Below the pieces are notes generated by a model, which worked only from the letters and a program-made list of their open reading frames with translations, had not been told where the DNA came from and did no database searches. Positions 1 to 64,000 of a DNA stretch of 64,000 bases are shown one piece after another. The position numbers and the translations under genes were made by a program. The stretch's first letter is position 1. The number at the start of each line of letters is the position of its first letter. The stretch is from the NCBI GenBank assembly GCA_022841915.1, contig JALHQN010000010.1, positions 1 to 64,000 of the forward strand, in the 5' to 3' direction. This DNA is from Burkholderiales bacterium. GTDB lineage: Bacteria; Pseudomonadota; Gammaproteobacteria; Burkholderiales; WYBJ01.

Positions 1-3000
1 GCCGATGCGGCGCCGAGCCCGACGCAGATGGTGCAGGTGGTCAACCCGGTGGGCTTGGCGAAGTTCGAACAAGGCCAGCAGGTGCGTATCGATTGGCACA
101 GTGCGGGGCTGACGCTGTTGGACCCGGTGGTGCTGCTCAATGCTGGGGGCTCGCTGGTGGGCGAGGGGCTGGCGGGGTGGAGCTTCGATCAATACCGCTC
201 GGGGGGCAGCGCGAGCAGCACCTCGACGCTGACCGATCGCACGGGGGTGGTGAACGCGGCGCCGGGGTCGGTGTACCAGAGCTGGGCGCAGACGAGCGGG
301 ACGAACGGTGCGTCGATGCGCTGGGATCTGCCGGTGGAGGACGGGACGTACACGCTGCGGCTGCACTTCATCGAGCCGTTCTACGGGGTGAACACGCGCA
401 GGTTCGATGTGTTGGTGCAGGGGGTGGAGGTCGAGAACGAGCTGGACGTTCGTGCGGTGAGCGGGGCGCTGCACAAGGCGCTGGTGCGCGAGTACACGGT
501 GAGCGTGAGCGGCGGGTCTGGGATCGATCTGGAGCTGATCAACCGGTCGAACTTCGGGGCGATCGTGTCGGGGATCGAGGTGCTGCGGGCCAATGCGGGC
601 GGGGTTGCGGCGCCGACGGTGGATCTGGAGGTGTCGACGGACGCTGGGGCGACGTGGCGTGCGATTGCGGCGGGTCTGCCGATGGATCGTTTCGGCAACG
701 GGACTTATCTGTGGACGGCGGATGCGCAGACGGTGGGCAACGATGCGTTGATCCGGGCGGTGGCGCGGGCGGGTGCGGTGACGGTGAGCGACGCCTCGGA
801 GCGCTTCCTGCTGGCGAACGAGGGCACGGCGTACTACGTGAACGATGGGTCGCTGGCGGGCAACGAGTACACCTCGGCGGCGGGAGACGATCGCAACTCG
901 GGCAAGAGCGCGTCGGCGCCGATGGCGAATCTGGCGGCGCTGATCCGGGCCTACGACCTGGATGCTGGGGACGTGGTGTACGTCGACACGGGGGTGTATG
1001 CGCTGGCGACGAACGTGGTGCTGGGGGTGCAGGATTCCGGGGTGAGGATCGTGGGTGCGCAGCAGCTCGATCATGCGAGCGTGCTGACGCGGGGCAACAC
1101 GAACGCGGGGGCGTACGCGATCCAGTTCGCGGGCGCAGACGACGTGGTGCTCGAACACTTGTCGGTGACGGGGGCGCAGTACGGCATCCATGCCGCCAGC
1201 GGTGCCGATTCCGATCGCATCACCCTCGATAACGTCGAGGTCTACGGCAATCAGGGGCGCGGCGTCAGCATCGAGAGCTCGAACGACGAGTGGCTGATTG
1301 CCGCCAGCCGGTTCAACAACAACGTGAGCTACGGGCTCTACATGAGCGACAGCCGGCGCAGCCGGGTCGAGGGCAGCGAGGCTTACAGTCAGAGCCGTGG
1401 CATCGATGTCTCCGCCTCAGGCAGCGCCGCCGACCTGACTGTGCTCGAGGGCAATCTCGTGCACGACAACACCGGGGTCGGTATTTCGATCCGCAGCAAC
1501 GTGCTGGCCATCGGCAACGAGGTCTATCGCCAGCCGACCGGCATCGAGGTGTCCTCTGGTGCCCGCGCCGAGGAGAACTTCGTCTACCGCAACAACATCG
1601 GTATCTCGGCGGCCTACGGCGCGGCGGCGGCCACGGGCAACTGGGTCTATTCGAACACGAGCGTCGGCATCCAGACCTTCTCGAGCACGGTGACCGGCAA
1701 TCACGTGTTCAGCAACCCCGTCGGCGTCTACGACACCGGCTACAGCCGCTTGTACAACAACGTCATCTATGCGAACCGCGATATCGGTGCGCGCATCACG
1801 TCGACCCATAGCGTGGGCGACGGCTTGTTCAACAATACTATCTACCAGCCCGTCGGCGATTCCATCCGGTTCGAGTCGGCAACCAACGTGAGCGTCGTGA
1901 ACAACATCGTGCAGGTCGGGGCCGGCTATGCACTGAATGTCGATGCCGGCACGCTGACCACGCTGGCGTCCGACTGGAACCTGTTCCATGCGATCACCAG
2001 CGGCGGCAATGTCGCGCTGTCGGGCGGCGCCAATCGCGCAACGCTGGCGGCGTGGCAGGCGGTGGCGAGCGACGACCTCAACTCCCGCAGCGGCGAGCCG
2101 CGCTTCCTCGATATCGATGGCGCCGACAACGTGCTGGGCGAGCAGGGTGTCACGACCGGCAACGGCTTCGACGACAACTTCGGCCTAGACGCATTCTCGC
2201 CGGCGATCGATGCCGCCAACGCCTTCGTGGCGCCGCGAACCGACATCGAAGGGCGCGCTCGCCACGACGATCCGGCAACGGCGAACACCGGCTACGGGTT
2301 GGATCTGATGGTGGCGAGCGACACGGGCGCATCGTCGTTCACCTCGACGGGCACGGCGCAGAACCTGCGGTCGGGCAACAACGCCGCTCAGATCACGCTG
2401 GGCTTCAACTTCGGTTTCTACGGCCAGACGTACTCGAGCGTCTGGGTCAACACCAACGGCTATCTGCACTTCGGCACCAGCGGGCAATTCAACGGCGGGG
2501 ACACCAACAGTGTCGACGTGTTGAAGAACAACGTGCGGATCGCGCCGTTGTGGGACAACCTCAACACCGGCGCCGTGGCCGGCAACGATGTCTACGTCGA
2601 CAAGACGGTCGCCAACCAGATCACCATCCGCTGGGCGGCCAAACGCCAGACCGACGCGGGGGCTGCGACGACCGACGACGTCAATGTGTCGGTCACGCTG
2701 TTCGCCAACGGCAGCTTCCGTTTCGATTACGGCCCGGGGAACGAGAATCTCACGCCGACCGTCGGCGTCAGCGCGGGCAACGGCGAGACGTTCGTCCTTG
2801 CGGCCTACGACGGTCAGACGAGCCTGAACGGCGTCAACTCGCTGCTGTGGCAGCCGACGCCGGGCCTGGTCTACTACGACATCGGCGCCTACGAGTTCCA
2901 GGGCGATTCCGGCGACCTTGCGCCGCCTCAGGTGCTGAGCGTCAGCAGGCTGCCGGAAGAGGCCGGCACGACCGCTGCCGCATTCGGCAGCATTCAGGTG

Positions 3001-6000
3001 ACCTTCAGCGAATCACTGGATGGCATCTCGGCGCGCAGTCCCGCGAACTTCGATCTGCGCGAAGCCGGCGCCGATGGCGTTTTCGACACAGTCGATGACG
3101 TCCTCATTGCAGTGACCCCCTTCTACACCTATCCGGAAACCAACCTGACGCTCTCGTTCGGCAGCGTTCTGGCCGAAGGCGATTACCGGTTGAGTCTGTC
3201 GGGTACCAAGGCGATCTACGATACCGCCGGCAATCCGCTCGACGGCAACGGGGACGGTGTCGGTGGCGACGATTACGTGCGGCATTTCACCATCGATCGC
3301 ACCGGCAACATCGCGCCGGTCGCGCAGAACCAGTCGGTCAACGTGGCCGAGAACGGCAGCATCGTGCTGACGCTGGTCGGCAATGACGCGAACGGCGATG
3401 CGCTCAGCTATGTCGTGGTGTCGGCTCCCGCTCACGGCACCCTGTCGCCGCTCGATCCGATCACCCAGCAGGTGACCTACACGCCGAATGCCGGTTACAA
3501 CGGTCCGGACAGCTTTCTGTTCCAGGTGGATGATGGCAACACGGGTGTCAGCGTCGGCACGATCGGGCTCATCGTTCAGCCGGTCAACGAGGCGCCCAGC
3601 GGTGCAGACCAGTCCGTCAGTTTGTTCGAGGACGGCAACCGACTGATCGTGCTCGATGGGGTCGATGCCGAGACGAGTCGTGCCGATCTGAGCTTCAGCC
3701 TGGTGCAAGCCCCGCAGCACGGCTCCTTGATGCAAGGCGCATCGGGTGCCTGGACCTACACACCGTTCGCGAATTACTTTGGCGCGGACAGCTTCACCTA
3801 TACGGTGACCGATCGCGGCGATCCGGACGGCAGCTTGGGCAATGCGCTGACGTCCGCTGTATCGACCGTGAGCATTACCGTCACGCCCGTGAACGACGCA
3901 CCGACGATTGCGGCGATTGCGGATCAGGTGGTGACCGAGGGCAGTCCGCTGCTGGTCAGCCTGATCGGTGCGGACATCGAGGGCGACGCGCTCGTCTACT
4001 CGCTGATCAGCGGTCCGTCGGGTGCGCTGGTCGATCAGGCCAGCGGCCTCTTCGCTTGGACGCCGGCCGATGGTCCGGCGACAGCGAGCGTGACCGTGCG
4101 CGTCGCCGAGGCGGCCAATCCGCTCAATCATGCTCAGGCCAGCTTCGACATCACCGTGCTGAACGTCGCGCCGACGTTGTCGATGACCGGGCCGGCAAGC
4201 GTGCTGCGCAACGACACCTTCACGCTAGCGCTCGGTCGCAGCGATCCCGGCGCGGACACGCTCTCGAGTTGGACGATCAACTGGGGGGACGGCACGAGCG
4301 TCGATGTTGCCGGCACCGAGACGAGCGTCGATCACGTCTACGCGAGTACCGGCAATTTCCAGATCACCGCGACCGCAACCGACGAAGACGGCACCTATGC
4401 CGTCGCTGCGACCAGTGTGCTCGTATCGTTGCCGAACATCGCGCCCGTCGCCGCCGATCCGAGCATCCTCGTGCTCGAGGACGGTACGGCGATCATCACG
4501 CTGACCGCCACGGATGCGAACAGCGATCCGCTTGCCTTCGAGGTCTCGACGCAGCCCTTGCATGGCACGTTGTCCGCGCTGAATCCGGTGACGCGGCAAG
4601 TCACCTACACGCCGCAGGCGAACTACCACGGGCCCGACAGCTTCACCTTCCGCGTTACCGACTCGGGCGGGTTGTCCGACAACGGTCTGGTGACGATCAG
4701 CGTCTTGCCGGTAAACGATGTTCCTGTCATCGCGGTGATTGCCGACCGGAGTGTGAATGAAGGCGATAAAGTCACCTTCAGCGTATCGGCGAGCGATGTC
4801 GACGGCGATGCTCTGACCTACTCGCTGACACAGGCGCCGGCCGGAGCCGTCATCGATGCGCAGACGGGCGCGTTCAGCTGGGTGGCCGCTGACGGGCCGG
4901 CTAGCGTCGCAGTGACGGTTCGTGCAACCGACAGCGGCAGCCCGGCGCTGTATGCCGAAACGACGCTGCAGATCGACGTGGCGAACGTCGTGCCCACGAT
5001 CCTGGTGAGCGGTGATCCGACCGCGATCACAGGGCAGGGCTACACGGTGAGCTTCTCCGCAACCGACCCTGGCGACGACACGATCGTGCAATGGCGGATC
5101 GATGCGAGCACGGGAGAGTCGCTCACGCTCAGCGGCGACGCGACGCAGGCGACGCTCGATTTCGCCACTGCGGGGCTGCGCACGATCACCGTCACGGCGG
5201 TGGACGAGGACGGCAGCCACGCGGCTACGCCGCTGGCGGTCGAGGTGGTGACGAATCGGCTGCAGGTGGTGTCGTTGACGCCGACTTCGACGGGCTTTGC
5301 GGCGCGGTTCAACGAGGCATTCGATGCCGGGGTCATCAACCTGTATGCGGGAGAGCCGACGAACCTGGGTCCGGCGGATGTGTTGATGACGGGGGTGGCG
5401 AGCGGAGCGGTGCGCGGGTCGCTGGTGTTCGATGCCGACTACCTCGGCTTCACGTTCATCAAGACGGGCGGGGTGCTGGCGGCGGACCAGTACACGGTGA
5501 CGTTGCGCAGCGGGGCGCAGGGATTCAACTCGGTGACGCTGGGGGCGCTCGACGGGGACGCCGACGGGGTGGCCGGGGGCGATCACGTGGCGGACATCGA
5601 GGTGACGGCCTCGGGCGCGCCGGTGTTGTCGATTCCGGACTTCGCGCGCGGGAACCTGCAGCCCATCGACGTGCCAGCGTCGGGCAGCGGGATTCCGATC
5701 CGGCTCTCCGAGGGCGCGGGCATCGAATCGATCAGTTTCGTGCTGCGCTACCGTTCGGATGGGCAGGGGCCGCTGGTGGTGACCGGGGTGGAGTTGGCGC
5801 CGGGCCTGCCTGCGGGGACGCAGCTGCAGTTCGATCTGAGCACGCCCGGGGCGATCCCGATCACGGTAAGCGCGCCTGCGGGCCAGACGCTGGGCTCGGG
5901 AGCACGCGCGCTGGTTGTGCTGCGCGCGAGCGTGAACGGGGATGCGGTGTACGGCGACAAGCAGGTGCTGGATCTGTCGGACATCACGGTCAACGGGAGC

Positions 6001-7149
6001 GCGGGCGGGGCGGTGGACGACGACGGCGTGCAAGTGGTGGCGTTGTTCGGCGACGGGAGCGGGAACCGGGCGTACTCGACGCTGGATGTGCAGCGGCTGC
6101 AGCGGGTGAGCATCGGCTACGACACCGGGTTCGGGGCGTTCCCGAATGCGGATCCGATCATCCTCGGGGACATCAACGGTAGCGGTGGCTTCAGCGCGAT
6201 CGACGTGACGCGGCTGCTGCAGGAGGTGAACTTCGTCGCCGGGGTGGCGCTGACGGACCGTCCGGAGATTCCGGCGATTCCGGCGGGGGTGTTGCCGCTG
6301 GCGCTGATGGGTCCGGATCCGACGGTGGACCTGCCGCGCGACGTGAGCGCGAAGGCAGGGGAGACGTTCAAGGTGCCGGTGCGTCTGGACAAGACGGAAC
6401 TGCTCGACTCGGCGCAGTTGCGGCTGAACTGGGACGGGGAGCTGCTGGAGCTGCTGGAGGTGGGCCGCGGGAGCGTGACGGGAGACTTCCAGTGGTACCT
6501 GACTCGGCGCGGGGAAGGCGAGCTGTACGTGGACATGAGTCGGTTGACGGCGCTGGGGGCGGGAAGCGGGAGCTTGCTGGAGCTGACGTTCCGGGTGGCG
6601 CCCGATGCGCAGCCCGGGGTGGTGGATCTGGACCTGTCGTGGGTGAGCCTGAACGAAGGGCGGCTCACGCTGACGCCGCTGCCGGTGCCGGGGCTCGATG
6701 GGTCGGACGGGCAGGTGCGGATCGTGGGTGCGCCGCCGCAGCCACAGCCGGAACCACAGCCACAGCTGGAGCCGCAGCCGGAACCACAGCCACAGCCGGA
6801 ACCGCGCCCGGGGCTATTGAGCGTGCTGGGCGGGGCACTGAAGCGGGTGTTGACGCGGGCCGATGCGTCGCTGGAGACGCCGCCGCCGAGTTCGCCGGTA
6901 TTGGCGGCGCCAGCGGGATTGGCGCCCGATGCGGTGCGCGCGCTGCCACGAGTGGAAGTGAGTGGTCAGACAGGGCCGACCGGGTCGACGAGCTACGATC
7001 CGCAGCAGCGCGCCTGGGTGAAGGGTTTCGTCGCGACCCCCGTCGCGAAGACGCCCAATGTCAACGCGGCGCTGAAAGTGACCGTGCCTGCGAGCAAGGC
7101 GCCAATCGCTGTGGCTGTCAGCAAGGATCTGCAAGCGCCGCAGCAATGA
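1..7149 (+). CDS. Giant modular surface/secreted protein, 5'-truncated by the window
   Basis: The frame is open from base 1, so the N-terminus lies upstream; about 2380 residues are visible. Modules in order by base: an Ig-like module with a malectin-like domain inside it (about 30-830), a parallel beta-helix (about 830-2090), a nidogen-like beta module (about 2280-2910), a bacterial Ig-like module (about 2920-3300), tandem cadherin/Big_9, putative-Ig and PKD-like repeats (about 3310-5255; acidic motifs such as DANGDAL and WGDGTS), another Ig-like module (to about 5620), a two-repeat dockerin-like region (about 6040-6240, key residues GDINGSGGFSAIDV), a cohesin-like domain (about 6300-6725), a Pro-Gln-Glu linker and a low-complexity C-tail with no sortase, PEP-CTERM or membrane anchor. 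Such modules are typical of calcium-stabilised adhesins or carbohydrate-binding surface proteins. The three downstream genes look like its export or processing machinery (inference). Codon use changes near bases 1180 and 5255, suggesting mosaic origin. Confidence 0.9.
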   Translation, partial: ADAAPSPTQMVQVVNPVGLAKFEQGQQVRIDWHSAGLTLLDPVVLLNAGGSLVGEGLAGWSFDQYRSGGSASSTSTLTDRTGVVNAAPGSVYQSWAQTSGTNGASMRWDLPVEDGTYTLRLHFIEPFYGVNTRRFDVLVQGVEVENELDVRAVSGALHKALVREYTVSVSGGSGIDLELINRSNFGAIVSGIEVLRANAGGVAAPTVDLEVSTDAGATWRAIAAGLPMDRFGNGTYLWTADAQTVGNDALIRAVARAGAVTVSDASERFLLANEGTAYYVNDGSLAGNEYTSAAGDDRNSGKSASAPMANLAALIRAYDLDAGDVVYVDTGVYALATNVVLGVQDSGVRIVGAQQLDHASVLTRGNTNAGAYAIQFAGADDVVLEHLSVTGAQYGIHAASGADSDRITLDNVEVYGNQGRGVSIESSNDEWLIAASRFNNNVSYGLYMSDSRRSRVEGSEAYSQSRGIDVSASGSAADLTVLEGNLVHDNTGVGISIRSNVLAIGNEVYRQPTGIEVSSGARAEENFVYRNNIGISAAYGAAAATGNWVYSNTSVGIQTFSSTVTGNHVFSNPVGVYDTGYSRLYNNVIYANRDIGARITSTHSVGDGLFNNTIYQPVGDSIRFESATNVSVVNNIVQVGAGYALNVDAGTLTTLASDWNLFHAITSGGNVALSGGANRATLAAWQAVASDDLNSRSGEPRFLDIDGADNVLGEQGVTTGNGFDDNFGLDAFSPAIDAANAFVAPRTDIEGRARHDDPATANTGYGLDLMVASDTGASSFTSTGTAQNLRSGNNAAQITLGFNFGFYGQTYSSVWVNTNGYLHFGTSGQFNGGDTNSVDVLKNNVRIAPLWDNLNTGAVAGNDVYVDKTVANQITIRWAAKRQTDAGAATTDDVNVSVTLFANGSFRFDYGPGNENLTPTVGVSAGNGETFVLAAYDGQTSLNGVNSLLWQPTPGLVYYDIGAYEFQGDSGDLAPPQVLSVSRLPEEAGTTAAAFGSIQVTFSESLDGISARSPANFDLREAGADGVFDTVDDVLIAVTPFYTYPETNLTLSFGSVLAEGDYRLSLSGTKAIYDTAGNPLDGNGDGVGGDDYVRHFTIDRTGNIAPVAQNQSVNVAENGSIVLTLVGNDANGDALSYVVVSAPAHGTLSPLDPITQQVTYTPNAGYNGPDSFLFQVDDGNTGVSVGTIGLIVQPVNEAPSGADQSVSLFEDGNRLIVLDGVDAETSRADLSFSLVQAPQHGSLMQGASGAWTYTPFANYFGADSFTYTVTDRGDPDGSLGNALTSAVSTVSITVTPVNDAPTIAAIADQVVTEGSPLLVSLIGADIEGDALVYSLISGPSGALVDQASGLFAWTPADGPATASVTVRVAEAANPLNHAQASFDITVLNVAPTLSMTGPASVLRNDTFTLALGRSDPGADTLSSWTINWGDGTSVDVAGTETSVDHVYASTGNFQITATATDEDGTYAVAATSVLVSLPNIAPVAADPSILVLEDGTAIITLTATDANSDPLAFEVSTQPLHGTLSALNPVTRQVTYTPQANYHGPDSFTFRVTDSGGLSDNGLVTISVLPVNDVPVIAVIADRSVNEGDKVTFSVSASDVDGDALTYSLTQAPAGAVIDAQTGAFSWVAADGPASVAVTVRATDSGSPALYAETTLQIDVANVVPTILVSGDPTAITGQGYTVSFSATDPGDDTIVQWRIDASTGESLTLSGDATQATLDFATAGLRTITVTAVDEDGSHAATPLAVEVVTNRLQVVSLTPTSTGFAARFNEAFDAGVINLYAGEPTNLGPADVLMTGVASGAVRGSLVFDADYLGFTFIKTGGVLAADQYTVTLRSGAQGFNSVTLGALDGDADGVAGGDHVADIEVTASGAPVLSIPDFARGNLQPIDVPASGSGIPIRLSEGAGIESISFVLRYRSDGQGPLVVTGVELAPGLPAGTQLQFDLSTPGAIPITVSAPAGQTLGSGARALVVLRASVNGDAVYGDKQVLDLSDITVNGSAGGAVDDDGVQVVALFGDGSGNRAYSTLDVQRLQRVSIGYDTGFGAFPNADPIILGDINGSGGFSAIDVTRLLQEVNFVAGVALTDRPEIPAIPAGVLPLALMGPDPTVDLPRDVSAKAGETFKVPVRLDKTELLDSAQLRLNWDGELLELLEVGRGSVTGDFQWYLTRRGEGELYVDMSRLTALGAGSGSLLELTFRVAPDAQPGVVDLDLSWVSLNEGRLTLTPLPVPGLDGSDGQVRIVGAPPQPQPEPQPQLEPQPEPQPQPEPRPGLLSVLGGALKRVLTRADASLETPPPSSPVLAAPAGLAPDAVRALPRVEVSGQTGPTGSTSYDPQQRAWVKGFVATPVAKTPNVNAALKVTVPASKAPIAVAVSKDLQAPQQ
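6733..6810 (+). repeat. Pro-Gln-Glu-Pro linker repeat inside the giant protein
   Basis: The codons spell alternating PQ and PE dipeptides (PPQPQPEPQPQLEPQPEPQ and so on) between the cohesin-like domain and the C-terminal tail. The DNA is an imperfect tandem of CCACAGCCGGAA-type units. This is probably a stiff extended spacer; unit number could vary by slippage without breaking the frame. Confidence 0.85.
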
Positions 7150-7257
7150 TGCAAGCTCGATGCCAAGCGCCGCGAGCACCGAAGACCGGTCGCGGCGTCG
7201 GGCGTCGTCATTTCGTCCATGCATCGCGGCTGCAATTGTTTCGTGGCATTCTCGATA

Positions 7258-7271
7258 CCAAGTAGACTTGG
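7258..7271. promoter_or_regulatory. Palindrome upstream of the GAF-HlyD gene
   Basis: CCAAGTAGACTTGG has perfect 6-bp arms around an AG centre, 24 bases before the downstream ATG in the 146-bp gap after the giant gene. It could be an operator or a short hairpin. No convincing promoter hexamers accompany it. Confidence 0.35.
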
Positions 7272-7295
7272 CGGTCGTCCAGCACCGACAACACC

Positions 7296-9194
7296 ATGTC
7301 ATCGACCACCGAAATCGAGCGTTTTCTGGAGGTAGCCGGCGCCGCAGGTCAGGGTCAGGGTCAGGGGCAGCCAGGCGATGCGGAGACAGCCACCTGGAGC
7401 GCTTTCGTCTCGGCAGCCTCGCTCGATCAGTTCTACGGGAGCTGGCTAGCCATTCTTTGCGCCCAGGTGGACGAGGTGCTCGGCGCGTTGCTGCTCATTC
7501 GCTCCGATGCCGAAAACACCTACGTGCCCGGGGCCATCTGGCCGGATGTCAGCCGGGACATGACGTATCTCGCGCCCACCGCGCAACGCGCGCTGACCGA
7601 GCGGCAGGGCGTGGTGGACTCGGCCGTGGCCGACGCGAGCGCGGAAGCCAGCGGTGCCCGGGTCGCCTATCCGGTGGAGGTCGCAGGCAATCTGCACGGC
7701 GCGGTCGTGCTGGATCTGGCACCTCGTTCGCAACGGCAGCTGCAGCACGCGCTGCGGCTTCTCCACTGGGGCACGGCCTGGCTGGTCGATTCGTTCCGGC
7801 AGCGCGAGTTCGAACGTCGCCAAGCAGACATCGATCGCCTCGCCCTGGCGACCGAACTGGTCACGACCGCTGTCCAGGAGCAGCGCTTCAAGTCCGCGGC
7901 GCTCGCGGTCGCCAACGACATCGCCAGGCGGCTCGACTGCGAGCGCGTCAGCATCGGCATGGACCGCAACGGCGAGTCGCGCGTGCTTGCCATATCGCAT
8001 ACAGCGATGTTCGATCCGAAGTCGAGTTTGTCGCGTCGCCTGGGCGAAGCGATGGACGAGGCGCTCGATCTGGGGGCGACTTTCGTTCATCCCGCCCAGG
8101 GCGAGGACGCTCTGACCGGCGCGTCCCACGCGGCCCTGGCGCAGGAAGCAGGCGACATCGCCATCGTCTCGACGCCGCTCAGCGCCCGTGGCGAGGACTG
8201 GGGCGTGCTCATGCTGGAGCGAACCCGGGGCCAGGTCTTCGACGCGCCGAGCATCGAACTGGTGCGCACGCTGGGGTTGCTGCTGGGGCCGGTGCTCGCA
8301 CTCAAGCGCGACAACGAGCGTGGGTTGCCCAAGCGGGCCTGGGATGGCCTGGTGACGGGCGTGCGTGCTTTGTTCGGACCGCGTCACCCGGGATGGAAGC
8401 TGATTGCGACCGTCGTTCTCATCGCGCTGGTGTTTCTGAGCGTCGCCGACGGCCAGCACAGGGTGGCGGCGACGACGGTCGTCGAAGGCGAGGTGCAGCG
8501 TGCGGCTGTGGCGCCGTTCGAAGGCTATATCGCCGAAAGTCCGGTGCGCGCGGGCGACGTGGTCAAGGCCGGGGTGCTGCTCGCTCGCCTGGACGACAAG
8601 GAGCTGCTCCTCGAACGTACCCGCTGGGAGGCCGAGCGCGAGCAGCATTTGCGAAAGTATCGGCAGGCGTTGGCCGTGCGCGATCGTTCGAGCATGAATG
8701 TCCTGGGCGCGCAGGTCAATCAGGCCGAGGCCCAGCTGCAACTCATCAACGAGAGGGTCACCCGCTCGCGCATCACGGCGCCTTTCGACGGTGTGGTCGT
8801 GAGCGGCGACTTGAGCCAGTTGCTCGGCACCCCGGTCGAGCAGGGCAAGGTCCTGTTCGAGATCGCGCCGCTCGACGCGTATCGCGTGATACTCAAGGTC
8901 GACGAGCGCGATATCGCGCATCTGGCTGTCGGCCAGAAGGGCGAGCTGGCCTTGTCGGGCATACCGGGCGCCCGGCTGCCGTTCTCGGTTGCGCGCATCA
9001 CGCCGGTGTCCACGGCGGAAGAGGGCCGCAACTACTTCCGTGTCGAAGCCAACATGGAAGCGGCGAACGAGCGCCTGCGGCCCGGGATGGAGGGCGTCGG
9101 CAAGGTGTCGATCGGTGAACGGCGTCTGATGTGGATCTGGACGCACAAGCTCGTCGACTGGATGCGGCTCGCTTTCTGGACCTGGCTGCCGTGA
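7296..9194 (+). CDS. GAF-domain sensor fused to HlyD-type membrane-fusion adaptor
   Basis: 632 residues. Residues about 35-160 and 165-345 look like two GAF-type folds (the second clearer, with the segments about ALATELVTTAVQE and SRGEDWG-like strands). A single transmembrane segment lies at about 369-387, followed by a HlyD/RND-adaptor region: a lipoyl-like half with VAPFEGYI, a coiled-coil hairpin at about 430-485, the returning half with ITAPFDGVVV, and a beta-barrel to the end. Predicted topology is cytoplasmic sensor, inner-membrane anchor, periplasmic adaptor. Adaptors of this class normally bridge an inner-membrane engine to an outer-membrane channel. It follows the giant gene by 146 bp and precedes the M50 gene by 72 bp. 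There is no clear Shine-Dalgarno at the chosen ATG. A run of Gly-Gln repeats lies at residues about 17-24. The specific job is unknown. Confidence 0.85.
   Translation: MSSTTEIERFLEVAGAAGQGQGQGQPGDAETATWSAFVSAASLDQFYGSWLAILCAQVDEVLGALLLIRSDAENTYVPGAIWPDVSRDMTYLAPTAQRALTERQGVVDSAVADASAEASGARVAYPVEVAGNLHGAVVLDLAPRSQRQLQHALRLLHWGTAWLVDSFRQREFERRQADIDRLALATELVTTAVQEQRFKSAALAVANDIARRLDCERVSIGMDRNGESRVLAISHTAMFDPKSSLSRRLGEAMDEALDLGATFVHPAQGEDALTGASHAALAQEAGDIAIVSTPLSARGEDWGVLMLERTRGQVFDAPSIELVRTLGLLLGPVLALKRDNERGLPKRAWDGLVTGVRALFGPRHPGWKLIATVVLIALVFLSVADGQHRVAATTVVEGEVQRAAVAPFEGYIAESPVRAGDVVKAGVLLARLDDKELLLERTRWEAEREQHLRKYRQALAVRDRSSMNVLGAQVNQAEAQLQLINERVTRSRITAPFDGVVVSGDLSQLLGTPVEQGKVLFEIAPLDAYRVILKVDERDIAHLAVGQKGELALSGIPGARLPFSVARITPVSTAEEGRNYFRVEANMEAANERLRPGMEGVGKVSIGERRLMWIWTHKLVDWMRLAFWTWLP
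7339..7370 (+). repeat. Hexanucleotide GQ-coding microsatellite
   Basis: A short tandem of GGTCAG/GGGTCA-type hexamers codes four Gly-Gln dipeptides near the N-terminus of the GAF-HlyD protein. Because the unit is six bases, gain or loss of copies would change the dipeptide number without a frameshift. Confidence 0.6.
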
Positions 9195-9266
9195 CGATGC
9201 TTTGCAGCCCGAACAAGCACCGGGCGACGCTCGACCGCCGGCCCCCTGTTCTTCGAGCCTGAGGCG

Positions 9267-11411
9267 ATGGCCGGCCCGCTTCTGAGCGCTTCCTGGTACC
9301 GAGTCAGCGAACTCAAGCCGCGACTGCGCACGCACGCGCGCATGCGCCGCCACCGCTATCGCGGTCAGGTGTGGTTCGTATTGCAGGATCCCGCCTCGGG
9401 GCGCGCGCATCGCTTCACGCCGTCTGCGCGCCTGATCATGAACGGGATGGATGGCGAGCGCACCGTGGGCGCGCTCTGGGAGATGGCCAACCGGCGCCTC
9501 GGGGATGTCGCGCCGACGCAAGACGAACTGATTCATCTGCTCGGTCAGCTGCACGCCTCGGATCTGCTGCAATGCGACGTGTCGCCCGACGTGGCGGAAT
9601 TGTTCGATCGCGCCCAGCGCCAGGATCGGCAGCGCGTGAAGCGGGCGATCGGCAATCCCATGGCGATCAAGGTGCCGCTGATCGATCCGGACCGGCTGCT
9701 CGAACGCATCCTGCCTTTCGTGCGGCCGCTGTGGGGATGGCGCGGGATGCTGCTGTGGCTCGCCATCGTCGTGCCCGCGCTGCTCCTCGTGCCGCCGAAC
9801 TGGGGTGACCTGACGCACGGCGTCGCCGATCGGGTATTCGCGATCGACAACCTGCTGATGATCTGGCTCCTGTTCCCGCTGCTCAAGGCGTTTCACGAGC
9901 TGGGGCACGGGATTGCGGCCAAGGCCGGCGGTGGTGAAGTGCACGACATGGGCATCATGATGCTCGTGCTCATGCCCGTGCCTTATGTCGATGCCACCAG
10001 CTCGGCCATGTTTCGCTCCAAGTACGAGCGCGCCGTGGTCGGTGCGGCCGGCATGATGGTCGAGCTGATGCTCGCGGCGATTGCCTTCTATGTCTGGATG
10101 CTGGCCGAGCCGGGCGCGCTGCGCGCCGTTGCGTTCAACGTCATGCTGATCGCAGGCGTTTCGACCGTGCTCTTCAACGGCAATCCGCTGCTTCGCTACG
10201 ATGCGTATTACATACTTTCCGATCTGGTCGAGATTCCTAATCTCGCCAGCCGTTCCATGCGCTACCTCGGGTTTCTGTTCGAGCGCTACGCCTTCGGCGC
10301 ACGCGACATCGAGGAGCCCGACGGCACGCCGGGCGAGAAGGCATGGTTCGTCTTCTACGGCATCGGCTCGTTCTTGTATCGCATCGTCGTCGTGGTGGCG
10401 ATCGTGCTCTTCATTGCGGGTGAGTTCTTCATCGTCGGCGTGGTGCTCGCGATCTGGGCCGTGGTCGCGATGGCGGTCGTGCCCGTGAGCAAGACGGTAC
10501 ACCACATGGTGACGAGCCCGCGGCTCGCCCGTCATCGTCGTCGGGTCGCGTGGGTGAGCCTGGGCGCACTCGCGCTTCTGGTGGGTTTCATCACGCTCGT
10601 TCCGATGCCGTTCCGATCCCAGTCCGAGGGTGTCGTCTGGTTGCCCGAACAGCAGATCGTGCGCGCTCGGGCGAACGGGTTTCTCACGCGCTATCTGGTC
10701 GATCCCGGGGCGTCCGTGCAATCGGGCGACCCGCTGGTGGAAACCATCGATCCGGCGCTCGTCGCGGAGATCGGCATCGCGCAGGCGCGCGTCGCGGAGC
10801 TGGATGCGCAATATGCGCAGCATTTCGTCACCGATCGGGTTCAGGCGCAGATCACCCAACAGCAGCTCGATCGCGAAGTGGCCATTCTCGAGCGCGCAAC
10901 CGATCGTGGCGCCGATTTGATCGTCAAGGCCCAGTCCTCGGGGGTGTTCACCGTTCCGCATCATGCGGATCTGCCCGGACGATTCTTTCGCAAGGGCGAA
11001 CTGATCGGGTACGTGATCGAGCCGGCGCAGCCGCGTGCGCGAGTGATCGTCCAGCAGGCCGAGGTCGACGTCGTGCGACTGGCCACCAACGAGGTCGAGA
11101 TTCGCACCAGCGACCGGCTCGATCGCGTGGTCAATGCGAAGATCGTGCGGCAGGTGCCCGGGGGGGCCGACGAACTGCCGAGCAAGGCACTGTCTCTCGA
11201 CGGCGGCGGTACGGTGCCGATCGATCCGCGCGATCCCAAGGGCACGAAGACGATGGGGCGCGTGTTCCAGCTGGAACTGGAGCTCGACGCGCAGCCGGCA
11301 GCGCTCTACGGCGGGCGCGTTCATGTGCGCTTCGATCATGTGCGCGAGCCGCTGGCCCGGCAGTGGTACCGCGGGTTGCGGCGATTGTTCTTGACGCGGT
11401 TCAATGTTTAG
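9267..11411 (+). CDS. PqqD-like / M50 site-2 protease / HlyD adaptor fusion membrane protein
   Basis: 714 residues. Residues about 25-115 resemble a PqqD-type winged-helix peptide-binding module. A polytopic core (about 160-450) carries the M50 zinc motif HELGH at 210-214 and the second M50 motif NPLLRYD at 306-312, with Asp312 as the probable third zinc ligand; both catalytic elements are intact. After the last membrane helix (about 425-445) a HlyD-type adaptor region runs to the C-terminus, with a coiled coil near 500-550. M50 enzymes cleave within or near the membrane; PqqD-like modules present precursor peptides to modifying enzymes. The combination with an adaptor suggests recognition and processing of an exported substrate at the membrane, probably the adjacent giant protein (inference). 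GAGGCG precedes the ATG. It lies between the GAF-HlyD and SecA-like genes on the same strand. Confidence 0.88.
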   Translation: MAGPLLSASWYRVSELKPRLRTHARMRRHRYRGQVWFVLQDPASGRAHRFTPSARLIMNGMDGERTVGALWEMANRRLGDVAPTQDELIHLLGQLHASDLLQCDVSPDVAELFDRAQRQDRQRVKRAIGNPMAIKVPLIDPDRLLERILPFVRPLWGWRGMLLWLAIVVPALLLVPPNWGDLTHGVADRVFAIDNLLMIWLLFPLLKAFHELGHGIAAKAGGGEVHDMGIMMLVLMPVPYVDATSSAMFRSKYERAVVGAAGMMVELMLAAIAFYVWMLAEPGALRAVAFNVMLIAGVSTVLFNGNPLLRYDAYYILSDLVEIPNLASRSMRYLGFLFERYAFGARDIEEPDGTPGEKAWFVFYGIGSFLYRIVVVVAIVLFIAGEFFIVGVVLAIWAVVAMAVVPVSKTVHHMVTSPRLARHRRRVAWVSLGALALLVGFITLVPMPFRSQSEGVVWLPEQQIVRARANGFLTRYLVDPGASVQSGDPLVETIDPALVAEIGIAQARVAELDAQYAQHFVTDRVQAQITQQQLDREVAILERATDRGADLIVKAQSSGVFTVPHHADLPGRFFRKGELIGYVIEPAQPRARVIVQQAEVDVVRLATNEVEIRTSDRLDRVVNAKIVRQVPGGADELPSKALSLDGGGTVPIDPRDPKGTKTMGRVFQLELELDAQPAALYGGRVHVRFDHVREPLARQWYRGLRRLFLTRFNV

Positions 11412-11438
11412 GATGACAACGGATTCGCGTATCGGCGG

Positions 11439-11452
11439 GCGACGATCGTCGC
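11439..11452. promoter_or_regulatory. 14-bp perfect palindrome before the SecA-like gene
   Basis: GCGACGATCGTCGC is fully self-complementary and lies in the 155-bp gap between the M50 and SecA-like genes. It could be a protein-binding site. High GC makes chance palindromes commoner, so confidence is low. Confidence 0.25.
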
Positions 11453-11566
11453 GGCCCGCGCTCTGCGTGCCCGAGCGGGCGCAAGGGCCTTGCGGGCGAG
11501 CGCGCCCCGTGGCCTGCCCCTCGATCGGCGACTGCACCCCGCACTCGCCCCCGTCGCCTCCCGCCC

Positions 11567-13585
11567 ATGCGTGCTAGTGCGGCCGTCCTGAGGGCAGACA
11601 CTGAATTGTCGGCCGCGCGCGCCTATCCCGAGCGCGTCGAGCACGAGCCGAAATGGCACGACCACGTGGCCGATTGGCTCACCTGCCGCGTCTTTCGCCC
11701 CGTGGCGCACAGGCTGCGCGATCCCTCGAAGCAGCTCGCGCGCATCGTTCCGCATGCGGCGATGCACGAGCACGCGTTGCGGGATGCCACGGATGCGCGG
11801 TTGCGCGAGCTGGGCCTCGAATTGAAGCGCCGCTTGCGCCGGCAAGGGTTCCGGCCTGAGATCGTCGGGCAAACCTTTGCACTGCTGCGCGAAGTTGCGG
11901 GCAGAACCCTCGGGCAGCGGCACTTCGATGTGCAGCTCATGGGCGGATGGGGGCTGCTGCAGGGGCGCCTGGTGGAAATGGAAACCGGCGAAGGCAAGAC
12001 GCTGACCGCGACGCTGCCGGCTGCCACGGCGGCCTTGGCCGGCGTGCCTGTGCACGTGATCACCGTGAACGACTATCTGGCTTCCCGCGATGCGCAGGCG
12101 ATGGCGCCGGTGTACGAGTTCCTGGGCTTGAGCGTTGGTGTCGTCACGCAGGACATGAAGCCCGATGAGCGCAGGGCGGCTTATGCCTGCGACATCGCCT
12201 ATTGCACCAACAAGGATCTGGCGTTCGACTATTTGCGAGATCGAGTCGCCCTGGGCACCTCGGGCAGTGCCGCGCACATCGCCCTCGAACGCTTGCGCGG
12301 CGGGAGCCGCGGGGGCGCGAATCGAGTCGTATTGCGAGGACTGCATTTCGGCATCGTCGACGAGGTCGACAGCGTATTCATCGACGAGGCGCGCACGCCG
12401 CTTATTCTCTCGGCCTCCAGGGGCGACGACAGCGAGGCGCAGACGTGCGGCGAGGCGCTGCAGATTGCACGCACGCTGGTGGCCGGTGAGCACTATGCGG
12501 TCGACCGGCGCGAGCGCATCGTGGATCTCAAGGACGCCGGCAAGGCCTGGTTGTCGGACTGGGCCGAGGCGCAGCACGGCGTATGGACTTCGAAGCGCAC
12601 GCGCGAGGACCTGGTGCGCCAGGCGCTGTCCGCGATCCACCTCTTCACGCTCGATCAGCACTACGTAGTGGCCGAGGGCAAGGTGCAGATCGTCGACGAA
12701 TTCACCGGCCGCATCATGGCCGATCGTTCCTGGGAACGCGGCCTGCACCAGATGATCGAGGCCAAGGAAGGGGTGGAACTGACTGCGCGGCGCGAAACCC
12801 TTGCGCGCATCACGTATCAACGCCTTTTCCGACGCTATCTGCGGTTGTCCGGCATGACCGGCACCGCCATGGAGGTGGCGCCGGAGATCTGGTCGATTTT
12901 TCGCCTCGATGCGGTCAAGGTGCCGCTGAATCGTCCGAGTCGGCGCAGCTTCGCGCGCGGGCGCGTGTTTCTCACGGCGGCGGAGAAATGGGAAGCCGTT
13001 GCGGCCGAGGCCGAGCGATGCGCGCGTGATCAAGGGCGGCCGGTCTTGATCGGCACGCGTTCGGTCCAGGCCTCGGAGCAACTGTCGGCAGTGCTCTCGC
13101 GTCGCGGACTCGAGCACGCGCTGCTCAACGCCAAACAGGATCGCGAGGAAGCTGATGTCGTCGCCTCCGCGGGATCGTCTGGTCGCATCACGGTGGCGAC
13201 GAACATGGCCGGGCGCGGCACCGACATCCGACTGGCCAGCGAGGTGGCGGCGCGCGGGGGGCTGCACGTGATCCTGACCGAGTGCCACGAATCGGCCCGG
13301 ATCGACCGGCAGCTGTACGGTCGCTGCGCACGCCAAGGCGATCCGGGCAGTTGCGCAATGCTGGTTTCGCTGGAGGATGAATTGTTTCGCACCTATGCCC
13401 CTGGGTTCACACGGCTGATGCGCAATTCAGGCGCAGCCGTACGCTCGTCCGCGTGGTTTCTGCGGCTGCTGCAAGCGAGTGCACAAGGGGCCGCCGAGCG
13501 GCGCAATGCCCGGGTGCGCAACGACAATCTCAAGCTGGATCGGCGGCTGGAGAAGACCTTGGGGTTCGCTGGGCGCAGCGAGTAG
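11567..13585 (+). CDS. Shortened accessory SecA-like translocase ATPase
   Basis: 672 residues against about 850-900 for housekeeping SecA. The motor is intact: Walker A METGEGKT (138-145, Lys144), Walker B region [14 protein letters not shown] (Asp265 onward), a preprotein cross-linking domain with [15 protein letters not shown], and NBD2 with NMAGRGTD starting at Asn546 and CARQGDPGS. The chain ends soon after the first scaffold helix ([20 protein letters not shown]), so the helical wing, the rest of the scaffold and the zinc-containing SecB-binding tail are missing. It is therefore an accessory SecA, presumably not the essential copy. It is the last gene of the giant-protein cluster and could power export through SecYEG or a dedicated channel (inference). 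The start is uncertain, since no good ribosome-binding site is visible before this ATG. Confidence 0.88.
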
Positions 13586-13697
13586 GGCTCGGGTCGGGGC
13601 AGGGGCGCGCCCGCGCGGTTGCTCGATAAGCGGCATGATCCGGACCAGGTCCGATAAGATCCTTGCTTCTTTCGCATTGGACGAGTCGGAGGCCGGC

Positions 13698-14465
13698 ATG
13701 AAGGTCGAGGGCAGCACTTTTCTGGTGACGGGCGCGGCATCCGGCCTGGGCGCAGGGACGGCACGCATGCTGGTGGCGGCCGGCGCGAACGTCGTCATGG
13801 CGGACATGAATGCGGCACAGGGCACAGCGCTCGCCGCGCAGTTCGGCGACTGCGCGAGGTTCCTCGCCACGGATGTGACCAAGGCCGGCGACCTGCAAGC
13901 GGCCGTCGACGAAGCCCTCGCAAGTTTCGGGCGCCTGGATGGTCTGGTGAACTGCGCCGGCATCGTTCTGGGCGAGCGCCTGCTCGGCCGCGACGGCGCA
14001 CATCGCCTGGAGAGCTTCGTCCGGGTGATCGAGGTGAACCTCATCGGCACCTTCAATGCCATCCGGCTTGCGAGCGTTGCCATGGCGAAGAATCCGCCCG
14101 GGGAATTCGGCGAGCGCGGCGTGGTCGTGAGCACGGCCTCGGTGGCGGCCTTCGACGGGCAGATCGGTCAGGCCGCCTACTCGGCCTCCAAGGCTGGCGT
14201 GGCGGGCATGACCTTGCCGCTGGCGCGCGAGCTCGCCCGTTCGGGCATCCGCGTCGTCACGATCGCGCCCGGCATCTTCGATACCGCGATGGTCGGCAGT
14301 TTCGATGACGCGCTCAAGGACTCGCTGGCGGCGCAGGTGCCCTTCCCCTCGCGGCTGGGTCGGCCCGACGAATACGCGGCGCTGGTGCGCCACATCATCG
14401 AGAACCAGATGCTGAACGGCGAAACGATCCGCCTCGACGGCGCGATTCGGATGGCGCCCAAGTAG
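13698..14465 (+). CDS. Short-chain dehydrogenase, 3-hydroxyacyl-CoA dehydrogenase type 2-like
   Basis: 255 residues. The N-terminal Rossmann motif [10 protein letters not shown], the catalytic Ser in VVSTAS, and Tyr-x-x-x-Lys in YSASK show an active classical SDR. The motif order and the C-terminus ([16 protein letters not shown]) are close to the HSD17B10 / 3-hydroxyacyl-CoA dehydrogenase type II group, which oxidises 3-hydroxyacyl-CoA with NAD+. An enoyl-CoA hydratase follows on the same strand, which supports a role in fatty-acid or branched-chain acyl-CoA oxidation. The start at MKVEGS is chosen because GGAGG sits just upstream; the open frame extends further 5' but that part overlaps the SecA-like gene and is not SDR-like. 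Confidence 0.88.
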
Positions 14466-14476
14466 GACTGACTCAG

Positions 14477-14529
14477 GGCGGGGGCGATCCTGCGTGGACG
14501 TCCCCCGACGCTCGATCGTCGCCCCCGCC
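14477..14529 (+). other. Long GC stem-loop between SDR and enoyl-CoA hydratase genes
   Basis: GGCGGGGGCGA (14477-14487) pairs perfectly over 11 bp with TCGCCCCCGCC (14519-14529). Inside the loop CGTC-CCCC-GACG (14499-14510) makes a second small hairpin. No T-run follows, so it is either a Rho-assisted or processing stem or an unconventional terminator. Confidence 0.5.
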
Positions 14530-14567
14530 GAAAAGAATTTCCTTCACCCCTTCGCTGGAGAACGCCG

Positions 14568-15353
14568 ATGGCCTACGTCAACATTCTGCTCGAGCAACCC
14601 GAACCGTCCATTTATCTGCTGACGGTGAATCGGCCGAAGTCGCTCAATGCGCTCAATGCCGAAACGCTCGACGAGATCGCCGCAGCTGTGGCCGAGGTCG
14701 GCAAGGACAGCGGTGCGCGTGCACTGCTCGTCACGGGCGCGGGCGAGAAGGCGTTCGTCGCGGGCGCGGACATCTCGCAAATGCAGGACTTCGATTCTGC
14801 CCAGGCGCAGGCGTTCTCTGAACGCGGCAACCGCGCGTTCCGCGCGTTCGAGCTGCTGCCGGTGCCGGCCGTCGCGCTCGTGAACGGGTACGCGCTGGGC
14901 GGCGGCTGCGAATTGGCCATGGCATGCGACTGGATCGTGGCCTCCGAGCGGGCCCAGTTCGGTCAGCCGGAAGTCAATCTCGGCGTGGTGGCGGGATTCG
15001 GCGGCACCCAGCGCCTGACGCGTCTGGTGGGGCGCGCGATGGCGATGGACCTGCTGGTGACCGGACGCCTGATCAAGGCCGACGAGGCCTTGCGCATCGG
15101 GCTCGTCAATCAGGTGGTGGCCCCGGAGCTGCTGCGCGACAAGGGCCTGGAGATCGCGCGCATGATCGCCTCCAAGGGGCCGGTCGCCGTGCGGCTGACC
15201 AAACAGATCGTGCAGCGCGGCCAGGATCTGGATCTTGCCAATGCCTGCCAGCAGGAGGCCTATGCTTTCGGCTTGACCTGTGCCACTGCCGACCAGAAGG
15301 AAGGCATGAAGGCGTTCCTGGAGAAGCGCCCGGCCCGGTTCACCGGACGCTAA
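14568..15353 (+). CDS. Enoyl-CoA hydratase/isomerase family protein (crotonase)
   Basis: 261 residues, the normal length. The crotonase-fold oxyanion-hole segments are present (AGEKAFVAGADISQM near residue 60; NGYALGGGCELAMACD near 110), as is the catalytic region QFGQPEVNLGVVAGFGGTQRL with two candidate glutamates (the GGGCE Glu and the QPEVN Glu), typical of hydratases. The enzyme adds water to trans-2-enoyl-CoA. GGAGAA precedes the ATG. It lies downstream of the 3-hydroxyacyl-CoA-dehydrogenase-like gene, so the two can carry out successive beta-oxidation steps, although a long stem-loop separates them. Confidence 0.92.
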   Translation: MAYVNILLEQPEPSIYLLTVNRPKSLNALNAETLDEIAAAVAEVGKDSGARALLVTGAGEKAFVAGADISQMQDFDSAQAQAFSERGNRAFRAFELLPVPAVALVNGYALGGGCELAMACDWIVASERAQFGQPEVNLGVVAGFGGTQRLTRLVGRAMAMDLLVTGRLIKADEALRIGLVNQVVAPELLRDKGLEIARMIASKGPVAVRLTKQIVQRGQDLDLANACQQEAYAFGLTCATADQKEGMKAFLEKRPARFTGR

Positions 15354-15367
15354 AAGCGACGCGCGCG

Positions 15368-16708
15368 ATGACGACCATGCAAACCGACGCCTGGGGCTAC
15401 GAACTCACTGCGGCGAACGCTCAGGCGGCTGCTGCCTACCGGGATACGATGCAGGCGTATCTCGCCTTCGGTCGCGACACGGGCGCACGGCTCAAGGCGG
15501 TGTTCGGCGCCGATCCCGCCATGCCGATGGCCAGTGTGTTGCGCGGCTGTTTCTTCAACCTGATGGGCACGCCGGCGCTGCTGCCCAAGGCGAGCGAGTC
15601 GCACGCGGCCGCGTGCCGGCACGCGAGCGAGTGCACCGATCGGGAGCGTTTGCACATCGAAGCCCTGGGCGCATGGTGCTCCGGCGAGCTCGAACGCGCG
15701 GCCGATGGCTGGGAAACCGTATTGCTCGCGTATCCGCACGACATGCTGGCGCTCAAGCTCGCCGCCTACCTGCATTTCTACCTCGGCGATGCCGCGAGCG
15801 TGCGCGATTGCGTCGCGCGCGTCCTGCCGCAGTGGGAGCCGTCGCTGCCCGGCTACGGCTATCTGCTCGGCATGCACGCCTTCGGCCTGGAGGAGTGCGG
15901 CGACTACGTGCAGGCCGAGCGGCAGGGACGCCGCGCCGTCGAGATGAATCCCGGCGACGCCTGGGCCGTGCATGCCGTGGCCCATGTGATGGAGATGCAG
16001 GACAGACGCGAGGAAGGGATCGCCTGGATCACCGGACTGCAGCCGCACTGGGAAGCCTGCAACAACTTCCGCTACCACTTGGTGTGGCACCGGGCGCTCA
16101 TGCATCTCGCGCTGGGTCAGCACGACGAAGTGCTGCGGCTGTACGACGAATCCTTGTTCGATCCGCAGTCCGAGGAGTATCTCGACTTGTGCAACGACAT
16201 TTCCCTGCTGGCGCGGCTGGAAATGGCCGGGGTCGATGTCGGCGAGCGCTGGCAGGTCTTGTCGCCGAAAGTCGCGCATCAGCGCAGTGGTCGCGTGCTC
16301 GCTTTCGTCGATGCGCATTACGTGCTCGCCACGATGGCTGCCGAGGGCGCTTGTGCCGCGGCCTACCTGGTCGAGGATCTCGAGCGTTGCGGGCAGCAAG
16401 GCCAAGGCACTACCGCGCGGGTCACGCGGGAAGTCGGTCTGGCTCTGGCCGAAGCCATCGTGGCCTATCGGCGCGGCGACCATGCCGCTTGCGTGGACCG
16501 GCTGTGGCCGATTCGTCGTCGTCTCTTTCGCCTGGGGGGCAGCCATGCGCAGCGCGATCTGTTCATGCAGATGCTGATCGATGCGGCGATCAGGGCAGGC
16601 CGCGAAGCGGTTGCCTGCGCATTGCTTGCGGAGCGGTTGGCACTGCGGCCAGCCAATCGCTGGGGGCTCGAAGCGCTCGATGTCCTGGGAGCCGGCAGCG
16701 GGCGCTAA
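15368..16708 (+). CDS. TPR-repeat protein of the TTC38 type
   Basis: 446 residues, all-alpha, rich in Ala and Leu and organised as degenerate tetratricopeptide repeats (helical pairs around residues 95-330, for example YLHFYLGDAASV and HAFGLEECGDYVQAERQG). The overall pattern, including the conserved HAVAHVMEMQ and HLVWHRALMHL segments, matches the TTC38 family, whose biochemical role is undefined. There is no signal peptide, so it should be cytosolic. The ATG at this position is chosen because it follows the enoyl-CoA hydratase stop by 14 bases; a longer open frame runs upstream inside that gene and is spurious. Confidence 0.8.
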   Translation: MTTMQTDAWGYELTAANAQAAAAYRDTMQAYLAFGRDTGARLKAVFGADPAMPMASVLRGCFFNLMGTPALLPKASESHAAACRHASECTDRERLHIEALGAWCSGELERAADGWETVLLAYPHDMLALKLAAYLHFYLGDAASVRDCVARVLPQWEPSLPGYGYLLGMHAFGLEECGDYVQAERQGRRAVEMNPGDAWAVHAVAHVMEMQDRREEGIAWITGLQPHWEACNNFRYHLVWHRALMHLALGQHDEVLRLYDESLFDPQSEEYLDLCNDISLLARLEMAGVDVGERWQVLSPKVAHQRSGRVLAFVDAHYVLATMAAEGACAAAYLVEDLERCGQQGQGTTARVTREVGLALAEAIVAYRRGDHAACVDRLWPIRRRLFRLGGSHAQRDLFMQMLIDAAIRAGREAVACALLAERLALRPANRWGLEALDVLGAGSGR

Positions 16709-16810
16709 AGCTCCACGCCAAAGAGGCGTTACTCGTCAGGGTGCGGAATCCGGGCATGACGGCCATACCGGTCATGCGCACCGCCCATACTAGGGAGCGG
16801 TCGAAAAACG

Positions 16811-17680
16811 ATGGCAAACGTGGAAGAGCGCGAAGCAACCTACATCTCGGGCTGGATTGCCCTGATCATCTGGCTGGTGGCGCTGGGCTGGGCGCTCTCG
16901 ACCGTCGGGACGGCCATCGTCCAGCAGCGAGGGAGCCTCCCGCTGACCGGTATCCTGACGATCCCCTTGCTCATGTTTCTGAGCAAGGGCTTCACCATCC
17001 TGGAGCCCAATCTCGCGGCGGTACTGACCTTCTTCGGTCGCTATGCCGGCACGATCCGGCGCGATGGTTTCTTCTGGTACAACCCCTTCTGCAAGCAGCG
17101 TCGGATGTCGCTGCGAGCGAACAACCTCAATACAGCCACCCTCAAGGTCAACGATCGCGCCGGCAACCCGGTCGAAGTGGCGGCCGTAATCGTCTGGCGG
17201 GTGATGGACACCGCGCGGGCCGCTTTCGATGTCGAGGACTATGTCGCCTACATCACCATGCAAAGCGAGTCTGCTGTTCGTCAGGTGGTCAGTTCGCGCT
17301 GGTACGACGGGGACGCTCAGGGACGCAACTCTCTGCGCGCGGACCTGGATGCGGTCGCAGAACTGCTCACGGGCACCATCCAGGAGCATAGCGGTCTCGC
17401 CGGCCTGGAGATCATCGAGGCCCGCATTTCCCATCTCGCCTATGCGCCCGAGATCGCCGGTGCGATGTTGCGGCGGCAACAGGCCGAGGCGGTCGTGGCG
17501 GCACGCACGCACATCGTCGAGGGCGCGGTCGGGATGGTGCGGCTTGCCTTGGACCAGCTCAAGGCCGAACAGGTGGTGGATCTCGCCGACGGTGATCGTG
17601 TGCGACTGGTCACCAACCTGCTCACCGTCCTGGTGTCGGACACCGAGACGCATCCGGTTCTGTCGGTGGGGAAAGAGTAA
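16811..17680 (+). CDS. SPFH / band-7 domain membrane protein
   Basis: 289 residues. Two N-terminal membrane segments (about 12-32 and 42-60) are followed by an SPFH (stomatin/prohibitin) domain at about 60-230, with the characteristic strand-helix pattern (EPNLAAVLTFFGRYAGT, GNPVEVAAVIVWRV, ALDQLKAEQVVDL). Proteins of this family scaffold membrane microdomains or modulate proteases. The stop codon overlaps the ATG of the following small gene by one base (TAATG), so translation of the pair is probably coupled. A partner protease of the NfeD type is not next to it. Confidence 0.85.
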   Translation: MANVEEREATYISGWIALIIWLVALGWALSTVGTAIVQQRGSLPLTGILTIPLLMFLSKGFTILEPNLAAVLTFFGRYAGTIRRDGFFWYNPFCKQRRMSLRANNLNTATLKVNDRAGNPVEVAAVIVWRVMDTARAAFDVEDYVAYITMQSESAVRQVVSSRWYDGDAQGRNSLRADLDAVAELLTGTIQEHSGLAGLEIIEARISHLAYAPEIAGAMLRRQQAEAVVAARTHIVEGAVGMVRLALDQLKAEQVVDLADGDRVRLVTNLLTVLVSDTETHPVLSVGKE

Positions 17681-17913
17681 TGGCTCAGACTCCAGCTTCG
17701 AAGCGTGCCGTGCCGCTCGGCGCGATCATCGTCAACGGTGTCGGCGGCCTGCTGATCGCGGCCGGAGCGATCGGCCTTTTCGCTCCCGGGGCATTGCCGC
17801 AAGTACCGGCACTGGCCGATCCAGCGACGGCTTGGACCTTGTTGGGCGCGGGGATTGCGCTCGACGTGGGGGCGGCGGTAGTGATCTTGCAACGGCTGCG
17901 CGCCAAGCAGTGA
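17680..17913 (+). CDS. Small two-helix membrane protein coupled to SPFH gene
   Basis: 77 residues with hydrophobic helices at about 13-33 and 48-68 and a basic C-terminus (LQRLRAKQ). I recognise no family. The start overlaps the stop of the SPFH gene by one base (TAATG), which points to stoichiometric co-expression and possibly a physical partnership. It could be an accessory subunit of an SPFH complex. Confidence 0.7.
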   Translation: MAQTPASKRAVPLGAIIVNGVGGLLIAAGAIGLFAPGALPQVPALADPATAWTLLGAGIALDVGAAVVILQRLRAKQ

Positions 17914-18009
17914 GTGGCACGTAGTCCAAACCGGGTGCGGCCTCATGATGTTGCGTTGCCGCACAGCGATTCTCAGGTCTGTTTCGAAAGCGGGCGTGAC
18001 TAACCGCAC

Positions 18010-18018
18010 TGCTATAAT
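18010..18018 (+). promoter_or_regulatory. Extended -10 promoter for aceE
   Basis: TGCTATAAT combines a consensus TATAAT (18013-18018) with the TGn extension, so a good -35 is not needed; none is obvious. Predicted transcription start is near 18025, about 57 bases before the aceE ATG, within the first arm of the palindromic leader. Confidence 0.65.
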
Positions 18019-18022
18019 CGAT

Positions 18023-18064
18023 TCACCCCAATCGGGGTGATGCATCGCCGCGATGCTTCACCCC
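18023..18064 (+). promoter_or_regulatory. Alternating palindromes in the aceE leader (operator or attenuator)
   Basis: TCACCCC occurs at 18023-18029 and again at 18058-18064, with its complement GGGGTGA between them at 18034-18040. The middle copy can pair with the first (7 bp, AATC loop) or with the last (7 bp, T-T mismatch, then GCATCG/CGATGC, CCG loop). The two hairpins exclude each other. The first palindrome also spans the predicted start point, so as DNA it is well placed for a repressor. Confidence 0.55.
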
Positions 18065-18081
18065 TCAACGAGGATGTCGTC

Positions 18082-20757
18082 ATGGACATGAAGGATCTGC
18101 AGCCGGACGTCGATCCCCAGGAAACCCAGGAGTGGCTCGAAGCCCTGGACGCCGTGCTGAAGGTCGAAGGCGTCGAGCGAGCACACTTTCTGCTGGAACA
18201 GCTGATCGAACGCGCGCGCCGGGCCGGGGCCAATCTGCCGTACAAGGCCACGACGGCCTACATGAACACCATTCCGCCGGGGCTCGAGGAACGCTCCCCG
18301 GGGGATCACGAACTCGAAGACCGCATCCGCTCCTACATTCGCTGGAACGCCATGGCCATGGTGGTGCGGGCGAACCGCGATACCAATGTCGGCGGTCATA
18401 TCGCGAGCTTCGCTTCCGCAGCCACACTCTACGATGTCGGCTTCAATCATTTCTGGCGCGGCGCCACCGAGCAGTTCCGCGGCGACATGGTCTTCTTCCA
18501 AGGCCATTCGGCGCCGGGCATCTACGCGCGCTCCTTCCTGCTCGGGCAGTTGACCGAAGAGCAAATGGACAACTTCCGCCAGGAAGTCGACGGCAAGGGG
18601 CTTTCCTCCTATCCGCATCCCTGGCTGATGCCCGAGTACTGGCAATTCCCGACCGTGTCGATGGGCCTGGGACCGCTGATGGCGATCTATCAGGCGCGCT
18701 TCATGCGTTACCTGAAGGATCGCAGCATCACCCAGGCCCAGGGCCGCAAAGTGTGGGCGTTCATGGGCGATGGCGAGATGGACGAACCGGAATCCCTGGG
18801 CGCGATTTCGCTCGCGGGCCGCGAAAAGCTCGACAACCTCATCTTCGTCATCAACTGCAATCTCCAGCGGCTGGATGGCCCGGTGCGCGGCAACGGCAAG
18901 ATCATCCAGGAGCTGGAAGCCGATTTTCGCGGCGCCGGCTGGAACGTGATCAAGGTGGTCTGGGGCTCGTACTGGGATCCTCTGTTGATGCGCGACACGA
19001 AGGGTATCCTGCTCAAGCGCATGGAGGAGTGTGTCGACGGCGAGTATCAGACGTTCAAGTCCAAAGACGGCGCCTATGTGCGCAAGCACTTCTTCGGCAA
19101 ATATCCGGAACTCGCGGAAATGGTCGCGACCATGACCGACGACGACATCTGGCGCCTGAATCGCGGCGGGCACGATCCGCACAAGATGTATGCGGCCTAT
19201 GCGGCGGCAACCAAACATGTCGGCCAACCGACGGTGATCCTGGCCAAGACCATCAAGGGCTACGGCATGGGTGAGTCGGGCGAATCCCAGAACATCACGC
19301 ACCAGCAGAAGAAGATGGGGACCTCGTCGATTCGCGCATTCCGTGATCGCTTCGGCGTGCCGGTGCCCGACGACAAGCTCGAGGAAGTGCCTTATCTGAG
19401 GTTCGAGGAGGGCAGCCCCGAACTGAACTACATGCGTGAGCGTCGCGATGCACTGGGCGGTCAGGTGCCTTCGCGCCGGCGCAAGGCGGCTTCGCTCGAA
19501 GTGCCAGAGTTATCCGCGTTCGAATCGCTGCTCAAGGCAACCGGAGAAGATCGCGAGATGTCGACGACGATGGCGTTCGTGCGCATTCTGTCGACGCTCG
19601 TGCGCCACAAGACGCTCGGCAAGTTCGTGGTGCCGATCGTGCCCGACGAATCCCGTACGTTCGGCATGGAGGGCATGTTCCGCCAACTCGGCATCTACTC
19701 GCACGTCGGGCAACTGTATACCCCGCAGGACGCTTCCCAGCTGATGTTCTACAAGGAAGATCAGACGGGCCAGATCCTGCAGGAGGGCATCAACGAAGCC
19801 GGCGCGATGTCGTCCTGGATCGCCGCGGCGACGGCCTACAGCACCCATGGCGTGGCCATGATCCCGTTCTACATCTTCTACTCCATGTTCGGCTTTCAGC
19901 GCGTCGGCGATCTATGCTGGGCGGCCGGGGACATGCGGGCACGCGGGTTCCTGCTCGGCGGCACGGCAGGGCGCACCACGCTCAACGGCGAGGGACTGCA
20001 GCACGAGGATGGACACAGTCATCTGGCGGCGGCGACGATCCCGAATTGCATCTCCTACGATCCTACCTACGCCTACGAGGTGGCCGTCATCATTCAGGAC
20101 GGCATGCGGCGCATGTATGCGGAGCAGGAGGACGTCTTCTACTACATCACGGTGATGAACGAGAACTACGCCCATCCCGCGATGCCCGCAGGCGCCGAGG
20201 CCGGCATTCTCAAGGGCATGTATCTGCTGCGAGAGGGCAAGGCGAAGTCGAGCCGCACCCCGCGGGTGCAACTGCTCGGGTCGGGCACGATCCTGCGTGA
20301 AGTGATTGCCGGCGCCGAGATGCTCGAGCGCGATTTCGGCGTGGCGGCGGATATCTGGAGTGTCACGAGCTTCAACGAACTGCGTCGCGACGGCCTCGAA
20401 GCGGAGCGCTGGAACCGGCTGCATCCGGAGGCCGAGCCGAAGGTCGCCTACGTCGAGCAATGCCTGAAGGGTCGGCAGGGCCCGGTGATCGCGGCCACGG
20501 ACTACATCAAGGCCTATGGCGATCAGATACGCCCGTTCATTCGTGAGCACTACACGGTGCTCGGCACCGACGGATTCGGGCGCTCCGATACTCGGGAGAA
20601 GCTGCGCCAGTTCTTCGAGGTCGATCGGCATCATGTGGCGGTAGCCGCGCTCAAGGCGCTGGCGGATACCACGGAAGCCGTGGCGCCGAAGAAAGTGGCC
20701 GAAGCGATCAAGAAGTACGGGATCAATCCCGAAGCGCCGAACCCGGCAAAGGTTTGA
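18082..20757 (+). CDS. aceE: Pyruvate dehydrogenase E1 component, homodimeric
   Basis: 891 residues, near the E. coli AceE length of 887. It decarboxylates pyruvate with thiamine diphosphate and acetylates the E2 lipoyl group. The ThDP/Mg motif [10 protein letters not shown] starts at Gly229 and continues to [14 protein letters not shown]. Family landmarks include [33 protein letters not shown] and the C-terminal transketolase-like segment (QHEDGHSHL). The start MDMKDLQ is preferred because GAGGA lies just upstream; an ATG 45 bases earlier lies in the leader palindrome. aceF follows after 76 bases, so the two are probably one transcript controlled by the palindromic leader. Confidence 0.97.
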
Positions 20758-20770
20758 ACCAAGCGTCTGC

Positions 20771-20800
20771 GGTGGGGCGGCCCGCTGGTGCCGCCCCGCC
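20771..20800 (+). other. aceE-aceF intercistronic stem-loop
   Basis: GGTGGGGCGGC (20771-20781) pairs with GCCGCCCCGCC (20790-20800), 11 bp with one G-T pair and an 8-base loop. No T-run follows. It may protect the aceE mRNA 3' end or attenuate read-through into aceF. Confidence 0.5.
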
Positions 20801-20833
20801 ATGCATCCAGCGTCAGGACATCAAGAAGTCGAC

Positions 20834-22198
20834 ATGAGCCAAATCATCGAAGTGAAAGTGCCCGACATCGGGGACTTCAAGGACATCCCGGTCATCGAGG
20901 TGCTGGTCAATCCCGGCGACGCGATCAAGGCCGAAGATCCGCTGCTCACGCTGGAGTCCGACAAGGCCACGATGGAAGTGCCGGCCCCTTCTGCTGGCGT
21001 CGTCAAGGAAATCAAGGTCAAGATCGGCGACAAGGTCTCGCAAGGCTCGCTGGTGCTGTTGCTGGACTCGAACGACGAAGCGGGTGGCGGGGAGGCGTCG
21101 ACGCCTCAGACCGAGGCACCTCCTGCACCGACCGGCGCCTCGGTGCAGCCTGCAGCCGTGGACAAGCAAAACGAGGCGAAGCCCGCGGCCAGCGCTGCGG
21201 CAGCGTCGTCCAAACCCGTGGCGGAGCCGGTCGCGCAGCCCGCCGAGCGCCGGCTCGATTCGTTGCCTCCCATCGACGAGAGCTCGTTCGAGTTGGCGCA
21301 TGCGAGTCCCGCCGTGCGCAGGGTCGCGCGCGAGCTCGGCGTCGATCTGGCGCGTGTGCGCGGAAGCGGACCCAAGGGGCGCGTCCTCAAGGAAGATGTG
21401 CAGGGGTTCGTGAAAGAGGCCATGTCGCGGCCGCAGAGTGCGGGAGGCGGCGGCACACTCCCCGGGCTGCTGCCCTGGCCTCAGGTCGACTTCGCCAAGT
21501 TCGGTGCCATCGAGCCGGTCGCCCTGTCGCGCATCAAGAAACTGTCCGGAGCGAATCTGAGCCGCAACTGGGTGATGATTCCGCATGTCACTCAGCACGA
21601 CGAGGCGGATGTCACGGAGCTCGAGGCTTTCCGCAAGTCTCAGGCCGAGGCGGCTCGCAAAGCCGATGTCCGTCTGACGCCGCTCGCTTTCATCATGAAG
21701 GCGGTCGTCGCTGCGCTCAAGCAGTTCCCCCAATTCAATGCATCGCTGTCGGCCGACGGCGAATCGCTCATTCTGAAGAAATACTTCCATATCGGCGTGG
21801 CAGTGGATACCCCCGACGGGCTCGTCGTCCCGGTGATTCGCGATGTCGATACCAAAGGGGTGATGCAGCTCGCCCGCGAACTGGCCGAAGTGAGTGCGAA
21901 GGCGCGCGACAAGAAGCTCGGCCCGGGCGACATGCAGGGCGGAAGCTTTTCGATATCCAGCCTGGGCGGCATCGGCGGGACGGCGTTCACGCCCATCATC
22001 AATGCGCCCGAGGTGGCGATTCTCGGGGCGTCTCGATCCGTCATGCGCCCGGTGTACATCGACGGCAAGTTCGAGCCGCGGCTGATGCTGCCGCTCTCGC
22101 TGTCCTACGATCATCGCGTCATCGACGGGGCGCAGGGCGCACGCTTCATCACCTACCTGAGCGACGTGCTGGCCGACATCCGCCGTCTGGTGCTTTGA
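20834..22198 (+). CDS. aceF: Dihydrolipoamide acetyltransferase, pyruvate dehydrogenase E2
   Basis: 454 residues: one N-terminal lipoyl domain (residues about 2-76; lipoyl Lys44 in ESDKATMEV), an Ala/Pro-rich linker, a peripheral-subunit-binding domain at about 155-195 ([29 protein letters not shown]), and the catalytic domain with DHRVIDG (His427) at the C-terminus. It transfers acetyl groups from lipoamide to CoA. It has a single lipoyl domain where E. coli has three. It follows aceE; the next gene is nadD, so the E3 gene lpdA is not here. The ATG chosen gives the canonical [13 protein letters not shown] start; an upstream in-frame ATG adds a non-conserved stretch. Confidence 0.96.
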
Positions 22199-22233
22199 AC
22201 GGGCGCCCTTAGCCGGTGCGAGACGATTGCCCG

Positions 22234-22896
22234 ATGCCGGATCAGATCGCGCCGGTCGGCATTCTGGGCGGCACCTTCGACCCTGTGCACTTCGGTCATC
22301 TGCGCCTCGCCGAGGAGGCTGCGGACGCCTGCGGGCTCGCACAGGTGGTGCTGATTCCAGCCGCTCTGCCCAACCTTCGGGATGCACCCGCGACGCCGGC
22401 GAGTCATCGTCTGGAGATGGTGCGTCTGGCCGCCCAGGGAAACGCGCGGCTCGCGGTGGATGATCGCGAGTTGAGGCGCGAAGGCATGAGCTATACCGTC
22501 GATACCTTGTCGGCGTTGCGTGCGGATTTCGGCGCAACCCGCCCGATATGCCTTATTCTCGGGGCCGACGCATTTCTTCGTCTGCCGCGGTGGAGCCGCT
22601 GGCTGCGCCTGTTCGAGTTGTGCCACATCGTCGTCGCCACCCGGCCGGGTTACGAGTTGGAGCGCCAGGCCGAGGCGCACGAGGAACTCGATGCGCAGTG
22701 GCGCTTGCGTCAGGTCGCGCTGCCCGCGTTGAGCGGGAGGCCAGCCGGAGGGATCGCGCGGCTGGAAATTCCCCTGTTGGAGATCTCCGCATCCGACCTG
22801 CGGGCCCGAATGTCGCGAGGCGCCAGCGTGCGTTATTTGCTGCCGCCCGCCGTGGTCGATTATATTGCGGTCCATCGTCTGTACGGAATTCAATGA
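22234..22896 (+). CDS. nadD: Nicotinate-nucleotide adenylyltransferase
   Basis: 220 residues from this ATG. The nucleotidyltransferase signature GGTFDPVHFGHLR lies near the N-terminus and the second motif LEISASDLRARMSRG-like (ISASDLRAR) near the C-terminus. It adenylates nicotinate mononucleotide to deamido-NAD in NAD biosynthesis. A GTG six codons upstream is an alternative start. The stop overlaps the rsfS start (ATGA), and the run nadD-rsfS-rlmH-maf-rng is one tightly packed operon. Confidence 0.95.
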   Translation: MPDQIAPVGILGGTFDPVHFGHLRLAEEAADACGLAQVVLIPAALPNLRDAPATPASHRLEMVRLAAQGNARLAVDDRELRREGMSYTVDTLSALRADFGATRPICLILGADAFLRLPRWSRWLRLFELCHIVVATRPGYELERQAEAHEELDAQWRLRQVALPALSGRPAGGIARLEIPLLEISASDLRARMSRGASVRYLLPPAVVDYIAVHRLYGIQ

Positions 22897-23282
22897 GAGT
22901 CGATCGAATAGTCAAAGCTGCTGTCGAGGCGCTGGAAGACATCAAGGGGCGCGACATCGTCGTGCTGAACGTCGTCAAGCTGACTGCGATGTTCGATCGC
23001 GTCATCATCGCGACCGGCGATTCAACGCGCCAAGTGCGGTCGTTGGCGGAGAACGTCCAGGCCAAGGTCAGGGAGAAGGGCGGTGCCGTCCAGGGGATGG
23101 AGGGCTTGCAGACGTCGGAGTGGGTGCTGATCGACCTGGGCACCGTGATCGTCCACGTCATGCTGCCCACCGTTCGCGCCCACTACAACCTCGAGGAACT
23201 GTGGACCGCGCGCCCGGCGGAGCGCAAGACTCGCAAGCGCGCCACGACCGAGGTCGAGGCCGACGCCGACACGGGTGCCTGA
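22893..23282 (+). CDS. rsfS: Ribosomal silencing factor RsfS
   Basis: 129 residues. The conserved core KGRDIVVLNV, DRVIIATGDSTRQVRSLAENV and the C-terminal VLIDLGTVIVHVMLPTVRAHYNLEELW identify the RsfS/Iojap family. It binds L14 of the large ribosomal subunit and blocks subunit joining when growth slows. The ATG overlaps the nadD stop by four bases. The basic, Glu-rich tail after the conserved domain is an extension with no known role. Confidence 0.95.
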   Translation: MRVDRIVKAAVEALEDIKGRDIVVLNVVKLTAMFDRVIIATGDSTRQVRSLAENVQAKVREKGGAVQGMEGLQTSEWVLIDLGTVIVHVMLPTVRAHYNLEELWTARPAERKTRKRATTEVEADADTGA

Positions 23283-23321
23283 GGCCGGCGGTTCGGCAAT
23301 CGATTCGAGACACGGAGTGCG

Positions 23322-23792
23322 ATGCGTGTACTGGTGGTGGCGGTCGGAACGCGCATGCCGCAGTGGGTGGCGGAGGGCTTCGAGGACTATCGCGTCCGGA
23401 TGCCGCGCGAGACGCGCATGGAACTGGTAGAGATCAAGGCCGAGAAGCGCTCGTCCGGGATGACGGCGGAGCGGGCAGCCGACGCCGAGGCGCAGCGCAT
23501 CCGGGCGGCCTTGCCCAAGGCCTGCCTGATGGTGGCGCTGGACGAACGGGGTCGCAACCTGAGCAGTGAGCAGTTCGCCGCGCAATTCAGCCAATGGCGC
23601 CGGGAAGGCCGCGATATTGCATTCGTCATCGGCGGGGCCGACGGCTTGGCCACCGATCTGAAGGCGCAAGCGGCCATGCTGCTGTCGCTGTCCAAAATGA
23701 CCTTGCCGCACGGTCTCGCGCGCGTCGCGCTGGCCGAACAGCTCTATCGCGCGCACACTATCGTCAGTGGCCATCCTTACCATCGGGCATGA
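23322..23792 (+). CDS. rlmH: 23S rRNA pseudouridine-1915 N3-methyltransferase
   Basis: 156 residues, the usual length. This is a SPOUT-fold methyltransferase: the knot region includes FVIGGADGL and LSLSKMTLPHGLARVALAEQLYRA, with the C-terminal HPYHRA typical of RlmH. It methylates pseudouridine 1915 in helix 69. The stop overlaps the maf ATG (ATGA). Confidence 0.96.
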   Translation: MRVLVVAVGTRMPQWVAEGFEDYRVRMPRETRMELVEIKAEKRSSGMTAERAADAEAQRIRAALPKACLMVALDERGRNLSSEQFAAQFSQWRREGRDIAFVIGGADGLATDLKAQAAMLLSLSKMTLPHGLARVALAEQLYRAHTIVSGHPYHRA

Positions 23793-24406
23793 ACGGACCG
23801 ATCAAGCGCATCTATCTCGCCTCGCGCAGCCCGCGCCGTCGTGAATTACTCAAGCAGGCCGGCATTGCATTCGAGATCATGCTCTTTCGAGAGGACATGC
23901 GGCGAGGGGTCGATGTGGACGAATCCCCGCATCCCGACGAAGATCCTCAGGCGTATGTGCTGAGGATCGCTCGTTCCAAGGCCGAGGCGGCCAATCTGCG
24001 GCTGCAGCAGCGCAGGTTGCCCGACTATCCGGTTCTGGCGGCCGACACCACGGTCGTGCTCGGTGGACGCATTCTCGGCAAGCCGGCTGACCACGCCGAA
24101 GCCCAGGCGATGCTGAGCGAACTCTCCGGCCGCAGTCACGAAGTGCTCACCGCGGTTGCGGTATGCCGCCATGAGCGGCTGGAGACCCGGTTGTCGGTGT
24201 CGACGGTCGAGTTCGCCGAACTGTCGATGGCGCGGATCCGGCAGTATGTCGCCACCGGCGAGCCGCTCGATAAAGCCGGCGGCTATGGCATCCAGGGCAG
24301 GGCGGGTGCATTCGTCCGCCGCCTGTCGGGCAGCTATACAGGCGTCATGGGTTTGCCGCTGTACGAGACGGTCGAACTGCTGGAGTCGTTCGGAATGGGC
24401 TCATGA
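23789..24406 (+). CDS. maf: Maf family nucleoside triphosphate pyrophosphatase
   Basis: 205 residues. The N-terminal LASRSPRRRELL, the DTTVVLGG segment with the catalytic Asp, and GGYGIQGRAGAF define the Maf fold. Members hydrolyse non-canonical or methylated NTPs (dTTP, UTP, pseudo-UTP, m7GTP). The substrate subtype is not decided here. Start and stop both overlap their neighbours by ATGA, so the gene is translated within the nadD-to-rng operon. Confidence 0.93.
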   Translation: MNGPIKRIYLASRSPRRRELLKQAGIAFEIMLFREDMRRGVDVDESPHPDEDPQAYVLRIARSKAEAANLRLQQRRLPDYPVLAADTTVVLGGRILGKPADHAEAQAMLSELSGRSHEVLTAVAVCRHERLETRLSVSTVEFAELSMARIRQYVATGEPLDKAGGYGIQGRAGAFVRRLSGSYTGVMGLPLYETVELLESFGMGS

Positions 24407-25854
24407 GCGAAGACATCCTGGTGAACGTCACTCCCCAGGAGACGCGCGTGGCCATCATGCAGCAGGCCGTGGTGCAGGAGCTGCACGTCGAGCGCTCGAC
24501 CGCGCTGGGTCTGGTGGGGAACGTCTACATCGGCAAAGTCGCGCGTGTGCTGCCCGGGATGCAATCGGCGTTCGTCGACATCGGCTGCGAGCGCGCTGCC
24601 TTTCTCCACGTGGCCGATATCTGGGAGGCCCGCAACCATGAGGCGACCAAGCCGATCGAGCGCTTGCTGAGCGAAGGTCAGAGCCTCATGGTACAGGTCG
24701 TGAAGGATCCGATCGGCACCAAGGGCGCGCGGCTGTCCACCCAGATCAGCGTTGCCGGCCGCCTGCTCGTCTACCTGCCGCAGGAATCGCACATCGGCAT
24801 ATCCCAGCGCATCGAGGACGAAGCCGAGCGCGCCGTGCTGCGCGAGAAGCTGACGCATCTGCTGCCCGAGGGGCAAAGCGGCGGCTTCATCATCCGCACG
24901 GTGGCCGAGAGCGCATCCGAGCGCGAATTGAGCTTCGATGTCGACTACCTGCGCAAGGTATGGGCCGGCATCGAGCAGAAGGCCTTGACCGCTTCGCCGC
25001 CTGCGCTCCTTCATCAGGATCTCAATCTGAGCCTGCGGGTGCTGCGGGACATGGTGCACGACGATACCGGACGCATCCTGATCGATTCGCGCGAAACTTA
25101 TCGGCGCGTGCTTGGGTTCGCGCAGGACTTCATTCCGAATGTCGCGGCTCGCGTGCAGCACTACCTGGGCGAGCGGCCCTTGTTCGATCTCTACAGCGTG
25201 GAGGACGAAATCGAGCGTGCCCTGGCGCGCCGGGTGGAGTTGAAGTCGGGCGGTTATCTGATCATCGATCAGACCGAAGCGCTCACCACGATCGACGTCA
25301 ACACCGGCGCATTCGTCGGCGGGCGCAGCTTCGACGATACGATCTTCAAGACCAATCTGGAGGCGGCTCAGGTCATCGCCAGGCAGCTGCGTCTGCGCAA
25401 TCTGGGCGGCATCATCATTCTCGATTTCATCGACATGGAGAGCGAGGAGCATCGCAATGCGGTGCTCAACGAGCTGCGCAAGGCCCTGGCGCGCGACCGG
25501 GTGAGAATGACAGTCAACGGCTTCACTCAACTAGGCCTGGTGGAGATGACGCGCAAGCGCACTCGAGAAAGTCTGGCCCATGTTTTGTGCGAGGCTTGCC
25601 CGGTCTGCGAGGGTCGCGGTGCTCTCAAGACTGCGCAAACGGTGTGCTATCAGATCTTGCGCGACATCCTGCGGGAATCGCGGCAGTTCAATGCGCGCGA
25701 GTTTCGAATTCTGGCCTCGCAGACGGTCATCGACCGGTTCCTCGACGACGAATCGCAACACCTCGCGATGCTCGAAGAGTTCATTCGCAAGCCCATCTCG
25801 CTGCAAGTCGAGAATCAATACAGCCAGGAGCAGTACGACGTCATCCTGATGTAG
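24403..25854 (+). CDS. rng: Ribonuclease G
   Basis: 483 residues, the RNase G size and without the long RNase E tail. It has an N-terminal S1-like RNA-binding domain (about 35-120; GNVYIGKVARVLPGMQSAFVDIG), a DNase-I-like catalytic domain with the metal-binding aspartates in TTIDVNTGAFVG and IIILDFIDME, and the Zn-link CPVCEGRG. The enzyme trims the 5' end of 16S rRNA and degrades some mRNAs. It is the last gene of the nadD operon. Its 3' end overlaps the convergent receiver-domain gene by 14 bases. Confidence 0.95.
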   Translation: MSEDILVNVTPQETRVAIMQQAVVQELHVERSTALGLVGNVYIGKVARVLPGMQSAFVDIGCERAAFLHVADIWEARNHEATKPIERLLSEGQSLMVQVVKDPIGTKGARLSTQISVAGRLLVYLPQESHIGISQRIEDEAERAVLREKLTHLLPEGQSGGFIIRTVAESASERELSFDVDYLRKVWAGIEQKALTASPPALLHQDLNLSLRVLRDMVHDDTGRILIDSRETYRRVLGFAQDFIPNVAARVQHYLGERPLFDLYSVEDEIERALARRVELKSGGYLIIDQTEALTTIDVNTGAFVGGRSFDDTIFKTNLEAAQVIARQLRLRNLGGIIILDFIDMESEEHRNAVLNELRKALARDRVRMTVNGFTQLGLVEMTRKRTRESLAHVLCEACPVCEGRGALKTAQTVCYQILRDILRESRQFNAREFRILASQTVIDRFLDDESQHLAMLEEFIRKPISLQVENQYSQEQYDVILM

Positions 25855-26265
25855 CGCGCTCAGTGGACATGGGGGGCGGCCCGTGCGTCGATTGCGCCCC
25901 CATCCCTTGGCGTTCGAGCATGGCGAGCGTTGCGCGCCTGTCCACCGGCTTGATGAGGATGTCGTGAAACCCGGCTGCGTACAGCACCTTGTGCTCGTCG
26001 CGCATCGCGTGTGCCGTGTACGCTACGATCCGGGTGGGCAATGCGGGTGCCGAGGAGCGAATGGTCTCGCATACCGCGATGCCGCTCATGTCGGGCATGC
26101 TGATATCCAGCAGGACCAGATCGAAAGTACTCTCTTGCATCGCAGTCAGAGCCGCAGCGCCGCTGTTGACGATGCGCGTGGTGAAACCGGACCTGCGCAG
26201 ATGAACATTCGCCAACTCGGCGTTGATTGCGTTGTCGTCGACGATGAGAGCCGTGGGCATGGAAC

Positions 26266-26269
<4 letters not shown>
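25841..26269 (-). CDS. Stand-alone response regulator receiver domain
   Basis: 142 residues: one REC domain and nothing more. Phospho-acceptor Asp in LVLLDISMPDMSG, acidic pair in IVDDN, Thr in YTAHA and Lys in ILIKPVD are all present. The GTG start overlaps the stop of the upstream histidine kinase (GTGA), so the two are translationally coupled and are surely partners. With no DNA-binding output domain, it probably acts by protein contact or in a phosphorelay. An ATG three codons in is an alternative start. Confidence 0.9.
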
Positions 26270-27993
<1,724 letters not shown>

Positions 27994-28297
27994 GGTTCTA
28001 GGCAAGTGTCTCTCGGGCGCCAACCCTTCTGCAGGCAAGGGCGGCCTTTATCGAGCACTCAGTCTAGATGCGACAGCGGGGCGGCAATCCACCGATTAGA
28101 GCGAAGGAGTCTACTCACCTCGGGGTATTGGCTGGCCGGGTCGTCTGCCAGGGTGCGCTGCATCGAGCGAGGGCGTGCGCCTGACCGTGGAAGATCTTTT
28201 TCGACCGAACGGCAGCTTCAGGCGTTCGCGTCGACAGTGGAGCCAGCGCCGGACGGTGTCCTTCTACAGGCCGGGGGAGCGAATCCGCGGCCCCCGT
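27994..28297. other. 304-bp gap between histidine kinase start and aldehyde dehydrogenase end
   Basis: It should hold the kinase promoter and the 3' end signals of the aldehyde dehydrogenase. Bases 28273-28295 form an imperfect hairpin (GGGGG/CCCCC with an inner GCG/CGC), but no T-run follows in the minus direction. I see no gene in it. Confidence 0.5.
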
Positions 28298-29905
28298 CTA
28301 ATCGACGATGGTCTGCGACTGCTCTCGCATGTACTGCTGCAGGTAATAGGCCGAGCCGGCACTCTTGCCTGTGGCTCCGGATGCTTTCCAGCCCCCGAAG
28401 GGCTGATAGCCGGGCCAGGCGCCGGTCGTCCCGCCTTGCGGGCGGTTGCAGTACGTCACGCCCGCCTCGATGTTTTCCAGGAACCAGTCGATCTCGTCCT
28501 TCGCGCCATAGAAACCGGCCGTCAGCGCGTAGTCCGCCGAGTTGGCGACCTCCATCGCTTCTTCCATGCTGCCAACGGGGGTGAGCAGCAGGATGGGCAG
28601 GAACAGCTCCTCGCGCCATAGCGAGTGGCCCGGGCGCAACTGCGCGATGGTCGGCGCGCAGAAGTAGCCCCTGACCAGAGCGCCTTCGTTCAGCACGCGA
28701 CCGCCGCACAGTACCTGGCCTTCGGCCGAAAGCTCGCCGCTCAGTCGCTGGAACCGCTCGTAGGCGGCGCGTCCGATCACCGGTCCCATCCGGTGCGCGC
28801 GCTGGGACGGGTCGCCCACCTTGATGTCGCGCACGTGCGCCAGCATGCGCTCGACGAGTTGATCGGTGATTACGCGCTCGACCAGTACGCGCGAGCAGGC
28901 GGCGCAATCCTGACCCTGCAGGCCGAACGCCGAGCGCACGATGCCCAGCGCGGCCCGGTCGAGGTCGGCGCTGCGACTGACGATGACGACATTCTTGCCG
29001 CCCATCTCGGTGATACAGGGCCGCGGATAGCGGTGGGCCGCGAAGGCACGCAGAATTTTCATCCCGACGTCATGGGAGCCCGTAAAGGTGATCCCGGCAA
29101 TATCGGGATGACGCATCAGAGGGTCGCCCACACGCATGCCGTTGCCCGTCAGGTAATTGAAGACCCCCGCAGGGACGCCCGCTTCCCGCAGACACTGCGC
29201 GAACAGCCAGCCGCACCACGGCGTCGCGGCGGCTGCCTTGTGGACCACGCAGTTGCCCGCCAGCAGGGCGGCTGCGGCCGGGCCGCCTGCGAGCGAGAAC
29301 GGACAGTTGAACGGCGCGATCACGGCCCAGACACCGTACGGCTTGAGCAGAGACCGATTGCGGCTGACGAAGCCCTTGAGGGCGTCCTTGGGCAGATCGC
29401 GCATGAAGCCGTGGTTGTCCTGCATCTCGCGGCAGTACCAGCGGATCGAGTCCACGGTGGCCTGCACTTCGCTCAGTGCTTCCAGGCGGTTCTTGCCGAC
29501 TTCGAGTACCGCGACGGCAGCCAGGTGGAAGGCGCTCGCTTCCAGCAGCGCGGCGGCGCGCATGAGGATATCCACCCGGCGGGGCCAGGGCGTCCGCGAC
29601 CAGGCGGGCCATGCTGCGCGCGCGGCCCGCACAGCGCGATCCACCTCCTCGGCGGTGCCGTCCTGGAATCTGCCCAAGACGACGTCGGTGTCGATCGGAC
29701 TGCGCGATTCGAACTGACCGTCGGCGCGCGCGTCGTGGCCGCCGATCAGCATGGCATGCTCGGCGCCCAGATTGGAGCGAACTTCCGTCAGCGCCGCGTC
29801 GAGGCGGGCGTTCACCTCCGCCGGAGGATCGAACATCGTGGCGTAGGTCGGCCGGAACGTATCGTCCGTTTCCGGGCGGCGCTTCGTGCGATGGTGGCGT
29901 CTCAC
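28298..29905 (-). CDS. NAD(P)-dependent aldehyde dehydrogenase, P5C-dehydrogenase-like
   Basis: 535 residues from a GTG start; an ATG at 29836 would give 512. ALDH landmarks: WAVIAPFNCPFSLAGG, TGNGMRVGDPLMRHP, FTGSHDVG, general base Glu in TEMGGKN, and catalytic Cys334 in GQDCAACSR. The C-terminal GGTTGAWPGYQPFGGWKASG is typical of 1-pyrroline-5-carboxylate dehydrogenases (RocA/PutA branch), so L-glutamate-semialdehyde is a plausible substrate. proC, which makes proline from P5C, lies about 3 kb away on the same strand, but other semialdehyde substrates remain possible. Confidence 0.85.
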   Translation of the reverse strand: MRRHHRTKRRPETDDTFRPTYATMFDPPAEVNARLDAALTEVRSNLGAEHAMLIGGHDARADGQFESRSPIDTDVVLGRFQDGTAEEVDRAVRAARAAWPAWSRTPWPRRVDILMRAAALLEASAFHLAAVAVLEVGKNRLEALSEVQATVDSIRWYCREMQDNHGFMRDLPKDALKGFVSRNRSLLKPYGVWAVIAPFNCPFSLAGGPAAAALLAGNCVVHKAAAATPWCGWLFAQCLREAGVPAGVFNYLTGNGMRVGDPLMRHPDIAGITFTGSHDVGMKILRAFAAHRYPRPCITEMGGKNVVIVSRSADLDRAALGIVRSAFGLQGQDCAACSRVLVERVITDQLVERMLAHVRDIKVGDPSQRAHRMGPVIGRAAYERFQRLSGELSAEGQVLCGGRVLNEGALVRGYFCAPTIAQLRPGHSLWREELFLPILLLTPVGSMEEAMEVANSADYALTAGFYGAKDEIDWFLENIEAGVTYCNRPQGGTTGAWPGYQPFGGWKASGATGKSAGSAYYLQQYMREQSQTIVD

Positions 29906-30070
29906 GGCAGTGAACGGATGGGCGTGGTGTCAGACATTTCAATCCGAGGGTCAAGCCGAACCAGGCAACCCCGCCCGTGGTCGGGCAGATGGGACGTATG
30001 CTGGAGCTTGGCTGGAATCGCGTCGCGCGCTCTTCTTGTAAAGCGTCTGTGGCGCTATTGCGAGTCGCGG

Positions 30071-30100
30071 GATTCTAACGGTACCCAGGCGGGTCCGCAA
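30071..30100 (-). promoter_or_regulatory. Candidate sigma-70 promoter for the aldehyde dehydrogenase
   Basis: Read on the minus strand: TTTGCG (30100-30095), 18-bp spacer, TAGAAT (30076-30071). It lies 166 bases upstream of the proposed start codon in the 212-bp gap after the dynamin-like gene. The -35 match is modest. Confidence 0.3.
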
Positions 30101-30117
30101 ACCAGCTACCGAGACCG

Positions 30118-32139
30118 TCAGGCGGCTTGTCCCGGTGCGGCGGCCTCGAGGTTGCGCGCCTGAGCGTCGTTCGCCGAATCGAGTGCCGGTGGCGCCGAAG
30201 GTTTCGGCGCCACGCTCGCGCTGGCTTCCGTGTCGGTCGGCTGTGCGGCCAGATTCTTCTTGATGCCGACCAATACGTCGTGCTGGGCCCTGAGCGCGAG
30301 CAACTGCTGCTCGATCTGCTTGCTGCGGTCGCCGACCGAGTGGAGGTTGTGCTGCAGCTTGCGCAGGTTGTCGACGCGCTTGTTCAGCTGCGTCTCGTGC
30401 TCCTTGATCGCCGTGTTCAGGGGCAGCATCGATGCGCGCAGCCAGGCTTGGGTGTCGGCGCGCGTCACCTCGAATATGCGGCGCGCCTCGGCCACCAGGC
30501 TGTTGTAGAAGTTGGTCACGAGAAAGTGCTTCTCGGTCAGGATCTGCTTCGGATGATGGCAGAACTCGACCGCCACTTGTTCCAGCCGGTGCATGGCGAG
30601 GCCATGCTTCTCCATGTTGAGCGGGGGCGGTGAAAGCTTCTCGAAGCCGGCCTTGTCGTGGAAATGCGCGTAGGCCTCCTCGACCAGGCTGAGAATGTCG
30701 TCGGCGTACCGAATGATGCGGTTGGACTGCGCCGTGAAATGATTGAACAGGCCCTGCATGCTCTTGAACAGTCCCGCCGTGGACCATGCGCCCTCGATGT
30801 ATTGGCGATCCTTGTTCACCAGGGTCTCGAGCGCTTCGTCGGACAGGGTCTTCAGGAGCGCGGTCGCTTGTCGCGACAGCACTTCGTGCGTGTCCTGGTA
30901 GCGCTCGACCGTCTCCAGATACTCCGTGCGATCCTGCTCGAGCTTGCTCAACATCGATTGCGCCACGTCGCGGTTCTTCCCCGCCAGCTCCGCCAGGGTC
31001 TTGTGCTCGGCGCGCGCGGCGTTGAACTGAGCGACGATCGACTGACGCGACGCTTCGACCATGGCGCCGATCTCGCGCTGCACGGTCGTGCGCATGATTT
31101 CCTGCTTGGCCGGGATGATCTCGTCGGCGAGCAGGCGTTCCAGGTTCTCGATGCCGCTCTTCTCCAGCGAAGCGCGGTCACCGCGGATGCGTGCAACGAG
31201 GGCTCGCTTGGCCGAGAGCGGCAACACCGACCGCGTCGGAAGATCGAGCAGCCGCGCGGTTTCCTCCAACTGGCGATCGATGCTCTCGCGAATTTCTTCG
31301 TCGGTCTTGATGTCGTCCCACAGCAGATCGATTTTGTTCAATACCGCCAGCCTGCGTGTGACGCGCGGCTCGACATGCTTGCGCCACACTTCGAGGTCCG
31401 AACGAGTGACGCCGGTATCCATCGCGAGCAGAAACAGCACGGCATGAGCGTTGGGGATCATGCTCATGGTCAGCTCGGGTTCGCTGCCCAGGGCATTCAG
31501 GCCAGGCGTGTCCAGGATGACCAGTCCGCTGGTGAGCAGCGGATGCGGGTAGTTGATGAGCGCGTGGCGCCATGCCGGAATCTCGACCTGGTCGGGTTCG
31601 CCAGCAGCGGCGCCCTCAGCCGGCTCGTCGTACAACCCGAGCGCCTTCGCTTCGTCGCGGGACACTGTTTTGGTCTGTGCGAGCGTGCGCAGCGCTTCCG
31701 CAAGGGCGGTTTCGGAGTCGGGGTCCAGACCGATCTTGATCCATTCCACCGGCTTGCGCTTCAGTGAGGCGATCGTTTCGCTGCGGCGCCGCGTTTCGAT
31801 CGGGAGCAGCCGCACATAGGGGGCGTCGCCGGAATCGTGGAACAACTCCGTGGGCGACATCGTGGTGCGGCCGATGTCCGAGGGCAGGATGCGCCGCTTG
31901 TAGTGGCCGAACAGCAGCGCGTTGATGAGTTCCGTCTTGCCGCGCGAGAACTCGGCGAGCAGCGCGAGCGTCATGCGCTCGTGCTTGAGATTCTCGATCA
32001 GATCGTAGATCCGCAGCGACTGCTGGATGTCCGCGATGCCGTTGGTGTCGAGCCATGCCTTGTACGACTCGATGCCGGCGATCATCTCCGCGCGCCACCG
32101 GGCGAATTCGGCGATTCTGGATTCCAGTGCTGTCGTCAT
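30118..32139 (-). CDS. Dynamin-family GTPase
   Basis: 673 residues. The G1/P-loop AEFSRGKTELIN (Lys68) is followed by switch residues near TTMSPTE, G3 in LDTPGLNALG and G4 in LNKIDLLWDD, then a long helical stalk (about 340-640) and an Ala/Pro-rich tail. Bacterial dynamin-like proteins remodel or tether membranes; no paddle-like transmembrane segment is obvious, so it may bind membranes peripherally. Its ATG overlaps the yggU stop (ATGA), placing it as the last gene of proC-yggT-yggU-dynamin. The exact role is not known. Confidence 0.88.
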   Translation of the reverse strand: MTTALESRIAEFARWRAEMIAGIESYKAWLDTNGIADIQQSLRIYDLIENLKHERMTLALLAEFSRGKTELINALLFGHYKRRILPSDIGRTTMSPTELFHDSGDAPYVRLLPIETRRRSETIASLKRKPVEWIKIGLDPDSETALAEALRTLAQTKTVSRDEAKALGLYDEPAEGAAAGEPDQVEIPAWRHALINYPHPLLTSGLVILDTPGLNALGSEPELTMSMIPNAHAVLFLLAMDTGVTRSDLEVWRKHVEPRVTRRLAVLNKIDLLWDDIKTDEEIRESIDRQLEETARLLDLPTRSVLPLSAKRALVARIRGDRASLEKSGIENLERLLADEIIPAKQEIMRTTVQREIGAMVEASRQSIVAQFNAARAEHKTLAELAGKNRDVAQSMLSKLEQDRTEYLETVERYQDTHEVLSRQATALLKTLSDEALETLVNKDRQYIEGAWSTAGLFKSMQGLFNHFTAQSNRIIRYADDILSLVEEAYAHFHDKAGFEKLSPPPLNMEKHGLAMHRLEQVAVEFCHHPKQILTEKHFLVTNFYNSLVAEARRIFEVTRADTQAWLRASMLPLNTAIKEHETQLNKRVDNLRKLQHNLHSVGDRSKQIEQQLLALRAQHDVLVGIKKNLAAQPTDTEASASVAPKPSAPPALDSANDAQARNLEAAAPGQAA

Positions 32140-32480
32140 GATGCCCTGCCCTCATCCCAAGCGCACAGCTGCCGGGCAACGGCTTCAGGACGCGCGTCGA
32201 TCTCGACGATTTTCTGTCTGGAGTGGCTGCCGTGAGCGATGCGCACCGCAGCTCGAGGCAGGGCGAACGCGGCTCTGAGATACTCGATCAACGCATCGTT
32301 GGCGCGCTCGTCGCTCGCCGGCGCCGCGATACGGATCTTCAAGGCGTCGCCATGCCGACCGGCTGGGCCGCTGGCGCTTGCTCCCGGCTGAACGTGCAGC
32401 GTGAGTGCGAGCGCCCGGCCGTCCCCACGGGACTTGGCCCACTCTGGCAGCCTTTGCTCCTGTTGCACGGTTTTCGTCAA
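32136..32480 (-). CDS. yggU: DUF167 family protein YggU
   Basis: 114 residues. The DUF167 core LHVQPGASASGPAGRHGDALKIRIAAP...KANDALIEYL-type pattern is present (ERANDALIEYLRAAF, GSHSRQKIVEI). Its function is unknown; the family is small, soluble and often follows yggT. A TTG start overlaps the yggT stop (TTGA); a GTG four codons later is the alternative. The stop overlaps the dynamin-like ATG. It is shorter than the usual tracked ORF because the open frame runs far upstream inside yggT. Confidence 0.85.
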   Translation of the reverse strand: MTKTVQQEQRLPEWAKSRGDGRALALTLHVQPGASASGPAGRHGDALKIRIAAPASDERANDALIEYLRAAFALPRAAVRIAHGSHSRQKIVEIDARPEAVARQLCAWDEGRAS

Positions 32481-33052
32481 AACGCCCTCGTCACGTTCAG
32501 CTCCATCCACGCTATCGGCACCATCAACAGGAGCTGGAGGATGATGATCAGGACCAAGGGGGACAGATCCACGTTGGCGACCATCGGCACGCGCTTCTGC
32601 AGCGGGCGCAGCAGCGGCTGAGTGAGGCTGCTCAGCAGCGGCCCCACCGGACTGTACGGATTCACCCAGGAAAGGATGGCCTGCACGATGACCGCGACCA
32701 TCAGGATGTAGATGCTCGTCTTGAGCACCTTGACCATCCCCAGCACGAGGACCCCGAAGAAGGCGGTGGCCCCGATGGCCCCGGGCTCCACGCCACCCAG
32801 GGCGAGCACCGCGAACAGGATGAGCACCTCGCACAGCCAAGCCAGCAGCAGAGTGGCCAGATCCATCCCCCACAAGCCGGGAACGATGCGCCGGGTGGGC
32901 TTGACCAGGAAGTCGGTCAGCGCGTTCAGGAACTGCGAGATCGGATTGCGATAGGGCGCACGCACGAGCTGCAGATAGAAGCGCAGCAGCAGCGCGAGCG
33001 CGAAGAGACCGACCACGGTCTGGATGAGAAAGATGGCTGCCTGGGTGAGCAT
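32477..33052 (-). CDS. yggT: YggT family integral membrane protein
   Basis: 191 residues with four to five hydrophobic helices in two repeated YGGT halves (FYLQLVRAPYRNPISQFLNALTDFLVKPTRRIVPG and SILSWVNPYSPVGPLLSSLTQPLLRPLQKRVP-like; only the short motifs NPISQFLNALTDFLVKPTRR and NPYSPVGPLL are quoted as key). The family is linked to cell-envelope or osmotic functions, but its mechanism is not settled. It starts immediately after the proC stop and ends overlapping yggU. Confidence 0.92.
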   Translation of the reverse strand: MLTQAAIFLIQTVVGLFALALLLRFYLQLVRAPYRNPISQFLNALTDFLVKPTRRIVPGLWGMDLATLLLAWLCEVLILFAVLALGGVEPGAIGATAFFGVLVLGMVKVLKTSIYILMVAVIVQAILSWVNPYSPVGPLLSSLTQPLLRPLQKRVPMVANVDLSPLVLIIILQLLLMVPIAWMELNVTRAF

Positions 33053-33874
33053 TTAGCGCGCCTTCCCGAGTTCGTCGCCCAGTTCGCCTGCGCGCTGCAG
33101 GGCGGCGTGCACGGCGCGGGCGATGGCCGCGCCGACCTGATCGCTCTCCATCGTGGTCAGCGCCCGCTCGGTCGTGCCGCCTTTCGAGGTCACGCGCTCG
33201 CGCAGTACCCCGACGTCTTCGTCGCTGGCCTGCGCAAGGCGAACCGCGCCTGCGAATGTGCCCATGACCAATGTTTGTGCGTCTTTCGGCTCGAATCCCA
33301 TGTCCAGAGCCGCCTTGCGCACGGCCTCGATGAAGTAAAACACGTAGGCGGGTCCGCTGCCGGATACCGCCGTGACAGCGTCGATCAAATCTTCGCGCCC
33401 GACCCAAATCGCATCGCCCACCGCGCGCAGAATGGCTTCGGCACGCGATCTCTCTTCGCTGCTGACTTCGGCCCTGGCGAACAGTCCCGATACGCCGGCA
33501 CCGATCAGCGCGGGCGTGTTCGGCATCACCCTCACGATACGTGCATAGCCGCCGAGCCAGCGCGCCAGATCGGCCGTACGGATGCCTGCCGCAATGCTCA
33601 CGATCAACTGCCGGCCGAGCATCGGCGCCAGTTCTCGCGCCACCTCGTGCATGTGCTGGGGCTTGACGGCCAGAACCAGCGTATCGGCGTCCCCTGCTAC
33701 ATCGGCAAGTTTGCCGGATACCTTGATGCCGAAGCGCTGCGAGAGTCGGTCTCGCTGCTCCGCTGCGATGTCGACCGCGCTGAGCGACGCGGCCGCACAG
33801 CCGTTTGCGATCAGGCCGCCCACCAAGGCGCTGGCCATGTTGCCGCCGCCCACGAATGCAATCTTGTCGTTCAT
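33053..33874 (-). CDS. proC: Pyrroline-5-carboxylate reductase
   Basis: 273 residues, standard length. The N-terminal Rossmann motif is GGGNMASALVGG and the C-terminal dimer/active-site region contains TAVSGSGPAYVFYFIEA and VTSKGGTTERAL. It reduces 1-pyrroline-5-carboxylate to proline with NAD(P)H. It heads the proC-yggT-yggU-dynamin operon, an arrangement common up to yggU in proteobacteria. A divergent amidohydrolase gene starts 249 bp away. Confidence 0.96.
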   Translation of the reverse strand: MNDKIAFVGGGNMASALVGGLIANGCAAASLSAVDIAAEQRDRLSQRFGIKVSGKLADVAGDADTLVLAVKPQHMHEVARELAPMLGRQLIVSIAAGIRTADLARWLGGYARIVRVMPNTPALIGAGVSGLFARAEVSSEERSRAEAILRAVGDAIWVGREDLIDAVTAVSGSGPAYVFYFIEAVRKAALDMGFEPKDAQTLVMGTFAGAVRLAQASDEDVGVLRERVTSKGGTTERALTTMESDQVGAAIARAVHAALQRAGELGDELGKAR

Positions 33875-34123
33875 GTCAGATCCTATGCCGAGCCGTCGGA
33901 GTCGAGCGGCGATGGAAGAATGGCGACGGGACGCGTTGGGCGCTCCCCGCCCGAGTGCTTCCCGCTATTATCGCTTGGCCGTGATGCGGCCCGGTGCCTG
34001 CAAAGTCATCTCGCCGCGCTGCTGTCATGTTACCCACCCGTCTTCGCTCCGCTGCAGCCGCCGAATTCCTCGGCGCCACGGCGCGCGGGTGTTCGAATTC
34101 GACGACATCGAGAGAGGAATACG

Positions 34124-34966
34124 ATGCTCATAGCCGATGCGCAAGTCCACATCTGGGCGGCGAGCACGCCTGAGCGCCCCTGGCCGCCGGGACGCCACAA
34201 GGCCCACCGGGAAGTGCCGCTCGGCGCCGATGATCTGCTGGCCGAGATGAATGCGGCAGGGGTGGATCGGGCGGTCCTGGTGCCGCCGTCGTGGGAGGGC
34301 GAGCGCAACGACCTTGCGATTGCGGCAGCCCGGGCGCATCCCGAGCGCTACGCTGCCATGGGTCGTCTCGATCCCGATGCACCCGGCGCGCGCGAGCAGC
34401 TGCAGACCTGGCGCGCCCAGGGCATGCTCGGATTGAGGTTCTCGCTGCACCGGCCGTTCTCGCGGCCGATTCTGACCGAAGGCCGCATGGATTGGGTCTG
34501 GGCGGAGTGCGAGCGCCTCGGGCTGCCCATCTTCGTGCTCGTCTCGCACGATATCGTGCATCTGATCGACCAGGTGGCCGAGCGCCATCCCGGCCTGAAG
34601 CTGGTGATGGATCACTGCGCGCTCAACAGCAGCCTGCGCGACGAAGCAGCCTTTCGCGACTTCGACAAGCTGCTGGCGATCGCACGCCGGCCCAATGTCG
34701 CGGCCAAGGTGAGCTGCTTTCCGGGCTACACCACCGATGAGTATCCGTACCGGTTTACTCACCCCTACATCCAGCAAGTCGTGGAGCGCTTCGGGCCGCG
34801 GCGCACGTTCTGGGGCACCGACCTGACCCGCCTGCCGTGCACCTATCGGCAGGGCGTCACCCTGTTCACCGAGGCGTTGCCCTTCCTCAAGGGCGAGGAC
34901 CTCGCCTGGGTCATGGGGCGCGGCTTGTGTCAGTGGATCGGATGGGCCTTACCGGCCGGCGCCTAG
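34124..34966 (+). CDS. Amidohydrolase 2 family metal-dependent hydrolase
   Basis: 280 residues, TIM-barrel type. The N-terminal IADAQVHIW is the usual DxHxH-like start of the family (here Gln-Val-His), followed by DDLLAEMNAAGVDRAVLVPP, KLVMDHCALN and TFWGTDLTRLPC, where His and Asp ligands are expected. Members hydrolyse lactones, such as 2-pyrone-4,6-dicarboxylate lactonase, or decarboxylate aromatic acids. The substrate is unknown. GAGAGGA lies seven bases before the ATG. It stands alone between divergent proC and convergent leuD. Confidence 0.85.
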   Translation: MLIADAQVHIWAASTPERPWPPGRHKAHREVPLGADDLLAEMNAAGVDRAVLVPPSWEGERNDLAIAAARAHPERYAAMGRLDPDAPGAREQLQTWRAQGMLGLRFSLHRPFSRPILTEGRMDWVWAECERLGLPIFVLVSHDIVHLIDQVAERHPGLKLVMDHCALNSSLRDEAAFRDFDKLLAIARRPNVAAKVSCFPGYTTDEYPYRFTHPYIQQVVERFGPRRTFWGTDLTRLPCTYRQGVTLFTEALPFLKGEDLAWVMGRGLCQWIGWALPAGA

Positions 34967-35004
34967 TGTCCTGAGTCAGGGATTCGTCGACGAATGGCCG
35001 AGAT

Positions 35005-35616
35005 TCAAACCGATACCCAGGGCTGTTCGGCGAAGTAGCGCTGCTCGAAACCCTCGATGCGCTCGATGTGCTGCAGGACCAGACCGATGTCGTCGAGCCC
35101 TTTCACCAATCTTTCCTTGGCGGCCGGATCGATCTCGAACTTGTAGATCGACCCATCGGGGCCGGTCACGGTTTGGGCTGGCAGATCGACGGTGATCTCG
35201 GCGCCTGGTTGCGCGTGCAGCTGTTCGCGCAGGCGCTGGCATTCGGCATCGCTCAGGACGATCGGCAGGAACCCGTTCTGCAGCGCGTTGCCGTAGTGGA
35301 TGTCGCCGAACGAGGGCGCGATGACGCTGCGGATGCCGTAGTCGTACATGACGTAGACCGCGGCTTCGCGCGACGAGCCGCAACCGTAGTTCGCCGCCGC
35401 GACCAGGACTTTCGCACCTCGATATGGCGCCTGGTTGAGCACGAACTCGGGCCGCTCGTTGCCCTGGGCATCGAAGCGCATGTCGTGGAAGAGCCAGCGC
35501 TCGAAGCCCGGTTCGCGCGCCTTGCGCAGGAAACGAGCGGGAATGATCCGGTCGGTGTCGCAGTTGACGATGTCGATCGGCGCTGCCGTTGCAGTGAGCT
35601 TCGTGAAAGGTTCCAT
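35005..35616 (-). CDS. leuD: 3-isopropylmalate dehydratase small subunit
   Basis: 203 residues. The aconitase swivel-domain segments are recognisable: DTDRIIPARFL, ANYGCGSSREAAVYVMYDYG, and ALQNGFLPIVLS. With LeuC it isomerises 2-isopropylmalate to 3-isopropylmalate in leucine synthesis. AGGAGG precedes the ATG. It follows leuC on the same strand by 10 bases. leuB is not adjacent; an amidohydrolase on the other strand comes next. Confidence 0.95.
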   Translation of the reverse strand: MEPFTKLTATAAPIDIVNCDTDRIIPARFLRKAREPGFERWLFHDMRFDAQGNERPEFVLNQAPYRGAKVLVAAANYGCGSSREAAVYVMYDYGIRSVIAPSFGDIHYGNALQNGFLPIVLSDAECQRLREQLHAQPGAEITVDLPAQTVTGPDGSIYKFEIDPAAKERLVKGLDDIGLVLQHIERIEGFEQRYFAEQPWVSV

Positions 35617-35626
35617 GCGTTGCCTC

Positions 35627-37024
35627 CTACAGAGCGCGCACGTCGGTGATGCGGCCGGTAATGGCCGCCGCGGCGGCCATGGCGGGCCCCATCAGGTGGG
35701 TGCGTGCGCCCTTGCCCTGGCGGCCTTCGAAGTTGCGGTTGGACGTCGAGGCGCTGCGCTCGCCGGACGGCACCTGGTCTCCGTTGATGCCCACGCACAT
35801 CGAGCAGCCGGCATCGCGCCACTCGAAGCCCGCTTCGAGAAAGATCTTGTCGAGCCCTTCCGCTTCGGCTGCGACCTTCACCAAGCGCGAGCCCGGTGAG
35901 ACGACCGTCGGCACACGGGCCTTGCGCCCGCGGGCGATGGCCGCTGCTGCGCGCAGATCTTCCAGCCTGCCGTTGGTGCACGAGCCGATGAAAACCCGGT
36001 CGACCGCGATGTCGCTGATCGGCATGCCGGGCGTCAGGCCCATGTAGCGCAGCGAGCTTTCCATGCGTGCGCGGCGCGAGGCATCGGGCTCGTTGGCCGG
36101 ATCCGGCACCGCGCCGCTCACCGGCACGCCTTCCTCCGGATTCGTTCCCCAGGTGACCATGGGTTCGAGCCGGCTCGCGTCCAGGCCGACTTCGCGGTCG
36201 AAGCGCGCCTGCCGATCGCTCGGCAGGCTGCGCCAATAGGCGAGTGCGCTCTCCCAGGCCTCGCCCACGGGGGCATGCGGCCGTCCGGCGAGGTACTGGT
36301 ACGTCGTGTCGTCGGGCGCGATCATGCCCGCGCGGGCGCCCGCTTCGATCGACATGTTGCACATCGTCATGCGCGCTTCCATCGTCAGTGCGCGCACGGC
36401 CGCACCCGCATACTCGATCACGTGCCCTTGCGCGCCGCCGATGCCGATCTTGGCGATGACGGCGAGGATCACGTCCTTGGCGGTAACGCCCGGCGGGAGG
36501 GCGCCGTCGATCCGGATCAACATGCTCTTGGGCTGCTTCTGCCACAGGCATTGGGTGGCGAGCACCTGCTTGACCTGCGATGCCCCGATACCGAAGGCAA
36601 GGGCGCCGAACGCCCCGTGCGTGGACGTATGCGAGTCGCCGCAATTGATCACCAGTCCGGGCAGCGTGAGCCCCAGTTCGGGCGCGGCCACATGAACGAT
36701 CCCTTGCCGGGCGTCGTCCATGTGAAAGTGCCGGATGCCATGCTTGGCCGTGTTGCGCGCGAGATTCTCGATCAGCCCGCGCGCCTCGGCGTCGGCGACG
36801 CCCGGGATGCCCAGATGCCGGTCGACGGTGGGCACGTAGTGGTCGTCGAAGGCGAAGCTTTGCTTGGGGCTGCGCACCTCGCGGCCCTCGCGGGCCAGGG
36901 CGGTGAACGCATGAAAGGAGCCTTCGTGCAAATAATGCCGATCCACGAACAGCAGCGTGTCGCCGCCGGCGCCCCGCGTGATGACATGTCGATCCCAGAT
37001 CTTTTCGAACAGCGTGCGCGCCAT
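35627..37024 (-). CDS. leuC: 3-isopropylmalate dehydratase large subunit
   Basis: 465 residues. It carries the [4Fe-4S] ligand cysteines in [18 protein letters not shown] and GCSMCVG, with the N-terminal [15 protein letters not shown] typical of LeuC. The start is placed at that Met because AGGAGG lies just upstream; the open frame extends 31 codons further into non-conserved sequence. A TATAGT on the minus strand at 37063-37058 may be its -10. Confidence 0.96.
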
Positions 37025-37123
37025 GCGTCTTGCCTCCTCTCGGGCGGATCGAGGACGACTATAGCATGCGTCGAGAGCCTGATTCCTGCCGCCGCGGTCG
37101 ACGCCCGCGCCGTCCATCCTGCC

Positions 37124-37129
37124 TATAAT
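37124..37129 (+). promoter_or_regulatory. Consensus -10 box upstream of the Gfo/Idh/MocA gene
   Basis: TATAAT lies 26 bases before the ATG in the divergent leuC/oxidoreductase gap. No matching -35 is visible at 17 bp. Ribosome-binding site GGAGGA follows. Confidence 0.45.
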
Positions 37130-37155
37130 GGTCGGATAAGCCTACGGAGGACAGG

Positions 37156-38133
37156 ATGATCAGAGCGGCAATACACGGTCTGGGGCGCTGGGGTCACCGA
37201 CTGCTCGATTCGGTGCGAGACAGCGACAAGCTGCGGATCACTACCGGGATTTCCCGTGAGCCGGACAAGCACGCGGCGCTGGCGGCCGAGTTCGGAATCG
37301 AGGTCGTGTCGTCCTACGCTCGGGTACTCAAGAATCCGCACATCGATGCAGTGATTCTCGCGACGCCGCACACCCAGCATGCGGCCCAGATCGTTCAGGC
37401 GGCCAAAGCGGGCAAGCATGTGTTCGTGGAAAAGCCGTTCACGCTGACGCGGGCGAGCGCAGAGAAGGCCATCGATGCATGCAAGGAGGCCGGAGTCACG
37501 CTGGTGCTCGGCTTCAATCGCCGCTATGCGCCTTCGTTCGTCGAGATGATGCGGCGGATCGAGGCCGGGGACATCGGCGAGGTGGTGCATGTCGAGGCCC
37601 AGAACTCGGGGCCCACGGGGCACAGCCTCAAGCCCGGTCATTGGCGCTCGACACGCCGGGAAGCGCCGGCGGGCGGCATGACCGCGCGCGGCGTGCATGC
37701 GCTCGACTGCCTGATCCGCATCGCGGGGCATGTCGCCACGGTTTACGCCAGTTCGCAAAAGCTCGTGCTGCCGGCGGACATCGACATCGACGATACCACC
37801 ACCATGCTGCTCCGATTCGCGCGGGGCGCGAGCGGCAGCCTGACGACCGTGTTCGTGACCGGGGATTACTGGCGGGTCATGGCGGTGGGCACGAAGGGCT
37901 GGCTGGAGCTGCGCAGCGACACCGAACTGGTGGCTCGCGCGCTGACGGGCGGGCCCCAGGCGTTCCTGTTTCCGGCGGTCGACAAAGAGCGCGCCGAGTT
38001 GGAAGACTTCGCCGACGCGGTCGAGTCGGGCGAGCGGTTCATCGTGTCGCCGGCCGATATCGTCAATGGCGTCGCCGTGCTGGAGTCGATCGAGAAATCG
38101 TCGGCGCGGGGGCGGCCGATACAGATCCGTTAA
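37156..38133 (+). CDS. Gfo/Idh/MocA family NAD(P)-dependent oxidoreductase
   Basis: 325 residues. It has an N-terminal Rossmann domain (IHGLGRWGHRLLDS; then ILATPHTQHAAQ and GKHVFVEKPF, the family EKP signature), then an alpha/beta substrate domain (FNRRYAPSFVEMMR, TARGVHALDCLIRI with the catalytic-type His). Family members oxidise or reduce sugars, inositols and related polyols. The substrate cannot be named. A strong GGAGGA ribosome-binding site and a TATAAT lie just upstream. Confidence 0.88.
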   Translation: MIRAAIHGLGRWGHRLLDSVRDSDKLRITTGISREPDKHAALAAEFGIEVVSSYARVLKNPHIDAVILATPHTQHAAQIVQAAKAGKHVFVEKPFTLTRASAEKAIDACKEAGVTLVLGFNRRYAPSFVEMMRRIEAGDIGEVVHVEAQNSGPTGHSLKPGHWRSTRREAPAGGMTARGVHALDCLIRIAGHVATVYASSQKLVLPADIDIDDTTTMLLRFARGASGSLTTVFVTGDYWRVMAVGTKGWLELRSDTELVARALTGGPQAFLFPAVDKERAELEDFADAVESGERFIVSPADIVNGVAVLESIEKSSARGRPIQIR

Positions 38134-38189
38134 CCGCGCCGAGCAGGCTGCTCCGCGCAGTGCTCGCTGCCCATCGGGAGGTCGTCGAC

Positions 38190-38534
38190 GTGTTATCTAG
38201 TGAGCTGATGGAACGGCTGCTCGAGTTTCGGCGCGAACGCGAGTGGGAGCAGTTCCATACGCCGCGCAATCTCGCGGCTGCGCTTTCGGTCGAGGCAGCC
38301 GAGCTGCTCGAGCACTTCATCTGGGCGTCGGATGCGCCCGAGGAGGCCGTGGTGGCGCAGAAGAAGCGGGCGATCGGCGCCGAGCTTGCCGACATCGCGA
38401 TGTACCTGTCGTACCTGGCCCACGATCTGGGTATAGACCTCGAATCGGCCGTGCGCGACAAGATGACCGTGAACGCCGAACGCTACCCCGTCGAGAAGGC
38501 GAAAGGCTCGAGCAAGAAGTACTCGGAGTTCTGA
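38190..38534 (+). CDS. MazG-like nucleotide pyrophosphohydrolase
   Basis: 114 residues from a GTG with GGGAG nine bases upstream; an ATG six codons in is the alternative. The MazG/all-alpha NTP pyrophosphatase signature is clear: REWEQFHTPRNLAAALSVEA, EAAELLEHF and ELADIAMYLSYLAHDLG, with the EExxE and ExxD metal ligands. It probably hydrolyses a damaged or surplus nucleoside triphosphate. It follows the oxidoreductase gene by 56 bases. It is masked by a longer spurious frame upstream. Confidence 0.85.
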   Translation: MLSSELMERLLEFRREREWEQFHTPRNLAAALSVEAAELLEHFIWASDAPEEAVVAQKKRAIGAELADIAMYLSYLAHDLGIDLESAVRDKMTVNAERYPVEKAKGSSKKYSEF

Positions 38535-38626
38535 TCCGGCGCGGGTGAATCGCGTCCGTAGGGGCTGGGGCGGCGCTGCGAACCTGTTAATCTTGACCGC
38601 TCCCCACCCAACCCAGGAGTGCGATC

Positions 38627-40030
38627 ATGGCGGACGGTTCGGCAGCCGAATCCAAGATACTTGCGGCCTATCGTGCGCGGACACCGCGCGCCGAGGCGCT
38701 CGCGCGCCAGGCGCGTGAGGTGCTGCCCAGCGGCATCGTGCACGATTCTCGGCGGACCTGGCCGTACTCGATCTACGGCGACCACGCGGCCGGATCCCAC
38801 AAGTGGGACGTCGATGGCAACGAATACGTCGACTACTACGGTGGTCATGGCTCGCTGCTCCTCGGCCACCAGCATCCCCAGGTGATCGCGGCCATCCAGG
38901 CCCAATTGGGCAAAGGGATGCACCTGGCAGCGGCGAACGAACTCGAGATCGAGTGGGCGCGCAGGATTCAGGCGATGATCCCTTCGGCCGAACGGGTGCG
39001 TTTCACCGCATCGGGCACCGAGGCGACCCAGTTGGCCATCCGGCTTGCGCGCGCGGCGACCGGGCGCGCCCGCATTCTGCGCTTCAAGAGCCACTTCCAC
39101 GGCTGGCACGATCAAGTGGCGTTCGGCGTCAACGATCATCTCGACGGATCGCCTTCGGTCGGCGTGCTCTCCGAGGTGGCGGCGCAGACCGCCCTGGTCT
39201 CTCCCAACGACGTAGCCGCCGTGGAGCGGCTGCTCTCCGAGCACAAGGATATCGCGGCCGTGATGCTGGAGCCGATCGGCAGCAGTTCTGGCACGATCCC
39301 GACCTCGCCGGAGGTGCTCAATGCCTTGCGCGAACTGACGAGCCGCCATGGCGCGCTGCTGATCTTCGACGAGGTCGTCACCGGATTTCGCGTGCACCCC
39401 GGCGGCGCTCAGGCGCTCTTCGGCGTTACCCCCGACATCACGACCCTGGCGAAGATCGTCGCCGGCGGCATGCCTGGCGGCGCGGTCGGCGCGCGCAAGG
39501 ACATCCTCGATTGGCTGGATTTCGATGTCGCGGCTTCGAGCAAGCGCGAACGCGTCAATCACCAGGGCACGCACAATGCTCACCCTTGCAGCGCCGCGGC
39601 GGGCATTGCAACCCTCGATATCATTCGCGATTCGGATGCGTGCGCGCGCGCGTCGGCGCTGGCGGCCAAGCTGCGCGCCGGCCTGAACGAGGTGCTCGAG
39701 GAGGAAGGCATTCCCTGGGCCATCTACGGTGAGCACTCGTTTTTTCATCTGCATTCCAATCCGCTGGGCGAGGCGATCCGGCCGACGAGCTTCGATGCGC
39801 GCAAGCTGACCATCGAAGCGCTCAAGGGCAAGGACGAACGCATGCTGGGTAAATTGCGACTGGCCATGCTGGTTCATGGCGTGGATATGAAGGGCTTCCG
39901 GGGCGGGATCGTTTCGGCCGCACATACCGACGCCGACATTGCGTTCACGCTGGATGCATGGCGCAAGTCGCTGCGCGATCTGAAGGCCGAAGAAACGCTG
40001 CCCAAGATCGCTGCGGCGGCTGGCGCCTAG
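38627..40030 (+). CDS. Class III aminotransferase, glutamate-1-semialdehyde mutase-like
   Basis: 467 residues. Fold-type I PLP enzyme related to HemL: EYVDYYGGHGSLLLGHQHP, SGTEATQLAIRLAR, DEVVTGFRVHPGGAQ, and the PLP lysine in TTLAKIVAGGMPGGAVG. It is longer than HemL (about 430) and has a divergent C-terminus, so a transaminase acting on another amino or keto substrate is more likely than heme synthesis. AGGAG lies upstream of the ATG. recQ follows after 30 bases without an obvious functional link. Confidence 0.85.
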   Translation: MADGSAAESKILAAYRARTPRAEALARQAREVLPSGIVHDSRRTWPYSIYGDHAAGSHKWDVDGNEYVDYYGGHGSLLLGHQHPQVIAAIQAQLGKGMHLAAANELEIEWARRIQAMIPSAERVRFTASGTEATQLAIRLARAATGRARILRFKSHFHGWHDQVAFGVNDHLDGSPSVGVLSEVAAQTALVSPNDVAAVERLLSEHKDIAAVMLEPIGSSSGTIPTSPEVLNALRELTSRHGALLIFDEVVTGFRVHPGGAQALFGVTPDITTLAKIVAGGMPGGAVGARKDILDWLDFDVAASSKRERVNHQGTHNAHPCSAAAGIATLDIIRDSDACARASALAAKLRAGLNEVLEEEGIPWAIYGEHSFFHLHSNPLGEAIRPTSFDARKLTIEALKGKDERMLGKLRLAMLVHGVDMKGFRGGIVSAAHTDADIAFTLDAWRKSLRDLKAEETLPKIAAAAGA

Positions 40031-40060
40031 ACCCGATGCTGTCTGTGATCTCGGAACGGA

Positions 40061-41872
40061 ATGACCGTTAGCGACCGCGCTCTCGATATCCTGCGCACGA
40101 CCTTCGGGCATGCCGAGTTCCGCGGACCGCAACGCGAGATCGTCGATCACGTCAGTGCGGGCGGGGATGCGCTGGTGCTCATGCCCACGGGTGGCGGCAA
40201 GTCGCTCTGCTATCAGATCCCGGCGCTGGTGCGTCGCGGTGTGGCTGTCGTCGTATCCCCGCTGATCGCGCTGATGCAGGACCAGGTCGCTGCGCTGACC
40301 CAACTGGGCGTGCGCGCCGCGTTCCTCAACTCCACCCTCGACATGGAGCAGGCTCGGGCCGTGGAGAGCGCGTTCTCTCGCGGGCAACTCGACCTGCTTT
40401 ACGTGGCGCCTGAGCGTCTGACCACACCGCGTTGCCTGGACCTGATCGATCGCGCCCAGGTCGCGCTGTTCGCCATCGACGAGGCTCACTGTGTCTCGCA
40501 ATGGGGGCACGATTTCCGGCCCGAGTACCTGCAACTGTCGCTGCTGCACGAGAAGTTTCCGAGCGTGCCGCGCATTGCGCTCACCGCGACGGCCGATCCG
40601 CAGACACGGGAAGAGATCATCCAGCGTCTGGCGCTCGGCGAGGCGCGCGTCTTCGTGTCGAGCTTCGATCGTCCGAACATACGCTACACCATCGTCGACA
40701 AGGCGGATGCACGCACGCAGTTGCTGCGCTTCATTCGCGGCGAGCACGATGGGGATGCCGGCATCGTCTACTGCCTGTCGCGGCGCAAGGTCGACGAGAC
40801 GGCGCACTGGTTGCAGGGGCAGGGGATCGCGGCGCTGCCTTATCACGCCGGCATGGATGCGGCCAGTCGCAACGAGCACCAGGCGCGATTCCAGCGCGAA
40901 GACGGCATCGTGGTGGTGGCTACGATTGCCTTCGGCATGGGGATCGACAAGCCCGACGTGCGCTTCGTCGCCCACCTCGATCTGCCCAAGAGCGTGGAAG
41001 GCTACTACCAGGAGACGGGCCGGGCCGGCCGCGACGGACTGCCGGCGAACGCCTGGATGGCCTACGGGCTCGGTGATGTCGTGCAGCAGCGGCGCATGAT
41101 CGAAGGCTCGGATGCCGGCGAGGCCTACAAGCGGGTCGCTTCGGCCAAGCTCGACGCGCTGCTCGCGCTGTGCGAGAGCGTGCAGTGCCGCCGCGTCCAG
41201 TTGCTGGCTTACTTCGGTGAGCCCGCCGAGCCCTGCGGCAACTGCGATACCTGCCTGGAGCCTCCCCAGACCTGGGACGCGACCGAAGCGGCGCGCAAGG
41301 CCTTGTCGACGATCTACCGCACCGGCCAGCGCTTCGGCGTGGTCCACCTGATCGATGTGCTGCGCGGGCGGACCAGCGAGCGCCTGTTGCGCTGGGATCA
41401 TCACCGGTTGACCGTCTTCGGCATCGGCGCGGACACCGACGACACCCAGTGGCGCAACGTGTTTCGCCAATTGGTGGCGCTCGGATATGCGGAGGTCGAT
41501 CACGAGGCTTACGGCGCGCTGCGGCTGACCGAGAGCGCGCGCCCCATACTGCGCGGCGAGCAGCAAGTGCAGATGCGACGCAGCCTCGAGACCAAGGCGC
41601 CGAAGAAGGTGCGCGGACGCAGCGCGGCGCCTGCGCCGGCCGGTGCGGCCGACGAGGACCTGCTGGCCCGGCTGAAGGCATGGCGCCTCGAGGAAGCACG
41701 ACGCCAGGCGGTGCCCGCCTATGTGATTCTGCATGATGCGACGCTCGCTGCCATCGCGCAATCGGCCCCCGCGGACCTTGCCGGGTTGTCGGAGATCTCG
41801 GGCATCGGGCAGAAGCGCCTGGAGCGCTATGGCGAGGCCGTGCTCGACGTCGTGCGCAGCGCGCGGGGATGA
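40061..41872 (+). CDS. recQ: ATP-dependent DNA helicase RecQ
   Basis: 603 residues, the E. coli RecQ size. Walker [14 protein letters not shown] (Lys47), DEAH box [18 protein letters not shown], helicase C-terminal domain with [15 protein letters not shown] and [12 protein letters not shown], zinc cysteines in [20 protein letters not shown], a winged-helix RQC domain, and an HRDC domain at about 530-600. It unwinds recombination and replication intermediates. All motifs are intact. Confidence 0.97.
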
Positions 41873-41949
41873 CGCGGGCGGCTGCCGAGGCTGTCGCCCG
41901 GTTCGCAAAGTAAATTACTATCGGGCTTCATCGCGGAGGAACTCTCTAC

Positions 41950-43947
41950 ATGCTGCTCGCGCAGCCAGGCAGGATCGGTGCGCTCACGCTGAAGAATCGC
42001 GTGATCATGGCGCCGATGGGCACCAACTACAGCACGACCGACGGACTGTCGACCGAGCGCGACAAACGCTACTACGCCGAGCGCGCCAAGGGCGGGGTTG
42101 CCGCCATCATGACCGAGGCGATGGTCGTGACGGAGCATGCCCGTCCGCATCACAATTCCCTTTGCGTCTACCATGACCGGTTCATCCCCGGTCTGGCGAG
42201 CCTCGTCGATGCGGTCCACGAGCACGACTGCTACGTGTTCGGCCAGTTGAACCATCGCGGCGGGCTGTTGCGCCGTTCGGTGCTCAACATGGAACCGGTG
42301 GGGCCGTCTGCCTGGCACAACCCGAACACCGGGGATGCGGTGCGTCCGCTCGAGGTCGCTGAGATCGCACGGATCCAGCAGCAGTTCGTGCAGTCGGCGC
42401 GGCGGCTGGTGCAGGCAGGCTATGATGGCGTGGAGATCCATGCCGGCAACGGTTACCTCTTCCAGCAGTTCTTCACCGCGCGCATCAACAAACGCACCGA
42501 TCGCTACGGGGGCAGCCTCGAGAACCGCATGCGTCTGCTGCTGGAGACCGTGGACCAGGTGCGCGAGGCGCTGCCGAAAACCGTGCTCATCGTGCGCTTG
42601 TCGTGCACCGAATACTTGCCGGAGGGCTACAGCGAGGCCGACATCATCGCGTTGGCGCGCGCGCTCGAGCATGCCGGCGTGGATGCGCTCGATCTCTCGG
42701 GCGGCAGCAATGAAAGTCCGCAGTTGTCCAAGTACTGTATCCAGCCCCCCTCCTTTGCCCGCGGCATGCTCGCGCCATACGCGAAGCCGATCAAGCAGGC
42801 GGTGTCGATTCCGTGCTTCGTCGCGGGGCGCATCGTCGATGCCGGCGACGGCGAGGCCGTGCTGGAAGCGGGTGCCGCGGATTTCATCTCGCTCGGCCGC
42901 GCGCTGTATGCCGATCCGCATTGGTGCCTGAAGGCCTTCGGTCAGGTCGCCGCACCCATCCGCTCTTGTATCGCCTGCAACGTCTGCTTCGAGCGTCTTA
43001 CGCTGGAGAAGGACGTCGCCTGCGTTCACAACCCGATGATCGGCACTGAATTCGAAGCGCTCGAGCACGCGGAGCCCCAGTTGTTCCCCGAACTGCGGAT
43101 CTCGCCGCAGCGACGCAAGCGGGTGCTTGTGCTCGGCGCCGGCGTGGCCGGGATCGAGGCGGCCCGTGTACTGGGCGCACGCGGTCATGCGGTGGAGGTT
43201 TGGGAGAAGTCGAGCGAGCTCGGCGGCCAGATGAAGCTCGCGATGGCGGCGCCCGATAAAACCGAGGTCGAGCCGATCTGGTCCTACCGCTGGCGGCAGG
43301 TGCAGGCGCTCGGGGTGCCCGTGAAGATGGCCATGCAGACCACGACGCAGGCCGTGCGTGCTTTCGCGCCCGACTTCGCCATTGTCGCCACGGGCTCGGC
43401 GCCACGAGCCATCCCGTTCGATGTGAGCCGGCTCAGCGCCGATGTGCGTGTCATGCATGCTTGGGACTATCTCGTCGAGCCCGAATCGATTGCGGCGGGG
43501 GCGAGCGTGACGATCATCGGAGGCGGCATGGTGGGCATGGAGGCGGCCGATCTGCTGGTGGCGCGCGGCGCGCGTGTTCGAGTGATCGAGGCGCTTGCCG
43601 ACGTCGCGCAGGGCATGGCGCGCAACAACCGCTTCGAACTGATCGAGCGCGTCCGCGCAAAAGGTGTTGAGATCCTGACCGAGGCAGCGATCGCTGGCCT
43701 CGACGCGCGTCAGATTCTGCTCACGGTGGGGCCGACCAAGGTCGAGCGTCGCATGGACATCGGCGAAGCGCTGATCGTGGCGATCGGGCCGCAGCCAGCG
43801 CGCGATGTCACCGAGGCGCTGCAGTCGGCCGGTGTGCCTTACGAGTTCGTCGGCGACGCGCATCGCCCCGGCGATTTCCTGGCGGCAATACGCGACGCCT
43901 GGATGGTGGCGCTGTCGGTCGACACCCTGCCCGTATCGCAGCCGTGA
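41950..43947 (+). CDS. NADH:flavin oxidoreductase, 2,4-dienoyl-CoA reductase type
   Basis: 665 residues. The N-terminal old-yellow-enzyme TIM barrel (about 1-340; VIMAPMGTNYS, HAGNGYLFQQFFTARINKR) is followed by a [4Fe-4S] site with cysteines in CIACNVCFERLTLEKDVAC and a two-dinucleotide FAD/NAD(P) domain (LVLGAGVAGIEAARVL, TIIGGGMVGMEAADLL). Relatives reduce dienoyl-CoA, trimethylamine or aromatic enoates. It is the first gene of a long accessory catabolic block and is followed by the lactonase-like gene after 25 bases. GGAGGAA precedes the ATG. Confidence 0.92.
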   Translation: MLLAQPGRIGALTLKNRVIMAPMGTNYSTTDGLSTERDKRYYAERAKGGVAAIMTEAMVVTEHARPHHNSLCVYHDRFIPGLASLVDAVHEHDCYVFGQLNHRGGLLRRSVLNMEPVGPSAWHNPNTGDAVRPLEVAEIARIQQQFVQSARRLVQAGYDGVEIHAGNGYLFQQFFTARINKRTDRYGGSLENRMRLLLETVDQVREALPKTVLIVRLSCTEYLPEGYSEADIIALARALEHAGVDALDLSGGSNESPQLSKYCIQPPSFARGMLAPYAKPIKQAVSIPCFVAGRIVDAGDGEAVLEAGAADFISLGRALYADPHWCLKAFGQVAAPIRSCIACNVCFERLTLEKDVACVHNPMIGTEFEALEHAEPQLFPELRISPQRRKRVLVLGAGVAGIEAARVLGARGHAVEVWEKSSELGGQMKLAMAAPDKTEVEPIWSYRWRQVQALGVPVKMAMQTTTQAVRAFAPDFAIVATGSAPRAIPFDVSRLSADVRVMHAWDYLVEPESIAAGASVTIIGGGMVGMEAADLLVARGARVRVIEALADVAQGMARNNRFELIERVRAKGVEILTEAAIAGLDARQILLTVGPTKVERRMDIGEALIVAIGPQPARDVTEALQSAGVPYEFVGDAHRPGDFLAAIRDAWMVALSVDTLPVSQP

Positions 43948-43972
43948 CAACGATTCAGCGAGGAGACACATC

Positions 43973-44767
43973 ATGACGACCCCGTACGAGATCTACGCGA
44001 TTCGATACGCGATGCGCAACGTCAACCGGCCGGCCAACTTCGTCGGCGGCGATCCGCACGATGGGCCGATGAACATGGATTACTTCGTCTGGCTGGTGCG
44101 CAACGCCGAACGCAGCATCGTGCTCGATACCGGCTTCAACGCTGCGATGGCGAAGAAGCGTGCCCGCACGCTGTTGCGCACGCCCGCCGAGGGTCTTTCC
44201 ATGATGGGGCTGCAGGCGAAGGACGTGAGCGAGATCGTGATCTCCCACATGCATTACGACCATGTCGGCACCTTCGATGAGTTTCCGCACGCGCGCTTTC
44301 ATCTTCAGGATGCCGAGATGGCGTATGCGACCGGGCGCAACATGGGCTATCGCCAGTTCGGACACAGCTACGAGCCCGACGAAGTGTGCGGCATGGTGAG
44401 GCTTGTCTTCGACGGTCGCGTCAATTTCATCGATGGCGAGGCCGGCATCGCTCCGGGCATCAGCCTGCACAGGGTCGGCGGCCATACGGACGGCGTGCAA
44501 TGCATGCGGGTATGGACGCAGCGCGGGTGGGTGGTGCTCGCCTCCGACACGAGTCATTACTACGAACATTTCGAGCAGTACCGCGTGTTTCCCACCACGT
44601 ACAATCTGGGTGATGTCATGCGAGGCTATGAAACCTTGCGTCGCCTGGCCGACTCGATGCAGCACATCATTCCCGGCCACGATCCCCTGGTGATGAAGCG
44701 CTATCCGGCGCCGTCGCGGGAGCTCGAGGGCATCGTGGCGCGCCTGGACGTCGCGCCACGGGAATGA
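43973..44767 (+). CDS. Metallo-beta-lactamase fold hydrolase, N-acyl-homoserine-lactonase-like
   Basis: 264 residues. The dinuclear zinc motif HMHYDH is at 92-97, with further ligands in GHTDGVQ, ASDTSHYYEH and IPGHDP. The N-terminal YFVWLVRNAERSIVLDTGF and the overall order fit the AiiA/AttM lactonase branch. The substrate may be an acyl-homoserine lactone or a lactone from the neighbouring catabolic pathway; the context favours the latter. AGGAGA lies before the ATG, and the gene probably shares a transcript with the flavin oxidoreductase. Confidence 0.85.
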   Translation: MTTPYEIYAIRYAMRNVNRPANFVGGDPHDGPMNMDYFVWLVRNAERSIVLDTGFNAAMAKKRARTLLRTPAEGLSMMGLQAKDVSEIVISHMHYDHVGTFDEFPHARFHLQDAEMAYATGRNMGYRQFGHSYEPDEVCGMVRLVFDGRVNFIDGEAGIAPGISLHRVGGHTDGVQCMRVWTQRGWVVLASDTSHYYEHFEQYRVFPTTYNLGDVMRGYETLRRLADSMQHIIPGHDPLVMKRYPAPSRELEGIVARLDVAPRE

Positions 44768-44855
44768 AAGACGAGAGGGATTGTCTGGCCGCGGGCGTGT
44801 CCTTCGTGGCTGACGAATCCCGCAGCGCCGAATTCGATCGATCTGGAGTTTCGAG

Positions 44856-46262
44856 ATGACAGCATCCCAGCCACCCTTGCTCGTGAACGCAACCCGAGAC
44901 CTGGCCCGCTTCAGCGCGGAGCTTGGTTTCGGCCAAATCCCCAAGGAAGTCGTGGAGCACATGAAGCTGTCGCTGCTCGACAGCATCGGGGTATGCCTGC
45001 ACGGCGTGACCTTGCCCTGGACGCGCCACGTGCAGGCCATGGTCGAGGCGGAGGGATCACTCCCCCAGGCCTCCATCTACGGCAGCGGCAAGAAGACCTC
45101 GATCGCCAACGCGGTGCTGGTCAATTCGACCGCCGGCCACGCCTTCGAACTGGACGACATCCACAAGGAGTCGATCATCCATCCGGGCTCGCTCGCGCTG
45201 CCTGTTGCGCTGGCGTTCGCCGAGGCGAAGGGAGGCGTGAGCGGGCAGGCCTTGCTGTCCGCGATGATCGCCGGCTACGAAGTCGGTGCGCGCGTCGGCA
45301 ATGCCGCGACCGTTCGATTGCTGTTGAAGGGTTTTCATCCGCAGGGAACCTCGGGCGCCTTTACGGCGGCAGCCGCAGCGGCGCACATGCGCGGCCTGGA
45401 CGCGCATCAGACGCTGCATGCCTTCGGCATCGTGGGTTCCCAGGCAGGCGGGCTGATGGCGGCGCAGGAAGGCGCGATGGTGAAGCGCTTTCATTCCGGG
45501 CGCGCGGCGCAAAGCGGCGTGTATGCCGTGCTGCTCGCCGAGCGGGGATTCACGGGCATCGAGGATGTGCTCGAAGCCGCTTATGGCGGCTATCTGGTGA
45601 CGCATTCCGACCAACCTGCGCCGCAGAAGCTGACCGCGGGGCTGGGCAGCGTATGGGAAACGCTGAATGTCGGCTACAAACCGTATGCGGCCGTGACCAG
45701 CATCCATACCGCACTCGATGCACTGGCGCAGATCATGCGAGAGAACCAGCTCACGGCGGACGACATCGCCAGTGTGGATGCCGGCTTGAGCCAGGCGACT
45801 TACGTCCACTGCGCTTGGGAGTACAAGGCGCAGGGGGTGACCGCGGCGCAGATGAACCTGTACTACGGGCTGGCGATGATCGCCCTCGATGGCACCGCGT
45901 TCGTCGATCAGTACCGGGAAGATCGCTTGCACGATCCTCGCGTGCTCGCTTTTGTCCCCCGCATTCGCGCCCGCATCGACGCTGGCATCGAGGCCATGGG
46001 TGCCGCCTACCGGCATGGTGCGCGTGTGAGCGTGACGACGCACGACGGGCGCCGATTCGAGGCTGAACTGCTCAATCGCCGAGGCAGCGCCGAGAATCCG
46101 CTGCAGCCCGAGGACATCGACGACAAGTTCCGTCAGGTGGTGCGTTCCTGCCTGTCATCCGCCCAGATCGAACGCGTGGTGAGCCTGGTTCGCGACATCG
46201 ACCGGCTGCCGGATATCGGCGAGCTGGTAAGCATCATGGCCGCGGCTCGCGACCAGCGCTAG
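44856..46262 (+). CDS. MmgE/PrpD family protein (first copy)
   Basis: 468 residues. The helical MmgE/PrpD domain shows ELDDIHKESIIHPGSLALPVALAFAE, MIAGYEVGARVGNA, HPQGTSGAFTAAAAAAHMRGL and YKPYAAVTSIHTALDALAQI. The family includes 2-methylcitrate dehydratase and cis-aconitate decarboxylase; it adds or removes water or CO2 from tricarboxylates. GGAG precedes the ATG. It lies between the lactonase-like gene and an isocitrate-lyase-family gene, so it may act on a tricarboxylate later cleaved by that lyase. Confidence 0.9.
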   Translation: MTASQPPLLVNATRDLARFSAELGFGQIPKEVVEHMKLSLLDSIGVCLHGVTLPWTRHVQAMVEAEGSLPQASIYGSGKKTSIANAVLVNSTAGHAFELDDIHKESIIHPGSLALPVALAFAEAKGGVSGQALLSAMIAGYEVGARVGNAATVRLLLKGFHPQGTSGAFTAAAAAAHMRGLDAHQTLHAFGIVGSQAGGLMAAQEGAMVKRFHSGRAAQSGVYAVLLAERGFTGIEDVLEAAYGGYLVTHSDQPAPQKLTAGLGSVWETLNVGYKPYAAVTSIHTALDALAQIMRENQLTADDIASVDAGLSQATYVHCAWEYKAQGVTAAQMNLYYGLAMIALDGTAFVDQYREDRLHDPRVLAFVPRIRARIDAGIEAMGAAYRHGARVSVTTHDGRRFEAELLNRRGSAENPLQPEDIDDKFRQVVRSCLSSAQIERVVSLVRDIDRLPDIGELVSIMAAARDQR

Positions 46263-46616
46263 CCCCCGGCCAGCGGTCGATACGGGTGGCTGGACGGACT
46301 TCGATCCGGGGACAGCTCGCCTCGAGCATGGCAGCTCGCCGAAATGGTGAAGAACATCGTGTGCTGTGGTAACGTGCGCCGGCTGCTTGCCGCCAGTGTT
46401 GTGCTGCGAAGTTCGATGCTGCACTTTGGCCATCGGGTGTGCCGGTCCGATGAGCGGCGCAAGTCTCAGTTCCCGTCCCGGACCCGGAGCGAGCCGTAGC
46501 CGTGGCGAACACCTTGCGAAGATTCACGCAAAAGCGTGGCGGCGATTCCCGTCGCACGGGGTGCGGCGATTTGCCTGCTCGGGATACTCGATCAAACAGA
46601 CCTCAGGAGTGTTGTC
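46263..46616 (+). other. 354-bp gap before the first isocitrate-lyase-family gene
   Basis: I see no convincing gene. A small perfect hairpin CACGC-AAAA-GCGTG lies at 46525-46538 without a T-run. The ribosome-binding site CAGGAG for the next gene is at the 3' end. It may contain a separate promoter for the lyase. Confidence 0.5.
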
Positions 46617-47486
46617 ATGAACGTCCGCAAGAAACTGCGCGAGCTGATCGCGCGACCAGGTTACACCATTGTCCCTGGCGCCTATGATCCGCTCATCGCT
46701 CGGCTGGTCCAGGTTGCAGGCTTCGAGGCGGTGTACATCACCGGCGGCGGCATCTCGAGATCTCAAGGCTATCCGGACATGGGGCTGTTGACCTTGACTG
46801 AGAATGTGCAGACCTTGTGCCGCATCGTCGATGCCGTCGACATACCCGTGATCGCCGACATCGACACCGGCTACGGCAATGCGATCAACGTGGTGCGCTC
46901 GGTGCGCGAGTACGAGCGCACCGGGGTGGCCGGGTTCCATATCGAGGATCAGGTGGCGCCGAAGAAATGCGGCCACTACGAAGGCAAGGCGCTCGTCAGC
47001 GTGCGGGAGATGGTGGGCAAGATCAAGGCGGCCGTGGACACTCGACGCGATGCCGACATGGTTATCATCGCGCGCAGCGATGCGCGCGCCATCGAGGGCT
47101 TGCAGGCAACCATAGATAGAGTCAATGCCTACCTCGAGGCAGGCGCCGATGTCGGTTTCGTCGAAGCGCCGCAAAGCGTGGAGGAGTTGGCGGCCGTGCC
47201 GCCGAAGCTCCATGGCCCGGCGCTAGCCAACATCTTCGAAGGCGGCAAGACGCCCGCGCTGCCGAAGGAGCAACTCGAGGCCATGGGATACAAGCTGGGC
47301 ATCTACCCGTCACAAACTCATCGCGCAGCGATCCGGGCGGCCCAAGACGTGCTGGCTGTCCTGATGCGCGATGGGGACACCGCTCAGATCGAGTCCAGGC
47401 TGGCCACGTTCACCGATCGAGAGGTGGCGGTCAACAGCGAACTATGGCGTCAGCGCGAAGCGAAGTATCTCGGCTTCGAGGACTGA
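46617..47486 (+). CDS. Isocitrate lyase/PEP mutase family lyase (first copy)
   Basis: 289 residues. TIM-barrel family: ADIDTGYGNAINVVR, HIEDQVAPKKCGHYEGK with the lyase Cys118 and His120, and IIARSDARAIEG. Retention of the KKCGH cysteine points to carbon-carbon lyase activity (methylisocitrate-lyase or dimethylmalate-lyase like) rather than phosphonate mutase activity. CAGGAG lies before the ATG. It shares the block with PrpD-type proteins, suggesting dehydration/hydration followed by aldol cleavage to a 2-oxo acid and a dicarboxylate. Confidence 0.88.
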   Translation: MNVRKKLRELIARPGYTIVPGAYDPLIARLVQVAGFEAVYITGGGISRSQGYPDMGLLTLTENVQTLCRIVDAVDIPVIADIDTGYGNAINVVRSVREYERTGVAGFHIEDQVAPKKCGHYEGKALVSVREMVGKIKAAVDTRRDADMVIIARSDARAIEGLQATIDRVNAYLEAGADVGFVEAPQSVEELAAVPPKLHGPALANIFEGGKTPALPKEQLEAMGYKLGIYPSQTHRAAIRAAQDVLAVLMRDGDTAQIESRLATFTDREVAVNSELWRQREAKYLGFED

Positions 47487-47496
47487 TGCGAGGTAC

Positions 47497-47521
47497 GGGC
47501 GCACGACTGAGGTGTGCGCCC
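47497..47521 (+). terminator. GC stem-loop after the first lyase gene, possible terminator
   Basis: GGGCGCAC (47497-47504) pairs with GTGCGCCC (47514-47521), extendable by one C-G pair, with a 9-base loop, 10 bases after the stop codon. A T-run is missing, so any termination would be Rho-aided or inefficient. Confidence 0.45.
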
Positions 47522-47536
47522 GGGCCGCGAGACGGT

Positions 47537-47743
47537 TTACGGATTGGAGCGAACGACTCCGGGTACCGCCACGTGCCCGCTGACGGGTGCTTCCGTCGTC
47601 GCGACGGGAGGCCTGTGAGCTCGGGTGTCGAGCGTCCTTCCGGCTTGGCCGACCTCGCTGTCCTGGCCCGGATGGAACGCAATCGCGATGAGCAGGGCCA
47701 GCGCTGCTACCACGATCATGACGTCACGTAAGAAATTCAACAT
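47537..47743 (-). CDS. Possible small membrane protein, 68 aa
   Basis: Begins MLNFLRDVMIVVAALALLIAIAF, a single transmembrane helix or signal anchor with a short N-terminus, then a Pro/Val/Ala-rich soluble tail. GCGGGG lies about nine bases upstream. It is the only long frame here with a membrane-protein character. Homology cannot be judged; it may be chance, but the hydrophobic start next to a ribosome-binding-like site argues for a real gene. Confidence 0.4.
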   Translation of the reverse strand: MLNFLRDVMIVVAALALLIAIAFHPGQDSEVGQAGRTLDTRAHRPPVATTEAPVSGHVAVPGVVRSNP

Positions 47744-47975
47744 GCGAAACCCCGCAATATGCTTGCGTCAAAGTGTGAAGCAATGCACATGCCAGAGAAA
47801 ATGTTCTTATTTATCAATAACTACTTCGTGGCGGGTAGGTTCAGTTGTAAACCGCCCCGACATTATTTCGTACGCGTCGTCGAAGACTTCAGCGGTTCGC
47901 CTGGCGACATCCCGGCTCCGACGTGCCGGCATCGATCGCTGAAGCCAGGGACTTGCGCGTCGCCGCAGGAGAACG

Positions 47976-48053
47976 CTACTGGAAGCCAGGCAGCATCGTC
48001 GTGATCAGCAAGGCGGCCAGGGCGAAGAGATAAAACTTGTCTCGCGTGTTCAT
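47976..48053 (-). CDS. Very small membrane peptide, 25 aa, with strong ribosome-binding site
   Basis: The minus strand reads MNTRDKFYLFALAALLITTM followed by LPGFQ and a stop. AGGAG lies five bases before the ATG, the best ribosome-binding site in this gap. The peptide is one basic-flanked hydrophobic helix. It could be a regulatory or stress-type membrane microprotein. It lies on the same strand as the 68-residue ORF, about 230 bases upstream of it. Confidence 0.5.
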   Translation of the reverse strand: MNTRDKFYLFALAALLITTMLPGFQ

Positions 48054-48275
48054 GAGCACTCCTGCGGCAAGATACCGTATGGATTACTCAGCAATGCGTA
48101 TGCCAGCTCGCGATCTTGTTCTGAATCAAGAGGATGTGTTTCGAGGGGCGTTCGGCGTGTAAACGCTGCCGACAAAAGAGGGTGACAGCTCGGTTCCGAC
48201 GAGCATGTCCCGATTCAGCGAGAGGCGCTGGCGTGGCCGCTTTCCCACGGTCACGCGCGCCAAAACGAGTTCAGC

Positions 48276-49172
48276 CTACAGTCCGGCCCGCTGGTCTTCG
48301 GGCAGGCCGTAGCGGTCTTCCAGCGCTTGCACTTCGGGCAGTCCGGCGATTTCGGTGAACTCCTTGAAGGTGGCCACCTCGCCGCGGATGTCGGCCACGC
48401 TGCCTTTGCTTTTCAATTCGTGCAGCATGCGCCGCATCGCAGGGATGGCAGCCAGGAGCAGCCAATTGGGGAAGATCGCCAAGCGAAAGCCGAGCCTGGC
48501 CATGCTGGCATTGTCGAGGTCCGGCGTTTTGCCGCTGGCAGCCATGTTGTAGAGCAAGGGGACGCCCTTGAAGCGGCGTCCGATCTCCTCGAGCTGGGCT
48601 ATCGATGTCGGCGCTTCGATGAACAACACGTCGGCGCCAGCCTGCCGGTAACGCTCCGCGCGTTCGAGCGCGGCATCGAAGCCTTCGACGGCGATGGCAT
48701 CGGTGCGGGCCATGACGAGGAAATCGGAATCGCGGCGGGAGTCGACGGCGGCCTTCAACTTCGTGACCATCTCTTCGGTGGGGATGACGCGCTTGCCGGC
48801 GAGGTGCCCGCAGCGCTTGGGCCACGCCTGATCCTCGATGTGCACGCCCGCGACCCCGGCCCGTTCGTATTCGCGGATCGTGCGGCGCACGTTCATCGCG
48901 TTGCCGTATCCGGTATCGGCATCAGCCACCAGCGGGATGCCGCATGCGTCGGCAATGCGAGCGGCGTTATCGACCATTTCACTCATGGTCAGCAATCCGA
49001 TGTCCGGCATACCGAGCCGGGTGAGGCTGGTGCCGAAACCTGTCATGTAGCAGGCCTCGCAGCCCTCCATGCCGACCATGCGGGCGCCGAATGCGTCGGC
49101 CACACCGGGAGCGACGATGCATCGATCGCCGGCCAGCAGCCGCTTCAGTTGGGTAGTCATCCGTTCGCTCAT
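48276..49172 (-). CDS. Isocitrate lyase/PEP mutase family lyase (second copy)
   Basis: 298 residues. Same fold and motifs as the first copy: ADADTGYGNAMNVRRTIREY, HIEDQAWPKRCGHLAGK with Cys121, VMARTDAIAVEG. The lyase cysteine is present. GAGGAG precedes the start at MSERMTTQ; upstream frame extension is not conserved in type. It lies 71 bases downstream of a Bug receptor gene on the same strand, so a carboxylate imported or sensed via that receptor may feed this lyase. The two copies are clearly diverged paralogues rather than a recent duplication. Confidence 0.88.
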   Translation of the reverse strand: MSERMTTQLKRLLAGDRCIVAPGVADAFGARMVGMEGCEACYMTGFGTSLTRLGMPDIGLLTMSEMVDNAARIADACGIPLVADADTGYGNAMNVRRTIREYERAGVAGVHIEDQAWPKRCGHLAGKRVIPTEEMVTKLKAAVDSRRDSDFLVMARTDAIAVEGFDAALERAERYRQAGADVLFIEAPTSIAQLEEIGRRFKGVPLLYNMAASGKTPDLDNASMARLGFRLAIFPNWLLLAAIPAMRRMLHELKSKGSVADIRGEVATFKEFTEIAGLPEVQALEDRYGLPEDQRAGL

Positions 49173-49243
49173 GTGCGCTCTCCTCGGTTGCGTGACGTAG
49201 GTTGCGCAAGCCCCGCCGATAGCGGGACGTGCGCCGGGATGCA

Positions 49244-50224
49244 TCAGTCGACCTTTACACCGATCAGCTTGACGACCTTGGCCCATTTGGCAATCTCTGC
49301 GGTCGCCCAAGTGCGGAATTCCTGCGGGGTGTTGCCCACGGGCTCTGCCCCGTCGCCGAGCAGTCGTTGCTTGAGCACCGGATCCCGGGCGGCCTTGGCG
49401 GCTGAGGCATTCAGCCTTTGCAGCACCGGCTCGGGCAGGTTGGCGGGGCCGAGCAGTCCTTGCCACGCTGCGGTTTCGAAGCCGGGAAAACCGGATTCCG
49501 CAACTGTCGGGATATCCGGCAAGACGACCGATCGCTTCAGGCTGGTAACCGCCACGGGCCGCAGCTTGCCGGATTTCACCAAGCCGAACGCGGACGGCAT
49601 GCTGGCAAAGCTCAGCTCGATCTGACCGGAGACGATATCGATCAGTGCTGCCGAGGCAGCCTTGTACGGCACGTGGATCATGCTGACGTTGGCCATGTTC
49701 TTGAACAATTCTCCGGCGAGATGAGGAGAGCCGAGGTTGCCGGACGAGCCAAAACGGAGCTGGCCGGGCTTCGCCTTGGCCATCGCCGTCAGATCCGCGA
49801 CGGTCTTGATGGGGGTGCTGGGATTGACGACCAGCAGGTTGGGCGCGGCTGCAAGCAGCGTGATCGGGGTGAGATCGCGCAGTTGATCGTAGGGTAGCTT
49901 GCGTACGCTCGGATTGACGCCGAACGAGCTCGGTACCAAAAGGATCGTGTAACCATCGGGCGTCGCGCGCACCACTGTCTCGGTCGCGATGATGCCGGAG
50001 GCGCCCGGCCGGTTGTCGACGACGATCTGCTGGCCGAGGTCTTCACTCATGCGCAGCGCATAGGAGCGACCGACGATGTCGGCATTGCCTCCCGGCGCCT
50101 GGGCGATCACCAGTCGTATGGGACGCTGCGGGAAATTGAGTTCCGCGGCGGTGGCCGCGCTGCCGATACCTGCGGCTGCGATCGCCAGCGCGCCTGCGCG
50201 AACGCATAGGTTCTGATATGCCAT
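49244..50224 (-). CDS. Bug-family (TctC-type) periplasmic solute receptor (first)
   Basis: 326 residues with an N-terminal signal peptide (AGALAIAAAGIGSAATAAE). Bug/TctC hallmarks: FPQRPIRLVIAQAPGGNADI, VDNRPGASGIIATETV, FGSSGNLGSPHLAGELF, HVPYKAASAALIDIVSGQIE. Such receptors bind carboxylates or aromatic acids in the periplasm, usually for a TctAB transporter; no tctA or tctB is adjacent, the common orphan situation in Burkholderiales. AGGAGG is upstream of the ATG. It lies between the acyl-CoA ligase and the second lyase on one strand, probably one operon. Confidence 0.93.
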   Translation of the reverse strand: MAYQNLCVRAGALAIAAAGIGSAATAAELNFPQRPIRLVIAQAPGGNADIVGRSYALRMSEDLGQQIVVDNRPGASGIIATETVVRATPDGYTILLVPSSFGVNPSVRKLPYDQLRDLTPITLLAAAPNLLVVNPSTPIKTVADLTAMAKAKPGQLRFGSSGNLGSPHLAGELFKNMANVSMIHVPYKAASAALIDIVSGQIELSFASMPSAFGLVKSGKLRPVAVTSLKRSVVLPDIPTVAESGFPGFETAAWQGLLGPANLPEPVLQRLNASAAKAARDPVLKQRLLGDGAEPVGNTPQEFRTWATAEIAKWAKVVKLIGVKVD

Positions 50225-50263
50225 GATTCCTCCTTTGATTGGTCGGACGCCAGCGTCCTGTGT

Positions 50264-52342
50264 TCAGCCGAGTAAGATCAGTCCGTCGACCGCGGCGACC
50301 CCTTCGCCTTGTGCGCCGACGATCAGCGGATTGATCTCCGCTTCGGCGATGGGGTTCTCCTGCAACGATGCCAGTGTCGAGAATGCGGCGACGGCCTGCG
50401 CGAGCGCTTCGAGGTCCCCCTTGGCCTGACCTCGATAGCCTCGCAGCGGCGCGAGCCCCTTCACCTGCTCGATCATTTCATGCGCTTCGTCCACCGAGAC
50501 CGGTGCGAGACGAACGCAGAAGTCGCGATAGATTTCTGCGAGCGTTCCGCCGACCCCGAGCACGACCACGGGGCCCACCTGCGGATCGCGTTTGTAGCCC
50601 AGGATCACTTCACCGCGGCCCCGCTTCATTTCCTGGACGAGGATACCGTCGATCTTGGCTGCCGGCTGGGCCGTCTTCACACGCTCGAGAATGCGACGGG
50701 CTGCCTTCCCGAGCATGTCGCCATCGGGGATGCCCAGTTCGACCCCGCCCGCTTCGGTCTTGTGCAGGATGTCGGGCGAGAGAATCTTCGCGACCACGGG
50801 GAACTGCAGGTCGACGGTCTCGTCGGGCGACGTCATGATGCGCGTGCGCGCGACCGGAACGCCGAGCTTGCTGAAAACTTCACAGGCCGCGTGCTCGTTC
50901 AGTTGTCGTGATGCGGCCTTCGCGAGCAGCTGAGCCGCCTCGACTGTGCCGGCACCGCTGAGCGGGGCAGCCAGCGGCTCGCGCCAATTGAAATACGCGG
51001 CGAGCGCATCGGCACATGATTCCGGGGTGCGGTAGGCGGCCACGCCTGCCGCGTGCAGGATTTCCAGCGAACGGGGCGCGTCCGGGACCAGGAAAACGGC
51101 AAGAGGCTTGGGCGCGGGCATCGCTTCGACGATGGGTTCGACGGCGTGCTGCGGATGGAACTGGCTCGACGAGCCGACTACTGCGAGCACGGCATCGCAG
51201 TGGTCGGAGCGCAGCAGTTCGTCGATCACCGGACTGTAGATCTCCTTGCGCGTGCCTGCCATCGTGAGGTCGGTCAGCGCCGCCTTGTGGATGTGGATGT
51301 TCTTCGCTGCGAGATTCTCGATGATTCGATCGGTCGGGGGGACGACATCGAGGCCGAGCCGGCCCAGGTTGTCGACGACCATCGCCGCGCCACCGCCGGT
51401 CGTCGTCAGCACGGCGATGCGCCGTCCCTTGGGCGGTTTGGCGCGTGCCAGCAGTTGTGGCGCTTCGATCATCGCTTCCAGCGTATCGACGCGCATGATG
51501 CCGTTGCGACGAAAGAAAGCGTTGGCGCTGTCGTCGGAACCGGTCATGGCGCCGGTATGGGAGGCCGCCAGTTCGCGTGCGACTTCGGAGCGTCCGAGCT
51601 TGTAGGCGACGATCGGCTTGCCGGCCTGGTGAGCACGCAATGCGGCGCGCGCCAGCAGTTCGGGCTGGCGTATGGTCTCCAGGAACATGAGGATCATGTC
51701 GGTATCGGCATCGTCGACCAGTATGTCGACGATTTCGCCCACCGACAGGTCGCATTCGTTCCCCACCGAAACCAGCTTGGAGAAGCCGACGCCGCGTGCC
51801 TGGCCACGGGAGAGCAGCGCGCCCATCACGCTGCCGCTTTGCGAGACCAGACCGACGCGGCCCTTGATGAGCTTGTCGATATCGAGGACTGCATTGATCG
51901 ACAGGGCGCAGGGCATATGCGTATTCACCATGCCCATGCAATTGGGGCCCGTGAGCCGCAGCCCGCCGGCTCGGGCGATCGACACCAGCTGCTCCTGCAG
52001 CTTGCGGCCTTCGTCGCCCGTTTCCGCGAAGCCGTCGCTGTAGATCGAGGCCATGGGGATCTTCTTGCGCACGCACTGCTCGATGACGCCGAGCACGTAC
52101 TTTCCCGGTACCATGACGAGCGCATGCTCGATGCCGTCGGGCGCCTCGTCGAGCGAGGGATACGCCTGCTCGCCCAGGCATTCGGGGGCGGTGTTGTTGA
52201 TCGGGATGATCGTTCCGGTATAGCCGTGGGAGCGCAGATAGCGCTGCGGGCGGGCGGTGTTCTTCTTGATGTCGGCGGATGCGCCGACCAGCGCGACGCA
52301 CTGCGGCGCGAGCAGGGCGCGCGCGAACTTGGAATCGGTCAT
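50264..52342 (-). CDS. ADP-forming acyl-CoA synthetase (fused alpha-beta subunits)
   Basis: 692 residues. N-terminal CoA-binding Rossmann part (VALVGASADIKKNTARPQ), succinyl-CoA-ligase-like middle with the phospho-His region SHTGAMTGSD, and a C-terminal ATP-grasp domain (FPVVAKILSPDILHKTEAGGV, EMKRGRGEVILGYKRD, LGVGGTLAEIYRD). It activates a carboxylic acid to its CoA thioester with ATP to ADP, a reversible reaction. The start at MTDSKFA is preferred to an ATG 45 bases earlier. It is upstream of the Bug receptor gene by 39 bases, and probably activates the imported acid or its cleavage product. Confidence 0.9.
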   Translation of the reverse strand: MTDSKFARALLAPQCVALVGASADIKKNTARPQRYLRSHGYTGTIIPINNTAPECLGEQAYPSLDEAPDGIEHALVMVPGKYVLGVIEQCVRKKIPMASIYSDGFAETGDEGRKLQEQLVSIARAGGLRLTGPNCMGMVNTHMPCALSINAVLDIDKLIKGRVGLVSQSGSVMGALLSRGQARGVGFSKLVSVGNECDLSVGEIVDILVDDADTDMILMFLETIRQPELLARAALRAHQAGKPIVAYKLGRSEVARELAASHTGAMTGSDDSANAFFRRNGIMRVDTLEAMIEAPQLLARAKPPKGRRIAVLTTTGGGAAMVVDNLGRLGLDVVPPTDRIIENLAAKNIHIHKAALTDLTMAGTRKEIYSPVIDELLRSDHCDAVLAVVGSSSQFHPQHAVEPIVEAMPAPKPLAVFLVPDAPRSLEILHAAGVAAYRTPESCADALAAYFNWREPLAAPLSGAGTVEAAQLLAKAASRQLNEHAACEVFSKLGVPVARTRIMTSPDETVDLQFPVVAKILSPDILHKTEAGGVELGIPDGDMLGKAARRILERVKTAQPAAKIDGILVQEMKRGRGEVILGYKRDPQVGPVVVLGVGGTLAEIYRDFCVRLAPVSVDEAHEMIEQVKGLAPLRGYRGQAKGDLEALAQAVAAFSTLASLQENPIAEAEINPLIVGAQGEGVAAVDGLILLG

Positions 52343-52499
52343 GGAAGCACGATACGAAGACGAGGGAAGTGCGGCAAATCTTAACATGCCGCTCGTCCCG
52401 ACCTTTGGCCGACCACCGGGCGCGCGCGATCGGCGACGAGCCGCGAAGAGCGGGCCGGGAGGCCGCCGCCCTGGGCCGCTTCGTCAGTGCCTCGTAGCG

Positions 52500-53867
52500 C
52501 TAAGCGCGCATCAGCGAGCGCAACGAGCGCACATCCTTGATCTCTTCGAGCGACCAGACCGTGTCGACGAGCCTGCGCGCACGCCTCTTGCCGAGGATGG
52601 GCGCGAGCAGGTGGAAGCATTTTTCATCGACCTCGGCGCGCGTCATCGGATTCTGCGCGGTGCCGCGCACGGCTTTGGTATGGTTGCGCAGCTTGCGGCC
52701 GTTCTTCAGGGCGAGCGTCACGATGCCCTGACGGCTGGGCATCACTTTTTGCAGTGCGGGATCGCCGATCAGCGTGATCTTCTTGCGCAAGGCCAACACC
52801 TTAGGATCCGTCATGCGCGCCTCGTCGTGCGAGGTTTCGAAGGTCACGATGCCGTCGAGCAGCATGCAGGCGACCATGTGCTGCATGCAGATGTCGGGCA
52901 TGTGCCGGTTATCGGTGGTGTTGGCGCCGGTGATCGAGACACGCACTTCCACTTTATCCACGTCATCGGCGCTTACCGAGTGCGTGCGGATGAGGTCGAG
53001 CAACGCGTCTAGGGGCGCCTGAATCGGACTGCCCACCGACCAGCGCTTGATGTTCGTGTTCATGATCTCGTAGCGACGACCGAGTTCTTCGCCCAGGATT
53101 TCGGGTTTGCCGAGCCCGCCGTAAGCGACGTAGAAGTTGCGCTCGCCCGAGAACACGTCGTCCACCGCCGTGAAGCCGGCGGACACGAAGGTCGCTGCCG
53201 TCACGCCATTGCGCGCAGGCATGCCGCCGAAGTCGAATGCCTTCTCTACATGCTCGGCATCGCGCATCCAGCACGATACGCCGGAGACCTGCTGTGCCGT
53301 ATACGAAAGCAGATGGCGCACCTGGCGCTTGTCGAGGCCGGCGAGCGCGCCGGCGGCAGCGGCTGCGCCGAAGGTCGGGCCGAAGGTATGCGTCGAGTGG
53401 CCGGCGTCGCGGAAGTCGTAATCGCCGAGCGACATGCTGAGTCTTGCGCAGATGTCGTATCCCAGAGCCACAGCACGCAGCAATTCGACGCCGCTGCGAC
53501 GATCGCGCTCGGCCAACGCGAAGGCCGCCGGCACCACGCCGCAGCCGGGGTGGGTCAGAGAGGGCGCATGCGAGTCGTCGGTCTCGTCAGCGTGCGCGCA
53601 CATGCCGTTGGCAAGCGCCGCATTCACCGCTGAGGTGAGGATGCCCGTGCCGAGCACGAGCGCCTCAGGCGTGCCGCCCTGGGCTTCGATATAGCTGATC
53701 GCCTTCTGGCCTGGATACAGACGCGATCCGGAAACGATGGCGGCCAGCGTATCGAGCAGATGATGCTTGGTTTTCTCCTGCACCTTCGCAGGCAGGGCGC
53801 GCCTGGATGCGCCGGCGATGTAGCCGGCAACCTTGTTCATCAGCGGTGATACGGGCGTGGCTTTCAT
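52500..53867 (-). CDS. MmgE/PrpD family protein (second copy)
   Basis: 455 residues. MmgE/PrpD features: TKHHLLDTLAAIVSGS, HADETDDSHAPSLTHPGCGVVPAAFALAE, THTFGPTFGAAAAAGALAGL, and SPIQAPLDALLDLI. It is diverged from the first copy. Possible reaction: hydration or dehydration of a tricarboxylate-like substrate. It lies 35 bases downstream of the short-chain dehydrogenase on the same strand, so the two are likely co-transcribed; the acyl-CoA ligase, Bug and lyase genes continue on that strand. Confidence 0.9.
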   Translation of the reverse strand: MKATPVSPLMNKVAGYIAGASRRALPAKVQEKTKHHLLDTLAAIVSGSRLYPGQKAISYIEAQGGTPEALVLGTGILTSAVNAALANGMCAHADETDDSHAPSLTHPGCGVVPAAFALAERDRRSGVELLRAVALGYDICARLSMSLGDYDFRDAGHSTHTFGPTFGAAAAAGALAGLDKRQVRHLLSYTAQQVSGVSCWMRDAEHVEKAFDFGGMPARNGVTAATFVSAGFTAVDDVFSGERNFYVAYGGLGKPEILGEELGRRYEIMNTNIKRWSVGSPIQAPLDALLDLIRTHSVSADDVDKVEVRVSITGANTTDNRHMPDICMQHMVACMLLDGIVTFETSHDEARMTDPKVLALRKKITLIGDPALQKVMPSRQGIVTLALKNGRKLRNHTKAVRGTAQNPMTRAEVDEKCFHLLAPILGKRRARRLVDTVWSLEEIKDVRSLRSLMRA

Positions 53868-53902
53868 TGGATCCGATCGCGTTCTCGTGCAGGTTCCGCG
53901 GT

Positions 53903-54673
53903 CTAGACGCCCGAATTGGACATCCCGCCGTTGATGTGGATCGTCTGGCCTGTCATGTAGGCGCCCGCGGGGCCGCAGAGTGTGCGCACCACGCCGGCGA
54001 TCTCGAAGGGCGTGCCCTTGCGGCCCAGGGGAATCTCCGTCAGCCGGGTCGGGCGTTCGGTGCCGGGGGCGCGCGAGGTATCGATCTGGCCGGGCGAGAC
54101 GCAGTTGGCGCGGATACCGAATTCGGCGAGATCCTGGGCCAGCGCCTTGGTCAGTCCGACGATCCCGTGCTTGGCCGCGGCCACGTGCGGGCGACCCTTC
54201 TGGCCCAGCAGCGCCGTGACGCCGGCGAAGGTCACGATGACGCCGTCGCCGGCTTTCTTCAGTGCCGGCAGACAAGCCTGGGTGTACACGAATGTGCTGT
54301 CGAGGTCCGTGGCCAGGACGCGACGCCAGTCCTCGTAGGAGATATCTTCGAAAGCGGCATGCTCGCGGATGGCGGCATTGAGGACCAGGATGTCCAGGCG
54401 GCCGAATTTGGCCATGACCTCGTCGACCGCACGACGAATCTGGGCCGGATCGCCCTGATCGGCTGTAAATGCCTCGGCATCGCTGCCGAGCGCCTTGATC
54501 TCCTGCACGACGCCGCGTGCCTGGTCGATGTCGGCTCTCGTGACGACGGCCACCTTGGCACCGCCCGAAGCCAGTGACAGCGCAATGGCGCGTCCGATGT
54601 TGCGGGCGGCTCCGGTTACGAGCGCCACTTTGCCTTTGAACTCGTCGCCTTTTTGCATGCCGGGTTCGGTCAT
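53903..54673 (-). CDS. Short-chain dehydrogenase, FabG-like
   Basis: 256 residues. TGAARNIGRAIALSLASGGAKVAVV at the N-terminus, the NAAI segment VLNAAIREH, and a catalytic-like tract VTFAGVTALLGQKGRPHVAAAKHG in which the usual Tyr-x-x-x-Lys is replaced by His-x-x-x-Lys (HVAAAKH). The C-terminal YMTGQTIHINGG is FabG-like. AGGAG precedes the ATG. It heads the second minus-strand catabolic operon. The non-standard catalytic residue suggests altered activity or a substrate handled differently. Confidence 0.85.
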   Translation of the reverse strand: MTEPGMQKGDEFKGKVALVTGAARNIGRAIALSLASGGAKVAVVTRADIDQARGVVQEIKALGSDAEAFTADQGDPAQIRRAVDEVMAKFGRLDILVLNAAIREHAAFEDISYEDWRRVLATDLDSTFVYTQACLPALKKAGDGVIVTFAGVTALLGQKGRPHVAAAKHGIVGLTKALAQDLAEFGIRANCVSPGQIDTSRAPGTERPTRLTEIPLGRKGTPFEIAGVVRTLCGPAGAYMTGQTIHINGGMSNSGV

Positions 54674-54870
54674 GGGAAATTCTCCTGGGTGATCGATCTG
54701 GTTGTCGACTGAGACCTGCCTCTTGGCCCATCTCGTTGCAGTCGGGGCCCTGACCGCGCCGTGCGCGGGGCCTTGCCTGCCGCCGGTGTGCGCCTGCTGC
54801 GAACCGGCGGCGCGGACCGGATCGTAACACGTGCCCGGCAGGCGGTCGGCGTCGCGCGCCCAGATCGCGT

Positions 54871-54884
54871 TCGATTAGAATCGA
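54871..54884. promoter_or_regulatory. Palindrome and possible -10 upstream of purE
   Basis: TCGATTAGAATCGA has perfect 6-bp arms and contains TAGAAT (54875-54880), one mismatch from the -10 consensus, 29 bases before the purE ATG. No good -35 is visible. It may be promoter and operator together. Confidence 0.35.
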
Positions 54885-54909
54885 GCTTTATGCGATGCAA
54901 GGAAACGGC

Positions 54910-55404
54910 ATGGCGCGCACTTCGGTGGGCATCGTGATGGGCAGCACCAGCGACTGGGACGTCATGCAGCACGCCGCGCGTCAGCTCGACGATTTCGGCG
55001 TGGCATTCGAAACGCGCGTGGTCTCGGCCCATCGCACACCTGACTGGCTGTTCGAGTATGCCGAGAACGCAAGCCGGCGGCGTCTCGCCTGCATCATTGC
55101 GGGCGCTGGCGGCGCGGCTCATCTCCCTGGGATGCTGGCGGCAAAAACCATCGTGCCGGTGCTGGGCGTACCCGTGCCGTCGCGACACCTGCAAGGCATG
55201 GATTCATTGCTCTCGATCGTGCAGATGCCCAGGGGCATCCCGGTGGCGACCTTCGCCATCGGCGAGTCGGGTGCGGTCAATGCCGGCTTGTATGCGGTTG
55301 CGATGCTCGCATGCACCGACCGCAAGCTGGCGCAAAAACTCGAGGCTTTTCGACGCAAGCAGACACGCGCTGTGCTCGATGCCGAACTGCCGCCGCTGAA
55401 ATGA
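54910..55404 (+). CDS. purE: N5-carboxyaminoimidazole ribonucleotide mutase
   Basis: 164 residues. PurE class I motifs: [70 protein letters not shown]. It converts N5-CAIR to CAIR in purine synthesis. The second ATG is chosen because AAGGAA lies before it; an in-frame ATG 15 bases upstream is possible. The stop overlaps the purK start (ATGA). Confidence 0.96.
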
Positions 55405-56519
55405 TCGCCCCCGGAGCATGGCTGGGGCTGCTGGGCGGCGGACAGCTCGGACGGATGTTCAGCATGGCGGCGCAGAGCATGGGGTACCGCGTGATGGTGG
55501 TCGACCCAGGCGAGCACAGTCCGGCCGGCGACGTCGCCGATGCGTGCATTCGCGCCGACTATCTCGACGAAGCCGCCCTCGCACGGCTCGCGAGCGAGTG
55601 CGCGGCGGTGACCACCGAGTTCGAGAACGTGCCCGCCGAAGCCCTGCGCCGGCTCGCGCAGAGTTGTTTCGTGAGCCCTGCGGCCGAGAGCGTGTCGGTG
55701 GCCCAGGACCGCATACGCGAGAAGTCGTTTCTCTCCGGGGTGATCGGCGTCGGTCCCTACGCGGTCGTCCAGGCCGAGCAGGACTTGAGCGCGGTCGGCG
55801 CGCAGCTGTTTCCCGGCATCCTCAAGCGCAGCCGTTTCGGCTACGACGGCAAGGGTCAGATGCGCGTCGCCGACGTCGAGCAGGCGCGGGCGGCTTTCCG
55901 TGCGATGGGCGGTGAGCCCTGCGTGCTCGAGCGCATGCTCGCGTTCGAGTGCGAGGTCTCGGTAGTGGTCGCGCGTTCGGACGACGGCGAATGCGTGGCT
56001 TACCCCGTGGCTGAAAACATCCACGCGGGCGGAATACTCGATGTATCGATCGTCCCGGGACGGATCAGTCCGAGCCTCGCCGTGCAGGCTCAGGAAGCGA
56101 CGCGGGCGATTGCCGAGCGCTTGGGCTATGTCGGCGTGCTGTGCGTGGAGTTCTTCGTGGTGGACGGTCGACTCCTTGCCAACGAGATCGCTCCGAGGCC
56201 GCATAACAGCGGGCACTACTCGATCGACGCGTGTGTCACCTCCCAGTTCGAGCAGCAGGCGCGCATACTCGCCCGGCTGCCCCTGGGCGCCACCCGCCTC
56301 CACTGTGCTGCGGTGATGGTCAATCTGCTGGGCGAAGCATGGACCGGTGGCGAGCCGCATTGGGACAGGCTGCTGGCCCACCCGGGCGCCAAGCTGCACC
56401 TGTACGGCAAGCGCGAAGCGCGACGCGGTCGAAAAATGGGCCACTTCACCGTGCTGGGCGCCACGGTGGACGAGACGCTCGAGCAGGCATTGTCGCTGCG
56501 AGCGGCTCTGGGCCGATAA
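55401..56519 (+). CDS. purK: N5-carboxyaminoimidazole ribonucleotide synthase
   Basis: 372 residues. ATP-grasp enzyme: N-terminal [26 protein letters not shown]-type segment (GGGQLGRM), ATP-grasp [26 protein letters not shown], and the active-site [14 protein letters not shown]. It carboxylates AIR with bicarbonate and ATP. Coupled to purE by ATGA overlap; purC follows after 32 bases. Confidence 0.96.
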
Positions 56520-56551
56520 GCATTCCGATCGCGTTCCATCCTAGGAGATTG

Positions 56552-57451
56552 ATGACTATGTCCGAGGCGACATCGCCCGTATTGGAGACGAATCTCAAGA
56601 GCCTGCCCTTTCTGCATCGGGGCAAGGTACGCGACCTGTACGCCGTGGGTGAGGATCGCCTGCTGGTGGTGCAGACCGATCGGTTGTCCGCGTTCGACGT
56701 GATTTTGCCGACGCCGATTCCCGGCAAGGGCGAGGTGCTCACGGCGTTGTCGCTGTTCTGGTTCGAGCGGCTCAAGCATGTGCTGCCCAATCATCTGACC
56801 GGGGTCGATCCTGCTTCCGTGGTGGCTCCCGAGGAACGCGCGCAGATCGCGGGTCGCTCGATGGTCGTGCGAAAGTTCAAGCCGCTCATGATCGAAGCAG
56901 TGGTGCGCGGCTATCTCGCGGGATCGGGCTGGAAGGACTATCAGGCGACCGGAGCCGTATGCGGGATCGCGCTGCCCCCGGGCATGCAGGAAGCGCAGAA
57001 GCTGCCCGCGCCGATCTTCACGCCGGCCACCAAGGCGCCTGCCGGTTCGCATGACGAGAACATCGATTTCGCCGAGGCCGAACGCATCGTCGGCGCCGAC
57101 TACGCGGCACAGGCGCGCAAGTTCGCCATCCAGCTCTACAGCGAGGCGGCTGCCTACGCCGCCACGCGCGGGATCATCATCGCCGACACCAAGTTCGAAT
57201 TCGGTGTCGATGCCGACGGCACGCTGTACCTGATCGATGAGGCGCTGACACCGGATTCCTCGCGCTTCTGGCCCGCTTCGGAGTATCGCGTCGGCAGCAA
57301 CCCCCCGTCGTTCGACAAGCAGTTCGTGCGCGACTGGCTGGAAACGCAACCGTGGAACAAGAAGGCCCCGGCGCCGGCATTGCCCCCTGACATACTGGCG
57401 CGAACGTCGGCGAAGTACGCCGAAGCCTTTCGTCTGCTCACGGCCGATTGA
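56552..57451 (+). CDS. purC: SAICAR synthetase
   Basis: 299 residues, the longer betaproteobacterial/fungal-like form (E. coli PurC is 237). Motifs: [77 protein letters not shown]. It joins CAIR and aspartate. TAGGAGA lies upstream; a second in-frame ATG is two codons in. It completes a three-step purine operon purE-purK-purC. Confidence 0.97.
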
Positions 57452-57463
57452 GTCGAGCCGCCG

Positions 57464-58444
57464 ATGGTCACCCTCCCCGAGATCCAGCATGCTGCTGCCG
57501 TGCTCAAAGGCGGCGGCGTGGTGGCCTTTCCGACCGAAACGGTCTATGGGCTGGGTGCCGATGCCGCCAATCCAGCGGCGATCGCAAAGATCTATGCGCT
57601 CAAGGGCCGACCGAGCACGCACCCGGTGATCGTGCATCTGGCCGGGATCGAGGCGCTCGACGATTGGGTGCTCGCTATTCCGTCGAGCGCCGCTCAGCTC
57701 GCCGCCCGGTTCTGGCCCGGGCCCCTCACCCTGATCATGCGCCGGGCGTCCCATGTCCTCGATGCGGTGACGGGCGGGCAGGACACGGTGGCCATTCGTG
57801 TGCCGGCGCATCCAGTCGCACAGGCCTTGTTGCAGGCTTTCGGCGGCGGCGTGGCGGCGCCATCGGCCAATCGCTTCGGGCGCGTCAGTGCCACCACGGC
57901 GGCTCATGTGCGCGCGGAGTTCGGTGCTGCGCTCGACTGTCTGCTCGACGGCGGCGAATGCGCGATCGGCATCGAATCGACGATCGTCGATTTGTCGGGG
58001 GAGCAGCCCAAGCTGCTGCGCCCGGGAGGCGTTTCCTTGGCGGCACTGGAGGCGGCCCTGGGCGCGGAGGTGGGATTGCCTGGCGAAGGCGCGCCCCGGG
58101 CGCCGGGCATGCTCAAGGCGCATTACGCACCAGGCACGCCGCTCATGCTGGTCGAACCGGATCTCATGCCGGGTCTGGTGCGCGAGCTGCTCGCTCAGGA
58201 GAAAAAGCTCGCTGTATTGTCGTTCAGCACCGCGCGGCCGCCGCTGCCCGGACCGACCTGGCTCGCGGCTGCGTCGGAGCCGACAGGCTACGCCCATGCG
58301 CTCTATGCCAATCTGCGTGAACTCGACGCCGCAGGCGCGCAGATCATCATCGTCGAGCGTCCGCCGGAGCAGGCGCAGTGGTTGGCCGTGCTCGATCGCC
58401 TGACTCGGGCAGCTGCGGGTTCGCGCGCAGCCGAGGCGCCGTGA
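57464..58444 (+). CDS. L-threonylcarbamoyladenylate synthase, Sua5 type
   Basis: 326 residues. The YrdC-like domain (about 1-200) has GGGVVAFPTETVYGLGADA, KGRPSTHPVIVHL and SANRFGRVSATTAAHV; the C-terminal Sua5 domain extends to the end (KAHYAPGTPLMLVEPD). It makes the threonylcarbamoyl-AMP used for t6A37 in tRNAs reading ANN codons. The full-length Sua5 form, rather than short TsaC, is present. It starts 12 bases after purC, probably in the same transcript. Confidence 0.93.
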   Translation: MVTLPEIQHAAAVLKGGGVVAFPTETVYGLGADAANPAAIAKIYALKGRPSTHPVIVHLAGIEALDDWVLAIPSSAAQLAARFWPGPLTLIMRRASHVLDAVTGGQDTVAIRVPAHPVAQALLQAFGGGVAAPSANRFGRVSATTAAHVRAEFGAALDCLLDGGECAIGIESTIVDLSGEQPKLLRPGGVSLAALEAALGAEVGLPGEGAPRAPGMLKAHYAPGTPLMLVEPDLMPGLVRELLAQEKKLAVLSFSTARPPLPGPTWLAAASEPTGYAHALYANLRELDAAGAQIIIVERPPEQAQWLAVLDRLTRAAAGSRAAEAP

Positions 58445-58451
58445 CCGAGGG

Positions 58452-60176
58452 CTATTCGGCGGGTACGCTCAGCGTGAAATAGAACGTCGCGCCGCGGTCG
58501 ACCGCAGCGTCCGCCCAGATGTGTCCGCCATGGCGGTTGATGATCCGGTGGACACTCGCCAGACCGATGCCGCTGCCTTCGTATTCAGCCTCCAGGTGCA
58601 GGCGCTGGAATACGCCGAACAGCTTGTCGGCGAACCGCATGTCGAAACCCGCGCCGTTGTCCTGAACGAAATAGACGCGTTCGCCGTCGCGATCGAGCTT
58701 CCCGACCGTGACGCGAGCCGGATTGCGGCCGCGCGTGAACTTCAGAGCGTTGGAGAGCAGGTTGGTGAAGGCAAGCCGGATCAGCGCCGGGTCGACCTCG
58801 GCTTCGCCCAAGTCTTCGACCACAATGTCGATCTCGCGCCCGGGCTGTTCGCCGCGCAGCCAGTTCAAGGCATCGTCGACGGCTTCCTTGAGCCGCGTCG
58901 TGCTGCGGGCCAGCGGCTGCCGGGACAGCCGCTGCAACGAGAGCAGAGCGTCGATCAAGGTGCCCAGACGCACCGCGTTGTTGCCCATGCGTTGCAGATA
59001 GTTCTGCGCTTGATCGGGCAGGACGGGGGCCAGTTCCTCTTCGAGGATCTTGGCGTAGCCGCTGATGGCTCGCAACGGCGCGCGCAGATCGTGGGCGATC
59101 GAATAGGACAAGGCCTCGGCCTCGCGGTAGGCGGCCTCCAGCTCGGCGGTGCGGCTCGCCACGCGCTGCTCCAGATCGTTGTTGAGCTGCAGCAGTTCTT
59201 CGCGCGCCCGGCGCAATTCGCTCACGTCGCGGGCTACGACGATCTCGCCGATGTGCGTGCCGGCATCGTCGTACATGGGGCCCGCGGTGCCGAAGACGAA
59301 GACGGGGTGCCCGGCCTTGGTCGTGCAGCGGGACTCGAAACGCACCCGGCTGGCGGCGCGGATGCGCAGCAATAGTCGTTCGTAGTCCTCGTCGGACAAG
59401 TCGCGCAGCTGCAACTCGCGCGCTCGGCGACCGATGGCCTCGTCGGCGGCATAGCCGAACAAGCGCTCGGCCCCCGGATTCCAGCTCATGATCTCGTCAT
59501 CGAGGCTGCGGCTGAGAATCGCATCGTCCGACTGCTCGACGATGCTTGCGAGGAATCGGCTCCGCGCTTCGCTGGCTCTGAGTTGCGCCTCGGTGTTCGC
59601 CCGTTCGATCGCCATGCCGAGCACATTGGCGGCGGCGGTGAGCGTGTTTGCATCGTCGGCTTCGAAGCGACGGTGGCGCCGGCAATGGATGGCGAGCACG
59701 CCGTAGGGGCGAGTCCTGCCTCGGATGACTACGCTCATGCCGCTGGTGATGCCTCGGTCGAGCAGCAACTTCGAGGGTCTGAAACGGGTCTCGCGGCTGA
59801 GCTCGGTGATGATCACCGGCACGTCCTGCTGCACGGTGAAGCTCGACTGTGAATCGCCTTCGGTGGCGAGCGTGCGGCCTTCGATGAGGCTTTCGTCGAC
59901 CCCGACGGCGGCCCGCGGATGGAGCAGGGTGCCGTCGGCGGACAATTCCAGTACGAGTGCGATTTCGGCCTGGAACATGTCGCTCAACATCTTGATCGCA
60001 CGTTCCATCAGGGCGTTCGGCGAGGTTCCGGCGAGGGCTTCCTGGCCCAGCGTCGCGATGGCCGACTGCTGGGCCGCACGTCGGGCGGACCGAAGCGATC
60101 GTACCGTGCGTTCCGTGGTTCTGCGGATTCGAGAACCTGACGTTGGTTTGGGGTCGATGGCGGTTTTCCTCGGCAC
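58452..60176 (-). CDS. Orphan GAF-PAS sensor histidine kinase
   Basis: 574 residues, no transmembrane helix, so cytosolic. GAF domain at about 40-195 (SGMSVVIRGRTRPYGVLAIH), PAS at about 205-330 (SDDAILSRSLDDEIMSWNPGAERLFGY), coiled coil, phytochrome-type HisKA with the phospho-His in SIAHDLRAPLRAISGYAKIL, and HATPase with NLLSNALKFT, DNGAGFDM and GSGIGLASVHRII. No response regulator is adjacent. The GTG start lacks a good ribosome-binding site and is uncertain. The 3' end faces the sua5 gene with an 8-bp gap. Confidence 0.9.
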   Translation of the reverse strand: MPRKTAIDPKPTSGSRIRRTTERTVRSLRSARRAAQQSAIATLGQEALAGTSPNALMERAIKMLSDMFQAEIALVLELSADGTLLHPRAAVGVDESLIEGRTLATEGDSQSSFTVQQDVPVIITELSRETRFRPSKLLLDRGITSGMSVVIRGRTRPYGVLAIHCRRHRRFEADDANTLTAAANVLGMAIERANTEAQLRASEARSRFLASIVEQSDDAILSRSLDDEIMSWNPGAERLFGYAADEAIGRRARELQLRDLSDEDYERLLLRIRAASRVRFESRCTTKAGHPVFVFGTAGPMYDDAGTHIGEIVVARDVSELRRAREELLQLNNDLEQRVASRTAELEAAYREAEALSYSIAHDLRAPLRAISGYAKILEEELAPVLPDQAQNYLQRMGNNAVRLGTLIDALLSLQRLSRQPLARSTTRLKEAVDDALNWLRGEQPGREIDIVVEDLGEAEVDPALIRLAFTNLLSNALKFTRGRNPARVTVGKLDRDGERVYFVQDNGAGFDMRFADKLFGVFQRLHLEAEYEGSGIGLASVHRIINRHGGHIWADAAVDRGATFYFTLSVPAE

Positions 60177-60345
60177 CGAGGCGTGGACTTATGCACATTC
60201 GAGCACACGCAGCAGAGAGCGGCAAGGTCGAAACGAGCCATGCCCGTGCCGCCAACGACTCTGCGGGCACCGCCGAATGCGTCGCGCCGGTTCGATGGAG
60301 CGCAGCGGCCGCGCGCATTCCGCCCGCCGGCTGGTTCGAGCGGGC

Positions 60346-61335
60346 TTACTGGGGCTCGATGCCCGCCGCCTTCATCACGACGCTCCAGCGCTCGGTTTCA
60401 CGTTTGTGGAAATCCGCGAACTGGGCTGGCGTACCGACACTGCCGATCATGTACGTGCGCCGCAGGTGTTCTTGCGCTTGCGGCGTTCTCATGTGCTGGT
60501 TGATCGAGTCGCTCCAGCGCTGCAGGACGGCGGCAGGCAAGCCTTTCGGTCCGTAGAACCCGTACCAGACGTTCGATTCGAAGCCGGGCACGCCCGACTC
60601 CGCGATGGATGGCAACTCGGGTGCGAAGTCCGCGCGCTTCGCGCTCGTGATCCCGATGGCGCGCAGCCTGCCTACCTTCACGTGAGGCAACAGCGTGCCC
60701 GGGGTATTGAAGTGCACTTGCGTCTGGCCGCCGAGCAGATCGGCGATGGCTGGTCCGCCGCCCTTGTAGGGCACGTGCAGGATGTCGACCTTGGCAGTCG
60801 CCTTGAACATCTCGAGCGTGAGATGGGTGGTCGTCCCGACACCCGAGGAGGCGCCGGCGATCTTGCCGGGCTGCGCTTTCGCCAGGGTGACGAGTTCTCT
60901 GGGGCTCTTGGTCGGCAGGCTCGGATGCACCACCAGAATCATCGGGCTGATGGCCACCAGCGACACGGGGGTAAGGTCACGCATCGGATCGAAGCGAATG
61001 TTCTTGTACATGCTGGTCAGGATCGCGATCGCGGAACTCGTGACCAGCATGGTGTAGCCATCGGGCTCTGCACGCACCACCGCTTCGGTGCCGATCATCG
61101 TGCCCGCGCCGGGACGATTGTCGACCAGCACCTGCTGCCCCCAGATCTCGGTCAACCCCGTCGTGACGGCGCGGCCGACGAGGTCCACCGAGCCGCCGGG
61201 GGTGTAGGGGTTGATGACCCGCACAGGCCGGTTGGGGAAAGTCTGTGCCTCGACCGGTGCACTGAAGTTCAGCGTGGCGGCTGCGCATGAGGCCGTCAGC
61301 ATCGCCACGGCTGTTCTGGTTGTGTTCGCTTTCAT
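60346..61335 (-). CDS. Bug-family (TctC-type) periplasmic solute receptor (second)
   Basis: 329 residues. A signal peptide (TAVAMLTASCAAATLNFSAPVEA) precedes the FPNRPVRVINPYTPGGSVDLVGRA motif; VDNRPGAGTMIGTEAVV, HVPYKGGGPAIADLLGGQTQ and the GFYGPKGLP loop are classic Bug features. AGGAGGA precedes the ATG, which fixes the start; the open frame extends upstream. It lies 121 bases downstream of the class V aminotransferase on the same strand, so its ligand may be related to glyoxylate, glycolate or an amino acid. No TctAB genes are adjacent. Confidence 0.93.
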   Translation of the reverse strand: MKANTTRTAVAMLTASCAAATLNFSAPVEAQTFPNRPVRVINPYTPGGSVDLVGRAVTTGLTEIWGQQVLVDNRPGAGTMIGTEAVVRAEPDGYTMLVTSSAIAILTSMYKNIRFDPMRDLTPVSLVAISPMILVVHPSLPTKSPRELVTLAKAQPGKIAGASSGVGTTTHLTLEMFKATAKVDILHVPYKGGGPAIADLLGGQTQVHFNTPGTLLPHVKVGRLRAIGITSAKRADFAPELPSIAESGVPGFESNVWYGFYGPKGLPAAVLQRWSDSINQHMRTPQAQEHLRRTYMIGSVGTPAQFADFHKRETERWSVVMKAAGIEPQ

Positions 61336-61456
61336 GAGTTTTCCTCCTGCAGGTGCAACGGTGTTTGCAGCGACGTGCCGCTCGGGCGCGAGCTCGCACG
61401 CTGCACGAAAAAATGGATGGAACGGGTAGAGCGGTCGGCCGGGATGTTCTCGCCGG

Positions 61457-62662
61457 TCAGGCGGCGGTTCGGATCGTGCGGGTAGCCTCGTTCGTTCCGG
61501 TCGCAAGGAAATTCATCGCCGCGGTCACGCCGCCCGCTTGGTGGGGAACGCCGGCCAATGCCAGACCCATCTCGACGCCGGCCAATGTGCCGAGCAAGGT
61601 GAGATCGTTGAAGTCGCCAAGATGGCCGATGCGGAACACTTTGTCGGCGAGTTTGCCCAGTCCGCTGCCCAACGAAAGGTCGTAGCGTTCCAACACCACC
61701 TTGCGAAAGGCGACTTCGCTGTGGCCGGCGGGCATCTGCACGGCGGTCAACGAGTTCGAATACTCGGCAGGTTCGACGCACTGCAGTTCGAGGCCCCAGG
61801 CGCGCACTGCGCGTCGGGTGGCTTCGCCATGGCGTTGATGGCGCAAGAAGACGTTCTCCAGTCTTTCCTCGGCCAGCAGCATCTGCAGGGCTTCGCGCAG
61901 TCCGTAGAGCAGATTGGTGGCGGGCGTGTAGGGAAAGTAGCCGGTCTTGTTCGCGACCAGCATTTCCTCCCACGACCAGTAGGATCGCGGCATGGAAGAC
62001 TGTTTGGCAGCGGCCAGGGCGCGATCGCTCAACGCATTGAACGACAGGCCCGGCGGCATCATCAATCCCTTCTGGGAGCCGCCGATGGCGACGTCGACGC
62101 GCCATTCGTCGTGCCGGTAGTCGATGGAACCGAGGGAGGAGATGGTGTCCACCATGAGCAGGGCGGGATGGCGCGCACGATCGATCGCCGCGCGCACCTC
62201 TGCGATGCGACTGGTGGCGCCAGTGGAGGTTTCGTTGTGCACGACGCACACCGCGCGTATGGTGTGCTTGTCGTCTCGCTGTAGTCGCGCCTCGATCGCT
62301 GCTGGATCCGCGCCATGGCGCCAATCCCCGGGGATGAACTCCGGCTGCAGCCCCAGACGGGTGGCCATGTTCTTCCACAGTGTCGCAAATTGACCGGTCT
62401 CGGCCATGAGCACCCGGTCGCCCGCATCGAGCGTGTTGACCAGGGCCGCTTCCCAGGCGCCCGTCCCCGAGGCCGGAAAGATGACGACCGCCGAGCGCGT
62501 CTTGAACACAGCCTGCATGCCTTCGAGCACTTCGCGGCCGAGCAGTCCGAATTCGGGGCCGCGATGATCGATGGTGGCGCGATCGATGGCGCGCAGCACG
62601 CGCTCCGGGACATTGGTCGGCCCGGGGATCTGCAGGAAATGACGGCCAGCGTGATGAGACAT
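61457..62662 (-). CDS. Class V aminotransferase, serine-glyoxylate/alanine-glyoxylate type
   Basis: 401 residues. Landmarks: LQIPGPTNVPERVLRAID near the N-terminus, FPASGTGAWEAAL, VHNETSTGATSRIAEVR, MVDTISSLGSIDYRHDEWRVD, and the PLP lysine in IGGSQKGLMMPPG. This is the SgaA/AGXT-like branch, transferring amino groups to glyoxylate. GAGG lies upstream of MSHHAGR. Its neighbours, a Bug receptor downstream and a glycolate-oxidase-like gene divergent, suit glyoxylate metabolism. Confidence 0.93.
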   Translation of the reverse strand: MSHHAGRHFLQIPGPTNVPERVLRAIDRATIDHRGPEFGLLGREVLEGMQAVFKTRSAVVIFPASGTGAWEAALVNTLDAGDRVLMAETGQFATLWKNMATRLGLQPEFIPGDWRHGADPAAIEARLQRDDKHTIRAVCVVHNETSTGATSRIAEVRAAIDRARHPALLMVDTISSLGSIDYRHDEWRVDVAIGGSQKGLMMPPGLSFNALSDRALAAAKQSSMPRSYWSWEEMLVANKTGYFPYTPATNLLYGLREALQMLLAEERLENVFLRHQRHGEATRRAVRAWGLELQCVEPAEYSNSLTAVQMPAGHSEVAFRKVVLERYDLSLGSGLGKLADKVFRIGHLGDFNDLTLLGTLAGVEMGLALAGVPHQAGGVTAAMNFLATGTNEATRTIRTAA

Positions 62663-62839
62663 CCAGTCCTCGCAGATTCGTTTCGGGGAAAGCCGGTGCG
62701 GGCGCTCGGGGCGTACGGCTTGTGGTCTAGCCGGGCGAAAGTAGAATGTAAGTCCTCTACCTGTCAAGGATGACCACGGTCGCCGCGCCCTGTGCCCGGC
62801 TCGACGCCGGCTGCATGGGCTGGCGGTGACCGGATCCCG

Positions 62840-64000
62840 ATGAGCAACACCCTGGAGCGTACGGATTTTCTCGCGCAAATCGCGCGCGAGGTCGACGGCG
62901 AATTACTGGCCGATGCTGCTTCACGCGGTCGCTATGCCACCGACGCCTCGATCTACCAGATCGACCCGGTCGCGGTGGTCATTCCTCGGACCGAGGAGGC
63001 CGCCCGGACGGCCGTGCAGATCGCCTACCAAGCGGGTGTGCCGATACTGCCGCGCGGCGCAGGGACGTCGCAGTGCGGCCAGACGGTCGGCGCGGCCCTC
63101 GTCCTCGACGTAAGCAAGCATCTGCGGGAAGTGATCAGCCTCGATGTCGAGCAGCGCACGGCGGTGGTGCAGCCCGGCCTGGTGCTCGATCATCTGAACG
63201 CCATGCTGCGCCCGCATGGGCTATGGTTTCCGGTGGATGTATCCACCAGCGCCCAGGCGACGATCGGCGGCATGACGGGCAACAATTCCTGCGGTTCGCG
63301 CTCGATCGCTTACGGCAACATGGTGCACAACGTACTCGCCGTCGAAGCGATGTTGGGAACCGGAGAGCGGTATCTGTTCGGTTCCATGATCGAAAACCCG
63401 GCAGCTGCGTCCTGGTCCGCCGGCTATCGCGAACTGACCGCTTTCCTGCGTTCGCTCTACGAGCGAGAGAAAGACGAGATCGAGGCGCGCTTTCCCAAGG
63501 TGCTGCGGCGCGTGGCCGGGTACAACCTCGATCACCTCGGGCCGCCGCACGCGAACGCTGCGCATCTGCTGGTGGGCAGCGAGGGCACGCTCGCGTACTT
63601 CGAACGCGTGCATCTGAAGCTGTCGCCCTTGCCTGCGAACCGGGTTCTGGGCGTATGTCATTTCGCCCGGTTCTACGACGCCATGGATGCGGCCCAGCAC
63701 ATCGTCAAGCTCGGCCCGATCGCGGTCGAGTTGGTCGATCGCACGATGATCGACCTGGCGCGGGAGAACGCAGCTTTCCGCTCGGTGGTCGACCAGTGCA
63801 TCGTCGGCGAGCCCGACGCGATCCTGCTGGTGGAGTTCGCAGGCGGCGAACAATCCGAGCAGTTGCAGCGGCTGCGGCAACTGGCCGAACTGATGGCCGA
63901 TCTGGGCCGACCCGACAGCGTGGTGCAGATCGTCGACGACAAGCTGCAAAAAGACCTGTGGGAGGTCCGCAAGGCCGGCCTGAACATCATGATGTCGATG
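62840..64000 (+). CDS. FAD-linked oxidase, glycolate/lactate/2-hydroxyacid type, 3'-truncated by the window
   Basis: 387 codons are open to the window edge. FAD-binding PCMH domain: VVIPRTEEAARTAVQIAYQAGVPILPRGAGTSQ, VVQPGLVLDHLNAMLRPHGLWFP, ATIGGMTGNNSCGSRSIAYG. Then the FAD-oxidase C domain begins (HLLVGSEGTLAYFERVHLKL, IAVELVDRTMIDLA). The family includes GlcD/D-lactate dehydrogenases and larger YdiJ-like fusions with Fe-S modules; which one cannot be decided from the visible part. It is divergent from the class V aminotransferase with a 177-bp gap between the two starts. Confidence 0.9.
   Translation, partial: MSNTLERTDFLAQIAREVDGELLADAASRGRYATDASIYQIDPVAVVIPRTEEAARTAVQIAYQAGVPILPRGAGTSQCGQTVGAALVLDVSKHLREVISLDVEQRTAVVQPGLVLDHLNAMLRPHGLWFPVDVSTSAQATIGGMTGNNSCGSRSIAYGNMVHNVLAVEAMLGTGERYLFGSMIENPAAASWSAGYRELTAFLRSLYEREKDEIEARFPKVLRRVAGYNLDHLGPPHANAAHLLVGSEGTLAYFERVHLKLSPLPANRVLGVCHFARFYDAMDAAQHIVKLGPIAVELVDRTMIDLARENAAFRSVVDQCIVGEPDAILLVEFAGGEQSEQLQRLRQLAELMADLGRPDSVVQIVDDKLQKDLWEVRKAGLNIMMSM

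Follow-up and report, generated by a model that had tools for sequence, protein, structure and literature searches.

Why should a single bacterial polypeptide carry both halves of a cohesin-dockerin pair, and does it use them to bind its own kind or to dock onto something else? The question is raised by the 64,000-nucleotide stretch of Burkholderiales DNA that was analyzed here (the window), in which an initial annotation placed two dockerin-type repeats directly ahead of a cohesin-like β domain and suggested that such a chain could associate head to tail into surface fibers or be locked intramolecularly.

Predicted domains at the end of a giant protein

Both repeats are present, with calcium loops at positions 6052-6087 (DGSGNRAYSTLD) and 6169-6204 (DINGSGGFSAID), and they lie in one open frame (1..7149) that encodes the 2382 residues seen of a giant protein; this frame, and the window features whose coordinates are given below, are on the + strand. 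The N-terminus of the protein is missing because base 1 of the window is also base 1 of contig C10, and the frame is still open there. Pfam matches in the 2382 residues comprise malectin, a right-handed beta helix, and repeats of Big_9/cadherin-like and PKD type, with a cohesin near the end, a domain make-up pointing to what is probably a large, exported, surface-exposed, adhesin-like protein, the host being taken for a betaproteobacterium. The arrangement first proposed, a dockerin followed by a cohesin, was right as far as it went but incomplete, since a second predicted cohesin fold lies upstream (domain A, 5620..6045), ending two residues ahead of loop 1, and the C-terminal block is predicted to have the order cohesin A, dockerin-like domain (6046..6291), cohesin B (6295..6732). 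Beyond the block, the sequence has a Pro/Gln/Glu-rich linker (6733..6810) and a short C-terminal tail motif noted by eye (WVKGFVA ... NAALKVTVP, 7012..7089). Inspection by eye also shows this tail to be similar to the ends of several other giants.

The module at 6300-6725 was correctly described as cohesin-like. Domain B scores 35.3 bits against PF00963 (Cohesin; cut-off 24.1), and the last part of A1, a family profile built from 18 cohesin-dockerin(-cohesin) blocks, matches the solved cohesins 2vn5 (8.5e-8) and 2xdh (9.2e-8). AlphaFold2 modeling of the block from the window protein and eight relatives gives two beta sandwiches (block-mean pLDDT 62-94; pTM 0.43), with the non-cellulosomal Archaeoglobus fulgidus cohesin 2xdh as the top Foldseek match of the model. 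When compared with solved structures by VIA-align, the domain B model reaches a Z of 16.4 (rmsd 2.0 over 130 residues for 6kgf_A and 1.9 over 124 for 2xdh), and residues 1-141/142 of the model, which correspond to domain A, give a Z of 13.5 to 1anu and 2jh2_C. The first part of the A1 profile finds only weak matches for domain A (5lxv, 0.15; 10uw, 0.68), and the window copy of this domain is below the PF00963 cut-off, with 12 homologous A copies above it. Both domains are modeled as cohesin-type beta sandwiches, for which dockerin binding is a putative function.

In the dockerin-like domain, ligand positions 1, 3, 5, and 12 are occupied by D, S, N, and D in loop 1 and by D, N, S, and D in loop 2, so the refutation envisaged at the outset, that the paired calcium loops lack their ligands, did not occur. 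These positions were compared in an alignment of 32 rows, two of which (L033 and L041) were dropped since their slice held no dockerin. Among the 30 sequences counted, position 1 is Asp in every loop 1 and in 29 copies of loop 2 (the other has Asn), and position 12 is Asp in all copies of both loops. Position 18 is Arg in 28/30 copies of repeat 1 and Gln in 16/30 copies of repeat 2, and helix 1 is more conserved than helix 2, as would be expected if one dockerin face binds. The domain also contains a conserved PEIPxxP segment (6262-6282). Against PF00404 the window copy scores 12.1 bits (cut-off 22.9) and goes unreported by hmmscan, and the equivalent domain of a paralogue on contig C9 of the same genome exceeds the cut-off with 23.8 bits summed. 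We use the term "dockerin-like" because the window copy falls below this cut-off, even though the A1 profile extends to the solved dockerins 2ccl_B (2.6e-4, second repeat) and 4dh2_B (0.0039, both repeats). Structure prediction, which had been proposed as a check on the modules, recovers the cohesin fold for 6295-6732 but no confident dockerin fold: pLDDT for the dockerin is about 30 in the whole block and 41 when it is modeled alone, in which case a helix after each loop is all that appears. Chance similarity of the modules was rejected on the basis of the profile matches, the ligand conservation, and the fold Z scores.

Cohesin folds that have no known dockerin partner exist, and the block might be structural or vestigial, its sandwiches and a degenerate dockerin serving as spacers that end a stalk. 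Many beta-sandwich repeats do lie upstream of the block, and the sub-threshold Pfam score of the window dockerin would fit a domain in decay. We nevertheless regard this explanation as quite improbable, given that positions 1 and 12 are retained in 29-30 of the 30 strongly diverged copies in both loops. The spacing of the modules suggests a different part for cohesin A. Its structural match ends at model residue 141/142 and loop 1 starts at residue 145, a junction with hardly any linker, at which the dockerin would have little space to fold back against domain A. X modules support the adjoining dockerin in X-dockerins, and by analogy cohesin A probably supports the dockerin-like domain in the same way.

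Recurrence of the block in the order

Of 300 genomes searched within the order, 14 encode giant proteins that terminate in the cohesin-dockerin(-cohesin) block. A module search of the 300 genomes, in which at most six candidates were scored per genome so that module counts are lower bounds, returned 46 match rows that represent at least 45 modules (one being split over two rows). Cohesin B is an optional part of these modules: 22 have it, 20 consist of cohesin A and the dockerin, and three of cohesin A alone. For 15 of the 18 modules lacking cohesin B that were measured, fewer than 400 bases separate the end of the match from the stop codon, which leaves no room for cohesin B and implies that the dockerin is kept in the absence of a cis cohesin B. 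The largest giant frame encodes 14,056 residues, and seven of the eight frames listed with fewer than 3,000 residues start at a contig end. A tandem arrangement was seen for some of the giants.

These counts bear directly on the homotypic self-association suggested initially, in which the dockerin would engage cohesin B (or A) in a second copy to form head-to-tail fibers, or cohesin B in cis to give a locked tail. Both partners are indeed within one chain, domain B is clearly a cohesin, and the roughly 27 residues that separate it from the second dockerin helix in the model are long enough for contact. On the other hand, 20 of the at least 45 modules have a dockerin and no cohesin B, AlphaFold2 did not place the dockerin, and known scaffoldins usually combine in one chain a dockerin and cohesins of different specificity. 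Self-association therefore seems unlikely to us as the function of the block.

The genome that contains the window encodes two paralogous giants, of 8661 (C9) and 4129 (C8) residues, that have a LEPR-XLL motif at their N-terminus, scoring 26.6 and 26.2 bits, respectively (NF012209 cut-off 17), together with two further LEPR-XLL frames (C7 and C22) that are both open to contig ends. A search of named assemblies with A2 yielded eight loci in assemblies labeled Betaproteobacteria, Burkholderiales, Burkholderiaceae, and Hydrogenophilales; seven of these repeat places among the 300 order genomes, L048 being the sole addition. No relative was found in a single-protein search of genome contigs, and when the A1 profile (E up to 1e-10) was run on 398 sampled genomes of the phylum, with at most five candidates scored in each, only the genome of origin matched. 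A viral origin was also considered and rejected, as scanning viral contigs with A2 gave no relative.

Neighboring genes and candidate partners

The gene that follows the giant encodes a GAF-HlyD adaptor-like protein (7296..9194), and after it come genes for a PqqD-M50-HlyD-like membrane protein (9267..11411), in which the M50 match of 25.1 bits is just under the cut-off of 27.2, and for a SecA-like ATPase (11567..13585) that, at 672 residues, is shorter than the SecA models. Relatives of the GAF-HlyD and PqqD-M50-HlyD proteins come after the giant in L048 and L051, the former also being present in L021, L023, L037, and L041. A relative of the SecA-like protein is found in L048, and the L051 contig stops after its GAF-HlyD and M50-HlyD genes. 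LEPR-XLL sequences were detected in 31 of the 300 order genomes, and the M50-HlyD protein likewise in 31 at E values up to 1e-80, with 27 genomes having both, a co-occurrence for which Fisher's test gives 4e-30 when kinship is ignored. The four genomes with LEPR-XLL alone have weak LEPR hits (2e-4 to 5e-4), the hit of G010, which has both, being as weak, and the four with the M50 protein alone are each split into 310 to 580 contigs. Moreover, 18 of the 46 M50 matches share a contig with a LEPR-XLL site that is no more than 60 kb away, and all 14 genomes that bear the block carry both LEPR-XLL and the M50-HlyD protein. From this association we infer that the GAF-HlyD/PqqD-M50-HlyD/SecA-like cluster may export the giants.

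The calcium loops might instead act as a folding switch and not as a plug. Like RTX repeats, they would be unfolded in the low-calcium cytoplasm and fold outside the cell, thereby aiding one-way export or stabilizing the end of the chain. Such a role would suit the calcium ligands, which rank among the most conserved positions, and the location of the block near the C-terminus, where it precedes the short tail that recurs among giants and, in the window, the putative exporter cluster. It does not explain, however, why a cohesin fold constantly accompanies the loops or why residues of helix 1 are conserved, and we think it improbable that a switch of this kind accounts for the block.

Candidates for a partner in trans came from a search for Cohesin in 20 genomes (E up to 0.1), which returned the giants, five frames of 780-940 residues, and ten small frames of fewer than 300 residues. 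Six of these ten small frames (G000:C9, G000:C22, G100:C18, G223:C27, G253:C29, and G283:C17) lie on the same strand as a giant, with less than 1.5 kb between them and one of its two ends, for which a binomial calculation gives 5e-14 with a roughly guessed p of 0.0025 and for a pattern noticed before it was counted. In the genome of origin, an exported PEP-CTERM protein of 179 residues (Cohesin 19.9 bits, below the cut-off) is encoded about 40 bp after the stop codon of the 8661-residue giant, and a second PEP-CTERM protein (Cohesin 15.8 bits) just before an 8440-residue LEPR-XLL frame; the exosortase of this genome scores 234.8 bits. Relatives of the first protein, 48-52% identical to it, are encoded after the matching giants in G100, G253, G223, and G055, the last a genome of the same genus as the genome of origin. 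The small proteins start with a stretch that, by eye, resembles a signal peptide. Ten of them were taken into a PEP-CTERM scan with Pfam and TIGR models (L108, L110, L124, and L127 were left out), and eight pass PF07589 or TIGR02595, with L151 and the L082 protein failing. The small L108 protein does not resemble a cohesin.

The resemblance of these proteins to cohesins is weak. Six of the ten scanned match Pfam Cohesin at 15.8 to 23.6 bits, none of the ten is above the cut-off (24.1), and four have no cohesin match at all, three of them being relatives of the C9 protein. When profiles are compared, the family of the C9 protein aligns weakly to cohesin B of A1 (P 0.0067, probability 5.7) and has no usable match among solved structures. 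PEP-CTERM frames were found in eight of 38 downstream flanks of giants; five of the eight proteins were scanned, and one (L101) has a cohesin match. The flank scan employed home-made motifs, of which the looser one alone caught L094 and neither caught the L082 protein, and which gave one false positive in control stretches (besides the C9 protein itself) and one in an upstream flank (L135). It found no PEP-CTERM frame downstream of the window giant and flagged none in the whole 64-kb window. It is nonetheless possible that the small exported PEP-CTERM proteins beside some of the giants are dockerin partners in trans.

Precedents and a putative docking role

In cellulosomal scaffoldins with an X-dockerin, cohesins and a dockerin share one chain and a beta sandwich stands directly before the dockerin; in the window giant, the domain in this position is itself predicted to be a cohesin fold. 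A cellulosome is unlikely here. No carbohydrate-binding module family was detected by Pfam in the 2382 residues seen, the N-terminus lying beyond the contig, and a PF00404 search of the genome of origin, an insensitive one that misses the window dockerin too, found no dockerin-bearing enzyme, the C9 giant alone being over the cut-off and three other weak matches scoring 12.5-14.0 bits.

The initial view that combining the two modules is unusual outside cellulosomes was too strong. Non-cellulosomal cohesin and dockerin proteins of A. fulgidus and ANME archaea, which have no known link to cellulose degradation, are described (PMC9012536, PMC5244752; Peer et al. 2009, cited there), and the ANME chains resemble the window giant in having one dockerin with several cohesins, up to five (PMC9012536). 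They differ in that the block described here ends giants with LEPR-XLL sisters in Betaproteobacteria, has the order cohesin-dockerin-(cohesin), and lies beside a HlyD/M50/SecA-like cluster. Freshwater planctomycetes (Nemodlikiaceae) have a dockerin-HYR-cohesin "adaptor" that, according to PMC6461901, belongs to a proposed "planctosome." That system, likewise hypothetical, also unites a dockerin and a cohesin in one chain and adds a cohesin-bearing anchor, but it involves peptidases and a lamin-tail anchor where the candidate anchors here are PEP-CTERM proteins (PMC6461901). The presence of a cohesin and a dockerin in one chain, known from scaffoldins, ANME archaea, and the "planctosome," is thus not in itself novel.

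The giants have precedents of their own. An approximately 8000-residue LEPR-XLL protein of Vibrio has RTX and serralysin domains (PMC10868602); the sister giants C9 and C8 share with such proteins the N-terminal LEPR-XLL motif (NF012209) and very large size, but the C-terminus of the betaproteobacterial giants is cohesin-dockerin(-cohesin) and not RTX. A giant Omnitrophota ORF with nine dockerins, proposed to act as adhesins, similarly places dockerins within a giant frame, although it is from a different phylum and the passages on it in PMC10066038 mention no cohesin. Literature searches for PEP-CTERM, dockerin, and cohesin together, and for dockerin, adhesin, giant, and Betaproteobacteria together, found no report among the papers covered; at the title level, no system naming SecA, HlyD, M50, and a giant adhesin was found, and a search mostly at this level did not meet the combination of block, giants, LEPR-XLL, and neighboring cluster.

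Our tentative explanation, to which we give not quite an even chance, is that the block is a C-terminal module by which an exported, giant, adhesin-like protein docks. This docking-module reading is favored because of the cohesin folds, the complete sets of ligands, the unequal conservation of the two helices, the modules lacking cohesin B, and the adjoining small proteins. Its trans-docking aspect is weakened because most giants have no small PEP-CTERM neighbor and the small proteins are below the Cohesin cut-off, and the lack of a confidently predicted dockerin fold counts against the reading as a whole. The giant would be exported, perhaps via the neighboring HlyD/M50/SecA-like genes, and outside the cell the dockerin would fold with calcium and plug into a cohesin on a different molecule, which could be a sister giant or one of the small, exported, cohesin-like proteins that exosortase would sort. 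Cohesin B, where present, would receive another dockerin, and the outcome would be a calcium-dependent network of giants or their anchorage at the cell surface. In its fullest form, which we treat as doubtful, this would amount to a betaproteobacterial cohesin-dockerin system for surface assembly that has nothing to do with cellulose. A dedicated PqqD-M50-HlyD/GAF-HlyD/SecA-like machine would export LEPR-XLL giants as large as 14,000 residues, their C-terminal dockerin would snap onto cohesin proteins that are sorted by exosortase and whose genes adjoin those of some giants, and further cohesins would link one giant to another.

The role of cohesins and dockerins outside cellulosomes is called an open question in PMC5244752. 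A recurrent C-terminal block, with candidate anchored partners encoded by the gene next to some of the giants, makes a non-cellulosomal role testable in small, soluble fragments. The little-studied LEPR-XLL giants are at the same time linked to a candidate exporter and to a candidate mode of anchoring, and the layout shared by the sister giants suggests that these bacteria may join very large proteins to one another, or fix them to the cell, with cellulosome-type parts.

Giant genes, small neighbours and other cohesin matches

Tandem genes of 25-42 kb encoding the very large adhesin-like proteins ("giants") occur in four other genomes of the order (G029:C2, G223:C26, G283:C17 and G118:C88), as exemplified by a 14,056-aa giant followed by one of 10,519 aa. 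Some giant genes are also directly adjoined by genes of small exported proteins, most of which carry a PEP-CTERM sorting signal, and several of these proteins show weak cohesin likeness. In the source genome, such genes lie on contigs C9 (L015:10511-11047) and C22 (L156:1518-2129), with further examples at loci L082, L094, L096, L097, L101, L110, L123, L124, L143 and L151. At 113150-113290 on contig C4 of the source genome (L008, L019), a weak cohesin match (16.1 bits) is located near the end of a 940-aa frame which by eye resembles a GspD-type secretin; four further genomes likewise have cohesin matches, in frames of 782-882 aa.

C-terminal tail and candidate exporter

The window's giant has a short C-terminal motif (7012-7089), and visual inspection finds this pattern, W..[DG]F[VL]A and then N..LK[VI]..P, in the tails of many giants, where it might act as a signal for export or sorting. 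Downstream lie GAF-HlyD, PqqD-M50-HlyD and SecA-like genes (7296-13585). The M50 protein and giants with the N-terminal LEPR-XLL motif are each found in 31 of 300 genomes of the order, and together in 27; moreover, 18 of 46 M50 protein matches have a LEPR-XLL site within 60 kb. Given this co-occurrence and proximity, the cluster is a candidate for an export system dedicated to LEPR-XLL proteins.
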